From Owenia fusiformis (lineage: Eukaryota; Annelida; Polychaeta; Sabellida; Oweniidae), in contig CAIIXF020000005.1 in assembly GCA_903813345.2 (NCBI GenBank), positions 36,335,375 through 36,399,374 on the forward strand: a DNA stretch of 64,000 bases, read 5' to 3'. Positions 1-64,000 of this stretch are shown piece by piece; within the stretch, counting starts at the first letter, position 1, and each line of letters opens with the position of its first letter. The notes under the pieces are model-generated. The model was not told where the DNA came from, ran no database searches, and worked only from the letters and a program-made list of their open reading frames with translations. The position numbers and the translations under genes were made by a program.

Positions 1-276
1 TATATCCATCGTTACAACTTACGAATTCGTAACTTTATGAAATTTCTGTTAATGACCCCATGAATACTTAACTGGAATGGTACTAGAAACGTACGTGTAG
101 TTTTTATGAATTTCTATTCAAAATTAAATTGCTAATCTCATCATATGTTCTAAGTTATCTTCAACAAATAGGTATAATTGTTTCTTGTAATACCTAAAAC
201 ATAATATGACTTTCAAATGTGACTTCTCTTTTAAGACATCAATATGAATGTATCTTTGTATCTTCTCTTTTTGTAG

Positions 277-613
277 ATGTCAAGGTCTTCAGCATGAGGT
301 GCTAACACTTAAGCAACAACTTGAAGACGTTCGTGGCAAATCGTCAGCCCACGAGAGAACAAACTCAGACACTCAAGACAAGATCGGCATGATGCTATCC
401 TCGCTCCGGGAAGAGAATGACAAAACACGAGCAGCTCTTACAGAGAAGACAGGTGGTCTGAATGATGTCGCGAGTCGATTAAGAGAAGATTTAAGAAATA
501 CTGAGAATCGTAAATCAACTGTTGAACTTGAGTTACGTCATGTGTCTTCCGAACTCTCAGAGTCCCACCGTAGAGTGTCTGTGTTGGAAGCTTCAGTTGA
601 AGTCGCAAACAGA
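277..613 (+). CDS. ANKRD26-like exon, first in window
   Basis: Acceptor TTTTGTAG ends at 276 and donor GTGAGT starts at 614. The first base completes a codon begun upstream, then 112 codons follow in phase 0. The peptide begins CQGLQHEVLTLKQQLEDV and is predicted coiled coil throughout. The ATG at 277-279 is out of frame with the coding phase, so this is an internal exon and not a start. Confidence 0.85.
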
Positions 614-3600
614 GTGAGTAAATGAATTTTGTATAAATTATTATGTTGTATACTGAAGTGGGAAACTTTCGATATAGACTTTAAATTTTATGATTGATAA
701 TATCTTTCGTTTTGTCTGCGTCAAAAGCTATTAGAATTCCCAAAACATACAAAGTAATGTTCTTTAGCATAGATTTCAAAACGATATTTCAGTTATAACA
801 AAAATTTACTTGTTATTTATCCAGACACGAGAGCAGCTTGAACGTGAAAAAATCCATCTCCAATCAGAAGTAGAACGTGCCAATAGCAAACTTGAGAACC
901 TGAAAGAGAGGCAGATGGAGCAAAATGCTAAGATCACTGAGCTTTCACAGAAGTTAATGATGGCTGAACAGAGCTCTGTCATGGCCAACCAACAACTTGC
1001 AAGTGCTGGTGCTAATGCCGATGCTACAATGGCATCTAAGGTATGTGTTATTGAACATTATTTTTGTACACTTTTTGAAAGATATGCGTTTTATTTATGT
1101 TTTGCATAATTCATTTTTGTTGCAGTAGTTATATTTTAAATCTTAATAATTCAGCTATACTAGCACTTAGCCTGGGAAAAGTTTCTCAGATTTTCCATAT
1201 ACATGTACTAAAATTTTTGAGATTTCATTTGTCTTTCTTGATGTTACCATGGCAACATCATAATAAAAACAATAGAATTCATGGTTCTTGATCAATGTTC
1301 AGGAACAATCCCCAAGCTGTTTAACTAATTGCTTTTGCACTTTTAAGTTGACATTTGCATTTATAATAGCTTTAAAAATATTGTAAACTTCAATGTATCT
1401 GTATTTTAACTTTCTTCTGTAGCGTATGACATCGCATAGTTATGGTCGTCATGACTACCAGCAGGTAAACATTGCATATTGGCATGGAGATCACATCACT
1501 TAAAATTAGCTTAGGATCTGAATGAATATAAGGGCATGTTAATTGGTTGAGGGTATTTCCTTGTTTCTTAGTTTTGGATTGCAGTTAAACCTATACTTTT
1601 TTGTTGTATTCTTTATTTTGAGCCTGGCCTTTTGGTCCATTGTACTAAACTTAAAAAAGGTGATTTTCTAAGTTGAAGTTACCTTTGAATATTAGTTTCA
1701 TTTACTGTTGACTTAATAGTGGTCCATCGAGTAGATAAAAAAATATGTTTTCCTCAGGATATTTACTCTGTACAAAACCTCCCATAACGTACAGTCTATG
1801 TCTACACAATTGCTTGACTGTCAAATTTATAATTCAGAAATGGTGGATTAACTTTCTTTACTCACACCATCTATACATATGTACTCTAACAGTCTTCACT
1901 TTCATTTATCTTTTTCTCACAGTAGTTCACTTTCATTTCAGAAGCTTTTAGAGTTCTCTTAGCTATGAATGCATGGTGTAGGGAAATATGTAGATGTCAA
2001 TGTAGAACTATTAAAACTGCTTTATGCTTCCTTTACAGCTTTTATCAGTGTGATGTGTTTATATTATTTGATCAAATTGTTCAAATGGTTTCAATTTGAT
2101 TTAACTGAAGCATGTATGTAGAATCAGATAACAACCATATAAACACAATATAATAGTCATTAGTCTGTTGTGTTTCTGCTAATCTGGATTGTATTGGAGC
2201 ATGGGGGGGGGGGGGGGGCATGTCAAGATTCTTTTTACAAAATACAATTTAACATAGTCTCAAACCAAGTCTCTAGCTCCAATAACCACAAAAATCTATT
2301 GCAAATATGTTTGAAAAAGTAAAGAGTTGATGTCAGGCAGTATATATAGAATACCAGTTTAAATAAAAAATAACATTGCAAAGTAACTAAATAGTCTATA
2401 AAAGTTATACTTGCCATAGTATTTTGTGTTCTGTATTTCTTTTCATTTCATTTGCATTTATCTCAGTAAAATACTGTTCATTCAATCCATTACTACAATA
2501 AACTTTGAGATGGCCCCCTTATTAAGTCCAGATTTAGAGGAATTCAGATCAACATTAACAGATTCACTTTCTGCATGACCCCTAAAAATATTACAATTTG
2601 GTTATGTTTATTTCTCTGTTTTTCTCTTTAGAATTTCATTTTGTGTTTGATTTTTGTACATTTCCTCAAACTTTGAAGTGTTTATAGGTTTCTTCCTCAC
2701 TTAAATCCTTGTTACATCCTATAGATTTCATTTTTTGATGATGATGAGCATGACCTCATGTGGTATTTCATGAATGGGTCCAGTGTATACTACAAAGTTA
2801 GGATGCTTTAGGTAGGAAATGTAAAAGCTGTGAGTAACAAAAAGCAAATAATATCTAGTATCCACAAAGATAGTACATGTATAATCTGAGAATTGAAAAA
2901 AGTATATTGGATATAAAGTATATCCTTTGTTTATCTAATAGGATATTTTACACATTATCGCTCTGTTTTGGACTGTGTTCAGATTCATGCAGAGATTCAC
3001 CTGAACTACAGTGAAACTCATAACTGCCTGACTACCCGATAGCAATTACTTTTGACTCTTGGCAATGGACTTGGAAAAATTAGTTACCTATTGGGCAATG
3101 GACTGAACGCCAATATGTAAAAAAGTCACAGTTGTGACCACCTTGTTTTAGGATAACATGCTAAGATCATAGACATGTTAAAATGAAGGATTTTAACAAG
3201 AATTATTGATGACCCAACAGAGAATATTACATCATAGTCTGCTATTATTACACAAGAAACTGGATTGGGAACTGCATTTGGAACTTGTAATTATATATGC
3301 TCTACAGAAACAGTACATATGTACTACAGAAGCTGTTGTTGGATTCTAAGACAAACAAACTGGTCTCTCATCTACATACACGTAGCAACAACAATTTTTT
3401 TGAGACAGTCCAGAGGTCTCGGACCATGTCAAATATTGGCTAGTCATTCTCTTATATTCTAGTCAACTCAGTACTGCTTGTGATTAGCGGATAAAACACA
3501 AATCTATAATGTTCTACTTGTATCTTGATTAAAAAGAATAAAGTTATGGTCAATTAACCATCCTCAGTGTAGGAAGTTTGGAACAGATGATTTGAATTTG

Positions 3601-6600
3601 AAGATGATGATCAACAAAATTGTTGAACCAGGAGACATTTTTGATCCACCAATAATCACAATGTACTTTACTCGGGGGGGAGTATTCATGATTGATGCTA
3701 TGTTATGAATACACATATTCAGTTTTAGACTTGATGAACAGTTAATGATAATGGATCATCGAATCATTGGTGATTATGACTTCCCCTAGGATATAACTGC
3801 AAAACTAAATCTAAAAGAAATTAGAAACACTCATATAAATAGATATCTACCAACTGGTAATAAATTATTCATGTTATAATGATTGTATATAACTTTTGTG
3901 AGGACATGATTGAAATACAATGAATGATGTAATTATAAGGAACAGTGATTAGAATGAGGGTAACAGGTATATAAACGGAACAGTAACATAGGAGTGAAGT
4001 TAGACAGTGTATTTAACTAACTCTACTTTACTACCCCATCTTCAGCAAAGGATCTTAAAAACATAATAAGGAGAAGAACTTGATTTGACACAATTAACAT
4101 GGTTGACTCCTATGGAAGACTAACACCATTGGTGTATGCTGCAAAACATAACAATATAAACCTACTGAATGACATCCTTGATGTTTTCACCAAGATCAAA
4201 ACTGCTGACTTTATGCCTAACATTGAGGAAACATGTGCTGAGTTTGTGGAACGTATTGCTGAACTCTGTGACCAGTATGGACTGTCAGTTGGAGAAATTT
4301 ACAATGTTCATGTGTTTGAAAGCATATGGAGATCAACTGAAGGAAAGGTTGACAAAACAATTCAAAATATTCCTATATCTGATAGTGATTTAATGTTAGA
4401 AAATAATGCAAGCATTATGGAGTATATTAGTGTGAATCTTACAGTTGGGTTGATTTATGCCTCTTGGTATGGTAACATTGAATGTGTGAGGGCTCTAATT
4501 AGATATGATCCTGATGTCCTTAAGAGGACTCCCTTGTGTATGCCCTTGAAGATCATCATATGGATATAGCTGGGGAGTTAATAGAAGCTGGAGCTGATCC
4601 CTCAGTCACCATGCAAAGAGGAGAGATTGTCCAGAATTACATCAAAACCATGGCTAAACTGCAATGTAATGAGTCCAAGCTAGAATCAGAATCACTGAAA
4701 AACAATGATGGATTAAGAAAATTGGTATCTGATTATATTGCATATAAGAATGCTATTCTGTTTTTACTTGAAAATGGAGCTGAGCTGGACTGGTGTATGT
4801 TTCCCAAAGACAAACAAGACCAGATAATTTCTGATTTAACATCATGGACACAAAGTGATACCACAACAATTCTGGTTGCTATGACTCTAACAAGTTGTGC
4901 CAAATGTAGCTTTATCTTGAATACGAAATTGAATTCATACATAAATGACGATTTAGATAATGAACATGGCTCTGTTGAACCTAATAATAGAACCATTCAT
5001 GGGTCTTACTCTTTTTCGCATTCACTTCAGAACCAAACTAGGATAAGCATACGTAAATATTTAAAGGGTGGCTATCATGAAAACACATTTGCTCAGAAAG
5101 TTAAGAGTCTGCCCTTACCTGGAAGACTGAAGGATTATATTCAATTCAAAGATCTAGCAACAGTGTTGTCATCAAATCTGGATGACCTCGGCATTAATTG
5201 CTGAACATGAAGAACTTATGGAATTACCACAGGCTGGTATCGAAATATTTGTCCGCTGTGACGGAGCATGCTATTTTTCATAAAACACTAAGAATACTTC
5301 ACGATTTATTTTTTAACTCATATGTTTCGTTATACCATACACAATTACTTACTCCATGCAATGGATATATCATTTGCGGGTAACTTTCACTTCTGTTTGA
5401 AGTCCGATTACGCTGGGAAGAAAAGCTATTGAAAATGGCGTCGGAGTATCATACTTCAAAATGTACCATTTCTTGTTTAACTTTCTAATGGCACGATATA
5501 CTGACACGATAATATTTACACATGGTTTCAGCATAACTATGAAGGTATAAATGAGATGTTGATGTATTTGGTCTTTTTAATTCTTTTATGAAAAATAATG
5601 TTTAATTATTTTGTCCGCTGTGACGGAGCAGTTGCAAATGTGAACTGTGAAAATGCTCCGTCACAGCTGACAAAAATATTAATATTATTTTTTATTAAAA
5701 AAATCAAAAAGACCCAATGCATTAATATCTCATTAATACATTCAGAGTTATGCTTAAAACATATGTTAATATTATCGTGTCACTATATCATGCCATTAAA
5801 AAGTTAAAAAAGAAATGGTACATTTTAGAGTTTGATACTCTGGCGCCGTTTTCAATAGATTTTACTCCTTGCGTTATTGGACTTCAAACAGAAGTGAAGG
5901 TTACACGCAAATGATATATCCATTGCATAAGAGTAAGTAATTATCTTTGATATAACGAAACATGTGAGTTAAAAAATGAACCGTGAAGCATTCTTAGTGT
6001 TTTTATGAAAAATAGCATGCTCCGTCACAGCGGACAAATCTTTCGATACCAGCCTGTGATTACATGTAATTTGAGTTAGGTTTAATATAATTTCAGACAT
6101 CATTTTCTCTTATTTCTTTGCGATAGGCCTATTAGTGTTCTGTTATAATCTCCAACTTTTTATGGATGATGTTCGAGCTGTTGATGTTGGGTATATGGTG
6201 GTTGGCCTCTGTAACAAAAGGTGGTGACATTTTGCATGTTAATGCCTTGTTTTATTTGTGAAATTATTTCTATTTCATCAAATAAACTCTTTATAACTTT
6301 ATAACACACTTTTGTCAATATTAATATTATACTGACAGCCTGACTAATATTTTTCCTTTTTCCCATGTAAATATTATTGGATGAAACATTATTTCAAAAA
6401 TCATCAAAATCGTGTTGTACATTTAAGGTGTTAGAAATTTATTACCTTATTTTTTCTTGGTTCAATAATATTTTTATTTACCTAGCAGTCATACAATATT
6501 TCTTACCTGAGAGTATATTTGTATTTGAGATTTACAACAGTTTAAAACCTATATTCATTCATTTGTCATTGCTAACCCAAGTTCTAGCATCAGAGATGGG

Positions 6601-9600
6601 CATATCAAGAAAACTAACGGAAATGCTAAATATAGAGGAGGGAAATATATCAGTGAAACGGAACTCATATGCATGTACAAAATCCTTGTACTGGGGCCAT
6701 TAATAGAAACTTTGTAAAGTTGAGAATTCTTAAATCAAATGTACCCATGGATATTGACGTTATAGAACAATACCCTTTGGATTTCTTAACTTTTACAAAG
6801 TTTCTGTTAATTTTTATAGCTATAATATATATATTATTGAAGTTCTATCCTGGTTTGGAAAAAATAGCAAATGTATAATTGTACAGTTATTAGTGTTTTG
6901 TATACATTAACATTACTAACAAAATAACATGAAATATGATTTTTTGAAAAATCCATGAAATTTCCAAGGTGGGTTACAGTAATTCACCTTTTATATACAG
7001 CATAACTGTTATTTCACCTTTTTGTATACAGGGGGATCTGGAAGAGCGACTACATAAGTTTGAGCTTGAGAAGACAAGACTTGAGGCTGATTTGAAAGCT
7101 GAGAAAGAGAAAAATGAAAGACTGGAGAGAGAATATCAAGACTCTAACCAGGTAAGGGTCTACAGTGTATATAACAAGATATTAAAGGGGTGCAACCTTT
7201 AAGTAATGCCCCAGTCACATTTGAGAGAATATCAAGACTCTAACCAGGTAAGGGTACGGGTCTACTGCGCAGTATTTTAGGATATTAAAGGGACACAATC
7301 TTTAAGTAATGCCCCAGTCACATTTGAGAGAATATCAAGACTCTAACCAGGTAAGGGTACGGGTCTACTGCGCAGTATATTAGGATATTAAAGGGACACA
7401 ATCTTTAAGTAATGCCTCAGTCACATTTGAGAGAATACCAAGACTCTAACCAGGTAAGGGTCTACTGCGTAGTATAACAAGATATTAAAGGGACACAACA
7501 TTTAAGGAACACCCCAAAATAGTTTGGTCATAGCAACTGTAAATAGCAGAAGCTAGAAAAATTACATTACTACTTACATACACAAGCGAAACAGACCAGC
7601 AATGTCTCTGTTCATGTTCACGTTCATATAGTCAATGCCATTGATTGTTAGTTCATGTCTTTTCATGTTCATAGAGCTAATGCCATTGATTGTTAGTTCA
7701 TGTCTTTTCATGTGCATAGAGTTAATGATGTTGATTGTTAGTTCATGTCTTTTCATGTTCATAGAGCTAATGCCATTGATTGTTAGTTCATGTCTTTTCA
7801 TGTTCATAGAGCTAATGCCATTGATTGTTAGTTCATGTCTTTTCATGTGCATAGAGTTAATGATGTTGATTATTAGTTCATGTCTTTTCATGTTCATAGA
7901 GCTAATGCCATTGATTGTTAGTTCATGTCTTTTCATGTTCATAGAGCTAATGCCATTGATTGTTAGTTCATGTCTTTTCATGTGCATAGAGTTAATGATG
8001 TTGATTGTTAGTTCATGTCTTTTCATGTTCATAGAGCTAATGCCATTGATTGTTAGTTCATGTCTTTTCATGTTCATAGAGCTAATGCCATTGATTGTTA
8101 GTTCATGTCTTTTCATGTTCATAGAGCTAATGCCATTGATTGTTAGTTCATGTCTTTTCATGTTCATAGAGCTAATGCCATTGATTGTTAGTTCATGTCT
8201 TTTCATGTTCATAGAGCTAATGCCATTGATTGTTAGTTCATGTCTTCATGTTCATAGAGTTAATGCTGTTGATTGTTAGTTTGTTTATGTCATTGGTTGA
8301 ATTAATATTAAAATGTCAAAATAACTATTTATTGTTATTGTTAATCTATATGTCTCCTTGTTTCCTAATGATCCAGTTTAAAGTGACCTGATTGACTGAG
8401 GTAATGACTTATGATAATAATGTACTATTAATTAAACCGAGAAAAGATTACCATATTTTTGTAAACTTTTTAATAAAGCTAAAAATATATTTTATTATGG
8501 AGATATTTTGTCATTCTGTGAATTAATTACTGTATATTTTCTTTGATCTTTGTTTATTTATAATTTTGTAAGGGCTGTGTCATGGACAATTATGGATCAG
8601 AAAATATAGGCTAAAGGATTTGTAAGCTATACATTTCAGATTCGTGGTATCAATTCTTACACTTTTCCAAGTGTTGACTTTTTTATTCATTTAAATCATG
8701 CAAACATATTCATATGGCACTAACAGTGATAAAGACACCTCAAGGAGTGTATGGCTTTCACTAATATCGCAGATTTTGTTATTAAGATGATGATCTGTTG
8801 ATGATTGTTGTATTATTCCAGGTGCGAAACACAATGGAAGCTTTGCTCTCAAATCTCAAAACCTCTACAATACACATGGAGGACAAACTCAACGTATGAG
8901 TCTTTAATTTATTTTACAACTTTTTACAAAAAATTGCTGGCCAAATCTATTTTGGAGGCTTTTTGCTGGTGACTGGCCATTTTGATGCAAAATTGAGCAA
9001 AACGGCATGTTTTCATATAATCATAAAATGAATTGTATCAACACCCTCTTTGCTCTGTTTTATGCAATTGTGAAGCCAGTGATGATATATTTCAATTGCA
9101 CCCAACTTGGGGTTGGTCAGCAATGAGTTAAAGATTAGCATATAAAAATAACAGAATTATGTAAAAAAGTTGTGCTGTTTGATTATAAAGATCATTCTGG
9201 GTATATAAGTACAGTTTTTTCCCACAATCCAATGGGACAGGAAGTGACATGGAACAAACTCGTCTATATGAGTCCTTAGTCTTGTTGTATCATCAATATT
9301 TTAGGAAGAAACTGCTCATCGTACACTTTTTGAAAGGGAAGCTGAAGATTCCAAAGCATTATGGGAAAGTGAAGTGAAATCAAGATCTAAGTTAGGTTTG
9401 CGGGTAAGTGAATAACTAGTTAACAATTCTCTTTCGAATTCTAAAACATCTGGTATGCCACGCATACTTAAATATGATATGATTCATGAAAATAAGAGAA
9501 ATATGAATATGTAAGATTTAAAAGAATGTTTAGCAAAATATAAATGATATGAGCTGAAAAGATTCTAAAACTGAGACAATTTCAAAAAGTCACTTGTAAC

Positions 9601-12600
9601 TCTCTGATTTTCCCCATTAGCAAAACATAATTGCTATGCTGCTTATATCATGGTAATGTATACAGAAGATGGTACTCTTTCTTAATACCTTGTTAGTGTG
9701 TAGACTAGGACTGGGTGGTCAAATGACATGTCAACTTGTGCATATCAAATCTGTCTCGTAATGATTAGTGAACTGCTCTTAATTAAAGGCCTGGATTGAC
9801 GATCTTTTGTTGTAATACCAACAGTGTATCTTGCTACCTATTTATCAATGCTTAAATTATGTACTTTCCTTAAATTAACAGATCTGAAAACCTATTTCAA
9901 ATTGTAATTTTATCTCAATAAAACCAAACATAATAGAAACTGTTCATTTTGTCATTTGTAACATATACTGTATAATGAAGGGTGCATAAAATATGATGTA
10001 TTTGTCAGTTTCGCTTGCTGAAAAATTGTTCATTAAATATTGAAGTATACATATGTTTTTGCTGCTTATAATAGTTTTTACACAAAACGTAATACAGGGT
10101 GTTCAATATTGTGAACATGAGGGGAGGCATCAAAAGTTGTATGTCGGATCGGAAACTAAATAAATCTAGTTTTGACTCTGATCCCCCTCCCCCCAAATCT
10201 AAATATCATGAAAGTTGATCGCTGACTTCTGGTTTGAGAATTTGAAAAATTATTGGAAATGCTTATAAATTATAAATTTTGGAAATGCTTATTCAAAGGC
10301 ACATAAAATCAAAATGATATAACTTTTTCACATCCATGCGATACATCGATCCATCTTAAAGCCTATCAGATTTACGGATCACAGTATTTTTATTGAGCTA
10401 CATACAATGTTCTCAAATGATTGTGGAAAGTTAAGAAAGCATACTACAGTGAAATGTGCTCATGAGAACAGGAATTGTCCAAATACAAACTCCACCAAAT
10501 CCTAAATACAGAGTGAGAACAATTGATTATCTTGTTGAAAAGCCATGTTACTGTCGAGGAGGCATAATTTTCTAGCAAGCTATTATTGTTTTTGAGGCAG
10601 GGCAATTAAGTTTAAACTTTTATGTCAGACTGTGACTAACACTGACAACCAAGAAGCAAATGAAGTTTGGACGGCAAAAGATAAATGTAATTTTTGTGAA
10701 TGTGTAAACCAGAATTAGGTCGCATGCATCAATAAAGCCTTATGTAGAAACAAGTGCTCAAAAATATAGGATTCAGACTGCAACACATTCTGTTGTTTGG
10801 AGAGAGATCCTTTCGAGAGAATCAAGAAAGCAGGTATGATATCATTTATAAAGTAAAATCTTACATTATTTAATAAGGGGTCTTGCTTTGTAACTAACTA
10901 TGCATTTTGTATCATTATATCCTACTAAACTATTATATCACTAAAATATTTTATGGTCACATAGGATATCCTACAGCCAATAAATTCCCATAGCATAACC
11001 ATTGATTTTATCAACATTTTTGTACCACCTTGTAAGATTGTTATTTATGATTGCTTTTAACTACAACTTGGGATACATTAAGTAACTGATGCATTGCTAT
11101 TGAATATAACCATATGGAAACAACAATGAGTTTTGCGTATTTATGCATTGCAGTTTGTTTACTGAATTACATATTCGTAATTGAGGTAGATTCGCAAAGT
11201 GACTGTGGGAAGTTAAGAAAGCATTCTACAGCTACATGTGCTCGTAAGAATAAGGATTGCCCAAATGCATACACTTGCGTGAAGAGCAAATTAGATAGCA
11301 GCAAATTTGTATGTTGCCAGAACAAATTTCTACCAAGTACTAAAAAATGTAAGAGAGCAGCGAATGATCCTGTTGATGAGCCACGTCCATGTAGAGGAGG
11401 AGGAAGCATTCGCTGTTCAGAAAATTATTACTGCCATGTAGGCAAAGCAAATATGTTCTCTCTTTGTTGCCTGAATATAACTTGCACTGATCACCAAGGT
11501 TTGAACCGCAAATCAATTGACAAAAAATGGAAGGCTAAAGATAACTGCAATGTTTGTGAATGTGTAGGCCAGGAGCAGATTGTTTGCTCCAATAAGGCCA
11601 AATGTAAAAACAAGTGCTCGAAAAATGGAGAAATTTCATGGAAAGATGCAGGCTGCACTAGATGTGAATGTAAGGGAAAACGATTAGATTGTAAAGAACC
11701 ATGTGACAGGGTGGAAGAAACAGGTGTGATATAATTTTGTGTACTAATTTTTCATTATTGGGTGTGTAGTTAGATTGAAGTATTCATTTTATTAAGCTCT
11801 CTCTATATTTATTGATCTCTCTTTTTATTCTCTCCATTTAACTGAAGATCAATATACAAGATAGTGTATTACATTATAAGTTTAATGTTTTATAGGTGCC
11901 ACATCTCCAATGTCCCAATGCCCTAAAGGATATGGATGGCAAGCAAGTGTTCAAAGATGTGATGGTGTACAAGGAGAGAACAATAAAACTTGTCCTTCGA
12001 TTAAACTACAGTGGTTTGAATGTAAGCCAAAACTTCGTCCAGAACCTGGAGTTCGATTATCTGAAAGTACATCAATTATCACAGGTGGAAAAGAAGTGAA
12101 GCCTGCATATAACTACAGATGGATGGTGCATTTCAAACCTCCCTTATCTTGTGGTTGTGGAGGGTCGATCATTAGTCCAAAGCATGTACTTACAGCAGCT
12201 CACTGTGTAAAACATGGTGATAGACTCAATTTTACTTTTTTAACAGGAAAGCACAGCTTGTCTATTAATGAAACCTTTCAGCAGAGTCGAAAAGCATCGG
12301 ACATAATAATTCATCCAAACTATAGTACACCTAGTGAATTCCCTTATAACAATGATATTGCAATTGTTGAGCTTGACCAACCTTTAGAATTCAACAATAT
12401 CACACAACCTGTAATGCTGCCTAAGGATGGTGTTTTTGATATGGATAAACTAAAGAAGAAGGTGTGTACTGTTATTGGCTGGGGTAGCACAACATCACAA
12501 GAAAGATGTGCCACATCTGATGTTTTGCTAAAAGTCAACCTTAATTTAGTTGATACTTGTTTCCTTAGTGCTATTGACCTTAAGGAAGTGTCTGGTAATA

Positions 12601-15600
12601 TGTTTTGTGCTGGCAATGGTAGTAAGGGTAAAGATTCATGTTTTGGAGATTCTGGAGGTCCTTTAATGTGTCGGGATAAAGGTGAAAAATGGATTCAGCA
12701 TGGTATTGTAAGTTGGGGTCCTGTACGATCTTGTGGGAAAAAGTCAGGAGTGTACACTAAAGTGGCAAACTATGTAAATTGGATTAAGCATGAAACATCT
12801 ACTGATGGTGGTTGGGGGGAGTGGAGTAAGTTCACACCATGTCAAAAGGGAAATGGTAAAAAATCCAGAATAAGGGTTTGCTCCAACCCCCTACCTATAG
12901 GTAATGGAAAATGCAGCAATTATACACATAGCTATGAGGATAAGCCGATGGTACAAATAGAGGAGGTGAACTGTTAGTAGATGATTAGGCCAATTACTTT
13001 AAAAAGGCATATGTTGTTTTGTTGAATTTCTTCAATGTAAAGGTAGAATCTTTTGAACTGGTTATTTTCAGTTTATATATTATAAACATTATAAAAGCTT
13101 CACATCTATTCAAAATGACTTTCATAGATTAGATCAGCAATTGTAATAGCGTATATGTCATACTTGTAATTATGCCAATAAATCATGAATTATTATGGTA
13201 CTGTGGTGTGTGAGTGTTATTTATTTGTTTTGATGAATGATTTCAATAGTTACTATATGCAATTAAAATAGGGAAGAAAGCACAAAATACAAAAGAACTA
13301 ATAAATTATATCAACAGACATAGCTCACTTTAACCAATCTTTATTGTTTCAAATGATTCTAAACCAAATATATTAATCCTAATTAGCCCATCAATCCAAT
13401 AATATTCAGATCAATAATATTAATTTTTAATAAATTTAAGAATTCTTTCAGCTCATATTATATTATTAATTTCTTTCCATTTCACATTGATGACCTTGTT
13501 TCTTAATTCATCAGATTTATAGGTGTCTGAATTGATTTGTGTTTTCCTGATCCTTATGTTGCCACTTGTGCTTTCTCATTAGATTGCCCAACTTGAAAGG
13601 GAGAAGATTGAAGTGCAGGGCAATGTTGATGAAGAACGTAGAAAGGCACGCAAAGCAGCAGAGTTGAAAAGGGTAGCTGAGGTTCGCTACCAGGGTGAAT
13701 CTGAGAGGTGAGTTTACAACTCCAGTGTATTCCAATCTATTTATGGCATTTCATTTTTTAAGTATCATATTTGCTATTCTAATTCGTCCAAGGACCTATC
13801 TGTATTCTGTGATCAATGATTAGAGTTGATTTGTCTTTTTAACAGTGTGAGGTAGATATGCTTATATTAACACACTTTTAGTCACATATTTTCCATAAAT
13901 ACATTCCAAAGGATTGGTATCGATATGGTGAACTGAATTCAACAATGTTTTTCTCTTAAATCAATTATTGAAAACATTCTGTAAAAAAACAGTATTTTAT
14001 GTAATGTTGACTGATTGACAACAATTTAATGCGAAAATTATTTATTTATATTTTATAACACTGTTTTTGTTAACATTTTTTGTTTTTAGTGCAATTGTTT
14101 TTTGTTCCTTTCTACCAATTCTTGAGAATGAAATATCTTTCTGAAGCCTGTTGGAACAAAATAGCATATACAAGATTTTCTTATACCTCTCAGTATTATA
14201 GTTATACAAAGGAAATTTAAAACAAAACCCCCCAAAATAGATAAAAAAATTAAGATAAACCTTTTATTTCATTAACAAGATACTTTTTATCGTACCTAAC
14301 AAAAGGTACGATATTGTAGTCAGCTTGACAGGCGGCGGGCGGGCGGGCGGCGTCTCACTTTTCAGCTTGTCTACAGGTTTCCAGCCAAACCATTTGAGGG
14401 ATTCATCTGAAATTTTCAGGGATGTTTCTACATATCAATGTCAAGAACTGATTAGTTTTTGGGCATTCTGGGTAAATCTTAAGGTGGCCATTTTGGATTT
14501 TCCGTCCTAAATTCTTCACTTTCAAGACTTGTCTACAGGTTTCCAGCCAAACCATTTGAGGGATTCATCTGAAATTTTCGGGGATGTTTCTACATATCAA
14601 CGTCAAGAACTGATTAGTTTTTGGGCATTCTGGGTAAATTTTAAGGTGGCCATTTTGGATTTTCCATCCTAAAATCTTCACTTTCAAGACTTGTCTACAG
14701 GTTTTCAGCCAAACCATTTGAGGGATTCGTCTGAAATTTTCAGGGATGTTCCTACATATCAACGTCAAGAACTGATTAGTTTTTGGGCATGCTGGGTAAA
14801 TTTTAAGGTGGCCATTTTGGATTTTCCGTCCTAAAATCTTTACTTTCAAGACTTGTCTACAGGTTTCCAGCCAAACCTTTTGAGGGATTCATCTGAAATT
14901 TTCAGGGATGTTTCTACATATCAACGTCAAGAACTGATTAGTTTTTGGGCATTCTGAGTAAATTTTAAGGTGGCCATTTTGGATTTTCTGTCCTAAAATC
15001 TTCACTTTCAAGACTTGTCTACAGATTTACAGCCAAACCATTTGAGGGATTCATCTGAAATTTCCAGGGATGTTTCTACATATCAATGTCAAGAACTGAT
15101 TGGTTTTTGGGCATTCTGGGTAAATGTTAAGGTGGCCATTTTGGATTTTCCGTCCTAAAATCTTCACTTTCAAGACTTGTCTACAGGTTTCCAGCCAAAC
15201 CGTTCAAATTTTTACATATGTTACACAGTGATAAGTTCTAGAGCTGATTAACTTTTCTGCGGCCATCTTGCTTTCTTGGTCAACAAGACCACAATGCTGT
15301 GTTTTAGGTACCATATTGTTCACGTCTGTGCCTTGTTTTTAAATCAACCAAACTTTCCTTTGTACAATTACAATATTGAGAGACCTAAACACGTTGTCTT
15401 TATGTCGTTTTGTTCTAATGAGGATCGGATAGATGTTTCATTTCATTCCAAACATATAATACCAAGAACAAAAGAAGTGTCTGATGTGTTTTCTAAAACA
15501 ATATAGAGAAATATATATATATTTTTTCAAATTATATTATTACCAATCAGAAGATGACTATTAAATTGACCATGTGTAAAATTGATGACTGGTTTAACTG

Positions 15601-18600
15601 TTAAGAGAAATGTGTATTCAAAAAGTTAACCATATCGATTACAATCCTTTACTTATATCACCTACATGTATGCAACTCATTTGTTTGCATACAATTCATG
15701 TTAGTTGTATCATAAGCATTGCAGTTTCACATTCAGTTTTTGTACCCACATAAATGTAGGGTCGAATTGGCGTTTTGTCTTATTTGTTATCATTTGAGGC
15801 CAAGAGGTTTGCCTTAACAAATGTCAACCGAGCAGATATTTATGGGGTTAAGTTTTTGAAACGTAATTTAAGAATCACTAAATTGTCACTTGTCTTGTAT
15901 GTGTGATATTTCACTCTATCACGTGCTTTTCCTTAAGGTATAACATTGGGTCATGTGACACTTCATTTGCATAAACGAGGACAACACATAAAGTTGTTTT
16001 TACATCATATGAATACGTCAAATCTTTGAGACTAATTAGTGGCACTAAATCTATGACACCTCAAATCTTCATGCCTATGAATTTGAAAAATTATCACGGT
16101 GTTTTTTCCACTTTGTCATCATGCTTGGTAAGATAATGCTATTAACAGTTGTGCTAAATCATATAAACAGTTTAAACAAAAATACGTCATTTGGGCTAAA
16201 ATGAGAGGATGCTTTATTTCAACAGTTTTATTTTAACTTGTAAAAACCGCCCTATGAATATAAAAGAAACATATATACATTTAGACAATAAATATACATA
16301 GATACGAAATACATTTACAAATTGTCCCATAAACTGGGTGGGAGGATGTGGAAAAAGCTTTACTCAACTATGACTACGTGTAAATCAAATGAACATACGC
16401 ATGCGCTAATAATCAGTTATAGTTAGATAATAAAGATGTCGCTATGCTATTAAAAACTATTTACTTTGTAAATAATCAATAACCATATCACCTTTAAAAT
16501 GATTAATATAGCAATTAGGTCCAACTTTACAAAACAAAAATAAATCAATGTCATAAGAAAATTATTTATTATCATTTAACATATACCATAACAAAATTGT
16601 TTTGAGGCACGCTTTTATTACAGTACATATGTATTTTGCTTTTATATCATTATTTTGTAGTTTTTTGTGTATAAATAATAATAATAGTATTAGAGTTCAT
16701 TTGGCTATAAACAGATATTTCTGCATTTATTTTGCATTTTCAATACAACTATTTTTGTTGGATTCCCTCAGATTTTGCAAGCTTTCATGTGATTAGGGTA
16801 AAATTGGGATCCAACAATATTCCAAAGTGATGGATCCGAGTTGATTTCAAATATGAGGGGTGATCAGGAATTTCTGGACCGTTGGGTCTATTTTTACCAT
16901 TTTTTTTCTTAGTGACTTTTTCACACAATATAATCCAAATATGTAGGATAACACCATGAAGATTTCATTGTTCTATGACATCATTATCCTATTATTATTT
17001 TTAATACTATGGTAACCAGTGACGCAACAAGGTGGAGCTCAGAAAAAATACCAAATTTGAAAAATCAACAGTAATTTTATATGATGTTCTGACACTGAAA
17101 TCATTGCTGAATATGTGACATACTGTAATAGGTTGTATTATTTCATTAAGTATATTTATCAATGTTAATAGTAACTGTCATCATTCTTCCATCAATTTAA
17201 AAGATAGAAATCACGCTATTCGTAAGAAGAGGGTTCTGGAGTTCCTCAAGAGATTTCATTAACACCATGATAAGGCACCACCCCACAGACCTCAAACAAA
17301 ATGTGATTGATTCACGCACCATAATCCTCGTACATATATATTCATATAGAGTAAATAATGCCTTTTATAGATTAAATAGTGCCTTTTATAGAGTAAATAG
17401 TGCCTTTTATAGAGTATATAGTTCCTTTTAGTTCAATGCGTTTTGGTAAAATTAGAGGCATTTTTGATAGTGGGGACATTTTTCCATAGCGCTTAATTTT
17501 TATACATAAAAGATCACGTTTACTGGGTGTTAAAAAATGCAGCCCATCATTGTAGCATGTGTTGACCATTTGCTGGCCATTGAAAGAACCTGCCCCAAAG
17601 TTCTACCATTTTCAGCAGACAGACTTGTAAACTTTTGCAATGTTGTTGACGACATATGTGTATTCATTGGTAGATATGGCTCTTATCCTGAAAGATAATG
17701 TGTATGTCAACAATCCTAGAACGCTCAAACTAGAGATACCATGGAAGATAATGATGTTTGTGAGTCTATCAGCAGAGAGGTGGTCGCCATTTGGACCACA
17801 TTCTTTATAACATACAAATGCTACAGTGATGAAATTGCTCAATTCAATGAACATGAACCAACTTTACTTATACCAGATTTTTTAAGCTCCATTGGTTTAA
17901 AAAATTGGTTAATACGTATGCATGTGGGTTGAAATACCCTCTATTTATCTAAATCAATGATTCTCATATGTTGAAAATCTTTAATTTATGATTTTTCATT
18001 TTATATTAATGAGATTGAAGTGTTCATTTCTGCTATACATGTATTAAGCATTTTTATTTTCAGGGTTATTGAGTTGGAGAGGCAGGTGGCCACCTTAAAG
18101 GCACATTTGAAGGCAGCCCGTAAACGCCTTAAGGTAGGTTCAGGTAGATCATTATTTGAGATGGGAAGAGTTTCATTATGGTTTGAATACCTTAATGATT
18201 CTTATTTTACTGATTTTTTCTCATTTTCACTTGTACTTACATATTTAATAAGATATGGTTTTTATTTATCTTTTTATTTATTAATTATTTGTTCGTTGAT
18301 TCTTTAAATGATGTGGATGACAAAACGCAGGGTTGTACATTGGGTTGTTTGCAATATGCTCAGCAATATATCTTTTGTCAATTCAAAAATTGAGAGATGT
18401 GAAATATGTTATGATATTTTTTTTGTATGGTACTGCATTAACCAATCAGAATATTGATCGTCATGATAATCAGTATGAAAATGTTATGTTGCAGGATCTT
18501 GACAATAGCGACTCGCGTGTTAATTCACTGAGACGAGAGTTTGATAGCGAACGTTCTGCATTAGAAGCAACAATTGGGGCACTTCGAAGACAGGTATGAT

Positions 18601-21600
18601 TATTTATAACCTTTATTTTATTTAAATAAAACTATAAAATATGTAATTTCTTTATTTTTAGATCTAAAATGAGGACTTCAATTTATTTCAAAATGTCAAA
18701 TTTTGAAAAATGAGCTGAAATTTTTCAAAAAGTGGGCTCTTTTTAAAAAGAATTTATCAATTTTGGTGCACTCTTGTACATTAGCCGATTAAGTGACTGT
18801 ACTAAGAGTCTATATGGCTTGAACAATCAGTTGACATGAATGATAAGTCATTAAATGACTCTCAATGAATTGGTATCAGTGTGGTTTCATGTTCAGTTAT
18901 AGCTTAAGCTCAATTATTTTCTTATATAAGATCCTGAGTAATAACTTGACCAATGACCCTTTCATCAAAATAAAACTAATGATAAAATGCTATGAGTTTT
19001 TATTTGTATAATGCATATAAGACTATTCTGAATATGTCACATTTTGTCCCACATCTGTGTGTTGCTTTCTCTCTAATGTGCAGTTTTATAAAAAAAATTG
19101 CATTTCCCCCCAAAAATCTGATGCGTTAAAGAGATTTGGTTTGTTAAGAAGTTAACAATAGGATAACATAAAAACTATAATACAAAACTTGAAATGACCC
19201 CTTATTAGAACTGATCACATATTGTTGTAGTCTCCAACCTTTTTGTGGATGGTATTTGGTTGTTGGGATTCAGCATCCATATCAAAAAACAGGTGGTGAC
19301 ATGTTGCATGTCAATGCCTTGTATTTCCATATTGCAAGCTTGTAAAAGCAATCTTTCCATTTTTAGTTGGATGACTGCCGTGGCCAGTTGGACTTGGAGA
19401 TTGAGAGAAAGGATAAGTTAGAGGCAACTTGTAGGGCTCAGCAGGCAGAGTTGAACTCTCTCAGCTCTTTAGAAAAAACTGCTCTGAAACAAGAGAAAGC
19501 CAGAAGACGAATAGAAGATGAATTCAATCTGTATAAGGTATTTAAGTTTTAATCTAATTGTTTTCATTTCTCAGATCTACCTTTGGGTTTCTGCTTATGA
19601 ATGCTGACTTGCAACCTGGCTGCCTATCATTAAGCTATGACCAAGGAACATGTAGCAACCAAGAAAAAATTATCTACTGAGGTGCAGACCATTATCAAAT
19701 TTTAGAGGTCAAAATTATTCCTCGTAGACAGTTGTTCCTTATTACAGAGAGGGTTCATTTATATGTAAAACATGTGAAGAGCTCCTAGTACTAGAATACT
19801 AGGTGTTTCATTAGACAGGTTTCAAAAATTGATATGAGTTTATTTCTGGATCCTGCTTTACCTGCAGAGGTCAAGGTTAATATACCTACAGAGGTCAAGG
19901 TTAATATGCCTGCAGAGATCACGGTTGATATGCCTGCAGAGATCACGGTTGATATGCCTGCAGAGGTCAAGATTAATATACCTGTAGAGATCAAGGTTAA
20001 TATGCCTGCAGAGATCAAGGTTAATATACCTGTAGAGATCAAGGTTAATATGCCTGCAGAGATCACGGTTGATATGCCTGCAGAGATCACGGTTGATATG
20101 CCTGCAGAGGTCAAGATTAATATACCTGTAGAGATCAAGGTTAATATGCCTGCAGAGATCAAGGTTAATATACCTGTAGAGATCAAGCTTAATATGCCTG
20201 CAGAGATCAAGGTTAATATACCTGTAGAGATCAAGGTTAATATGCCTGCAGAGATCAAGGTTAATATACCTGTAGAGATCAAGGTTAATATGCCTGCAGA
20301 GATCAAGGTTAATATACCTGTAGAGATCAAGGTTAATATGCCTGCAGAGATCAAGGTTAATATACCTGTAGAGATCAAGGTTAATATGCCTGCAGAGATC
20401 AAGGTTAATATACCTGTAGAGATCAAGGTTAATATGCCTGCAGAGGTCAAGGTTAATATACCTGTAGAGATCAAGGTTAATATGCCTGCAGAGATCAAGG
20501 TTAATATACCTGTAGAGATCAAGGTTAATATGCCTGCAGAGATCAAGGTTAATATACCTGTAGAGATCAAGGTTAATATGCCTGCAGAGATCAAGGTTAA
20601 TATACCTGTAGAGATCAAGGTTAATATACCTTTAGAGATCAAGGTTAATATGCCTGCAGAGATCACGGTTGATATGCCTGCAGAGGTCAAGGTTAATACA
20701 TCATCAGAGGTCAAGATTAATATACCTACAGAGGTCAAGGTTAATATATGTGAATAGGTCAAGGTTAATATATCTGCAGAGGTCAAGGTTAATATACCTG
20801 CAGAGGTCAAGGTCAATGCATGAATAGGTCAAGGTTGATATACCTGCAGAGGTCAAGGTTAATATATAAGTCAATGCTGAAAATAGATTAAAAAATCATC
20901 TTTAGAGACAGACCCTCCAATATAATAGAGTAATTTAGTAAATTAGGCAATATATAATGAACTGTGTATATCATTAAAAGTTTCTATTACTGTATCAAAT
21001 ATATTTATTTTGTCTCTTTTCAGTCCCATGTGCAGAACAACTACATAGATCGTGGAGAGCTAGCCAGGAAGGAGAATGAAATCAAACTACGTACTCAGGC
21101 CCAAATACAGGATCAACTAACTAAGGTAAGATTTAACGCAAATACAGGGCCAACCTATTAAGGTAAATATTGAACACAAATATAGGAACAAACTTAAGCA
21201 GTGGAGCATCATTAGCGATTTATTGATCGACAAGATTTGTATATTTTGGTTTTCAATGGATCATCTACTACATGAAATATTATAGAGCCCTAAAGACATA
21301 CAGTCCCCTCCAACATTATCTCCTTCAAGTATATTTCACATGATGATTATTAATAATTAAATTGTTTTTTTTTTGTAGGTGAATCACTTGCTGGATGAGC
21401 AGGCCTCCAAGCAAGAGAACATTTACTCAATGCACAGTAATGAGAAATCTCAACTTAAGGAATCATTTGAAAAATCAAGAAATGAATTAATGGTACGTAT
21501 TTTACCTGCAGTATTTTGATTAGCACTCTTACGTGGATGTTAAAGGTTTCAGGTTTTAATTATACTGTAAAATTAGATTCTGAACAATCATGAAAAGTTT

Positions 21601-22995
21601 TGATGGTACATATTTACCTATTGCAATTTGATTAGAACTCTAACTTGCATGTTAAAGGTTTGAGGTTTTAATGATTATGTAAAATTAGTACTTGCCGTTT
21701 ATCATGTCTGTTCCTTAAAAGAAAAATTGGCGCCAATGAGGTTTAGTTATAGAACAAGCTTTCTAGAATGTTGCATAATTACAACACTGTTTTGACGCAA
21801 CAGTATCTAGAAATGTTACTTTTATTGATCAAATAAATTAAATTGGGCATTTCGTTTGATTACATATTATGAAATTTAGGATTTATTTATTTATTTGAAA
21901 TGAATATTTTGATATGATTTTTTAGGAAGAGCTGGCTAGAATGCGACAGAATTATGACTCAGTTGTGACGCAACAGGAAGTGAAAGATCTAGAAATGTCA
22001 CGCATGAAGGACCAGTTCGACAATGAAATCAAATTCCGAGAAAAGTTAAGCGACAGATTACAGTCAGCAAATGATGTTGCTGCAATGTCTAAAGCAGAAC
22101 TCATGTTAGTAGAGTTTAGAAGTATTTTTTATTGTAGTAACCAAAATGTTTAAGAAAAGTATATTTCAAAAAGCATGACAGGGCCTCTTCATCCAAGGTT
22201 AAGTCTCTGGGCCTATCTTCTAATATGAAGAACCTACAAAGTACATGTATGATAGTATCATGAGAAGTTCTGCTCAAAAGAATTGTGTATTTATATTGCC
22301 TCATTATGTAAGCTCACAAAAATTTACTCCTTGATTCTGTAAATGTTTTAGGTTGGAACGTCAAAAGTTACGCATTTTAGCTAACACAGGTGGCGCTACT
22401 AGTCCCCAGGCAGCTTGGGCCGACTCTCCACTCGCTTCCAAGAAACCTAGTCACGGTCTTAATGACTCACTCTCATACAAAATAAAGACTGAGCTGGATA
22501 AAAGTATCGCAAAGCATTTAGAAAGAGGTATGGTGTTCTATGAGTACAGACATCTAATAACCATTCAACAGAGTAAACTTGATTTTTGTTTCTTGAAATT
22601 TTGATTATCTGTTCCATGATTTATACTTTTTATATTACTATTTTGTGATAAACATGCGTGCTAAGAAAAGGAACTCTAACTAAACACAAGCCACAGAGAA
22701 TTTAATAAGCTTTCAATCCAGGTACTCTCAGATGGATATAAATTTGAAATAATTTTGCATGTCTTTCTTTTTGGTTGAACCCGAACTATGTTTGCCAATT
22801 GGCTAAGAATAGTTTTGAAAGAATTCCTTATAATTTCTTTATGTATGATTGTTTAGTGACTTTTATGCCATTTCAGGTCCTCACTTAAATCTAAGTACCA
22901 TCGCCCGCAGTGTAGACGATAGTATCCTCAACAAATCTCAAGACAAATCCTCCATGGACTACATGTCAACTTTGAAGCGCAACTATTTCGTTTAA
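277..22995 (+). CDS. ANKRD26-like coiled-coil protein, 3' part (15 exons)
   Basis: Coding exons read from splice sites and frame: 277-613, 825-1040, 1423-1464, 7032-7151, 8822-8893, 9305-9403, 13583-13707, 18064-18133, 18495-18593, 19367-19537, 21024-21125, 21379-21492, 21926-22104, 22352-22527, 22877-22995 (stop TAA 22993-22995). They total 2041 nt, that is one base completing an upstream codon plus 680 codons, with all phases matching. The protein is almost wholly heptad-like coiled coil rich in E, K, Q, L and R. The order of segments and the C-terminal motifs (TELDKSIAKHLER, then DYMSTLKRNYFV at the very end) resemble the end of vertebrate ANKRD26, whose C-terminus has ELEK.IT.ELKE and EYVQILKKNYMI. 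In vertebrates this family is linked to centrosome/basal-body scaffolding; that role is inferred here. The expected N-terminal ankyrin repeats would lie upstream of the window. A secreted protease gene is nested in the 9404-13582 intron. Confidence 0.85.
825..1040 (+). CDS. ANKRD26-like exon
   Basis: Acceptor TTATCCAG ends at 824 and donor GTATGT starts at 1041. It holds 72 codons in phase 0, beginning TREQLEREKIHLQSEVERAN, and continues the coiled coil. Confidence 0.85.
1423..1464 (+). CDS. ANKRD26-like 42-nt small exon
   Basis: Acceptor TTCTGTAG ends at 1422 and donor GTAAAC starts at 1465. The 14 codons (RMTSHSYGRHDYQQ) are in phase 0 at both ends and are unlike the flanking coiled coil, being His/Tyr-rich. 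Because it is symmetrical it could be skipped without breaking the frame, so it is a candidate cassette exon. There is no transcript evidence here. Confidence 0.6.
1465..4098 (+). other. Intron sequence, no gene seen
   Basis: AT-rich intron with a 16-base G run at 2203-2218. Between about 3544 and 3708 one frame is open and looks like degraded coding sequence (it contains KFGTDDLNLKMM and ITMYFTRGGVFM). I do not recognise it; it could be an eroded upstream part of the ankyrin-like ORF that follows. Confidence 0.4.
4099..5204 (+). pseudogene. Ankyrin-repeat-like ORF with a frameshift, nested in an intron
   Basis: An ORF opens at ATG 4099 and reads to a stop at 4567. A second ORF in another frame continues the same protein to TGA at 5202-5204. 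At about 4530-4545 the first frame gives RTPLCMPLK while the shifted frame gives VYALEDHHMDIAGELIEAGA, a clear ankyrin-type helix-turn-helix. One base appears to be missing after the codon for Thr. Another ankyrin-like stretch near the start reads LTPLVYAAKHNNINLLNDIL. About 365 codons in all, with no intron, on the same strand as the host gene and inside its intron. The C-terminal half is not recognised. It is either a decayed retrocopy-like gene or an intact single-exon gene with a one-base assembly error. A foldback element begins 24 bases after the stop. Confidence 0.55.
5228..6058. mobile_element. 831-bp foldback element (long inverted repeats)
   Basis: The left end starts CACAGGCTGGTATCG and the right end is its reverse complement, ending CGATACCAGCCTGTG. 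The two arms of about 400 bp pair imperfectly along their length around a centre near 5642. The element is flanked by the direct repeat ATTAC (5223-5227 and 6059-6063), as expected of a target-site duplication. The block GTCCGCTGTGACGGAGCA occurs at 5251-5268 and 5613-5630, inverted at 5654-5671 (one mismatch) and at 6018-6035, so it marks both ends and both sides of the centre. There is no transposase ORF. It is a non-autonomous foldback/MITE-type element of unassigned superfamily. Confidence 0.85.
6140..6255 (+). repeat. Dispersed repeat, copy 1
   Basis: The stretch with TCTCCAACTTTTTATGGATG and GGTGGTGACATTTTGCATGT has a diverged direct copy at about 19222-19325 in another intron of the same gene. 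The ends are not sharply defined and there is no coding content. Confidence 0.55.
6256..7031 (+). other. Intron sequence, no gene seen
   Basis: AT-rich intron ending in the acceptor TTGTATACAG. Short open frames at 6377-6878 are dominated by Phe, Ile, Leu and Tyr and lack splice context, so they look like chance. Confidence 0.5.
7032..7151 (+). CDS. ANKRD26-like exon with duplicated 3' end
   Basis: Acceptor TTGTATACAG ends at 7031 and donor GTAAGG starts at 7152. It holds 40 codons in phase 0, starting GDLEERLHKFELEKTRLEAD, and is coiled coil. Its last codons together with the donor are repeated three more times downstream (see the repeat at 7122-7530). Confidence 0.85.
7122..7530 (+). repeat. 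Tandem repeat of about 103 bp containing an exon end and 5' splice site
   Basis: GAATATCAAGACTCTAACCA followed by the donor GTAAGG occurs with donors at 7152, 7248, 7351 and 7454 (spacings 96, 103, 103). Each unit also carries GATATTAAAGG and TTTAAG downstream. The first donor is the one that fits the gene's frame. Confidence 0.9.
7634..8282. repeat. 45-bp minisatellite, about 14 copies, with a 135-bp higher-order unit
   Basis: The unit TGATTGTTAGTTCATGTCTT...CATAGAGCTAA repeats every 45 bp. Two variants differ at TGTTCATAGAGCTAATGCCA versus TGTGCATAGAGTTAATGATG. The first three blocks follow a three-monomer order (135 bp), after which only the first variant continues. Because 45 is a multiple of three and the unit lacks stops, long frames are open on both strands. 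These are products of the repeat and not genes. It lies in the 7152-8821 intron. Confidence 0.95.
8822..8893 (+). CDS. ANKRD26-like exon
   Basis: Acceptor TTATTCCAG ends at 8821 and donor GTATGA starts at 8894. 24 codons in phase 0: begins VRNTMEALLSNLKTSTIHME. Confidence 0.8.
9305..9403 (+). CDS. ANKRD26-like exon
   Basis: Acceptor ATATTTTAG ends at 9304 and donor GTAAGT starts at 9404. 33 codons in phase 0, beginning EETAHRTLFEREAEDSKALW. The following intron (9404-13582) contains the nested protease gene. Confidence 0.85.
9404..10411 (+). other. Intron sequence, no gene seen
   Basis: AT-rich intron with no supported gene. A short frame on the minus strand at 10005-10196 is low-complexity at its start and looks like chance. 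Confidence 0.5.
10412..10842 (+). pseudogene. Decayed copy of the first exon of the downstream serine protease
   Basis: GATTGTGGAAAGTTAAGAAA at about 10420 matches GACTGTGGGAAGTTAAGAAA at 11202 in the intact gene. Further matches follow in the same order, including the Cys-rich stretch around GATAAATGTAATTTTTGTGA and AAACAAGTGCTC. The copy has several in-frame stops and indels and ends at a donor-like AAAGCAG/GTATGAT at the place corresponding to the intact exon's end. No trypsin exon follows before the intact gene. It indicates a tandem duplication of which one copy decayed. Confidence 0.75.
11114..12977 (+). CDS. Secreted trypsin-like serine protease with Cys-rich N-terminus and C-terminal TSP1 domain
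   Basis: Two exons, 11114-11723 and 11896-12977, joined phase 1 to phase 1 (GGTGTG donor, TTTATAG acceptor), give 563 residues. Residues 1 to about 28 form a signal peptide (hydrophobic YLCIAVCLLNYIFV). Two Cys-rich modules follow (about 30-70 and 92-120), then two modules of pacifastin/VWC type with CNVCEC (about 153-158) and CTRCEC. The trypsin domain starts at the activation-type IITGGKE. It has the catalytic His in LTAAHC, Asp in NDIAIVEL and Ser in GDSGGPL. The Asp six residues before the catalytic Ser (KDSCFGDSGG) predicts cleavage after Lys/Arg. The C-terminus WGEWSKFTPC...SRIRVC is thrombospondin type-1-like. It is nested in an intron of the ANKRD26-like gene, same strand. Its role may be in immunity or matrix processing; this is inferred from the layout only. 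Confidence 0.85.
13177..13182 (+). promoter_or_regulatory. Probable polyadenylation signal AATAAA of the nested protease
   Basis: AATAAA lies 200 bases after the protease stop codon, on the coding strand, with GT-rich sequence (TGGTGTGTGAGTG) about 25 bases downstream. This fits cleavage and polyadenylation inside the host intron. Confidence 0.55.
13583..13707 (+). CDS. ANKRD26-like exon
   Basis: Acceptor TCTCATTAG ends at 13582 and donor GTGAGT starts at 13708. 41 codons plus two bases, beginning IAQLEREKIEVQGNVDEERR. The split Arg codon is completed at 18064. Confidence 0.85.
14287..15215 (+). repeat. 162-bp satellite, about 5.2 copies, with a GC-rich left end
   Basis: CTTGTCTACAGG recurs at 14366, 14528, 14690, 14852, 15014 and (partial copy) 15176, exactly 162 bp apart each time. 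The unit contains CCAGCCAAACCATTTGAGGG and GGTGGCCATTTTGGATTTTC. The array is preceded by a hairpin TCGTACC/GGTACGA (14289-14310) and a GGCGGGCGGGCGGGCGGCG tract. A GGTACCATATTGTT close to 15308 resembles the left flank GGTACGATATTGTA, so the array may sit inside a larger element. Confidence 0.9.
15216..18063 (+). other. Intron sequence, no certain gene
   Basis: AT-rich intron. A 21-bp unit (CCTTTTATAGAGTAAATAGTG) repeats about three times at 17358-17420. The stretch 17530-17860 has coding-like texture in pieces (for example TATGGCTCTTATCC and GTGGTCGCCATTTGGACCAC) but is broken by stops and is not recognised. It may be a remnant of an old gene or transposon. Confidence 0.4.
18064..18133 (+). 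CDS. ANKRD26-like exon
   Basis: Acceptor TATTTTCAG ends at 18063 and donor GTAGGT starts at 18134. The first base completes an Arg codon, then VIELERQVATLKAHLKAARK and RLK follow. This matches the conserved KTARRKL-type segment of the family. Confidence 0.85.
18495..18593 (+). CDS. ANKRD26-like exon
   Basis: Acceptor ATGTTGCAG ends at 18494 and donor GTATGA starts at 18594. 33 codons in phase 0, beginning DLDNSDSRVNSLRREFDSER. Confidence 0.85.
18826..18985 (+). repeat. Dispersed repeat, copy 1 of a second family
   Basis: GTGTGGTTTCATGTTCA, CTCAATTATTTTCTTAT and CCTTTCATCAAAATAAAACT recur in the same order in a diverged direct copy at about 26635-26775. No coding content. Confidence 0.5.
19222..19325 (+). 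repeat. Dispersed repeat, copy 2
   Basis: Diverged direct copy of 6140-6255, sharing GTGGTGACAT.TTGCATGT.AATGCCTTG. Confidence 0.55.
19367..19537 (+). CDS. ANKRD26-like exon
   Basis: Acceptor CATTTTTAG ends at 19366 and donor GTATTT starts at 19538. 57 codons in phase 0, beginning LDDCRGQLDLEIERKDKLEA; coiled coil. Confidence 0.85.
19858..20870. repeat. 24-bp minisatellite, about 40 copies, alternating dimer
   Basis: CCTGCAGAGATCAAGGTTAATATA and CCTGTAGAGATCAAGGTTAATATG alternate, giving a 48-bp dimer in the middle of the array. Variants with GTTGATATG and GAGGTCAAG cluster near the edges. As 24 is a multiple of three and the unit has no stop, long frames (over 300 codons) are open on both strands. 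They are not considered genes. The array is in the 19538-21023 intron. Confidence 0.95.
21024..21125 (+). CDS. ANKRD26-like exon
   Basis: Acceptor TCTTTTCAG ends at 21023 and donor GTAAGA starts at 21126. 34 codons in phase 0, beginning SHVQNNYIDRGELARKENEI. Confidence 0.85.
21379..21492 (+). CDS. ANKRD26-like exon
   Basis: Acceptor TTTTTGTAG ends at 21378 and donor GTACGT starts at 21493. 38 codons in phase 0, beginning VNHLLDEQASKQENIYSMHS, a segment that resembles the family's QVN.FLQAQAASQENL region. Confidence 0.85.
21926..22104 (+). CDS. ANKRD26-like exon
   Basis: Acceptor TTTTTTAG ends at 21925 and donor GTTAGT starts at 22105. 59 codons plus two bases, beginning EELARMRQNYDSVVTQQEVK. 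The split Met codon is completed at 22352. Confidence 0.85.
22352..22527 (+). CDS. ANKRD26-like penultimate exon
   Basis: Acceptor ATGTTTTAG ends at 22351 and donor GTATGG starts at 22528. It encodes a Ser/Pro-rich linker (GATSPQAAWADSPLASKKPS) and then the conserved helix KIKTELDKSIAKHLER. Confidence 0.85.
22877..22995 (+). CDS. ANKRD26-like terminal exon
   Basis: Acceptor CATTTCAG ends at 22876. It encodes GPHLNLSTIARSVDDSILNK and ends SSMDYMSTLKRNYFV before TAA (22993-22995). The terminal Y..LK.NY motif is the best single match to the ANKRD26 family. Confidence 0.85.
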
Positions 22996-23631
22996 ATCAG
23001 TTACTCGTTTATAGACACTCTATGCAAATGTGATAGTTTGCAGCAGTATATATGTTCAATGTTCAGTACAGAAATCCATCAACTGGCTTGAAGTATGATG
23101 GTTTAAACAATATTATTATTTAAAGTTATGCAAACATTTAAAGTTTTACACTGTAGGTAGACAACATTATATACCATACCACCTCATTCAATGTTGAATG
23201 TTACAAAAATGAAATCAATTTTGTTTTATTGATTGTATCGTATTTTAGCTCTTAGATAGCAACACTCGAGAAGGCATGGAAACGTTCTTTTTGGGTGGTG
23301 AAGAAGAAAAAAAATTGCCAATTTAAACATCATAATCAAATTTATTGAACTCATAATAGTTCAGACCATGTTCTACTCATACATTATTTTTTATGGAATG
23401 TACCATTGACTGATTTTAATAGGATTTAACTGAACTGAATTTAGGTAGGCCAAGTATATTGTATTATCCTACTGCACTACAACTACACTACACTACTACC
23501 CAACTTTAACCCATGGCTTAGTAAACTGACATCTTATTCAATGTGTCAGATGTCAAAGTTATTCCACTCTGTACTCCTTAGTACCGCTGTAACTGTTATT
23601 GCCTCTTACTATCTCATTGTGTAAAAAGATA

Positions 23632-23868
23632 TATACAGGGTGTAAAATAAATATGTTCTTTCCCTTAATTTCAAGAGAATGAACTTTTGTGCATAAAAGT
23701 GCATCTAGTTGAGCTAGTCATATGAAACTTCTGTGGAGTTGCTTTGTGAAGGCTGGTTATGATGTAGTAAAGAACAATTCAGATATCCTGTAGAGAAAAA
23801 AGTTATCCAACATTATGTGGATGTAAGAGCTAAGGAGGGGAGAACATATTATTTGACACCCTGTATAT
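23632..23868. mobile_element. MITE with mariner-like ends
   Basis: The left end TATATACAGGGTGTAAAATA and the right end, reverse-complemented TATATACAGGGTGTCAAATA, form terminal inverted repeats that extend through TATGTTCT for about 30 bp. The TACAGGGTGT terminus next to TA matches many mariner-type elements. About 237 bp, non-coding, so non-autonomous. Confidence 0.8.
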
Positions 23869-25540
23869 ACTGAACTACATATCATTTAAGATATATAGAG
23901 GATAAATGTGTTTCAATTAATTTACTTTTATAAGTACTTGTATAATAATTCTGAGATTTTAGTTGTATTTAGAATTTGAATATTGGTGCTATGCTATTGT
24001 ATGGTTTGTCAAGAAAACTTGATCATTTAATGTTTTCGGTTTTATTCCTTAAGGGACAGTGAACAATAATATAATTAGATATGGAGAAGATTGATATATT
24101 AGCATATGAATTATTGATATGTTGCAGGAATCAAACCATGAAAAACAGATAATTTAAAGGAATAGAGCCAAAAAATGGAATTGTTCAATGTGTATGTTGG
24201 CCAGTTGAACTGTACATAACAAATAATGCACCAGATTCTACTTGGCTAGTGTAAATAATAAATATGAATCTCAAGTTAAGTATTAAATTAAATGAATTCA
24301 AACAAAAAGTGATATTTTAAATCACAAATGAATAATTTCTTTTGATGAGCTATTGACTGAAAAATGTAAATCTATATGATTCATTATACACAGGGTCATT
24401 TTGCAATTAATATTGCTCAAAATATAAGTAAGTGTATATTAGCCATTCAACTGCTTAAATCATAAGACCCACTTCAAAGTAAATAATAGAACAAGCTATA
24501 TTACTACTTTATTGTTGTATATGCAATTGCCTCAATCTGTTAAACTTTATGAACTTCTAAGAGCATGAATTGGAAACAATATGGTAGATATTCATTATCA
24601 TTATCAATAGTATTACTTGACAAGTCACACGTGCAGGCTTAAAAATTGATTCAGATTGAGAAATATGTTGATTTGGTGACATCATGCCCCTGTTTCTCAT
24701 ATTTGATTCTGGGGTAATGCGTTAGATTGCACTTGAACCGGGTGAGTTTTGTCAGAGGATAGAAAAAAGCATGCTTGCTTGGGTTGTTTGAATTGAATGA
24801 AATTGAATATCACCATAGTAATTAAGTAACACAGGGTTGTATTTTGAAATGTGTAATAGAACTAGAAATGAGTGAATTAACAAAAAATTAAGCAAATGTT
24901 TTTATATAAATTCTACAGACATATGGAAAAGAAATGAGACTTTTTCATTCATCTTTTAAAGGGGTGTCGATTAGAATAGCCATACCCCAAATATCCTTGT
25001 GCAGTCTCTATTGCATATCGCATTTTATTATTTTAATGTATTGTATGTTTCCGTCCAATGTTAGTCCCTCCATCCATGACTGGTACAATTAGTATGTGTC
25101 TTGTTTGAAAATGTCAAATTAAAAATGTAGTTTCAATTATTAACATATAAATGTATGCAAATAGTTTTTCACTATTATATTACCATATTATTAATATAAT
25201 ATTATCAATTAAAGGCCATTTGGTTGCCATACTACCATATTATAATTATTATACTGTATTATTTAAAAGACATTTCTAGAAGCAATTGAAATGTAGTTTA
25301 TGTAAAGTTCTGTACTATGTTGAAAATATCCATTCTATCTTACTTTAAATTAATTTGAAAATAAATAAAAAATATTATTATAAAGTATAAGATAGAAAAG
25401 TGTTTTCTTGTTTAAATTCTCTCACAGATAACCATTGTTTCTAAAATATAGTTAACCTTAATTAATTACAGGACCTCATTCACGTTCACAGGCCATCCAG
25501 TCCGATCTTTAAATGGGTCCATTGCCCCTTTAATATCACT

Positions 25541-25856
25541 CACTCTTAAAAATGAATTACTTGAGTATTTCCCAAGTATAAAAATTACTTAAAGTTAAAT
25601 ACTTAGTTTTACTTCATTTTACTTAGGTTTACCTTATATTGTCATTTTGAGTTTTTTAATTGCTTAATTATGTAAATGAGTAATTACAATTACTACAGTA
25701 AGTATTTCAATTTCTCTCCTTGCATTAGTAAATTCACCATAAATGAATTACTTAAAAATTATTCAGTAGTTCAAGATTATTTAAGTAATTTTGGACTTAA
25801 AATGAGTAGTACAATTTCTCAATATAAGGAAATCCAAGTAATAATTTTTAAGAGTG
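25541..25856. mobile_element. MITE-like element with CACTCTTAAAAAT ends
   Basis: The left end CACTCTTAAAAATGAATTAC is the inverted counterpart of the right end TAATTTTTAAGAGTG. Inner sequence is rich in AAGTAATT/AATTACTT pairs, so much of the 316-bp unit folds back. Target-site duplication is not clear. Confidence 0.75.
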
Positions 25857-25894
25857 CTTAGTCTGATTAACTTAATATTCCTGAGATAAAGCCT

Positions 25895-25998
25895 GAAAGC
25901 AGGCACTTTGGGTACTTTTATATGACAAGGAATGATGAGCCAAAAATATTCTAAAATTGTAACAATATTTTTTTAGCTTACTCGCTAGATCTGATTCT
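25895..25998 (-). repeat. Dispersed repeat, inverted partner at 53735-53830
   Basis: The reverse complement reads AGGGAGAATCAGATCTAGCG and ATTTTAGAATATTTTTGGCT, matching 53740-53830 with scattered differences. Confidence 0.55.
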
Positions 25999-26634
25999 CC
26001 CTTAAATGTTCAATGCATTAGATTTCATTTCTGAATCCTGAAACGTTTGATTCACTTCTGCTAGAAGGGAAATTAAGAAAAGACTAATGGTGTGCTGTAC
26101 GTATACTTGTATATGGCTAATTATTCCAAAACAACAAAAAACGTATGTAATGCTAGTCGGCATATCCACAACATTCTGGCATAAATGCGTTACATTTATT
26201 TTTCCTCGAACATTTGATTCAATTCCGGTATGAAGAAGATATAAGAGAACGACGTAAACTTTCCGATGATGTGCTGTATTCAATGGATAATTATTTCATA
26301 TCATAAAAACTGTATGTAATGTTGTTAGTTTGCGAAAACATCTCGTCATTTATTTATTTATTAAGTTCTATGCGGTACACTCAGTTTCTAAATATTCATT
26401 CATTATTCTGCCGTTAAGAGATTGAAGAGTATATCTTAAATTGCATATTTTACTAATCCCTAAGTGCGATATTCTCATAAATCGCCATATCATCTCGTAT
26501 ATGTCAGAATATCACAATTATATGAACGTATAGAGTTGCGCAATAAATGATGACGTAATCAAACGCTTCATGAATTATAACGGAATAATAAACATGCTAT
26601 AAGTGAGTTGCGAAATCTCTCTTATACTACTACC

Positions 26635-26775
26635 AGCAATAAGGACTCTTAATGAATTTGTATGAATTGGTGTGGTTTCACTTTCAACTATCTTCAAGTG
26701 CAATTATTTTTCTTATTTAATATCCTGGGCAAATATTGTTGATGTCGTTTCTTTTCTCCCTTCATCAAAATAAAA
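26635..26775 (+). repeat. Dispersed repeat, copy 2 of the second family
   Basis: Diverged direct copy of 18826-18985, with GTGTGGTTTCACTTTCA and CCTTCATCAAAATAAAACTG. Confidence 0.5.
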
Positions 26776-27269
26776 CTGTTTAGGGAATTATTCTAATTAT
26801 CATACCACTCCTTTTTATTAGTGACGTTTTTAAAATTAAGTGATGATAAGTTTGGGACTATACTGATACTTCAGTGAGTGGATTACATTTATATCAAATT
26901 TACCTTTTCTATAAATTTAATACAATGTTATGGAGTGGAAGTCGTGTATTTCAATTATTTAAGAATTCTGGACAACAGAAATGACAAAATATTGCTTCAG
27001 GGATGGGATTAAAGAATATGACATATTCTCCACCCTACCTACTATTTAATTTAACAATTAACACAAATATACATAGGCCTACCATATTTGAGCACATATC
27101 GGACAATTGATCGATAAAATCACTCGAAGTGTGTTCCTGATATTGGCGCTTAAAGATTTTCAAATTTTCCGATTTGGAATGCTTCTACTAAATGATCTTC
27201 AAATGATTACTCTGATTTCTATTAGATATGTTTCGACTCCCCCGCTTCATAAAAAAAATATTGTCACCA

Positions 27270-29596
27270 TTAAAGTGCCCGATAAACAATAAAATGCGCA
27301 TGCGTCCAGGTGTTGATAAACTATAAATAGCGAAAATCCAGGGTTTGTCACCACAAGGTAAGCCAGGACGAGTTGAGAGAACAGCTAGTGTTGATATTGA
27401 ATTTACATGTAGCCAGATAAGTTTCCTTATTGAAATTACATATGGTTATTAGCAATACTTTGTAGGTGCTAAATAATAAAATATTTAGAGTATATATGAG
27501 AGAAATTGGTCATTTCGAACCTGTTGAAAAGTTTGTGGCTCTCGGCTACACCGGGGAATTTACTTCCATGAGTACACACATAAATATGGGGTTCCCCAAG
27601 AGGAACGCGACAAGGTGACCTGGCATCAAATGTGCGACTAAATGCTTCTATCGAGAAGATAAAATAACGAATACGACAATAAGTTATTGCATGTGACAAT
27701 TCCGAGCCTTCATCTCACTGAAGTATTTTGAAGTAAAAATAGGATTTTTGTTTTGATACATGGATTCAGATGAACGTAACTTTACTCTGACAACTAATCA
27801 AAACTGAACAAAATTGATTGTACGTAACAGACAATTTATTGTTTTACAATGTTTTGATTGGCTAAACGAATGAAACCAACAAATTATGACATGTAAAATG
27901 ACAATTTTGAAATGTAAAATTTAAAAGTGACAAACACAACCTCCCTATCCACTCTTTGGGAGCCCTAGTAAATTAGTAATATGTACATGCAGCAGTGGTA
28001 GTGTACAGCTTATTATCACACTACGCTTTGTATTCTAAAGCCTGTTGTTTGTAATAACACTGTTCACTCAACGTATGTTTTGTGTGTGGGCAGTCAACGA
28101 TAATCATTGTTTTATCCCGGTTATATGACCTCGGCAATTATAACAGAACCGTACTAAACGAAAAAACGCAAACAAGAGAAAGCTTTCACACACATATAAA
28201 AAATGAACTAGTCTAATCCGCCAGTATAAACTCTGTGCTATACGTAGCCGGGTCAGGCGCACACTTTAAAAGAATTTTGCAACTTAAGTGATGTCATCTT
28301 TTTTTATTCACTTTATTTCTAAGTCAATCTTCTAACTAGGTTGAAAGAGTTCTGTTTTAAATATTACTGTACCATTGTTTTCTATAAGAACTCATATTTT
28401 AAAATGCATTTTCTCTGAACCACTTTCATGCATGGATAAGTTCATTTCTCAATTATTTATCAACCAATTGTCTAATCCTTTGACAAAAGCCATAATGTAT
28501 GAGGATGAATGTCATGCATTGGTGTGACCCGTCGCTTATTATTATCTTTTCAGCTCATCTTTATTTTGATAAACTGAGTGAGAATTTTTGAGTCAGTTAA
28601 AGTGTGCGCCTGACCCGGCTACGTATAGCACAGAGTTTATACTGGCGGATTAGACTAGTTCATTTTTTATATGTGTGTGAAAGCTTTCTCTTGTTTGCGT
28701 TTTTTCGTTTAGTACGGTTCTGTTATAATTGCCGAGGTCATATAACCGGGATAAAACAATGATTATCGTTGACTGCCCACACACAAAACATACGTTGAGT
28801 GAACAGTGTTATTACAAACAACAGGCTTTAGAATACAAAGCGTAGTGTGATAATAAGCTGTACACTACCACTGCTGCATGTACATATTACTAATTTACTA
28901 GGGCTCCCAAAGAGTGGATAGGGAGGTTGTGTTTGTCACTTTTAAATTTTACATTTCAAAATTGTCATTTTACATGTCATAATTTGTTGGTTTCATTCGT
29001 TTAGCCAATCAAAACATTGTAAAACAATAAATTGTCTGTTACGTACAATCAATTTTGTTCAGTTTTGATTAGTTGTCAGAGTAAAGTTACGTTCATCTGA
29101 ATCCATGTATCAAAACAAAAATCCTATTTTTACTTCAAAATACTTCAGTGAGATGAAGGCTCGGAATTGTCACATGCAATAACTTATTGTCGTATTCGTT
29201 ATTTTATCTTCTCGATAGTAGCATTTAGTCGCACATTTGATGCCAGGTCACCTTGTCGCGTTCCTCTTGGGGAACCCCATATTTATGTGTGTACTCATGG
29301 AAGTAAATTCCCCGGTGTAGCCGAGAGCCACAAACTTTTCAACAGGTTCGAAATGACCAATTTCTCTCATATATACTCTAAATATTTTATTATTTAGCAC
29401 CTACAAAGTATTGCTAATAACCATATGTAATTTCAATAAGGAAACTTATCTGGCTACATGTAAATTCAATATCAACACTAGCTGTTCTCTCAACTCGTCC
29501 TGGCTTACCTTGTGGTGACAAACCCTGGATTTTCGCTATTTATAGTTTATCAACACCTGGACGCATGCGCATTTTATTGTTTATCGGGCACTTTAA
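27270..29596. mobile_element. 2.3-kb near-perfect palindrome with two 1000-bp arms bounded by TTAA
   Basis: Left arm 27270-28269 and right arm 28597-29596 are reverse complements; by eye I found one mismatch (T/A near 27650 and its partner). The 327-bp spacer (28270-28596) is unpaired. Each arm begins and ends with TTAA and inverted TTAAAGTG/CACTTTAA termini: outer end TTAAAGTGCCCGATAA, inner end TTAAAGTGTGCGCCTG. Each arm could thus be one copy of a 1-kb element inserted at TTAA, present twice in opposite orientation. A 76-codon frame is present in each arm (27469-27699 minus, 29167-29397 plus; one residue differs) but has no recognised motif. Arm identity this high means recent origin, gene conversion or an assembly artefact. 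Confidence 0.85.
27296..27363 (+). promoter_or_regulatory. Promoter-like segment in the left arm of the palindrome
   Basis: In 70 bases there is an NRF-1-like TGCGCATGCGT (about 27295-27305), a TATA box TATAAATA (27322-27329) and a good splice donor CACAAG/GTAAGC (27358). The spacing resembles a short first exon. The same arrangement occurs on the minus strand in the right arm, so both would read into the palindrome. No coding exon was linked to it. Confidence 0.35.
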
Positions 29597-29689
29597 GATC
29601 CATTTAAGTAGTACATTAGATATGACATTTTATTATTGAAATAGTATGTCCTTTGTTCAATCTTTTTAAACTTTGCTTGGGGGCTTTAA

Positions 29690-30410
29690 GTAAAAACTAA
29701 TGGAATTCTAATTGGCCATGCTTTCAGCCGTACATTAGAATAATTATATAACATCGCTGACAACAAATATTTGTTAAATGTATTAGGTGATTTTCTTATT
29801 CGATTATTCAGCATTATACATCATTAGAGCCCTAAACACATTTCATTTGTGACTTAAGGGAGTTTAATCAATTCATCCAGGGGAAGAGAAATGAGGTGCT
29901 TAATTTATGCAATTCCATTAAGACATCAGCTATATATATACAAGGAAATCAGGATTCTATGATTATATTCGAATTGTAAAAAGACAATCCGAAAGGTCAT
30001 CGTGAAGAAGAAATGAGATATTGTTTATTGTTTCTTTTATTCCCGAAAATCAATCGGAGGAACAAACATTTAATAATTACAATACAGTTGATTTATACAC
30101 CATAAAAGATATTATGATAATGTAATAAGCGCTGCACAAAAGTGGAGAGGAAATGATTTGGAAAATATGTCAAAAGTTCAAAATGTCTGAGAGTATGATA
30201 ATATGACAGAAAACATTCCAGAACAGAAAGAAAGGAAAGAAGCCAAAGAGAAATGTTGACAATATGAACATTTCTATTTATAAGACACTGCATTCTTGCA
30301 TATTCTTGCACATTCATCAATTCAAAAGTTTCGATGCAAGTGTTGAATAGAAGATTAAAAAAGTGGATAAAAAATTTGAAAGCTGTATATAATCATCAAA
30401 AAATTTGAAA
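29690..30410 (+). repeat. Duplicated 5' flank of the first DEG/ENaC gene
   Basis: GCTTTCAGCCGTACATTAGA (about 29722), ACATTCCAGAACAGAAAGA (about 30213) and ATTCTTGCATATTCTTGCA (about 30290) all recur in order upstream of the second channel gene (about 32990-33614). The duplication therefore includes roughly 700 bp of upstream DNA. Confidence 0.8.
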
Positions 30411-31997
30411 ATGAGTATGTGGAAATCAACCCAGATTGGACATAGAAATGATGATGTTACAGATGCAAATGAAAAAGCAAACACATGTACTCAGAGAGTG
30501 ATTGATGTTCTAAAACAATTTTGTGAAACTACATCCATTCGGGGTTTACCACGAATCATAAAATCAAAATATGCGTTTGGTAAGATCTATTGGACATTGG
30601 CGTTTTTACTCGCCACTGGAGTTATGTGCCTAAATCTCTATGACCATATTGACATATATTTAAAATATACAACAGTCACAAAAACGACTATTGAATCAAA
30701 ATTAGAAATAATAAAGACATTTCCTGACGTCACTGTTTGCAATTTGTTTGGTCTCGCTCATGTGAATAAAACTCCAAGAACAGCGAAGAGGTATAAACCA
30801 AGAATCACGAGGCTTATAACCAAATATGGGTTACCCAAGGACTTCTACAATTCTTTTAAGGCATATGCATCTTTTTTGACTGAAGCTGAACGTTATGAAG
30901 CTGGACACAAATTTCATGATTTTATCGTAGACTGCAAAAAGATAAATATGATTTCAGGTTTTAATGATACATGCCCAGAGAACATGCACGTATTATATAC
31001 TGATTTAACATATTTAAACTGTTATACAATACAGCTCCAAAATGATGCTGCTCTTAAACATATCACAACTGGAATCTCTCTTACGCTTAACTTAAATCAT
31101 TACAACTTGAATGTCAGCCTTTTTGATTTGATCGATGGAATGCCTACTGAACGAGGTATCGCAGTTTACATTCATGAACATAATACCATGCCACCTTATC
31201 AAAACCCATTGAAAATCTCACCCGGGCATGCTGTTAATCTAGAAATCGAAATAGAAGATGCGATAAAACTACCACCCCCATATGGCACCTGTATGGATGG
31301 ATCAGATACAAAGTACACTGTTGCTGGGTCAGAACTGAAGAATTATTCGTATACTATGTTATCTTGTGTTCATGACTGTGTCCAGACTTTAATTCTTGAA
31401 CATTGTAAATGTGTGTCGCAAGAATATCCATTGTTCAGAGGTCAACCAATTTGCCTGAATGCACAAAATAGGGTACCGAGGATTATCAATGAGACTGATT
31501 GTTTATTCGAATTATTGGGGAAGAATTCTGAGTTTCAGTGTCTTTCTGAGTGTAAAGAACCATGCAGAGGAACATCATATAAATATACCACAAGTCAATC
31601 AATCTGGCCTAATGAAGCCTCTCAATTGGATATCTACAAGAAGTACATTCAGAAATCAAAATACCAGCATTTTTACGAAGAATATGAAGATTTACTCACA
31701 CGGGGGAAGTATACATTATTCGAAAAAGGAAAGAAGCTTGAACAGCTAAACACACTAAAAAATAATATGGTGAAGTTGGACATTTCTCTAGCATCAACTT
31801 CAAAGATTATTCGACAAGAAATTCCTCTCATTAATGACATAAGTTTTCTATCATCAATTTCAGGAACTTTTATATTTTACATTGGCTTCACCTTTTTCAG
31901 TCTACTTGAAATGGCAGAATATGCTTGGAAAATCCTTAAAGTATTGTTCAATGTAAAGAAACAAAGATCTGATAAGGTGACATCACTTAAAGAATAA
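30411..31997 (+). CDS. DEG/ENaC-family sodium channel subunit, copy 1
   Basis: Single-exon ORF of 528 residues. I take ATG 30411 (MSMWKSTQIGHRNDDV), because it aligns with the start of the second copy. Layout: cytosolic N-terminus with TTSIRGLPR (40-48, the HG-motif region), TM1 about 57-80 (IYWTLAFLLATGVMCLNLY), a large extracellular loop with PPYGTC, the Cys signature YTMLSCVHDCVQTLILEHCKC-type run, and CLSECKEPC, then TM2 about 476-505 (ISGTFIFYIGFTFFSLLEM) and a short Lys-rich tail. Such subunits form trimeric, Na+-selective, amiloride-sensitive channels opened by protons, peptides or force; the stimulus cannot be told here. Oddities: the filter triplet is GFT (492-494) rather than GxS, and HG is RG. 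It lacks introns and is followed in tandem by a close paralogue. Confidence 0.92.
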   Translation: MSMWKSTQIGHRNDDVTDANEKANTCTQRVIDVLKQFCETTSIRGLPRIIKSKYAFGKIYWTLAFLLATGVMCLNLYDHIDIYLKYTTVTKTTIESKLEIIKTFPDVTVCNLFGLAHVNKTPRTAKRYKPRITRLITKYGLPKDFYNSFKAYASFLTEAERYEAGHKFHDFIVDCKKINMISGFNDTCPENMHVLYTDLTYLNCYTIQLQNDAALKHITTGISLTLNLNHYNLNVSLFDLIDGMPTERGIAVYIHEHNTMPPYQNPLKISPGHAVNLEIEIEDAIKLPPPYGTCMDGSDTKYTVAGSELKNYSYTMLSCVHDCVQTLILEHCKCVSQEYPLFRGQPICLNAQNRVPRIINETDCLFELLGKNSEFQCLSECKEPCRGTSYKYTTSQSIWPNEASQLDIYKKYIQKSKYQHFYEEYEDLLTRGKYTLFEKGKKLEQLNTLKNNMVKLDISLASTSKIIRQEIPLINDISFLSSISGTFIFYIGFTFFSLLEMAEYAWKILKVLFNVKKQRSDKVTSLKE

Positions 31998-33614
31998 TGT
32001 TTATCTCAAAGTAGCCTATTGTAAACAATGATCTAGGAATCAAGTGTAAGTGCGATTTGATGAGCTGTTTTTTTTAAAACACATGTAACTTACACTGTAG
32101 TACTTATTGTCCTTTTTAGTGATAGCTAGAGAGGAAACTCCCAAGGTATTAAAATATTAAGCAATTCACTTGCACCGCGATCATACAAAAATACAGCCTA
32201 AATTTCAATTGTGAAAAGGATGAGTGTCCTTATGACCCTGCATTAGCCCCCAAAATATTTATAATAAATTGTACAGGATATGAAAGAAGGGACTGTGTTT
32301 AATGATCAAATCCAAAAATTAGGTGATTCTGAACTTTATATTTCAAAATATAGGTCATTCTATTAACGAGGAATGTTGTGATCGGGAAAACACAATCAAG
32401 TACCCTTGACCTTTTTGCATTTTGTGTCGTACCACATATTCGCCTATCAACTTTCCAACGACGAAGCCCAGAATCCAATGCTTTATGTGCTAATTTTGAG
32501 ATTGTCCTGACCTAGGATGATTTTTTCCTCATTCTAGTGCTGACCTGTCGAATTATTTTCGTCGAGATCAATTTATCTGAAACTTGTATAAAAGCGGGGA
32601 AATTCATATGTTTTCGGATTGGTTGATAAGTTTGTTTATCAGTGCGGTTACGTGACCAAAGGAACTCTGTAAATTGCAGTTATGGAAATTCACAAGGAGG
32701 ATTGGCTCCCAGAATGCAACATCGATATACTTACCATACATGGCGTTATGGCCGTGATCTTATTATAACATAGTCATGTCGTGATTACAAAATTCAAAAT
32801 CAAAACGTCCGCCATTTTTTCACTTCAAAATTATTATTATATTACATTTTACTTGAAAGGCGTAATCGATGCACTGCCATGGACCTCAATCCTCTGGAGA
32901 GATACCCGGGGAGAGATATAGGTCAATGGCAATGAGTACGACTACCCCCTCTGATTATTTAGTACATAATAGAATACTAATGGAGTCTGCTTTCAGCCGT
33001 ACATTAGAATGATTATATAAAACTATTGTCAATAAATATCTGCTATATGTATTAGGTAATTTTCTGTTTCAAGTGTGTGGCCTAATGTACCATTTAAACC
33101 TATTTCAATTACATTGCCATTTTAAATTGAGTTAAATCAATGTATCCATGGAGATAGGAAGCAATCGGGATAATTGATGCAATTCCATTGAGACATCAGG
33201 CATACATGGAAACCAGGATCTATATTTATATTCAAATTGTTAAAAGGGAATCTGGTATTTGTAAAGGAAAAGTTCGAGCAAGTAACATGATAAAATTTGG
33301 AGAGGAAACATTTTAAAAAATATGTTAAAAGTGAAGTTTGAGAAAGAATATTATCGTGTGACATTCGCATTTGTATAAACATTGTGATATAGCAATCGGC
33401 CATGGGAAACACATCCAGTGATTCATTCCAAAACACAAAACATTCCAGAACAGAAAGAGAAGAAAGATAAGCCAACGGAAAATACTGACAGTATTTTCAT
33501 ATGTAGCTATAACACAATGGATTCTTGCATATTCTTACAGATTCGTCAATTTTATATTTTTGATGCAATTATTGAATAAAAAGTTTTGAAACTTGTGCAT
33601 ATAAAATCATCAAA
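31998..33614 (+). other. Spacer between the two channel genes
   Basis: Holds the 3' flank of copy 1 (with AATAAA-like sequence near 32266) and, from about 32990, the duplicated 5' flank of copy 2. No other gene is seen; the minus-strand frame at 33137-33475 lies in the duplicated flank and has no family signature. Confidence 0.6.
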
Positions 33615-35201
33615 ATGATTCTGCGGAAATCATCCCAAATTAGACATGAAAATGATGATGTTACAGATGCAAATGAAAAAGCAAACACATGTACTCAGAG
33701 AGTGATTGATGTTCTAAAACAATTTTGTGAAACAACATCCATTCGAGGTTTACCACGAATCGTAAAATCAAAATACATGTTTGGTAAGATCTATTGGACA
33801 TTGGCGTTTTTACTCGCCACTGGAGCTATGTGCCATACTCTTTATGATCATATTGACGTGTATTTTTCATATTCAACAGTCACAAAAACGACTATTGTAT
33901 CAGAGTTAGAAATAATAAAGACATTTCCAGATGTCACTGTTTGCAATCTATTTGGTTTCGCTCATATGAATGAAACTCCAAAAACAGCTTTGGAGTATAG
34001 ATCAATAGTTTTTGACCTTGTAACCAAATATAGGTTGCCCGTGGACTTCTTCAATTATTTTGAGGCATATTTATCTTTTATGACTGAAGCTGAACGTTAT
34101 GAAGCTGGACACAAAATTCATGATTTTATTGTAGACTGCAAAAAGATAAATATGATATCAGGTTTTAATGATACATGCCCAGAGAACATGTTTGTATTAT
34201 TTACTGATTTAACATATTTAAATTGTTATACAATACAGCTCCAAAATGATGCCGCTCTTAGATATATCACATCTGGAATCTCTCTTACGATTAACCTGAA
34301 TCATTACAACTTGAATGTCAGCCTTTTAGATTTGATCGATGGAATGCCTACTGAACGTGGTATCGCAGTTTACATTCATGAACATAATACCATGCCACCT
34401 TATCATACCCCATTGAAAATCTCACCTGGGCATGCTGTTGAAATACAAATCGAAACAGAAGATGTGATCAAGCTACCACCCCCGTATGGCACCTGTATGG
34501 ATGGATCAGATACGAAGTACACTGTTGTGGGGTCAGATTCGAAGAATTATTCGTATACTATGATATCTTGTGTTTATGACTGTGTCCAGACTTTAATTCT
34601 TGAACGGTGTAAATGTGTGTCGCGTGAATATCCATTGTTCAGAGGTCAACCAATTTGCCTGAATGGACGAAATAATGTACCGAGGATTATCAACGAGACT
34701 GATTGTTTATTTGAATTATTAGAGGAGAATATTGAGTTTCAGTGTCTTTCTGAGTGTAAAGAACCATGCAGAGGAACATCATATAAATATACCGCAAGTC
34801 AATCAATCTGGCCTAACGAAGGCTCTCAACTGGATATCTACAAGAAATACATTCAGAAATCAAAGTACCAGCATTTTTATGAAGAATATGAAGAGTTACT
34901 CACATTGGGGAAGTATACATTATTCGAAAAGGGAAAGAAACTTGAACAGCTAAACACACTTCGAAATAATATGGTGAAGTTGGACATTTCTCTAACATCA
35001 AATTCAAAGATTGTTCGAAAAGAAATTCCTCTCATCAATGACATCAGTTTATTTACTTCAATTTCAGGAACTTTTATATTTTACATTGGCTTTACCTTTT
35101 TTAGTCTCCTTGAAATGGTAGAATATACTTGGAAAATCCTTAAAGTAATTTTCAACAGTAAGAAACAAAGATCTGATAGGGAGATATCACTTAAAGGATA
35201 A
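33615..35201 (+). CDS. DEG/ENaC-family sodium channel subunit, copy 2
   Basis: Single-exon ORF of 528 residues from ATG 33615 (MILRKSSQIRHENDDV) to a stop at 35199-35201. It is a close tandem paralogue of the gene at 30411, the same length and alignable end to end without gaps as far as I can see. Differences concentrate in the first extracellular part (KTALEYRSIVFDLVTKYRLP versus the equivalent of copy 1), while the Cys-rich domain, both membrane segments and the tail are nearly the same. It retains TTSIRGLPR near residue 40 and the GFT filter at 492-494. Both copies are open, so both are probably functional. They could form homo- or heterotrimers. Confidence 0.92.
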   Translation: MILRKSSQIRHENDDVTDANEKANTCTQRVIDVLKQFCETTSIRGLPRIVKSKYMFGKIYWTLAFLLATGAMCHTLYDHIDVYFSYSTVTKTTIVSELEIIKTFPDVTVCNLFGFAHMNETPKTALEYRSIVFDLVTKYRLPVDFFNYFEAYLSFMTEAERYEAGHKIHDFIVDCKKINMISGFNDTCPENMFVLFTDLTYLNCYTIQLQNDAALRYITSGISLTINLNHYNLNVSLLDLIDGMPTERGIAVYIHEHNTMPPYHTPLKISPGHAVEIQIETEDVIKLPPPYGTCMDGSDTKYTVVGSDSKNYSYTMISCVYDCVQTLILERCKCVSREYPLFRGQPICLNGRNNVPRIINETDCLFELLEENIEFQCLSECKEPCRGTSYKYTASQSIWPNEGSQLDIYKKYIQKSKYQHFYEEYEELLTLGKYTLFEKGKKLEQLNTLRNNMVKLDISLTSNSKIVRKEIPLINDISLFTSISGTFIFYIGFTFFSLLEMVEYTWKILKVIFNSKKQRSDREISLKG

Positions 35202-37756
35202 TGTTTAAACAATTTACAGATAGTGTGAAATCCCGTATACACTTTTCCATACCCTTGGCACTGGCGGATCCAGAAGATAACATGGGGGCGAAAAATATTG
35301 CCCAAAACTTTGAAAATTCAAGGCCCATTTCTGGTTTTTAAATCAACTATGTTTCTCCAAAGAAAGTTTGCAGTGATTAGCAGACATTGTATGTTCACTA
35401 ATGCAGTATCACACGGTCCTAACGTCGACCGTTAATTTGAATTTTTGACCTACCGGATGTTTGAAAATCAAGGATTACGAGTCTCATACTGCACCTTTTT
35501 TCTTCAAACTTGTTCCCTTTCTGATGATACATTATTCTTTTAAACAGAGTCCCTACTTCCAACGGCATTTTGGTCCTCAGCTGTAAGAAGGCCTTCTAAC
35601 AGCTGGGGACCAAAACGCTGCTAGAACGAGGGACTCTTTACAATAAAGTAATGCAGCGACAGAAAGGCAATTTTGTTTTGCTTTTAATGGTATAAGTTTG
35701 AAGAAAAACGGTGCAGTATGAGACTCGCAATCCTTGATTTTCAAGCAGGTCTAGATGTAATTATGACGGAATTAAATATAACGATCGATGCAAGACGCTA
35801 TTTTTCGCTATTTTATTGATTTCATCAGAAATTCTTAGAAAAGTTTGCAGTAGAATATGGCAAACATGTTTAGAAAACTGACAAGAAACAACTGACATAA
35901 GTAAATCCATTCTCATTGAAGTGCCCTAATGTTTATTTAATTGCAATCATTTTCTCATTATTGCCTATGGGCATTTTTAAAAAAGTATTCATCTTCTAAC
36001 TCTTAAAACATGCTTAGAATGCTGGAAGAGCCTTAAAAGGGAACAAGTCGAAGAACATTCATTTTTGAAGCAAGAAAATTCAGTGCCCATAGAAAATGCC
36101 CATATGGGCATTTAATCTTATGATTTTAACGTATTTGCCCGTGAGATTCTACTAAATTAGAAAGTAGGAACATTTGTACAAGAATATCATCTCTCAAAGT
36201 TAACTTTTAAACGACCCAAGTGTCAAGGTCAAATGTCAAAACTCTCAAATCACATTTTAAGTAATAAGTCATACTTCCTCTTCAATTCAATGTCCATATA
36301 TGCTTGTGTTGTACAGGGGGCTAAAAGAGGGGTTTATTTACACCCGTCCTTTTTAAATATTCTAATTACAAACATTAGTTTTAGAAAAATTTCTGTAACT
36401 TTGAGCATATGAAACTATTTGAAAATCCTTTTATTTTGGTGAAGTATAATCGGTTGCGATTAGAAACTTTTCTTAATGTGTTGTTATATGTAGCTGTTAA
36501 GGTACATCGCTGCGGTACTGGAAACGCTGCGGTACTAGTCTAGATGTTTAGGATTATCTTAACTTTCCTTTTCAGGAAGAGGAAGAAAAGATCTATTGTA
36601 TCCCTTGGCATTAAAAGAATAAAGATTTATTCACATAAAAGCGTTTTGTTTTTTTGTCAATAGTTTTATATTTTACCACACATGTAGGCATAACATCCTC
36701 TAATGTAGGCTTAAGTCGGCTTGTTGCACGTGTATGTGATCTACTGCCTTCTTGACAGAAAGATTGACGTTTTCATATAAATATCTAGTTTGAATCGTAA
36801 TTTGTGGTCAATTCGTCAACTTCAGATTCATTCCATCATGATCTTCACTACGGAGATTTGATCAAGCAAATAACAGTTTACCACCAAAAGTTGAATAAAT
36901 AAGATCTTTGCTCAGGGTATAGTTCATCGAATGGTACAGAATATGTCACCATAACATATGATATGTGAAAACATACTTATGGTCATATTGGGATCTTCAC
37001 TAGCCGCCATTTTTTCGCTCCGCAGCGTTTCCACGTGAATGAAACGCTCCGTCATGCATGTAAGAAAGTTTGGGTTGGACATCGTGTCAGTGTTGCTTTA
37101 TTGAATCTACTTTTTTCCTAATAAACACATGATATTACCACACCATTCTCACAACTCATACTTGGGAGCTTCAATCAGGCTATAGATATTCAGAAACGTT
37201 GAAAATCTTTTCAAAAGTATTATTGTAAAGTTGAATTAAATGTACAGGTTTTACAGGTAAAATCAAAATTTTTCTATTGTTTCAGCTTAATCTGGAGAAT
37301 TGTTTTTTATTATCAACATAACAACAATGGATAAAGAGTAATCTCTTAGTCACTTAGGCATTGCAGGATGGCCTTCCATTTTGGCGCTGAAATGTGTTGA
37401 ACTTTTACGCGAGTCGCAATCCGTGGCTGTGTCATCGTTTTGATTCTCCAACTTGATGTGATACAGATCCTGATAAATACAGAACCTTTCATTCAGTTTT
37501 CCTGACAATACATTTTACATTGTTTTTTTTGTATTGCACACTTAATCGATGAACATTTATTCTACTTTGTGTGTTTTGCTCAGTGGAAGCAATGTATTGT
37601 TACTTATCATACTTAATGAATGTAAATATAGATAATATAAGAGTCAAGAGTGTTTGGAGTTGTATTCTCTGTCCATGTTGTTTCCTACTTTTTATTAATA
37701 ATTCAAAACTATATCAAAAGTATCAAACAAATTGTTTTGTTTATTATTGTAAAAAG
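35202..37756. other. Intergenic DNA, no gene seen apart from a foldback element
   Basis: AT-rich. CGCTGCGGTACT occurs twice at 36508-36519 and 36525-36536, and GGAAACGCTGCGG here matches an inverted CCGCAGCGTTTCC at about 37020-37032. That suggests remnants of another element. Confidence 0.4.
35448..35750. mobile_element. 303-bp foldback/MITE element
   Basis: The left arm contains GAAAATCAAGGATTACGAGT and CTCATACTGCACC, and the right arm contains the inverted GGTGCAGTATGAGACTCGCA and ATCCTTGATTTTC. The arms meet at a central palindrome (TTTTGGTCCTCAGCTGT...ACAGCTGGGGACCAAAA) near 35591. No coding content. Ends are approximate. Confidence 0.8.
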
Positions 37757-38141
37757 CAGGAAACCTGACGTGCATACACTGGCATACTTTCCCAAAATCA
37801 AAGGATTTTCAAATATTTTTTTGAATATTAACATACATGGCATCCTAGCTGACTTTCTGAGCCAGGTAGGAGAATCAATAGCTAATCCATGCCCTGAATT
37901 ATGCTTTATAAAGAATGTGACTTGCTATTCACTATTCCACATGCTCAAAGTACCCTGTCTACTTGCTGGGATTGGTGATGTGCAATCCACAAGAATTACA
38001 AAGCATTTTATGCATAGTTTCGTTAGGAAGTTCCTGGATTGTAACTTTTACTTGGGCTTTGTGACAAACATGGTTGTTTGGGGCTTACCAAGCAGTGTAG
38101 CAAACTCAACTACAAAACTGAACACCAACTCCAAGTTCTGA
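37757..38141 (+). CDS. Unassigned ORF or exon
   Basis: A frame open from before 37650 to TGA at 38139-38141. Its second part, after an acceptor-like TTGTAAAAAGCAG at 37756, has a more coding-like composition than the surrounding AT-rich DNA (FLSQVGESIANPCPELC, HSFVRKFLDCNFYLG). I do not recognise any domain. It could be a terminal exon of an unseen gene, a transposon fragment or chance. No partner exon was found. Confidence 0.25.
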
Positions 38142-40828
38142 TATAATTATATATTTTTTATTTTTTTCATATATTTCTGAGATCGGTGGACAGATTATAT
38201 AAACTGGCATCACATTTCTCATTTTTTACATTTTTATGTCTTCACATATCTTATTCAATATTCATAATATACAATTCAATATGTATTCTAATTTTATAAC
38301 ACATTCCAATCTAACACATAAAATAAATTCCTAATATCACAAAATATGAAATTAATGATGAGGTAACCTTGAGAAAATGTAAAATAGGGATTCTAAAAAG
38401 AAGTGCGAAATGGAAAATTAATTACCTTATTTATAGAAAAATATCAAAAACTGAATAGGGATCCCCAAATGGGTGATATCATAGCAAACAAGTGATGTCA
38501 TAGGAATGAGTGATGTCATAGCAAGCATTAGTTAGATTGATTGATATTTTAGATTCATAAATCAAACCTGAGTGTTTGCTTCAAACACGATGTATTCGCT
38601 TCATATTGAAAATAACAGTATTTAGTTGGAATTCACTGGTGAGTCAATAAGATAATTTTATAAAGAAATATAATGAATGTCTTGGAAAAAACAAACACCA
38701 AAGATTTAACCTATGAATTCTCAACAATACAAACAATTGTATATAACTTGGCAGTGTTGAATTCCAACTTCAAATTGGCAAAATTGAATACCATACAAAA
38801 AAAACACCCAAGCGCTATATAGGCGCAAACCATGCAAACAACTGATCTTAATAACAATATTTCACTCATTATGAAATAACTTCAAATTACATTTTAGATA
38901 AAAACTGCATTCTTCTTCTTGTCATAAACAAAGCTTTGAATGATTATGGAATTAATTTATACCTGCGCTATTCTTTAATAATGTTATTTGACAGTTTGAT
39001 TAAATCTTGTAACAATATACATTTTCTTGGAGTGCGGTATAAAATTGTCTCGTTCACAAAAACAAATTTTCTTCTGTTTTTCAACAAGATATTCAGTACA
39101 AGAGATTTCCGCAGAAGGGACGGGTGGCAATATTTTGAAAAAACATTGACAAAAAACATCAATTTATACTAGCAAATTATAACCATATAATTTCATGTTA
39201 ACAAAAATCTACAATATGTTTAGGAAATCACACATATTGCTGTTATGTTTCTGCACAATTCTGTTCAATTCAAAAACATATTTTTCTCATTAAAACTACA
39301 TTTTGATGTCATGGTTTTGCATGAATATTGAAAATATTTTTACATGCAATGTACATGTACAAACAATAGATTTATATACAATTTTCATAATACTTTCTAT
39401 TGATGACAATACACTTTCTGTGTAGAGTACTATAATAGAATACTACTTCTATTGACTTCAATACACTTTCTGAGTAGAGTACTTTAATAGAATACTACTC
39501 TATTACTTAGAATATTATTGCTGTTTTACTACAACCAACAGGCAATGGCACTACACTATTAGAACAAAACATTTTTCATTCAAACTGTCCTTTAAAGTAG
39601 ACCTAGGCTATTTCAACCCAAAAATTGAAGCAGTTTTAGGAACCAATTAAAAATGAAAAAAGAGCATGATGAGACCTGTGCTTGAAACATGATAGAAATA
39701 GGCTCATTAGAAGACTCGAGATTTAAAATATTTTACATTTTTTGGCTCAAGTTTTATTTACAGATTGCTCAGAGGATTCTGAGTTTTAGGCTTTTTCTGT
39801 CAGATATATTTTGTACCATTTGAGGTCAAAGGTCATTATGGTGTTTCCAAAGTTAGAACGATCCCCCTAGACTTCATTTGAGTTTGAATTTCCACTCAAT
39901 TCTATGAGTTTGACATTAACATGTAAAAATCTGGCGTCTTACGAATCTTGTCCGGTTTGACCATTCTAGCTTTTCTTATTTTCCTGCCGATTTGTAAATT
40001 AAGTATGGCTTGACACACAATGTGTTGTACAATAAACAGAGTACAATACATGGTGTACAATGTTTGATATACAAAATACATGTACAATTCGTGACACACA
40101 ATATGTGCAATACAATACATGGTGTACAATATGAGTACAATATATGGTTAACATTTGTATTGTACACCGACACATGTTCTGTACATAGTTAGAGTTAGTG
40201 TATAGTCAAAATCTTTTACCGTTCATGTGGAACCTATAATCTAGCTCATCTTTCGGTCAAAATATCATCTTTAAAAATATACTAACAAAATTAAAACCGC
40301 ATAAGTGAACCCATATAACATGTCAAAACAAAACACTAGTATTCAAATAATAAATATTTAACTCACAGTAAAGTGAATAAAATTCAATTAAGTATAATAC
40401 GATATGTACAAAGATATAGAATAAAATGTGAAATGTGCGCATGACTGCTCCTTAGACAATGCTGTAATAAATACTCTTCACAAATGGATAAAACACACTG
40501 ATATACAATATAATGTACTAGTTACAATAAAATTACTTTATGTAAATGGTTTCTTCACGACAAATGTATGTACAATTATTAACATTGAATCTTTTTATTG
40601 CCATTTTGGCCATGCTTATTTCACGAAGTCTTTCAAACAGTATATATCACAAATAGAATGAAAGTCACACATCTGTATGGTTTTCAGCTTTAAACATGTT
40701 AAACATTGCACTGGTGACTCATTTTTTCAGTCTCCATGCACAAGAGAACTTGTAACTTTTATCATGATTTATAATTCACCTCAGTTGCAAGCCCTGGAAA
40801 CCAAAAGAAACAGTTCAAAGGTTTTATA
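38142..40828. other. Intergenic DNA, no gene seen
   Basis: AT-rich. There are three GTGATGTCATAG/GTGATATCATAG repeats at 38475-38522, two copies of an ATACACTTTCTG..TAGAGTACT unit at 39408-39510, and a partly palindromic ACAATACATGGTGTACAAT/TGTACAA cluster at 40010-40165 that leaves short frames open on both strands. Confidence 0.5.
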
Positions 40829-41006
40829 TATGACTCAAGTCTGATATATGACTCAAGTCTGATATATGACTCAAGTCTGATATTATATGACCCAAGTCCG
40901 ATATTATATGACTCAAGTCTGATATTATATGACTCAAGTCTGATATTATATGACTCAAGTCTGATATTATATGACTCAAGTCTGATATTATATGACTCAA
41001 GTCTGA
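40829..41006. repeat. 21-24-bp tandem repeat downstream of TDG
   Basis: TATATGACTCAAGTCTGA is repeated about eight times. The first copies are 21 bp apart and the later ones 24 bp, through insertion of TAT. It lies 3' of the TDG coding region on its strand, about 770 bases past the stop. Confidence 0.9.
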
Positions 41007-41531
41007 TCCATCTTTTGTAGCCTTATAGCAACTGAACTGTAAAAACTGACAATTTATTTCTCAAACTTTGAAGAGAAATTAGGCAAATAAGCATAACCAA
41101 TATGACCCCCAATTCACAGTTAAACCTTAATAAACTAGATATTCTATCTAGTTTTTTTTCTACTTAGCAAAAAATAAGCATATTCTCCAGTTTATTACTG
41201 TATGTTTGTATCATACTTACAGTTAATTACTGTAAATATGTAAGTTCGAGAATGTCTTGGTTAAAGCACCTTTTCAATGCAACCTGAGTATGTACACAAT
41301 GAATATAGCATAGAGATTCACAAAAATACATTACAGTTAAGGGAAGATTTAGACACTGAACACTCATGATAATTCACAATGTATTTTATAGTTCGCCTCA
41401 TGTTAATATGTGTTAAACGTTAGAGCACATGATTTTTTATGAAGGAATAATCCAGATGTGGTCAATTCTACTTGGTATAAGTGTCATAGCCACAAACTTG
41501 TAAAAATGTTATTATTGTTTTAAAGAAATGT

Positions 41532-41537
41532 TTTATT
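41532..41537 (-). promoter_or_regulatory. Candidate polyadenylation signal of TDG
   Basis: TTTATT on the plus strand is AATAAA on the TDG strand, about 230 bases after the stop codon. It is the nearest clear signal I see, but others exist further down. Confidence 0.35.
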
Positions 41538-41769
41538 GCATTTGCAGATGATTCATGACAAATCTACATTCTTGATTGTTGCGTAATTCCTATAAAAAAT
41601 ATCATGCTATTTCAAAATAATAGTACAATCTTTTTTTTTTCACTTTCGATGCACCAAATGATACCAATACATAACGAGTATTTGTTCCGTCATGGGCCAA
41701 TCCCTTAATTTTACCAACAGGCTTCTGGAAGGAATCTCAAATTTGATTGGCTAACTCATGCTCACATGA

Positions 41770-43269
41770 TTAATTTTGTTGATTAGCTTGACTGAAAGCA
41801 CAACCTCCTGTGAAACCTCCTGTGCCTGGTTCAGTTTTAACAACAGTTTGTGGAGCTCCATAAAAGCCGTTCTGACCTTGGAAGTTGTGACCAGGATGTG
41901 ACCATTGGCTAGGGGGTGCTGGGAAGCCATTAGGTGCCTGTGTGGTGCCTACTGGGAAATATGGACTCCTTTGTTGATGTGCGGATGGATCATAATATGG
42001 GGGTTGCTGATGTCCACCCCCGGGTAAGTTCTGTGGGAAATTATGGTTGTACGGATTAAACTGTGCATTATGGGAAGATGGTGGATGTTGGAAATGTCCT
42101 TGGGACATCGTTGTCGGCATATTAGATGGGTAATTGAAGCTACTGGAGTTCATATTAGAGAGATTAGTATAACTTGGGGTTTGATTGTTGGAAAGTTGGT
42201 CCATTGATGGGCTAGTTGTCTGAGGATTATGTGGAATGTTTGCTTGTGAGGTTGGCATATTGTTCTGTTGTCGAGACATATTGCCTTGTTGTTGTTGCTG
42301 GGATACACTACCTTGTTGCTGGGTTATATTGCCTTGCTGTTGCGTGATATTGCCTTGCTGTTGCCCCATACTGTCCTGTGGCTGTTTCGAGTGCTGGGCT
42401 ATATTATTTTGTGCACCATTAACATCCTGTTGGTGTGGACTCCCCTGAGACCCATTACCCTGGGACATATTACCCTGGGTCATATTTCCTTGGGACATAT
42501 TTTCCTGGGCAGGATTGCCCTGTTGAGGACCACTGTTCTGTGCTATATTGCCTTGAGGCATATGACCTGGTCCCCCTTGTTGGGGCATTCTGGGCTGACC
42601 TTGGTGGGACATTTGGGGTTGACCTTGTGACATTTGGGGTTGACCTTGCGACATTTGAGGTTGAGCCCCTTGTGGCATTTGGGGTTGACCTTGTGACATT
42701 TGAGGTTGAGCCCCTTGTGGCATCTGGGGTTGACCTTGTGACATTTGGGGTTGAGCCCCTTGTGGTATTTGGGGTTGACCTTGTGACATTTGGGGTTGAC
42801 TCCCTTGTGACATATGGGGTCGAAGGGGCATGTGGGGCTGTGGTATACCAATGGGAAGAGACATGCCTCCCTGGGGCTGGGGTGGCATCATTCCCCCTGG
42901 CATGCCCCCTTGAGGGGTCATAGATCCACTGAACTGATGTCCCATTTGGCCTGGCATCATTCCATATTCATAATCCGCAATCTCCTGTTTGATACGGACA
43001 ATTTGTGACTCTCCCGTTACAATATCAGCCAATAATGGCGGATCAGCTGTCTCAATTTTAGGTTCCTTCTCCTTTTTCACATCTGGTTTTTCTCGCTTTA
43101 CTATTTTCAATTCTAAATCTGGGAAACACACTTCCGCTTCATCCATATTAGGTAAATCACCACGGAGATGATCACGTAGTTTTTTGAGTGCATGATAAAA
43201 AGGCAGTTTGTCAATGACACGTGGGAGTTGGGCACATCTGGCACTTGATGAAGGCATCGCAAAAACAAC
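41770..43269 (-). CDS. TDG: TDG last coding exon with Gln-rich C-terminal tail
   Basis: Acceptor TTTCAG/GTTGTT at 43270. It encodes VVFAMPSSSARCAQLPRVID, completing the glycosylase fold, then about 440 residues of low-complexity tail. The tail has tandem QPQMSQGQPQMPQGA-type units (about 42600-42800) and QQGNITQ units. Sumoylation-type [VI]KxE motifs are visible: IVKRE, VKKE, IKQE and, near the end, VVKTEPG. Human TDG has one such site C-terminal to its catalytic domain, whose modification promotes release from the abasic product. That extra sites do the same here is inference. Confidence 0.92.
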   Translation of the reverse strand, partial: VVFAMPSSSARCAQLPRVIDKLPFYHALKKLRDHLRGDLPNMDEAEVCFPDLELKIVKREKPDVKKEKEPKIETADPPLLADIVTGESQIVRIKQEIADYEYGMMPGQMGHQFSGSMTPQGGMPGGMMPPQPQGGMSLPIGIPQPHMPLRPHMSQGSQPQMSQGQPQIPQGAQPQMSQGQPQMPQGAQPQMSQGQPQMPQGAQPQMSQGQPQMSQGQPQMSHQGQPRMPQQGGPGHMPQGNIAQNSGPQQGNPAQENMSQGNMTQGNMSQGNGSQGSPHQQDVNGAQNNIAQHSKQPQDSMGQQQGNITQQQGNITQQQGSVSQQQQQGNMSRQQNNMPTSQANIPHNPQTTSPSMDQLSNNQTPSYTNLSNMNSSSFNYPSNMPTTMSQGHFQHPPSSHNAQFNPYNHNFPQNLPGGGHQQPPYYDPSAHQQRSPYFPVGTTQAPNGFPAPPSQWSHPGHNFQGQNGFYGAPQTVVKTEPGTGGFTGGCAFSQANQQN

Positions 43270-46200
43270 CTGAAACAAACAAGGACGTTTGTCTTAAGTA
43301 TGTCACTCAAATGAATGGTTCATAATTTACTCAAATCCATCCCTAACAGTGTTTATCTTTGAGTTCAGTTTATCAGGATTTTTTAACAATTTGGAGGAAA
43401 ATACTCTGAAAACTATTGATATGTGTTTGTGTTTTTAAAGAAATTAAAATCTAACTTACAGTATCTGTTCCTGGGAATGGCTCTGGTTGCTTCCCAATAT
43501 GGAAATTTTTGTGACCCACAAATATTTCATAAATTCCTGGAATAAAAGGATGACAAATGAAAATCATGTAAATAAATGAAACTACGCTCATATTTGCAAA
43601 CATAGAATAATAAATTGACAGACATCAATCATGAGATTATAAATCAAAGAATTGCATGAATATCGCAAATCATGAATAAACAAGATGTGAATTGCATCTA
43701 AAGTAGCAAAAATACTTTTGACAAAGATATGAAGATATAGTGACCTCTTTTACTAAACAATAGAAGCTATTTAGATGTCTTATAAACTGCAGGTTGCAAT
43801 ATTTCCAAATAAAATTCTCGGAGTTTCTTCAAATGGTTTGAATTAAACAAATGCAAGACATCATATCTAATATGTGTCGTGCAATACTGACTCGATCGAT
43901 CACGTTCAATAAATATATCAAACTATTATATGTTCATTAATTAGAATGAAATTTTATAGCAACAACCTTATTTATGACTGCAATCACAAAAGTAAATACA
44001 ATAAATTGTACCACATTTATCATATTACTATAAATCTTACCTTTCCCATTAAATACAGCTATTTTCGGTTTATATTTCTGGATTTTTTCTAAAAGAATTT
44101 CTCCTCCTTCTTTGATTTCTTTCCTGAAATAAAAATCATATCAAAATTTTACTCGACATGTTAAAATTAAACGACATGTGAATACAATAAATGGGATGAG
44201 GTAAGTAGCATAAACAGAGTAGTAATCTAATATGACAATATTGTAAGTTAATATGAATTATTTTTCTTGAGGGTATCATACATTGATGATTTAAGTCACC
44301 TAAAATCTCTAACTTGATAATTTATGTGATAAGTTTTTCATGAATCCCAAAAATAACATGTGGGCGATAGCAAAATCTCACCCATGTGAGGTAATAAAGG
44401 TGAATTACTTTTGCTGGATTCCCAACTTGATAATTGATACATAATGTACCTAGAATAACAGCATCAAATAGAGAAAATTCTCTGTTTACAATACATTGGA
44501 GGCCATATAAATAAAGCTAATCTTCCCATCAATGAAGTTGAACAAATGCAGGAAATAAACTCTGCAAATGAAATATATGAAATAGAACAAGGATGTTTTA
44601 CTTTACATAGTCATAAATGTCCCTCGGTCATTGCTTGATGATAAAGAACATTTAATATATGATTTCCTACGTAGTATCACATCCTGTTATATTTAAATGT
44701 TAGTCAAGCAAAATTTCAATTTCAAAGTTAGCTGAAAGTAAACTCAATAAACCCTGACTTTTTCCCACACAAAATATATGGGCGATTTTCAGTGTAATAC
44801 AATGCTATCTGTGAAAAATTTAGAATATCAATTGTACACATTGCTACCTACAACTATGACATCATACATCAGGCTTATATATCCTAGCTTCTTTTGGGCA
44901 GTTAAAGGTGGCAGAGCTTATAAGAAAAGTCTACCGACCAAACAAGTTATTTCATCTTCAAGATCTGAAAATTCTCTGGTTTAAATTTTTAGAAAAAATA
45001 CATTACAAAGAACCATATATTTTAAAATATGAAGATTTTGAAATGATTTCACTGTAAATCTGTCACTCTAAAATGGCATAAAAAATCCCCACCCACCTTG
45101 TTAAATCCCCGCTCCCCCGTGTTGTTCGTTCAACAATATTTGTGAACCCTATCCCGTATTCAAGCAATCTCTCGTCATCATAACAGTTCATGGGCTCGGG
45201 GATAAATCCTGCCTGGTACAGACACTTCCCTGTCAACATAACACAGGCGGATTAATACATAAAATAATGCAAGAAAATAGTACCTAGTCAAATCTGCGCT
45301 GCCTCTAGTGGTTCTGGCACATATACTTGTGAAGCCAATACCAAATTGGGGCATACGGACGTCGTCATAACAATTCAATGGCTCGGAGATTAGTCCAGAT
45401 TGGAACATACATTGCCCTATATTTTAGAAATAAGAAAAGTATATTCCAAGGCTGCCTCAACTGAGCCAATTATTGATAGAATAAAAAGAAGTTTATAAAT
45501 ATTTCATCATTATCATTTCTTGTACAAATTATTGGAAAAATATTTCATTTTTACATAAAAATACAGTCAGGGTTGCAGGGACCTGATTGGCCCTGCTTCG
45601 TCTCCCTCCTCCTTGACCCAGAGTAAGAGAAAATGAGGTTGAGGGGGGGGGGGGTGCAAATACAAAAGGCTTGATGAAAGATTAAAACTAAATATCTATA
45701 GAATAAGATTTACTTACAGAAATGGTTACCAGGTCCTGCATAATGGTGACCAATATAGGCAGCCATTAGACCAGGGTTGATTCCCACCTGAAATATTTAC
45801 ATAATCATATACTCATACAGTAAAATCTGTAAATCTGAACACTCAATTTTAACACTTCTTTAGTTCCATTTTTTAAAGAATGCAAAACCAATCACTTTTG
45901 GCCAATCCCAGTGGCATTCATATTTGACAAGTTATATTATGTGTACATGTACAAGTACATAGTTCAAAAGTCTTCAACACATTTCTACTTCCTTCAAAAT
46001 CTTAACTGGGGCTATTCCAAGAATAAATAGAATGTGTATCTACAATACATTTTCATTAAGTAAATAATCAAACATGTGCTGTCCAATGCAAATATACATT
46101 AGTTATTACATTTCCATATCCTTTAAGTAACTCTAATTGTTTAATATACAGAAGAATAGAACAATCAAATAAATCAAACATTTTACTTTTACTCGTATAT

Positions 46201-47972
46201 TTGTTTTTATTATATTTGTTATTTCTGTTTTCATTTTATCAAAGCGTACTTACAATTACTATATCTAGGTTAGGGGCAAATATATCTGGTAATCTACGTT
46301 GCAAAACTTCCTCTTCAGGCATACCGTTGAAACGATCATGCTTTTTACGCACTTTCATACAATCTGTCATTTTTTCTTGTTTCACTTTTTTCTTGCGTCC
46401 CCGTGGTGATTTCACATTCTCTGGCATTACTTGTGGTGGGCCAAACCTAAAATGAATCATTTTTAAAATTTAAAAAAAAATATTTGACCCTCAAAAGTAT
46501 TTGTTTTGTCTTCTTTGTGTTAAGAAAGAATTTAACTTCCTTCAAACTATTCCACAAAATGAATTATAAAAAATGTTAACACAAATAATAGCTTAATATC
46601 TAGTCATGTTTCAAGACACTCTGCTCCCCTCCCACTCTCTCCCTGTGACAGAAAAGAAATGAGAAAGTAGGGAGGGGGTTGTATAAGGGTCTTGGCGCAA
46701 GACTCGAACTTCTTTAAGAACAAAACACATACATTTATGGTAAATGCAGCTTTTGTCCATTTTATTTCCCGTGTTTCCTCTCTATTCCACTTATTTGAAA
46801 ACATCAACAACAAAAGATCCCCTTGACAAGAACATTACATATTGCGATATAGGTTATTAACCTTTATTAACTTGTTATTTCAATTATTAAGACCCCCTGA
46901 CACAAACTCAATCATTTTCTGTACCTACAGATAAAATCATCACGACCATGTGTAAATCTTCAAAATTCAGTTGAAACAGTGGCAAAAACATGTGCTTAGA
47001 AAATCCCAAAGGTACATGAAAGTGACATGTTACAATGTAAAATTTGTGAGACATTGTCTTGAATAAAAATTGACAGGGCCGTGTTTGAAACCCAGGCACT
47101 AACCTGCCTTTGATTTATGAAATATTCCAGAGTGCAGACATTATTGTTCTGTTTTTCTTATTTATCATTTATTTATATTGTCATTTATTAACCTATTAAG
47201 CCAGAGTAATAAAATCATTTTTTGCATAAATGGAGAAGAACATTTCTTGTATTCTTGTGAGTCAATAATCTAATAATAGGGATATTTTGCTATAAAATAA
47301 GTAAATCTTATTATCCGTTTTTAATTTGTGCTACTTATATGGATTTCTAGTCATTTTCAGAATATTTGGAATATGTAGGCACAGTGAAAAAAAAACGTCT
47401 AGATTATTTATATTATAACATTGTACTATCATACCGAACATATTTCATTTCAAAGCAACTTAAGTTAAAATTTCATCCATCAATAATTCACATTACATGA
47501 ATACCTCTATTACCTAAATTCCTTCTTCATATGGTAGACTGGAGACCAATATAAACAACTTAAGTGATTTATGACCAAGAAATGTGTCAAAAATAGATAA
47601 GAAATAAGTCATTTATAACCAAGGTTTTATATGGGAAACTAACAAACTTTTGAAATCATGGGGCAAAGTGGAAGTGAAGAAATTGTAAACAAATTGTATA
47701 AACGTAAAGAGATTTGTAAACACAAAGTGAGCCGCAAAATCACTCAATGATACAAATTTTTCTCGAGCAAAAATGAGTTCCCTCATCTCTTCCTTTTAAG
47801 GACTTACCCTTGATCAATAGTTTCCTGTTTTATTTTTTTCTTCCTTATTTTTCCCGCCTGACTTTCCTGTAGTTCTGTAGGTACGGGAGGACACATAGCA
47901 CCCACAGGGGGTGGTAACATGGGTATCGTATTCCCCTCCATGAATGGTGTCGCAAAACTGTAGTCAAAATCA
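41770..47972 (-). CDS. TDG: Thymine-DNA glycosylase (5' end not found; two alternative exon 4 versions)
   Basis: Exons on the minus strand: 47972-47808, 46446-46254, 45788-45718, then either 45416-45284 (B) or 45229-45097 (A), 44123-44041, 43536-43460, 43269-41770 (stop). The enzyme excises T and U from G mispairs and, in animals, 5-formyl- and 5-carboxylcytosine made by TET, in the nucleus. Seen: a basic, AT-hook-like PRGRKKKVKQE, then RFNGMPEEEVLQRRLPDI, the catalytic block VGINPGLMAAYIGHHYAGPG (its Asn is the human Asn140 position), GIGFTN, IAVFNGKG, and FAMPSSSARCAQLPRV, whose Arg is the human Arg275 wedge. With exon A or B the coding length is one base too long for a single frame; the extra T is in exon 45788-45718. 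The C-terminus is long and Gln/Met/Pro-rich, unlike vertebrates. Splicing starts upstream of 47972. Confidence 0.93.
43460..43536 (-). CDS. TDG: TDG exon 6
   Basis: Acceptor TTATTCCAG before 43536 and donor GTAAGT at 43459-43454. It encodes IYEIFVGHKNFHIGKQPEPF and PGTDT, corresponding to the human segment that begins IYEIFSKEVFG. Phase 2 start, phase 0 end. Confidence 0.9.
44041..44123 (-). CDS. TDG: TDG exon 5
   Basis: Acceptor TTATTTCAG before 44123 and donor GTAAGA after 44041. It encodes KEIKEGGEILLEKIQKYKPK and IAVFNGK, a strand-helix segment conserved in the family. Confidence 0.92.
45097..45229 (-). CDS. TDG: TDG exon 4, version A (canonical)
   Basis: 133 nt: acceptor TGTTGACAG before 45229 and donor GTGGGT after 45097. 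Read after a T it gives W, then KCLYQAGFIPEPMNCYDDER and LLEYGIGFTNIVERTTRGSG, DLT and part of an Arg codon. GIGFTN.VERTT is the conserved family form, including the residue equivalent to human Asn191. It starts in phase 1 and ends in phase 2, exactly like version B, from which it is separated by 54 nt. Confidence 0.92.
45284..45416 (-). CDS. TDG: TDG exon 4, version B (diverged alternative)
   Basis: 133 nt: acceptor AAAATATAG before 45416 with a pyrimidine tract TTTTCTTATTTCT, and donor GTACTA after 45284 (weaker than that of A). It encodes W, QCMFQSGLISEPLNCYDDVR, MPQFGIGFTSICARTTRGSA, DLT. 27 of 43 full codons give the same residue as version A, with no gaps or stops. The differences include Ser for the Asn of GIGFTN, and Cys-Ala for Val-Glu just after it. 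An intact frame and splice sites argue against a dead copy. Confidence 0.88.
45718..45788 (-). CDS. TDG: TDG exon 3, catalytic Asn exon (one extra base)
   Basis: Acceptor TTTCAG before 45788 and donor GTAAGT after 45718. It encodes VGINPGLMAAYIGHHYAGPG NHF. The catalytic Asn (human Asn140) and the HHY triplet are present. The exon is 71 nt, ending TTTTCT. Both versions of exon 4 need it to be 70 nt, ending TTTCT, to give HFW.C as in other TDG proteins. No other GT donor is available at that spot. Confidence 0.92.
45789..46253 (-). other. TDG intron 2
   Basis: Bounded by GTAAGT (46253-46248) and TTTCAG. AT-rich with no other feature seen. The neighbouring intron between exons 3 and 4B holds a 12-base G run at 45643-45654. 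Confidence 0.6.
46254..46446 (-). CDS. TDG: TDG exon 2
   Basis: Acceptor CATTTTAG before 46446 and donor GTAAGT after 46254. One base completes a Gly codon, then 64 codons: a basic region (SPRGRKKKVKQEK), KVRKKHDRFNGM and RRLPDIFAPNLDIVI, the start of the glycosylase domain. Confidence 0.92.
46447..47807 (-). other. TDG intron 1 of the visible gene, no gene seen
   Basis: 1.36 kb of AT-rich intron. Purine/pyrimidine-rich patches occur at about 46615-46680. No exon-like segment with matching phases was noticed. Confidence 0.5.
47808..47972 (-). CDS. TDG: TDG N-terminal exon
   Basis: Acceptor ATTTTCAG before 47972 and donor GTAAGT after 47808. It reads DFDYSFATPFMEGNTIPMLP, then a Pro-rich stretch and KIRKKKIKQETIDQG, similar in style to the poorly conserved basic N-terminus of TDG. 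The frame is open to the acceptor with one leading base, so the true start is probably in an exon further upstream. If not, the Met in FMEGN is the first candidate. Confidence 0.75.
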
Positions 47973-49427
47973 CTGAAAATACATCAGGTTATAAAATTGG
48001 TTATTCTAGATCATCTATTATTGTTTTCATATTCATTACGTTCAAGTTATCGTAAATATAATAGGAGACAAAAATGCTAACAAAGGCAATATCATATATG
48101 AATACACAAAAGAAGAAATATCTATACAGCTATTTAAATCAACTTTTGTCTTCCTACATTTGTAGCTGATTCAATAGCGTTGTTGGTGTATACTTTGTCC
48201 CTATATAAATGGACACACTATTATCATAATGCGAGGAGAACAATCATGATTAATCAACAAAGACATATTAGAATAAATATCATTATTCAATTCAATGAAT
48301 CAAGAAAATACATAGCATTTCATACAATAAAGTAACATTATTACAATATATAAAATACAATACAAAAAAACAAAGTATTGTTATCTTATAACAGACAACA
48401 TCTTGCAAACAAGATCTAACAGAATACTGCAGATGATAATAGTGAACAATTAGAGCACGACATAAAAGAACTAATAGATCTATTGAATACAAAACATAAC
48501 ATTACAATGATTCATGAAATACAAGCAAGCCTACATTCCCAGAAGGGATATAGATCATATTAGGTTTACTATAAAATATACACTCCTCTTGAAGTATAGT
48601 ACATTAGGGATAATTAGATGGTTTTATTAACGTTCATTCCATGTTTATTAGAGTTTCGGTAAAAATAAAAGCATTTTGTATTTTTGATATTTGTCAAAAC
48701 GCCGGAAATTTATGTATTTCCTGCGACCTCTTTGTACCTTAATTTGTCATTTCGTTCATTATTTTTGATCTTTCATGTTTGATATACTTTGACATATTGT
48801 ATATATCAAGAGATGTCAGGATGCAATATACTGCTCACTTTTTTAGCTGTAGCTATCAAGCCAAATCCATTCATAACATCAATATCCCTCAAAAGAGTTA
48901 TGAATCACTTGTGGGATACCACATATCAAGAAGAATGACAGCACTTCCAACAAGATATATAGGAAAGGTTTTGTCCCTGGGGTTCAATCCTCAAAGCATA
49001 ATATAGTCGATTATATAATATGTAATTTGCAGCTTCATAAGTTAAGGATATTTAAAGAAATTGAGCCCTGTTTCCTGAAATCATATTTTTACGCGTCTTT
49101 ACATGTTAGGAAGGGGGGGGGGTACCAATTATTTGATGCTAAACTATATAACTGTACCTCTGGTTTTCGATTCTGCACCCTTGTTGTTCTACAGATCTGT
49201 ATAAAGTCTTATGTTCTATATCAAACATAAGGTTAGTGAAACTCTAATAGAGTGGGAAAGGGGACAAAAAAGCTAGCCTTTTTATGTCAGCACAGATCTA
49301 CATCCCTGTCTTTTACAATAAGATGAGGTCATCAAATCACTATTTATCATATTCAACTAAATTATGTGATTCCTTATCCACAATTGAATCTAATCCTAGT
49401 CATACTTCTTCATGTTTTTCTCTTTCA
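47973..49427. other. Upstream of visible TDG exons, no gene seen
   Basis: AT-rich with a 10-base G run at 49113-49122. Short frames are scattered and without family signatures. The TDG first exon(s) and promoter should lie somewhere in 47973-64000 but were not identified. Confidence 0.4.
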
Positions 49428-49751
49428 GACTTGAATAGACAGCCTGTTTTGCTTGACTTGAATAGACAGCCTGTTTTGCTTGACTTGAATAGACAGCCTG
49501 TTTTGCTTGACTTGAATAGACAGCCTGTTTTGCTTGACTTGAAGAGACAGCCTGTTTTGCTTGACTTGAAGAGACAGCCTGTTTTGCTTGACTTGAAGAG
49601 ACAGCCTGTTTTGCTTGACTTGAAGAGACAGCCTGTTTTGCTTGACTTGAAGAGACAGCCTGTTTTGCTTGACTTGAATAGACAGCCTGTTTTGCTTGAC
49701 TTGAATAGACAGCCTGTTTTGCTTGACTTGAATAGACAGCCTGTTTTGCTT
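49428..49751. repeat. 27-bp minisatellite, 12 copies in three blocks
   Basis: GACTTGAATAGACAGCCTGT-TTTGCTT repeats 12 times without length change. Copies 1-4 and 10-12 have AATAGA and copies 5-9 have AAGAGA. The frame is open on both strands because the unit is nine codons without stops (LDLNRQPVL on the plus strand); it is not considered a gene. Confidence 0.95.
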
Positions 49752-51344
49752 GTAAAGTACAACACCTCTAAAAATGGAACACCTCTGTTATCAGTGAAAC
49801 AGTTTTCAGAGTCCCAAGACCAAATGACTTAATGTTAAATGAACCTCGAGTAGAACACCTTCCAAGTAGAACACTTATTAGATGTACCAAAGGTGTTCCA
49901 CTTAGACAGGTTTTAGTGTATTTATATGTACAACTTAGGTTGTTGGCTTTATACTCATATGACTTAATTATTACTTATAATATATATTTTTTATTTTCTA
50001 TATCTGTCTACCATGATGATACATCTTGTCTGTCTGTTCTGTATTTACAAAGTATGAAGTATAATATATACATGTACTTGTACAGTATGAAGTATAATAT
50101 ACACATGTACTTGTACAATCATCTCAAAAAATGAAATATTTGAATAAGGCTGCAGTATTATAGTTGTGCATTATTTTACATGTATTATGGAAGTCAGGTT
50201 ATACAGTGATGTACAGAGTCTAGTCCTAAATATACATGGAGCTCCCTTTTAAGAAGCAAAGTCAAATAAATGCAAAAGGTTGTCAGGACGACGCTTTTCA
50301 TTTCATTTATAGCACTGTTAATTAAGGAAAATAAAACTGTATTAAAATAGATAAAATGTGTTACAATGACACTGTTCCAAGAATTCCATGTGGACCTTAT
50401 TTTATGTTGTTTAACTTGGATTAGGGAAAATATGCTATTCATTTTATTTGTTTCCTCTTGTTGATCTATAGGGAATTTATATGATTCAACAAACAACACA
50501 TAATGCGTCAAAAAACAAATTATTGACACAAATGAATTGATGAAGAACGGATTGTGTATATTATTTCTAAAACACCTTTGATTAATATCTGCTTTATAGA
50601 AATGGTGATGTCCAATTAAGATTATTAATATACTGTACAAGGCTAGATGCTCTATTTTTCTGAATTGAAGAACTCCCTTGGAGAATTCAATTATAAATGA
50701 CATCTTCCTTAGAAAAAACATTAATTGGCGATAAAAACAAGCAAAACGTATTCAACTCAGCAAATCTTGTATCACATTTGTAGAAATTGACCAAAAACTC
50801 TTTCCCCGATTGTCAAAAAATGAAATCAAAGTTTGTGATAGTCGAGAAAGTTCCTGAAAGGTATTCTTGCTAGTTCAGTTCCCAGTGCAACACAAATCGA
50901 TAAATATCTCTCCAATTTTCAAATGTCATCGCTTTCATAGCTATGCCACTAAATGAAATGTCATAGCAGTCAAATTATGCCATGGGAAATTGACAGAAAA
51001 GAAATAATTCTATAAAAGAGTCAAATTGAATGACATAAAAGTTCACTTTCCCAATTGTTTCAAAATGCCAGAGATCAAATATTTAAATACAATTGAGAAA
51101 CAAAGCATGGAATAAGCAAGAAAGGTTGACATTTTACATACTGGTAGTTGATTCAACAGCCAGGTCTAATCAATAACTTCAGATGTAAAATGCTAGGAAT
51201 GGTTCATTAATCCCATGGTTCACTGCACCCTATGTTCCTATTCTCAAAGTTGATTGGTTAAAAGCTAGATAACATTTGCATTGTGGGTGAATCGTATAAA
51301 AGAACTACTTTGAGAATACTGGGAGTAATAATTGTCTAATTGGG

Positions 51345-51432
51345 ATCTCTGTCTCATAAAACTTCATGGAAAAATCATGAAAAAATTGACACAATGTGAT
51401 TCCATCAAATCACAGCTCAAGGAATATTGATA
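51345..51432 (+). repeat. Dispersed repeat, copy 1 of a third family
   Basis: ATCTCTGTCTCAT and AAAATTGACACAATGTGATT-CCATCAAATCACAGC recur in direct orientation at about 54815-54880, where an internal stretch of some 20 bases is missing. Confidence 0.65.
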
Positions 51433-51587
51433 AAATATACTACTATATCATACTTTGTATACAATAAAGAGAATGATAACAATTCATCCTGCATCTATTC
51501 TGTACACTTTTTGAAGATTGTAAATTTTCATTTTTTCAGATTTAATAATCATAGGGGATAAAATGGTCATCCATTTCATCCCTGATA

Positions 51588-51617
51588 TGGTATGATATCT
51601 TGCCTCAGATATCATAC
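51588..51617. repeat. Perfect hairpin
   Basis: GGTATGATATC and GATATCATACC form an 11-bp stem around the loop TTGCCTCA. A second nearby pair, GGGATAAAATGG/CCATTTCATCCC, lies just to the left. Confidence 0.6.
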
Positions 51618-53734
51618 CATCCCTCGTGGTAGAACCATATCCAACCACTCTAGCTACCTATAATAAGTGTCATTGAGCTTCACTTGTGTTTGGTTTCCTT
51701 TTTGTTTAAGATGCAAAAATTGATAAACAAACAACGTAGTCAACAAACATCCACTTTTGTTATATAAACAAACATACACTTAGATACAAATACAACAAAA
51801 AGAAATATGTACACAAGTAAATAACAACAAGCTGATCTCTAAGACACATTGAAGTTTTATGAAATCTGAAATAATGAATAATGCGGTTTTCCTTTACTTT
51901 TAGAATGACAAGATGACATTGCAATTAGCATATTCCACAGTTTTCTACTTTACCAAATGCTTGTTAATCCGACTGGCAACCATCCAGTTGGATATTATTC
52001 ACTTTTTATTACAAATTAATTTGTTATTAAAGGAACTTATGAAAGGCATAATGTTAATAAAATATTTTGCCATAAATCTGAACAATAAAGTAATTATTCC
52101 AATGGAATTGCATATAAGCTATTGTGATCAGAAATTGGTTGCCCCTGCTAAAAACGACAACTAAATAATCCGCAATCCTGGACATTTCTGCGTATAATTT
52201 CCATTAAGTATTTGATTTTATTGCATTTTTATATAATTTTGAGTATGCTCTTCAATCCCATTAACTTTATTCTCCATTAATTCAACTCTTTGTTTCAATA
52301 TTTCATGTCGCAAAACATGACAGTTGTGTTATTTTATTCATGGATTGGTTGATAGAAGACTGTTTCCATATTGTAAATTGCTTTTGATAGATTAACCCCA
52401 CGGATTCCGGATAACTATACTGGGTTAACCCTAATGTGGCAAGAGATAATTCCAGGATAACCAAACCAGTAATATTGTATTAAAAATCAAAACACATTTC
52501 TATTTCTTTGTGGCGATGCAAATAAAGAGTCTTTTCTTTAAAATGAGGATTATCATAGACTTAATCAGGTGTTCTCTAGAAAGTCCAAATGGGATTATAC
52601 ATGGGGATTCAGTACTGCTAACTCAGCAAATATAATAGCATTTAGCCTGCTTAGAAAAAATAAGAACAATATTTTTTTAACCATGATATAAACTGTTGAT
52701 GGATATCGCGTGTCAATTATGACAGAAAATGTGAAATATAATTAGTATTAAAAGTAATCTGCAAATAAAGACACCTGATGATAATTTAATAGCTACTTTT
52801 CCTATTAAGAACTACTTCTCTTATATTTGCAAAGGTGAAGGATGCTTTGACTATCAATTTAAATCAGCCATTTTTCTGCTGTTAGATAATGGTGGCAAAA
52901 GTTCAGGTGGAAAACGTATAACTCATGGTAAAATAGATACTAAAATTGGATGTAACAATATGGTATATGTGAAAAGTGCTCTTCCAAGTGGTGAAAAGGA
53001 CATTTATACATGTAGTATAAGGCACAGATACCAAAAGCTCCACAAAAACAGATGGAAAATGTGTCATTTATATTCAAAACACACATTATATGAGTGTACT
53101 TGTATAAATCAACATGCAGATTTTGATTCAGACAGGGGTGCCTTTCATTCAAAAAATCTCTCCTACCCAACCCATCAAAATGTGCCACCCTGAAATGGGG
53201 TAAACTAATTTGCCAACCCCAACAAAAATATGAAAATCTACTTTTATATCTTAAATCTTATCATCATTGATTGTTAATATTTACATAGCATTATATGTCA
53301 GACTCAAAAGACTCTTGGGTCAAGCTTAGATTTTTTTTCCGAAATTGATTTTCCTGATGTGATCGAGTGAGAGTATTTGTGGTGTGAGAAGCAGGACATA
53401 CTATCAGCCCTGCGTCTCCTACACTTGTAAACATTGCTAAAATAACATGTGCTGCATGGTTCTTCTAAATAAGAAAAATCAATATCCGGGTCATTATTTC
53501 AGATTGACAAAATTTAATAATAATCAGAGTTTTCTGATTCCAGCTGCCAGGCTATCTTGAGCATTTTGGCTCAAAACTTACCAGAGTTGGTTAGTTCATT
53601 TTAAAAATATGTCAAGTCATATCAAAATCAGCCTACAATGTGCTGATGGGCCAATAATGGATATGTCAAGACCTGTTCACAGATAGTCAAAAATCCTCGC
53701 CTTAAAATGAGGGAGATGCTTTATATCCTTGCAT

Positions 53735-53830
53735 TTCAAGAGAGAATCAGATATAGCGAGCAGGCTAAACAAAAAATTGTTTCAATTTTAGAATATTTTT
53801 GTCTCATGGCATTCATTGTCATGTCTATTT
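53735..53830 (+). repeat. Dispersed repeat, inverted partner of 25895-25998
   Basis: AGAGAGAATCAGATATAGCG and TTTTAGAATATTTTTGTCTC match the reverse complement of the copy at 25895-25998. Confidence 0.55.
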
Positions 53831-54811
53831 TCTAAAAATCATGTATCATTTTTCTATAAGAATGGTTACCATTCTTATTATTTGGGAAAATTTTTCGATC
53901 ATTTTTGCACTTTGAATCAATAATAACTTCACCAATTTATAACATATTGTGAATCTTTTGGGAGATATTGTATTTGATATTGTAAGGAATAGATTGGTAG
54001 TCAATTATACATGTTGCTTGTAATTTTATCACCCCCTTTAGATCAGATTCTGCCTTTAATGAATGAAGATATAAAATAAAAGTGATATAATATTGCATTT
54101 TGTGTTCAACAGAATCGGCTGGTCATAACAGATGATACATAATATTTAAAAATCAAATTAATCAGTAAAAACAAAGAGAATTTAAGGTCACAATAAAAAC
54201 ACTATCATTGACATTTAAAAAATAAACAATTATATCTCTAATGAGGTAACACAATGAATCCAATCTCAATACTTTTATGGACACATTGTTTTATGACATC
54301 GCGATTAGCATATGAAAAGCCATCCTGGAATATTGTTCTTTCCATTGTGAGCAGGCATACATTCATTAGAGTGAAAAATCCAATTAAGCCTTAAAAAGAG
54401 ATGACATTGATTTATGTACGACTCACTCAGTATAATTAATAGCAATATTGTTAAATTGTTTTTGCTCAAGGAAGTGCATTCACCATGTAGATTCATAATT
54501 TTATCAGCCATTCTAAAAGGAATACTGAATATTCCTCAAGTGTTAAAATGATGTTATAAGATTTCAAAAATATTCATATCTACTATTTTCTTTGATTTTC
54601 TCCAACTTTCTGGAGCCGAGCGGAGGAAGTTGCATTTTGCTGAAACTTAAATTCATCTATATTAAAAACTTAGAAAATGTCACAAAATTCATCAAATAAT
54701 TTTTTTTAAGTCAAACTAATATTCTGATCATTCATAGTAGAACCACATAGGCTTGATCTACATTGGGGTACTCTATTGGTAAGAGCCTATCATAGATATC
54801 TGATAAAAACA

Positions 54812-54882
54812 TTATTTGATCTCTGTCTCATGGAAAAATTGACACAATGTGATTCCATCAAATCACAGCCCATGCAATATCT
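54812..54882 (+). repeat. Dispersed repeat, copy 2 of a third family
   Basis: Direct copy of 51345-51432 with an internal deletion; shares GACACAATGTGATTCCATCA. Confidence 0.65.
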
Positions 54883-57800
54883 CATAAGGTATAAAATTAA
54901 TTTACTGAAATAAGATAGGGAGCCCCTTTTAATCGAAAATATAAATGCTCAAAACATAAGAAATAACAAATTCATAGACCTTCATGGTACAGACTGGATG
55001 CATTATGTGACCTATCATTCTTTTTAGGCATACAAATAGTATCTGTAATTCAGTGCTATCTGTTAGACCTTGGAAAGAGACCTTGGAAAGTATGTAGCTC
55101 TTCATTCAAGGATGGAGGAGGAGAGATTCTTTTATTTTAGCCTGGTATTTCATATGAAGAGAGGCAACAAGAGCTCAATCTATCTTCCTGGATACAAGAT
55201 AATATATATTCTGATTTATCGAAGCCCCTGTTTAACTTTAATGCTTGAGAGAGACCTGTGTATTCTGATAATATAAAGCTTATAATGCTAATGTTAAACC
55301 AAGGGAAAGATCAATACCCGGTGATTTCAGCGGGAAGTGGCGTTTCGTTCAGTGGATGAGCTGCGCGCGCACGCATAAATGTGATTATCCAATATAATTA
55401 GGGGAGGGCTATTTGAAATAGTTTTTGGTCTCAGGCGCGACCCAGGGCTGTTGTCTTAAGGACATTTCGTTGAAAATGAGCCATTCGGCTGATAATTGGT
55501 AAGAGTTTGCGATCTTATAATGTATAACTGTTACTCAGACACATATTTTGACACGATTCTGTTGGAAATAAGCTTTGAACCGAGAGATATTCACGATTGA
55601 TATGCACATTTTTGATTGTGCCATTGCTTTTCCATTGCACAATCCATGTGTTGATAGAAGAAACATTAATAATGCAGATTGGTTTACCTTCAATACATGG
55701 CAGACACTACATATCGGTCTATTAATACCAGTTTGTGCCTTAAATAGTTTTATATTTCCATCCACGGCCTGGAGCCTGGGTGTGTTTGTCTCTTATGTGT
55801 ATGCTTGTGCATGGACTTCTAATCACTAGCAGAATTTAACATGATGCAAACTCGACATTATAACTCATGCTGTAACATTTTGACTTCGCTGGAAAACAAT
55901 AGGAATTATTTTTCTTGCCAATCAATCATGAATCACAATCAAAATTTCAGAATGATCAATCAGGCAATGGTCCAAATCAAGTTATAACATTATATGATAT
56001 TCAGCAAGAAGTCCGGTAGAAACTAGAAATACAGAATATTTAAACATCAAAGCTGAAAGTTAAAAGCTAATCTGTCAATTTCCTGTCTGCAAAAGAGGGT
56101 TCACATTTGACACAATAACAGACTGAGGCTTTGAAATCTAGGATTCCCCAGGGAAATATGACGTCATACTAATTAGCATAAGGATTTCCCTATTGGTATG
56201 GGTCGAGCCTTGTTCGAAAACACAATCCATAAATACATGCTAATTTCTAAGGAGATAGGAAGTGTATAACGTGTTTATCGATTTTGTTTAAAGATTTAAT
56301 CAATTATCAAATTGTTTAAGTGGATAAAGTGGTCACACTTGCTTCAATTCATAGCGAAATCGACGGATAGAAACTGACCGAATTCCCGATATCCTACCCC
56401 GTATTACTGTAGGCTATAAGCACAGTGACCTACAGAGGGCGCTATCACAAACAAGTACTGCACGAACCGATAAATTCCCGGGTATTGTAACGCCCTTGGT
56501 TAAACAGGCCTAACAACAAATGGCCAGACAATATTTTAATTGAGTCAAATGGTCTCTGGGGAGATTGGTCAACATGGTTACAAAGCAGCATTCTAAACAC
56601 ATTCGATGAAGCAGGATATCTATCAAAATATTTTCTGTTTTGATGATCTATGGTTGACAGTACACAAATGAAAACCCCTCAATGATAGCATATTCTACCC
56701 ATTGCCATTTATTTGATCATACAACAGTCCCATAGCTAGGGAAAGTAGTCCCCCCCTGGGCAGAAATTGAGCACTTTTTGCATCATTTTTTAGCAAAAAC
56801 TGTTAGAAATACTCCCTCCCTTGGCAAGACCCCCCCCCCTCTTTGATAGAACCATGCCCCCCTCCCTCCCTTGGTAAAAGCTGGCTACTGGCCTGTACAG
56901 ATTTTCTCACATCTATATATTCACTCAGAGTTTCAGAGCCAATATTATTGGTTATAGCAAGATCAAATGAATATCTAATTTAACTTAAAAAGTGTAGATG
57001 ATGCTCTCTTTTAAGAAACAAAATCAAATTATTGAAATAACCTTGTTTTTCCTATTTTTACCTTTGAATGACACCAAATAATATTTGTTATTTTGCACTT
57101 ATATAAAAAATAGAATACTGGCCTTAAGTAACAGACAGCGTATTATTTATTTCTTATTTCAATTAGCAAGTCAGTCTTGTGCACAGACAACCTCAAGAAA
57201 TGTAACGATAACTTGGAAGGATTCAATTGGCCAATTTTACTTTTAAATTGGACAAACAAGTCCCTCATTGATGAATATGTCATTTAAGGGACTTAGAATT
57301 GCTTGTAACCATGTTGACCAATGCTCCCCGATTCTCTCCGGGGTACATTTTATAATATTGGCTCGTGAAAATAGTTTCACAATTGGAGCTATTTTAGGAA
57401 ATATGGAGGGCTGTGTGCAATACTGTAAGAAATAGCCTTCAAAGATTAATCAAACAATTTAAAATCGTAACATTATTATTCCTGATAAAAGTGATATTCA
57501 GTTCAGATTATGAGTTTTCAATATGTATTCTCAAAAATAAAATGTTCCTTCGATCATGATTCGAAACTTTAAAACACTTATGAATTCATACAAAAATGAA
57601 ATATGAACAGTTATAAATAAAGAGCATATACAGAAACATTCTAAAATCAGTAATTTTAGCAAATTTTGGTTCAAAATTGGTAAAATAAGCAGTATTTAAG
57701 TAGAATTTTATGTCTGGGTAGTACTATTGAATGTACTTAGATTAAATACAATTTGTAATCAGTATTGATTCCTCCAAGTTGTTACAGTGCAAAGCTAGCT

Positions 57801-60800
57801 CTTTCTGCAAAGCAATAATGCATTATTAGAATATTATGCCGCAGCAAATTATAAGTTATTCTAGCAAAAAATCTCTGTGTGTCATTACGAATTATTGACT
57901 GAATATTATGTACTAAATAAGACGATTTCTAGCTCAATCAGGAAAGATTTTACTTAGCAAAAAACATCTCCTGGTTGTTATTTCTTGGTATTGTTTATGT
58001 GTATAATATTGGTTATATGATATATGATTGCTCTTTTTTGTGGCTTAAGGCGAGCCTTGTAGGGTTATTTATAAACATCAATATGTGAGCTTACATGTAA
58101 TGCATTCAAGATTATGATTCTACTTGTCCTAGCTTAGTTACTAGAATATATTTTTTCTACTTCAACAAACTCTAATACCAAATAAGACAATACAGTGTAC
58201 ATGTATGTTTAAGTCCAATATGGAACAATAGAGCATGGTTTTCAATGTTTTTATATATATTCATACAAGTTTACAATTTGCCTTTGATCAAGTTGGTCGC
58301 ACCTGTCCTATTTCGCTCATCTTTGGCTCTAATGTCACTCAAGTGGGTTGTCAGTGATGGAATGGAACATGACCAATCAAACCAATGTTCATTAAGAAGT
58401 CTTTGACCTTCAAACATGACCTTCAGCTTGAAATATGAAATTAAAACAATAATTGGTAGAGATCATAGATAAGACACACAGTGTACTTTTAAAACACCTG
58501 TTTAAACACTAAAATCACTAAATTTTGCATATTTCTACATATGCTGCACTATGGACAAAGGCTCCACTTGTAGAAAATTTGTCAAAGATTTGCTTGCATA
58601 AAGAATATTTAACACGAACGCATAACGCTTTTTTTCCCGAGCCACATATGACCTCAAGCAATTTAAATTCAGTTGGACAAAGCTTCGGATTAAAAAAACT
58701 GAAACAGTGAATTTAAAATAAAACGTAAATTAATTAGGGCGGGGCTCAGTTTTTGAACAGCTGAAAAAACAAAAGAAACTAAAGGAGTTTATTAATATGA
58801 ACTAAAATGACCCCTGGATGATCAATCCATGTAGACTTAAATCGCAATCTAATATTAACATAGGAATATTCTTAATTCTTAATCGTTAGCAATTTTGATT
58901 AGGAATATTGGAGGCTTGTTTAGTTTGAATAATATTGTATGATTGGTCTATAGACTGCTTGATGATTAAGAGAAGATGATGGCCTAATTAATGAGATCAT
59001 ATCTTTTAATATAAAAGATTTACATGTGTGACTAGGATCTGGTTTCATAGAGATTTCATGTTTTAAGTTTCTCACCCGCAGCAAAAGTTGTATCATGGTC
59101 ACATTTTAAAACAAGAAAAAAAGAAAAATATGGAATGAGAAAAAACGAACAAAAATGACGTAAACATGATAATAGTATGAAAATCTTTAATAAATTCAAA
59201 CGTTATTAAAATTCTGATGAGAATTGAGAGAAAAACCCAACAATATGAATGATATTTTGAATTCAGGTATCAGAGATAACCACAATCTAGTGATTATTAA
59301 AACTAATAATTATAGTATGCATTGAAGGATTTAACAATGGGATCATATTCTGGTACACACCTGCACAGTTCAGGAAAAGAACATCTCATTATTTATTATA
59401 GATGGTCTATCACAACATGCAATCCTACTGAACTACTGGTTCACATTATCTTTTTTGTTCAATTCAATTCACTTTATTTCAAATGTTTCAGATACAGTAT
59501 TTCACATTGACATGAAAAAGACATGTATAAGTTCCATGCTTAACATACATTCTAATATTATGCGTGACGTCACAATAGCTAGAACAGTTGATAAACTGGT
59601 CTATATTGGAGTATGTATGACCGCTAAAATTCATAAATGCAAATATTTGTGTTTCTTGTCTGTTTATCATATTAGAATCGTAACAAAGACCTCTATTTTA
59701 TGATTTATGTCAAATATATGACCACAAATTTTATTCTGGCTCAATCACTTAATCGGTCTTTTAAACAATGAACAGAATTAAATTTTTGGTCATATAGTAC
59801 ACCATAAATCATAAAATCTCGTTCTTTATTCCTTAAATATATCATTTGTTAAATTAACAGTCATTTTATATAGAAACAAAAAAATGACAAAGCATTTGAC
59901 ATATAATGTGAAATATTCTTTCTATTCAGATAACAGCATTCCTAATATGGGAATGATCCATGATTTGTCTCAGATTCACTTTTTTGATTCAAAATGAGAA
60001 AAAATATTCTAAAACTACCGCAAGTCCTCATACTATACAGGATATGTGCATATATATGTATATGGTATTTGCTATAGCAATTCAGAAAATAAATGGTCTA
60101 ACATGATTTTTGAACAGAATAGCTGAATAATATGGACATGTAATTAATGCCTTATTTGAATTCATGGATCATTAATCGATAAAGACGTGAGAGATGACCT
60201 TCAGTTATATCCTTTGCATTCATTTGAATTGGCTTCTTAAGTACATCCTCCAAACATCAGTCCAAACCCATGAGTTCCGAGGACTCTTAAAAGATAGCTT
60301 CATGTACACTTTTTAAGTTTAAGAGAACTGAACTGCCGAACCAACCAGATTGACCATTTCCTCTGACATCATCATTGACAAACATTTAAACAGTATTGAA
60401 AATGTTTTTTTCTATTTGCTATTGGTCAAGAAAATATCACGTAATAATTGATTTCTGACCCAGTGTGTAATGGTCACCAGCAGTTGAGATGGGCTGCTAA
60501 ACTATAAAATTGTCTTATCTTATTCAAATCAGAATGTTATTTAAAAGCAATCTCTGGTACTTTGATGAAGCTATGAGAGGGTCTGATCTTGGCAAGTTAT
60601 GGCATTGCATATGATTGTTAGAACATACTAGTATTTATGTGAGTTTGTCATGTGAATATGCTATGTGAGTATATTGTATGAGTGTGTTGTGTAAGTGTGC
60701 TGTATGACTATGTTGTTTCATCACAATAGCCGCGCCCCCTTTGTCTTTATCATTCCAAACTTCTCGCAAACAGTAGATAAGAGGGGCTGTGGCATACCAG

Positions 60801-63800
60801 AATGATGTTGTTTGAGTGTGTTATGTTTGTGTGTTGTATGACTATGTTGTGTGAGTGTGTTGAATGTTGTGTGAGTACCCTGATACTCAGAGACAAATAA
60901 CAGAACTGTATTTTATCATTGAACTGTAATACGGAACTACATATCAATTACCAAGTTTTATGGGGTTCCCCAACTGCATAGATGCACACACTCACAGACA
61001 CACCTGTGTGTAGTGTAGTGTAGTATAGTGTAGTGTAGCCATCAGCACAAGATGACTGCAATATTATAAAGCACTTTGAAAAAGTGTGATAAAAATATAG
61101 CAGCTATTGGAGTTGTGGAATTTCAGTGTCCAATGTTTCTTTAAAACATTAACATTGTTAATGTTTTTAACAGAGGGGTATGAGGGGGATCATAATAAAA
61201 CCTTTGCAGAAAAACACTGGAATTTTAACCTAGCCTAAATTTACGTAACAGTATTTTAAATAAATATACATGTAAAAAAAGTGAATTTAGTTATTAGTTT
61301 CTTGCATTAAGACATCTCCTGAATACAGACTCTGCAAAGCAAATACAGTAGTTATGCAACATTTCTATCAAATTAAGGAATACACATGTATCTACTCTAA
61401 ACTAGGTAACACCTGAAATATGACAACAGAAGAACTCTCTATATCTGTCTACCTATTCATAATATATCAGATTGGCCATGCGTTTCTACCTCAACTCTTT
61501 ATAATTGAAATAGACTTGCATCAATCCCCGTATACCCCACGTTCTCTCTCCAAACTCAATTCCTCAATTAGCAGGAGGGGGGGGGGGGGGGTAAATGGGG
61601 AGGGGGTTAAAACATCTGAATTTCTTTAACTCTGAAAATGTTTACATCAATCCCCCTCGAGTTTCACTGCATTTTCTCTTTCAAACTCGCTAGTCTGAAG
61701 AATACTTGTAATTACTTTTGGAATACAGATTTTACAAACAAGATGGAATTTTCTTGTATTTCTGTATAATAAACTTTATAGTCCATGTTTCATTAACTCT
61801 ATGTCAATTATACTCTAAAACGTAAAGATTTTATTTTATTATTTGGCCAGTGTGACATTTTATTAATAAGCAGACAAGAAGCTATAAAAACATCAAGCGG
61901 CAGTACTGTTATTTCTAGAGCTCTAAATCTAGACTTCAATCTAAAAGCAATGAAGGTAGAGACAATCTGTGTTATTAATGTCATACAGTGAAACCTGTCT
62001 CAGAGAATTCAGGGAGCTCCCCAGCACTGACTCAAGTGGCGCTGAATCTTCAGATTTTGAAAATAGCTTTGCACATAAAACCTGAAAACTAACTTGTCCT
62101 ACACTTGATAATGAAAAAATCATAAAAATTGGCCTATTTTCACCGTTTGTCAGAATTTCGCACACACTTAAAAAAATCTGAGAATACTTAAACACCCTTC
62201 TCTTGCTCAATACTAAACACCCACAGGGTTCTCAACAATACTTTAAAACTGAGTAACAGAAAAAGTTAATAAAAATCTGAGTGTGACACTCCTTTTTACT
62301 TTTGCCTGATAAAAAACCATTGCTTTCCAATAAGGAGAAATTTTTCAAAGACTAATAATTCACAAAATTTTCTGTAAAAATGTGATTCTCTGGTACGAGA
62401 TATATTCCAAAATGAATGGTTTTCATCAGTAATTATTGCTCAGTTTGCAGGTTTCACTGTATTTTCTTCATTTCCCGTGTCATGCTGTTTCATGACATAA
62501 CATATTGGATTGTCCCGATTCTGAAAAAAGCATCAGACAATAGATAAACATATGGATAAGGCTCACCCTATATGCATTTTGTAAAATCTTTTAGACACTG
62601 AGTTTTACATTCTAATTTACATGTATTTTCTAACTCATTTAACACTTTAAAAGAGGTACTGTCAGTTTCAAGTGACGAATTTCGTACTCCTTGATATTGG
62701 AGGTGAAATCCATGTTTATTTTTCTATAAACTGGTATACTAACTGATCAATTCAGACTCATATATTCAAAGTGTTTGGGGCTCTCACTAGAAAATTACGG
62801 TGTGGTGCTGATTGAAAAAGACACACAAGCAAAATGAGGGCATGAGCATGGTTAAAACAAGACGAGTATTATCTGCTTGATTTCAGGGAGACGGTTTTAC
62901 AAACCATCCAAACACAGCATTAGGCCAGTAAGGAATGTCCCTTTAAATGTTGATTTTGGGTTAAAAGCTCCCAAAGAATGTGATTAGTACACATGCACAG
63001 TATAGGTTTTCTGACCTAAACTGGAGTAATCCAATATGTATGGCTTTTGAAAATATATTGAATCTGGTCAACTGGCTCCCTTTGGTTTATTCAGATTCAA
63101 ACTGAAATACTTAAAGAGGCACTATGGGTTAGAGGGGACAACTGGATACCTCTTGATAATTTTGTACTTGGAGCTGAAGTTAATGTTAATTCCTAAATAT
63201 ACAAGGTATCCATGAAATCACTTTACACTTTATCCAGACTTTGTAATATAATTGTAGAGACTTTATGGCCACCTTATACTTTTTCAGGTTTTTCCTTCAT
63301 AAGTGATAATTCAGTGCATTAGAAACATACATGTACATTGTTACAATGATAAGGTGAGCCCAACCTATGCAAACCACAAAAACGTATAGGCAGACTTACA
63401 AGTAACCCCCATCATCCATGGTGCCGTGTCTAGAAACAAAACATGCATATTTTAGTGACTGGTGAACATGCATCCCCCAAAGTAACAGGGCTACAGAAAT
63501 CATACATAGAATTTAATTTTAAGTTCAATATCATACATGCAAGATATCCCAATCATCCCTTGGACCAATTTCTTTTAATATCCTCACATCATCAAGCTTC
63601 TTAGTATTTCCTCATAGCATTTTGAAGATGGCATAATGGTTTGACACAGGTAACATACTTTGATTTTTATAAATTCAAAGAATGAGAGATGAGAATGGGT
63701 ATGGTTTCAGTTTATTTCTTGCCTTCTTGGTGAATGCGCAATTTTGAAGTAATTTCATGCAGAGAAGAAATATTCATATAGCCCTGTTTTTTAAGGGATG

Positions 63801-64000
63801 GCTGTCAAACCGTGAAACGTGCAAGAGTTACATGTGTTAAATGTTAATATCTAACTCGGATTACTATAAAACTACCCTCAGAGTCGCTGCATGGTATTTT
63901 CTGGGAAAGGGGTGTGTTGGGGATATTCTAGTATTGGAGTTTATCTATATGACATTTTGTTAGCCTCTCACAGAAAAATGATTCCAAAACATAATTGGGT
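54883..64000. other. Non-coding, no gene supported
   Basis: AT-rich throughout, with a few locally GC- and CpG-richer patches at 55315-55450 (GCTGCGCGCGCACGC, AGGCGCGACCC) and 56350-56500 (AGAGGGCGCTATCAC). Either could be part of a promoter, for instance that of TDG on the minus strand, but no exon was tied to them. GTGTGTTGTGTGAGT-type repeats occur at 60640-60880, TAGTGTAGTG repeats at 61010-61040, and a 15-base G run at 61577-61591. GGTCAACATGGTTACAA at about 56568 has an inverted match TTGTAACCATGTTGACC at about 57305. Confidence 0.4.
62648..62954. mobile_element. Possible MITE with TTAA ends
   Basis: TTTAAAAGAGGTACTGTC on the left and the opposite-facing GGAATGTCCCTTTAAA on the right resemble short inverted ends at TTAA, the same target-like motif as in the 27270-29596 palindrome. 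The match is short and imperfect. Confidence 0.3.

Follow-up and report, generated by a model that had tools for sequence, protein, structure and literature searches.

Two tandem 133-nucleotide exons, putatively mutually exclusive, in the thymine DNA glycosylase gene of the annelid Owenia fusiformis

The window (the whole stretch of 64,000 nucleotides of Owenia fusiformis DNA analysed in this work) contained, on its minus strand, a gene encoding thymine DNA glycosylase (TDG), which extended from at least position 47972 down to a stop codon at 41770. The exons, all on the minus strand, were E1 (47808-47972), encoding the N-terminal region and of uncertain status as first exon, placed by its AG/GT borders, an open frame in phase with E2 and the whole-genome protein search; E2 (46254-46446), with the start of the catalytic domain, E3 (45718-45787), with the GINPG loop that carries the position of human Asn140, and E5 (44041-44123), the three placed by their match to human TDG and their borders; exons 4A (45284-45416) and 4B (45097-45229), both of 133 nt, both corresponding to human TDG positions 160-204 and both placed by borders, homology and alignment; E6 (43460-43536), placed by whole-genome protein search and borders; and E7 (41770-43269), with the MPSSSAR loop followed by a long Gln/Pro/Met-rich C-terminal tail running to the stop, placed by its open frame, protein search and borders. 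No upstream start codon or true first exon was found for the gene. All its introns were bordered by GT and AG, and measured 1361, 466, 301 (E3 to 4A), 54 (4A to 4B), 973 (4B to E5), 504 and 190 nt. The tail in E7 included a Gln/Pro/Met-rich tandem repeat (QPQMSQG/QPQMPQGA; window 42543-42967, minus strand).

The identification of the gene as TDG, made earlier from the letters alone, was borne out by matches to PDB chains and to family profiles. The catalytic domain of the form containing 4B (isoform B) matched human TDG (PDB 5ff8) over query residues 12-166 with an E value of 5.6e-63, and the form containing 4A (isoform A), searched as a shorter query, matched TDG chains of the PDB at 3e-44. 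Both forms exceeded the cut-off of the Pfam UDG family (PF03167; 64.9 for A and 69.7 for B). The TIGR00584 scores (229.3 bits for A and 226.3 for B, from part-length queries) were below the whole-protein cut-off of 402.6 because the query had 165 residues, against the 328 positions of the model. The bacterial MUG model gave 88.3 for A vs. 104.8 for B; the lower scores of A with the Pfam UDG and MUG models also fit an enzyme that is merely weakened.

A single TDG locus was detected: when the joined protein was searched against the 498 Mb genome, all 8 matches lay inside C5:36378533-36383345. In a genome-wide search with the peptide of 4B, the matches were 4B itself (E 2.8e-25), 4A (E 2.3e-14) and a weak stretch on another contig (E 0.445), which was discarded as a further TDG, being repeat-rich when read by eye and having no other TDG-like sequence. 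The PF03167 profile search of the whole genome produced zero matches, missing TDG itself; this null result carries no meaning because the TDG exons are short, and the protein searches were relied on instead.

The sequence-only reading had described 4A and 4B as two tandem 133-nt exons with AG and GT borders, phase 1 at the start and phase 2 at the end, and open frames, and this proved exact to the base; the splice-junction coordinates it listed also agreed with the gene model reconstructed here. The two are thus homologous internal exons that lie side by side and agree in length and phase, as expected of a mutually exclusive pair. Because three does not divide 133, the frame needs exactly one of them. 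With 4A alone or 4B alone, the frame was open from E1 to the normal stop (739 codons). The earlier claim that including both or neither would break the frame was confirmed in the reconstructed gene, with premature stops in both cases: within 4B when both exons were in (244 nt ahead of the last exon junction), and at the E3/E5 join when neither was (161 nt ahead of it). RNA with both exons, or with both skipped, would be expected to meet these stops and be removed by nonsense-mediated decay.

The position of the two stops, well upstream of the last junction, is also what would be seen if the locus worked as a dose switch, in which transcripts with both exons or with neither decay and regulated choice sets the level of TDG protein. 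We consider this improbable as the explanation of the pair, as such a switch has no need for a second full-length, in-phase exon constrained as protein, and as removal of the 54-nt intron, needed to join both exons, is unlikely. A dose switch could exist alongside the choice between exons. It is very probable that 4A and 4B are a real pair, used one at a time.

Exons 4A and 4B were identical at 90 of 133 nucleotides. Their peptides shared 27 of 43 residues, as previously noted, or 28 of 44 when the Trp whose codon begins in exon 3 was included. The 43 nucleotide differences fell 12, 8 and 23 times on codon positions 1, 2 and 3, respectively, with pS at 0.86 (saturated) and dN at 0.21. Differences at 43 of 133 bases and saturated synonymous sites, together with a locus found only once in the genome, leave next to no probability that the second copy is an artefact of assembly or haplotype, and no points supporting such an artefact were found. 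When each exon was evolved neutrally to the same nucleotide divergence (40,000 simulations, 20,000 per exon), the frame stayed open in 23% of those started from 4A and 18% of those started from 4B, and the best of the open ones had 26 identities: none of the 40,000 was open with the observed 28 or more. Most of the divergence between 4A and 4B thus arose under protein constraint.

Both exons were similarly close to human TDG (23 of 44 residues identical for 4A and 25 of 44 for 4B). With human TDG as the outgroup, only 4A departed at 7 sites, only 4B at 5, and all three sequences differed at 4; neither exon was faster (Tajima chi2 0.33), and the constraint thus applies to each copy. Residues like those of human TDG were kept in 4A and lost in 4B at positions 164, 166, 168, 173 and 182, and kept in 4B and lost in 4A at 161, 163, 181, 185, 191, 193 and 194. 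Because of this similar closeness to human TDG, the saturated synonymous sites and the low dN, neither exon looks like a decaying copy.

These values bear on the proposal that only 4B is used and that 4A is a normally skipped relic of an old exon duplication. Two features of 4A favour it: the 4A donor (TAG/GTACTA, exon/intron) agreed with the consensus in 5 of 9 places, the fewest among the seven donors scored (8 of 9 for the 4B donor, AAG/GTGGGT), and Asn191 and Glu194 were lost in 4A. So old a relic, however, would be expected to be without frame and borders, and 4A had an open frame where most neutral simulations had closed, kept 28 of 44 residues and, with synonymous sites saturated, had not outpaced 4B in its departures from human TDG (7 vs. 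5 sites); a relic is therefore a poor explanation, of small probability. The weakness of the 4A donor suggests that 4B would be included by default and that 4A would require activation.

The intron between 4A and 4B (45230-45283) may itself explain why the exons exclude each other. Introns of about 54 nt get spliced in flies and worms. In O. fusiformis the 54 nt separating 4A from 4B were less than half the length of the shortest other intron measured in the genome, in a sample of 67 introns from two gene families only. These were the gaps between neighbouring matches, among the matches listed, of myosin heads (31 introns) and kinesin motors (36 introns), an intron being counted only if the model positions adjoined (4 or fewer missing) and the gap was 6 kb or less. 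Eighty of 92 myosin matches were used, the 12 of a myosin exon array being dropped, and 99 of 144 kinesin matches, with 17 of 18 tandem copies of one exon on C2 and 28 further matches left out. The lowest coarse estimates (118, 126 and 133 nt, with an error of up to tens of bases) became 133, 126 and 133 nt on exact reading, so that the three smallest of the 67 measured 126, 133 and 133 nt. Two merged kinesin matches (L009 and L010) were read by eye for very short introns, and none was identifiable in them.

In the best-placed candidate branch point of the 4A-4B intron, a TTAAT identified by motif match only, the A followed the 4A donor by 32 nt and preceded the 4B acceptor by 22 nt; for other branch-like motifs the distance to this donor was 19, 24, 45 or 51 nt. 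In the accessible text of one source, the threshold proposed for steric exclusion is a spacing of about 50 nt from the 5' splice site to the branch point (PMC7969005). At some 32 nt, the 4A donor and the 4B branch point would be too near to each other for U1 and U2 snRNPs to bind simultaneously, and this crowding would keep 4A from being joined to 4B. With an intron far below the smallest sampled in the genome, joining of 4A to 4B is probably blocked sterically, and we regard this block, which would be of the kind known from tropomyosin and OGDH, as the likely main reason for the exclusion.

One exon could instead be excluded by regulator proteins, or by RNA secondary structures that compete with each other, and not by the short intron. 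Such mechanisms are reported to operate in several insect clusters (PMC6071210, PMC8042237, as far as their available text goes), and seven weak inverted repeats were present in the region. The best of these was matched by 23 of 60 dinucleotide shuffles (a weak comparison, of one region in one species), and nothing in five other inverted repeats between E3 and E5 spoke in favour of a switch based on RNA structure. Exclusion of this second kind is thus rather unlikely, and the steric block remains the preferred explanation.

The mutual exclusivity proposed in the sequence-only reading, together with its exon homology and frame logic, was supported from several sides, and that interpretation is very probably right: the reconstructed gene, the neutral simulations, the dN and pS counts, the comparison with human TDG and the intron lengths elsewhere in the genome. 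We give a probability of roughly 0.8 to the main reading, in which the sole TDG gene found has in 4A and 4B a mutually exclusive pair of ancient origin, maintained by selection. The two resulting isoforms may differ in base preference. Pairs of mutually exclusive exons are a known kind and are mostly old, according to the part of the literature consulted (PMC9741552).

The difference between the isoforms was confined to human positions 160-204 (numbering counted from Asn140 in GINPG, which places exon 4 at residues 160-204). The catalytic Asn140 itself is encoded by the constitutive exon E3 and is common to both isoforms. The pair had been described as lying just after the catalytic exon; this is correct as to place but understates the matter, as exon 4 also holds the catalytic-pocket position of human Asn191. 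At this position isoform B had Asn and isoform A had Ser, so that a residue conserved in TDG was absent from A. Exon 4A was marked by three neighbouring changes on the side of the pocket, with Ser in place of Asn191, Cys in place of Val193 and Ala in place of Glu194. Judged by its sequence, isoform A belongs to TDG in its descent and fold region, with one defining residue altered.

The available portion of one study calls Asn191 “strictly conserved” in TDG and reports that excision of 5-carboxylcytosine depends on it; in that study the N191A change in human TDG caused losses of 3800-fold for caC, 394-fold for G.oxoA, 6-fold for G.U and 10-fold for G.T, and Asn191 was dispensable for 5-formylcytosine (PMC9800633). 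In a second source, also available in part, Asn191 touches the edge of the base (PMC3488261). Exon 4B would therefore be expected to give an ordinary TDG with Asn191. On the strength of the N191A data from human TDG, which concern Ala where 4A carries Ser, the isoform with Ser191 would be predicted to lose most of its activity on 5-carboxylcytosine and 8-oxoadenine, and to keep that on 5-formylcytosine and part of that on G.T and G.U. A deficiency of isoform A on 5-carboxylcytosine and 8-oxoadenine is the best-supported prediction, and a difference in substrate preference between the isoforms seems somewhat the likelier outcome. Residue N204 of human UNG is taken here to be the equivalent of TDG 191. 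When N204 was varied by saturation, Asp alone gave clear cytosine activity (PMC11289083, available text), so the Ser in 4A need not yield a new activity. E. coli MUG has a Lys (K68, in UDG motif 3) aligned with TDG N191 (PMC9800633), and this residue sets specificity, K68N altering both activity and specificity (PMC10776899; both sources consulted in part). The MUG change was made in the laboratory, whereas in O. fusiformis a single TDG gene supplies Asn and Ser from separate exons.

Other known systems share single features with the pair. Human TDG resembles the O. fusiformis protein in the catalytic domain and in positions 160-204 of exon 4, but differs from isoform A, with its Ser at the Asn191 position. 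For human TDG, the accessible text of a review on alternative splicing among base excision repair enzymes mentions two mRNA isoforms, of which the truncated one is likely without function, and for mouse, start variants; the words “mutually exclusive” were absent from that text (PMC6651865). The open-licence literature yielded no case of mutually exclusive exons in a gene for TDG or another DNA glycosylase, as far as it could be consulted, many journals being outside it. Exons 4a and 4b of OGDH are likewise tandem duplicated, mutually exclusive exons of an enzyme, but of an unrelated gene; the intron that separates them in birds and mammals has distant branch points and a length of 118-131 nt, unlike the 54 nt of TDG. 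The duplicated exon 10 of oyster AOX, another invertebrate enzyme, is similar in size (about 41 codons) and in the likeness of its copies (63.5-65.9% DNA similarity; PMC5589949, in the part available), but its copies are terminal exons reached by alternative acceptors (the second copy or both) and not an exclusive internal pair. The closest functional parallel is COQ-2 of helminths and C. elegans, in which the exclusive exons 6a and 6e swap conserved residues near the substrate: the choice of exon is reported to switch two otherwise strictly conserved residues and to change the choice of substrate (PMC7434440, accessible text). COQ-2 is a different enzyme, and the use and effect of its exons were proven by RNA and genetics, whereas the TDG pair is known from sequence. 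The splicing principle and the enzyme are both known; what is new is to find them together, and with a defining residue changed. A pattern scan of prokaryotic contigs for relatives gave 133 pattern matches, none of them confirmed.

A TET/JBP domain match above the family cut-off, spread over three exons, was present in the genome, together with three DNA-methylase domain matches (5mC is not proven by these, as the family includes DNMT2-type enzymes). The CpG observed/expected ratio was 0.45 for the window, 0.38 for the TDG gene and 0.34 for the TDG exons. The TET match, the methylase matches and these ratios are what would be expected if the genome contained 5-methylcytosine and oxidised it. 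In such a genome the choice between 4A and 4B might conceivably switch the specificity of the enzyme during active DNA demethylation, although we hold this to be doubtful. If it were so, the 4B form would clear 5-formyl- and 5-carboxylcytosine (as well as 8-oxoadenine), the 4A form would clear 5-formylcytosine and mismatches while 5-carboxylcytosine stayed, and the splicing of one gene would determine which of the TET products remain in the genome of a given tissue or stage. Telling the role of 5-formylcytosine from that of 5-carboxylcytosine is difficult because one enzyme removes both; the pair would then be a natural separation-of-function TDG whose usage could be traced through two splice junctions. 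Base excision repair would also join the few cases, such as COQ-2, in which exon choice alters a conserved pocket residue. The pair would offer, in addition, a clean test for exclusion by intron length.

Other repeated exons were observed in the same genome. One exon of a muscle myosin heavy chain gene (TYSGLFCV...NPY) was present in 13 full-length tandem copies and 1 partial one (G000:C9:37985500-37995000), and this array is probably a very large mutually exclusive cluster. The muscle myosin piece had as its nearest PDB chains 1dfk, 1dfl, 1b7t and 1kk7, presumably all of scallop, which together with the exon clusters hints at a lophotrochozoan, perhaps a mollusc. A search for COX1 gave no match. 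A second duplicated exon of the same myosin gene, LEDQI(V/I)QANPVLEA(Y/F)GNAKTVRNNNSSRF, occurred in two copies (G000:C9:37979742-37979846 and 37980724-37980829). Exon clusters of this type have been described in myosin genes of molluscs and annelids, none of them as large in the accessible part of that survey (PMC3912159). A kinesin-motor exon (model positions 290-327) occurred in 18 tandem copies with nearly equal scores and a spacing of 159 bp (G000:C2:23266359-23269174).

Three further features were seen in the window apart from TDG. Two tandem single-exon genes for amiloride-sensitive sodium channels (DEG/ENaC) lay on the plus strand at 30393-31997 and 33576-35201. Two nearly identical frames of 81 codons formed an inverted pair at 27469-27714 (minus strand) and 29152-29397 (plus strand), and are perhaps the ends of a mobile element. 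On the plus strand at 11090-12977, a frame with a lustrin-type cysteine-rich match was followed by a frame with a trypsin domain.
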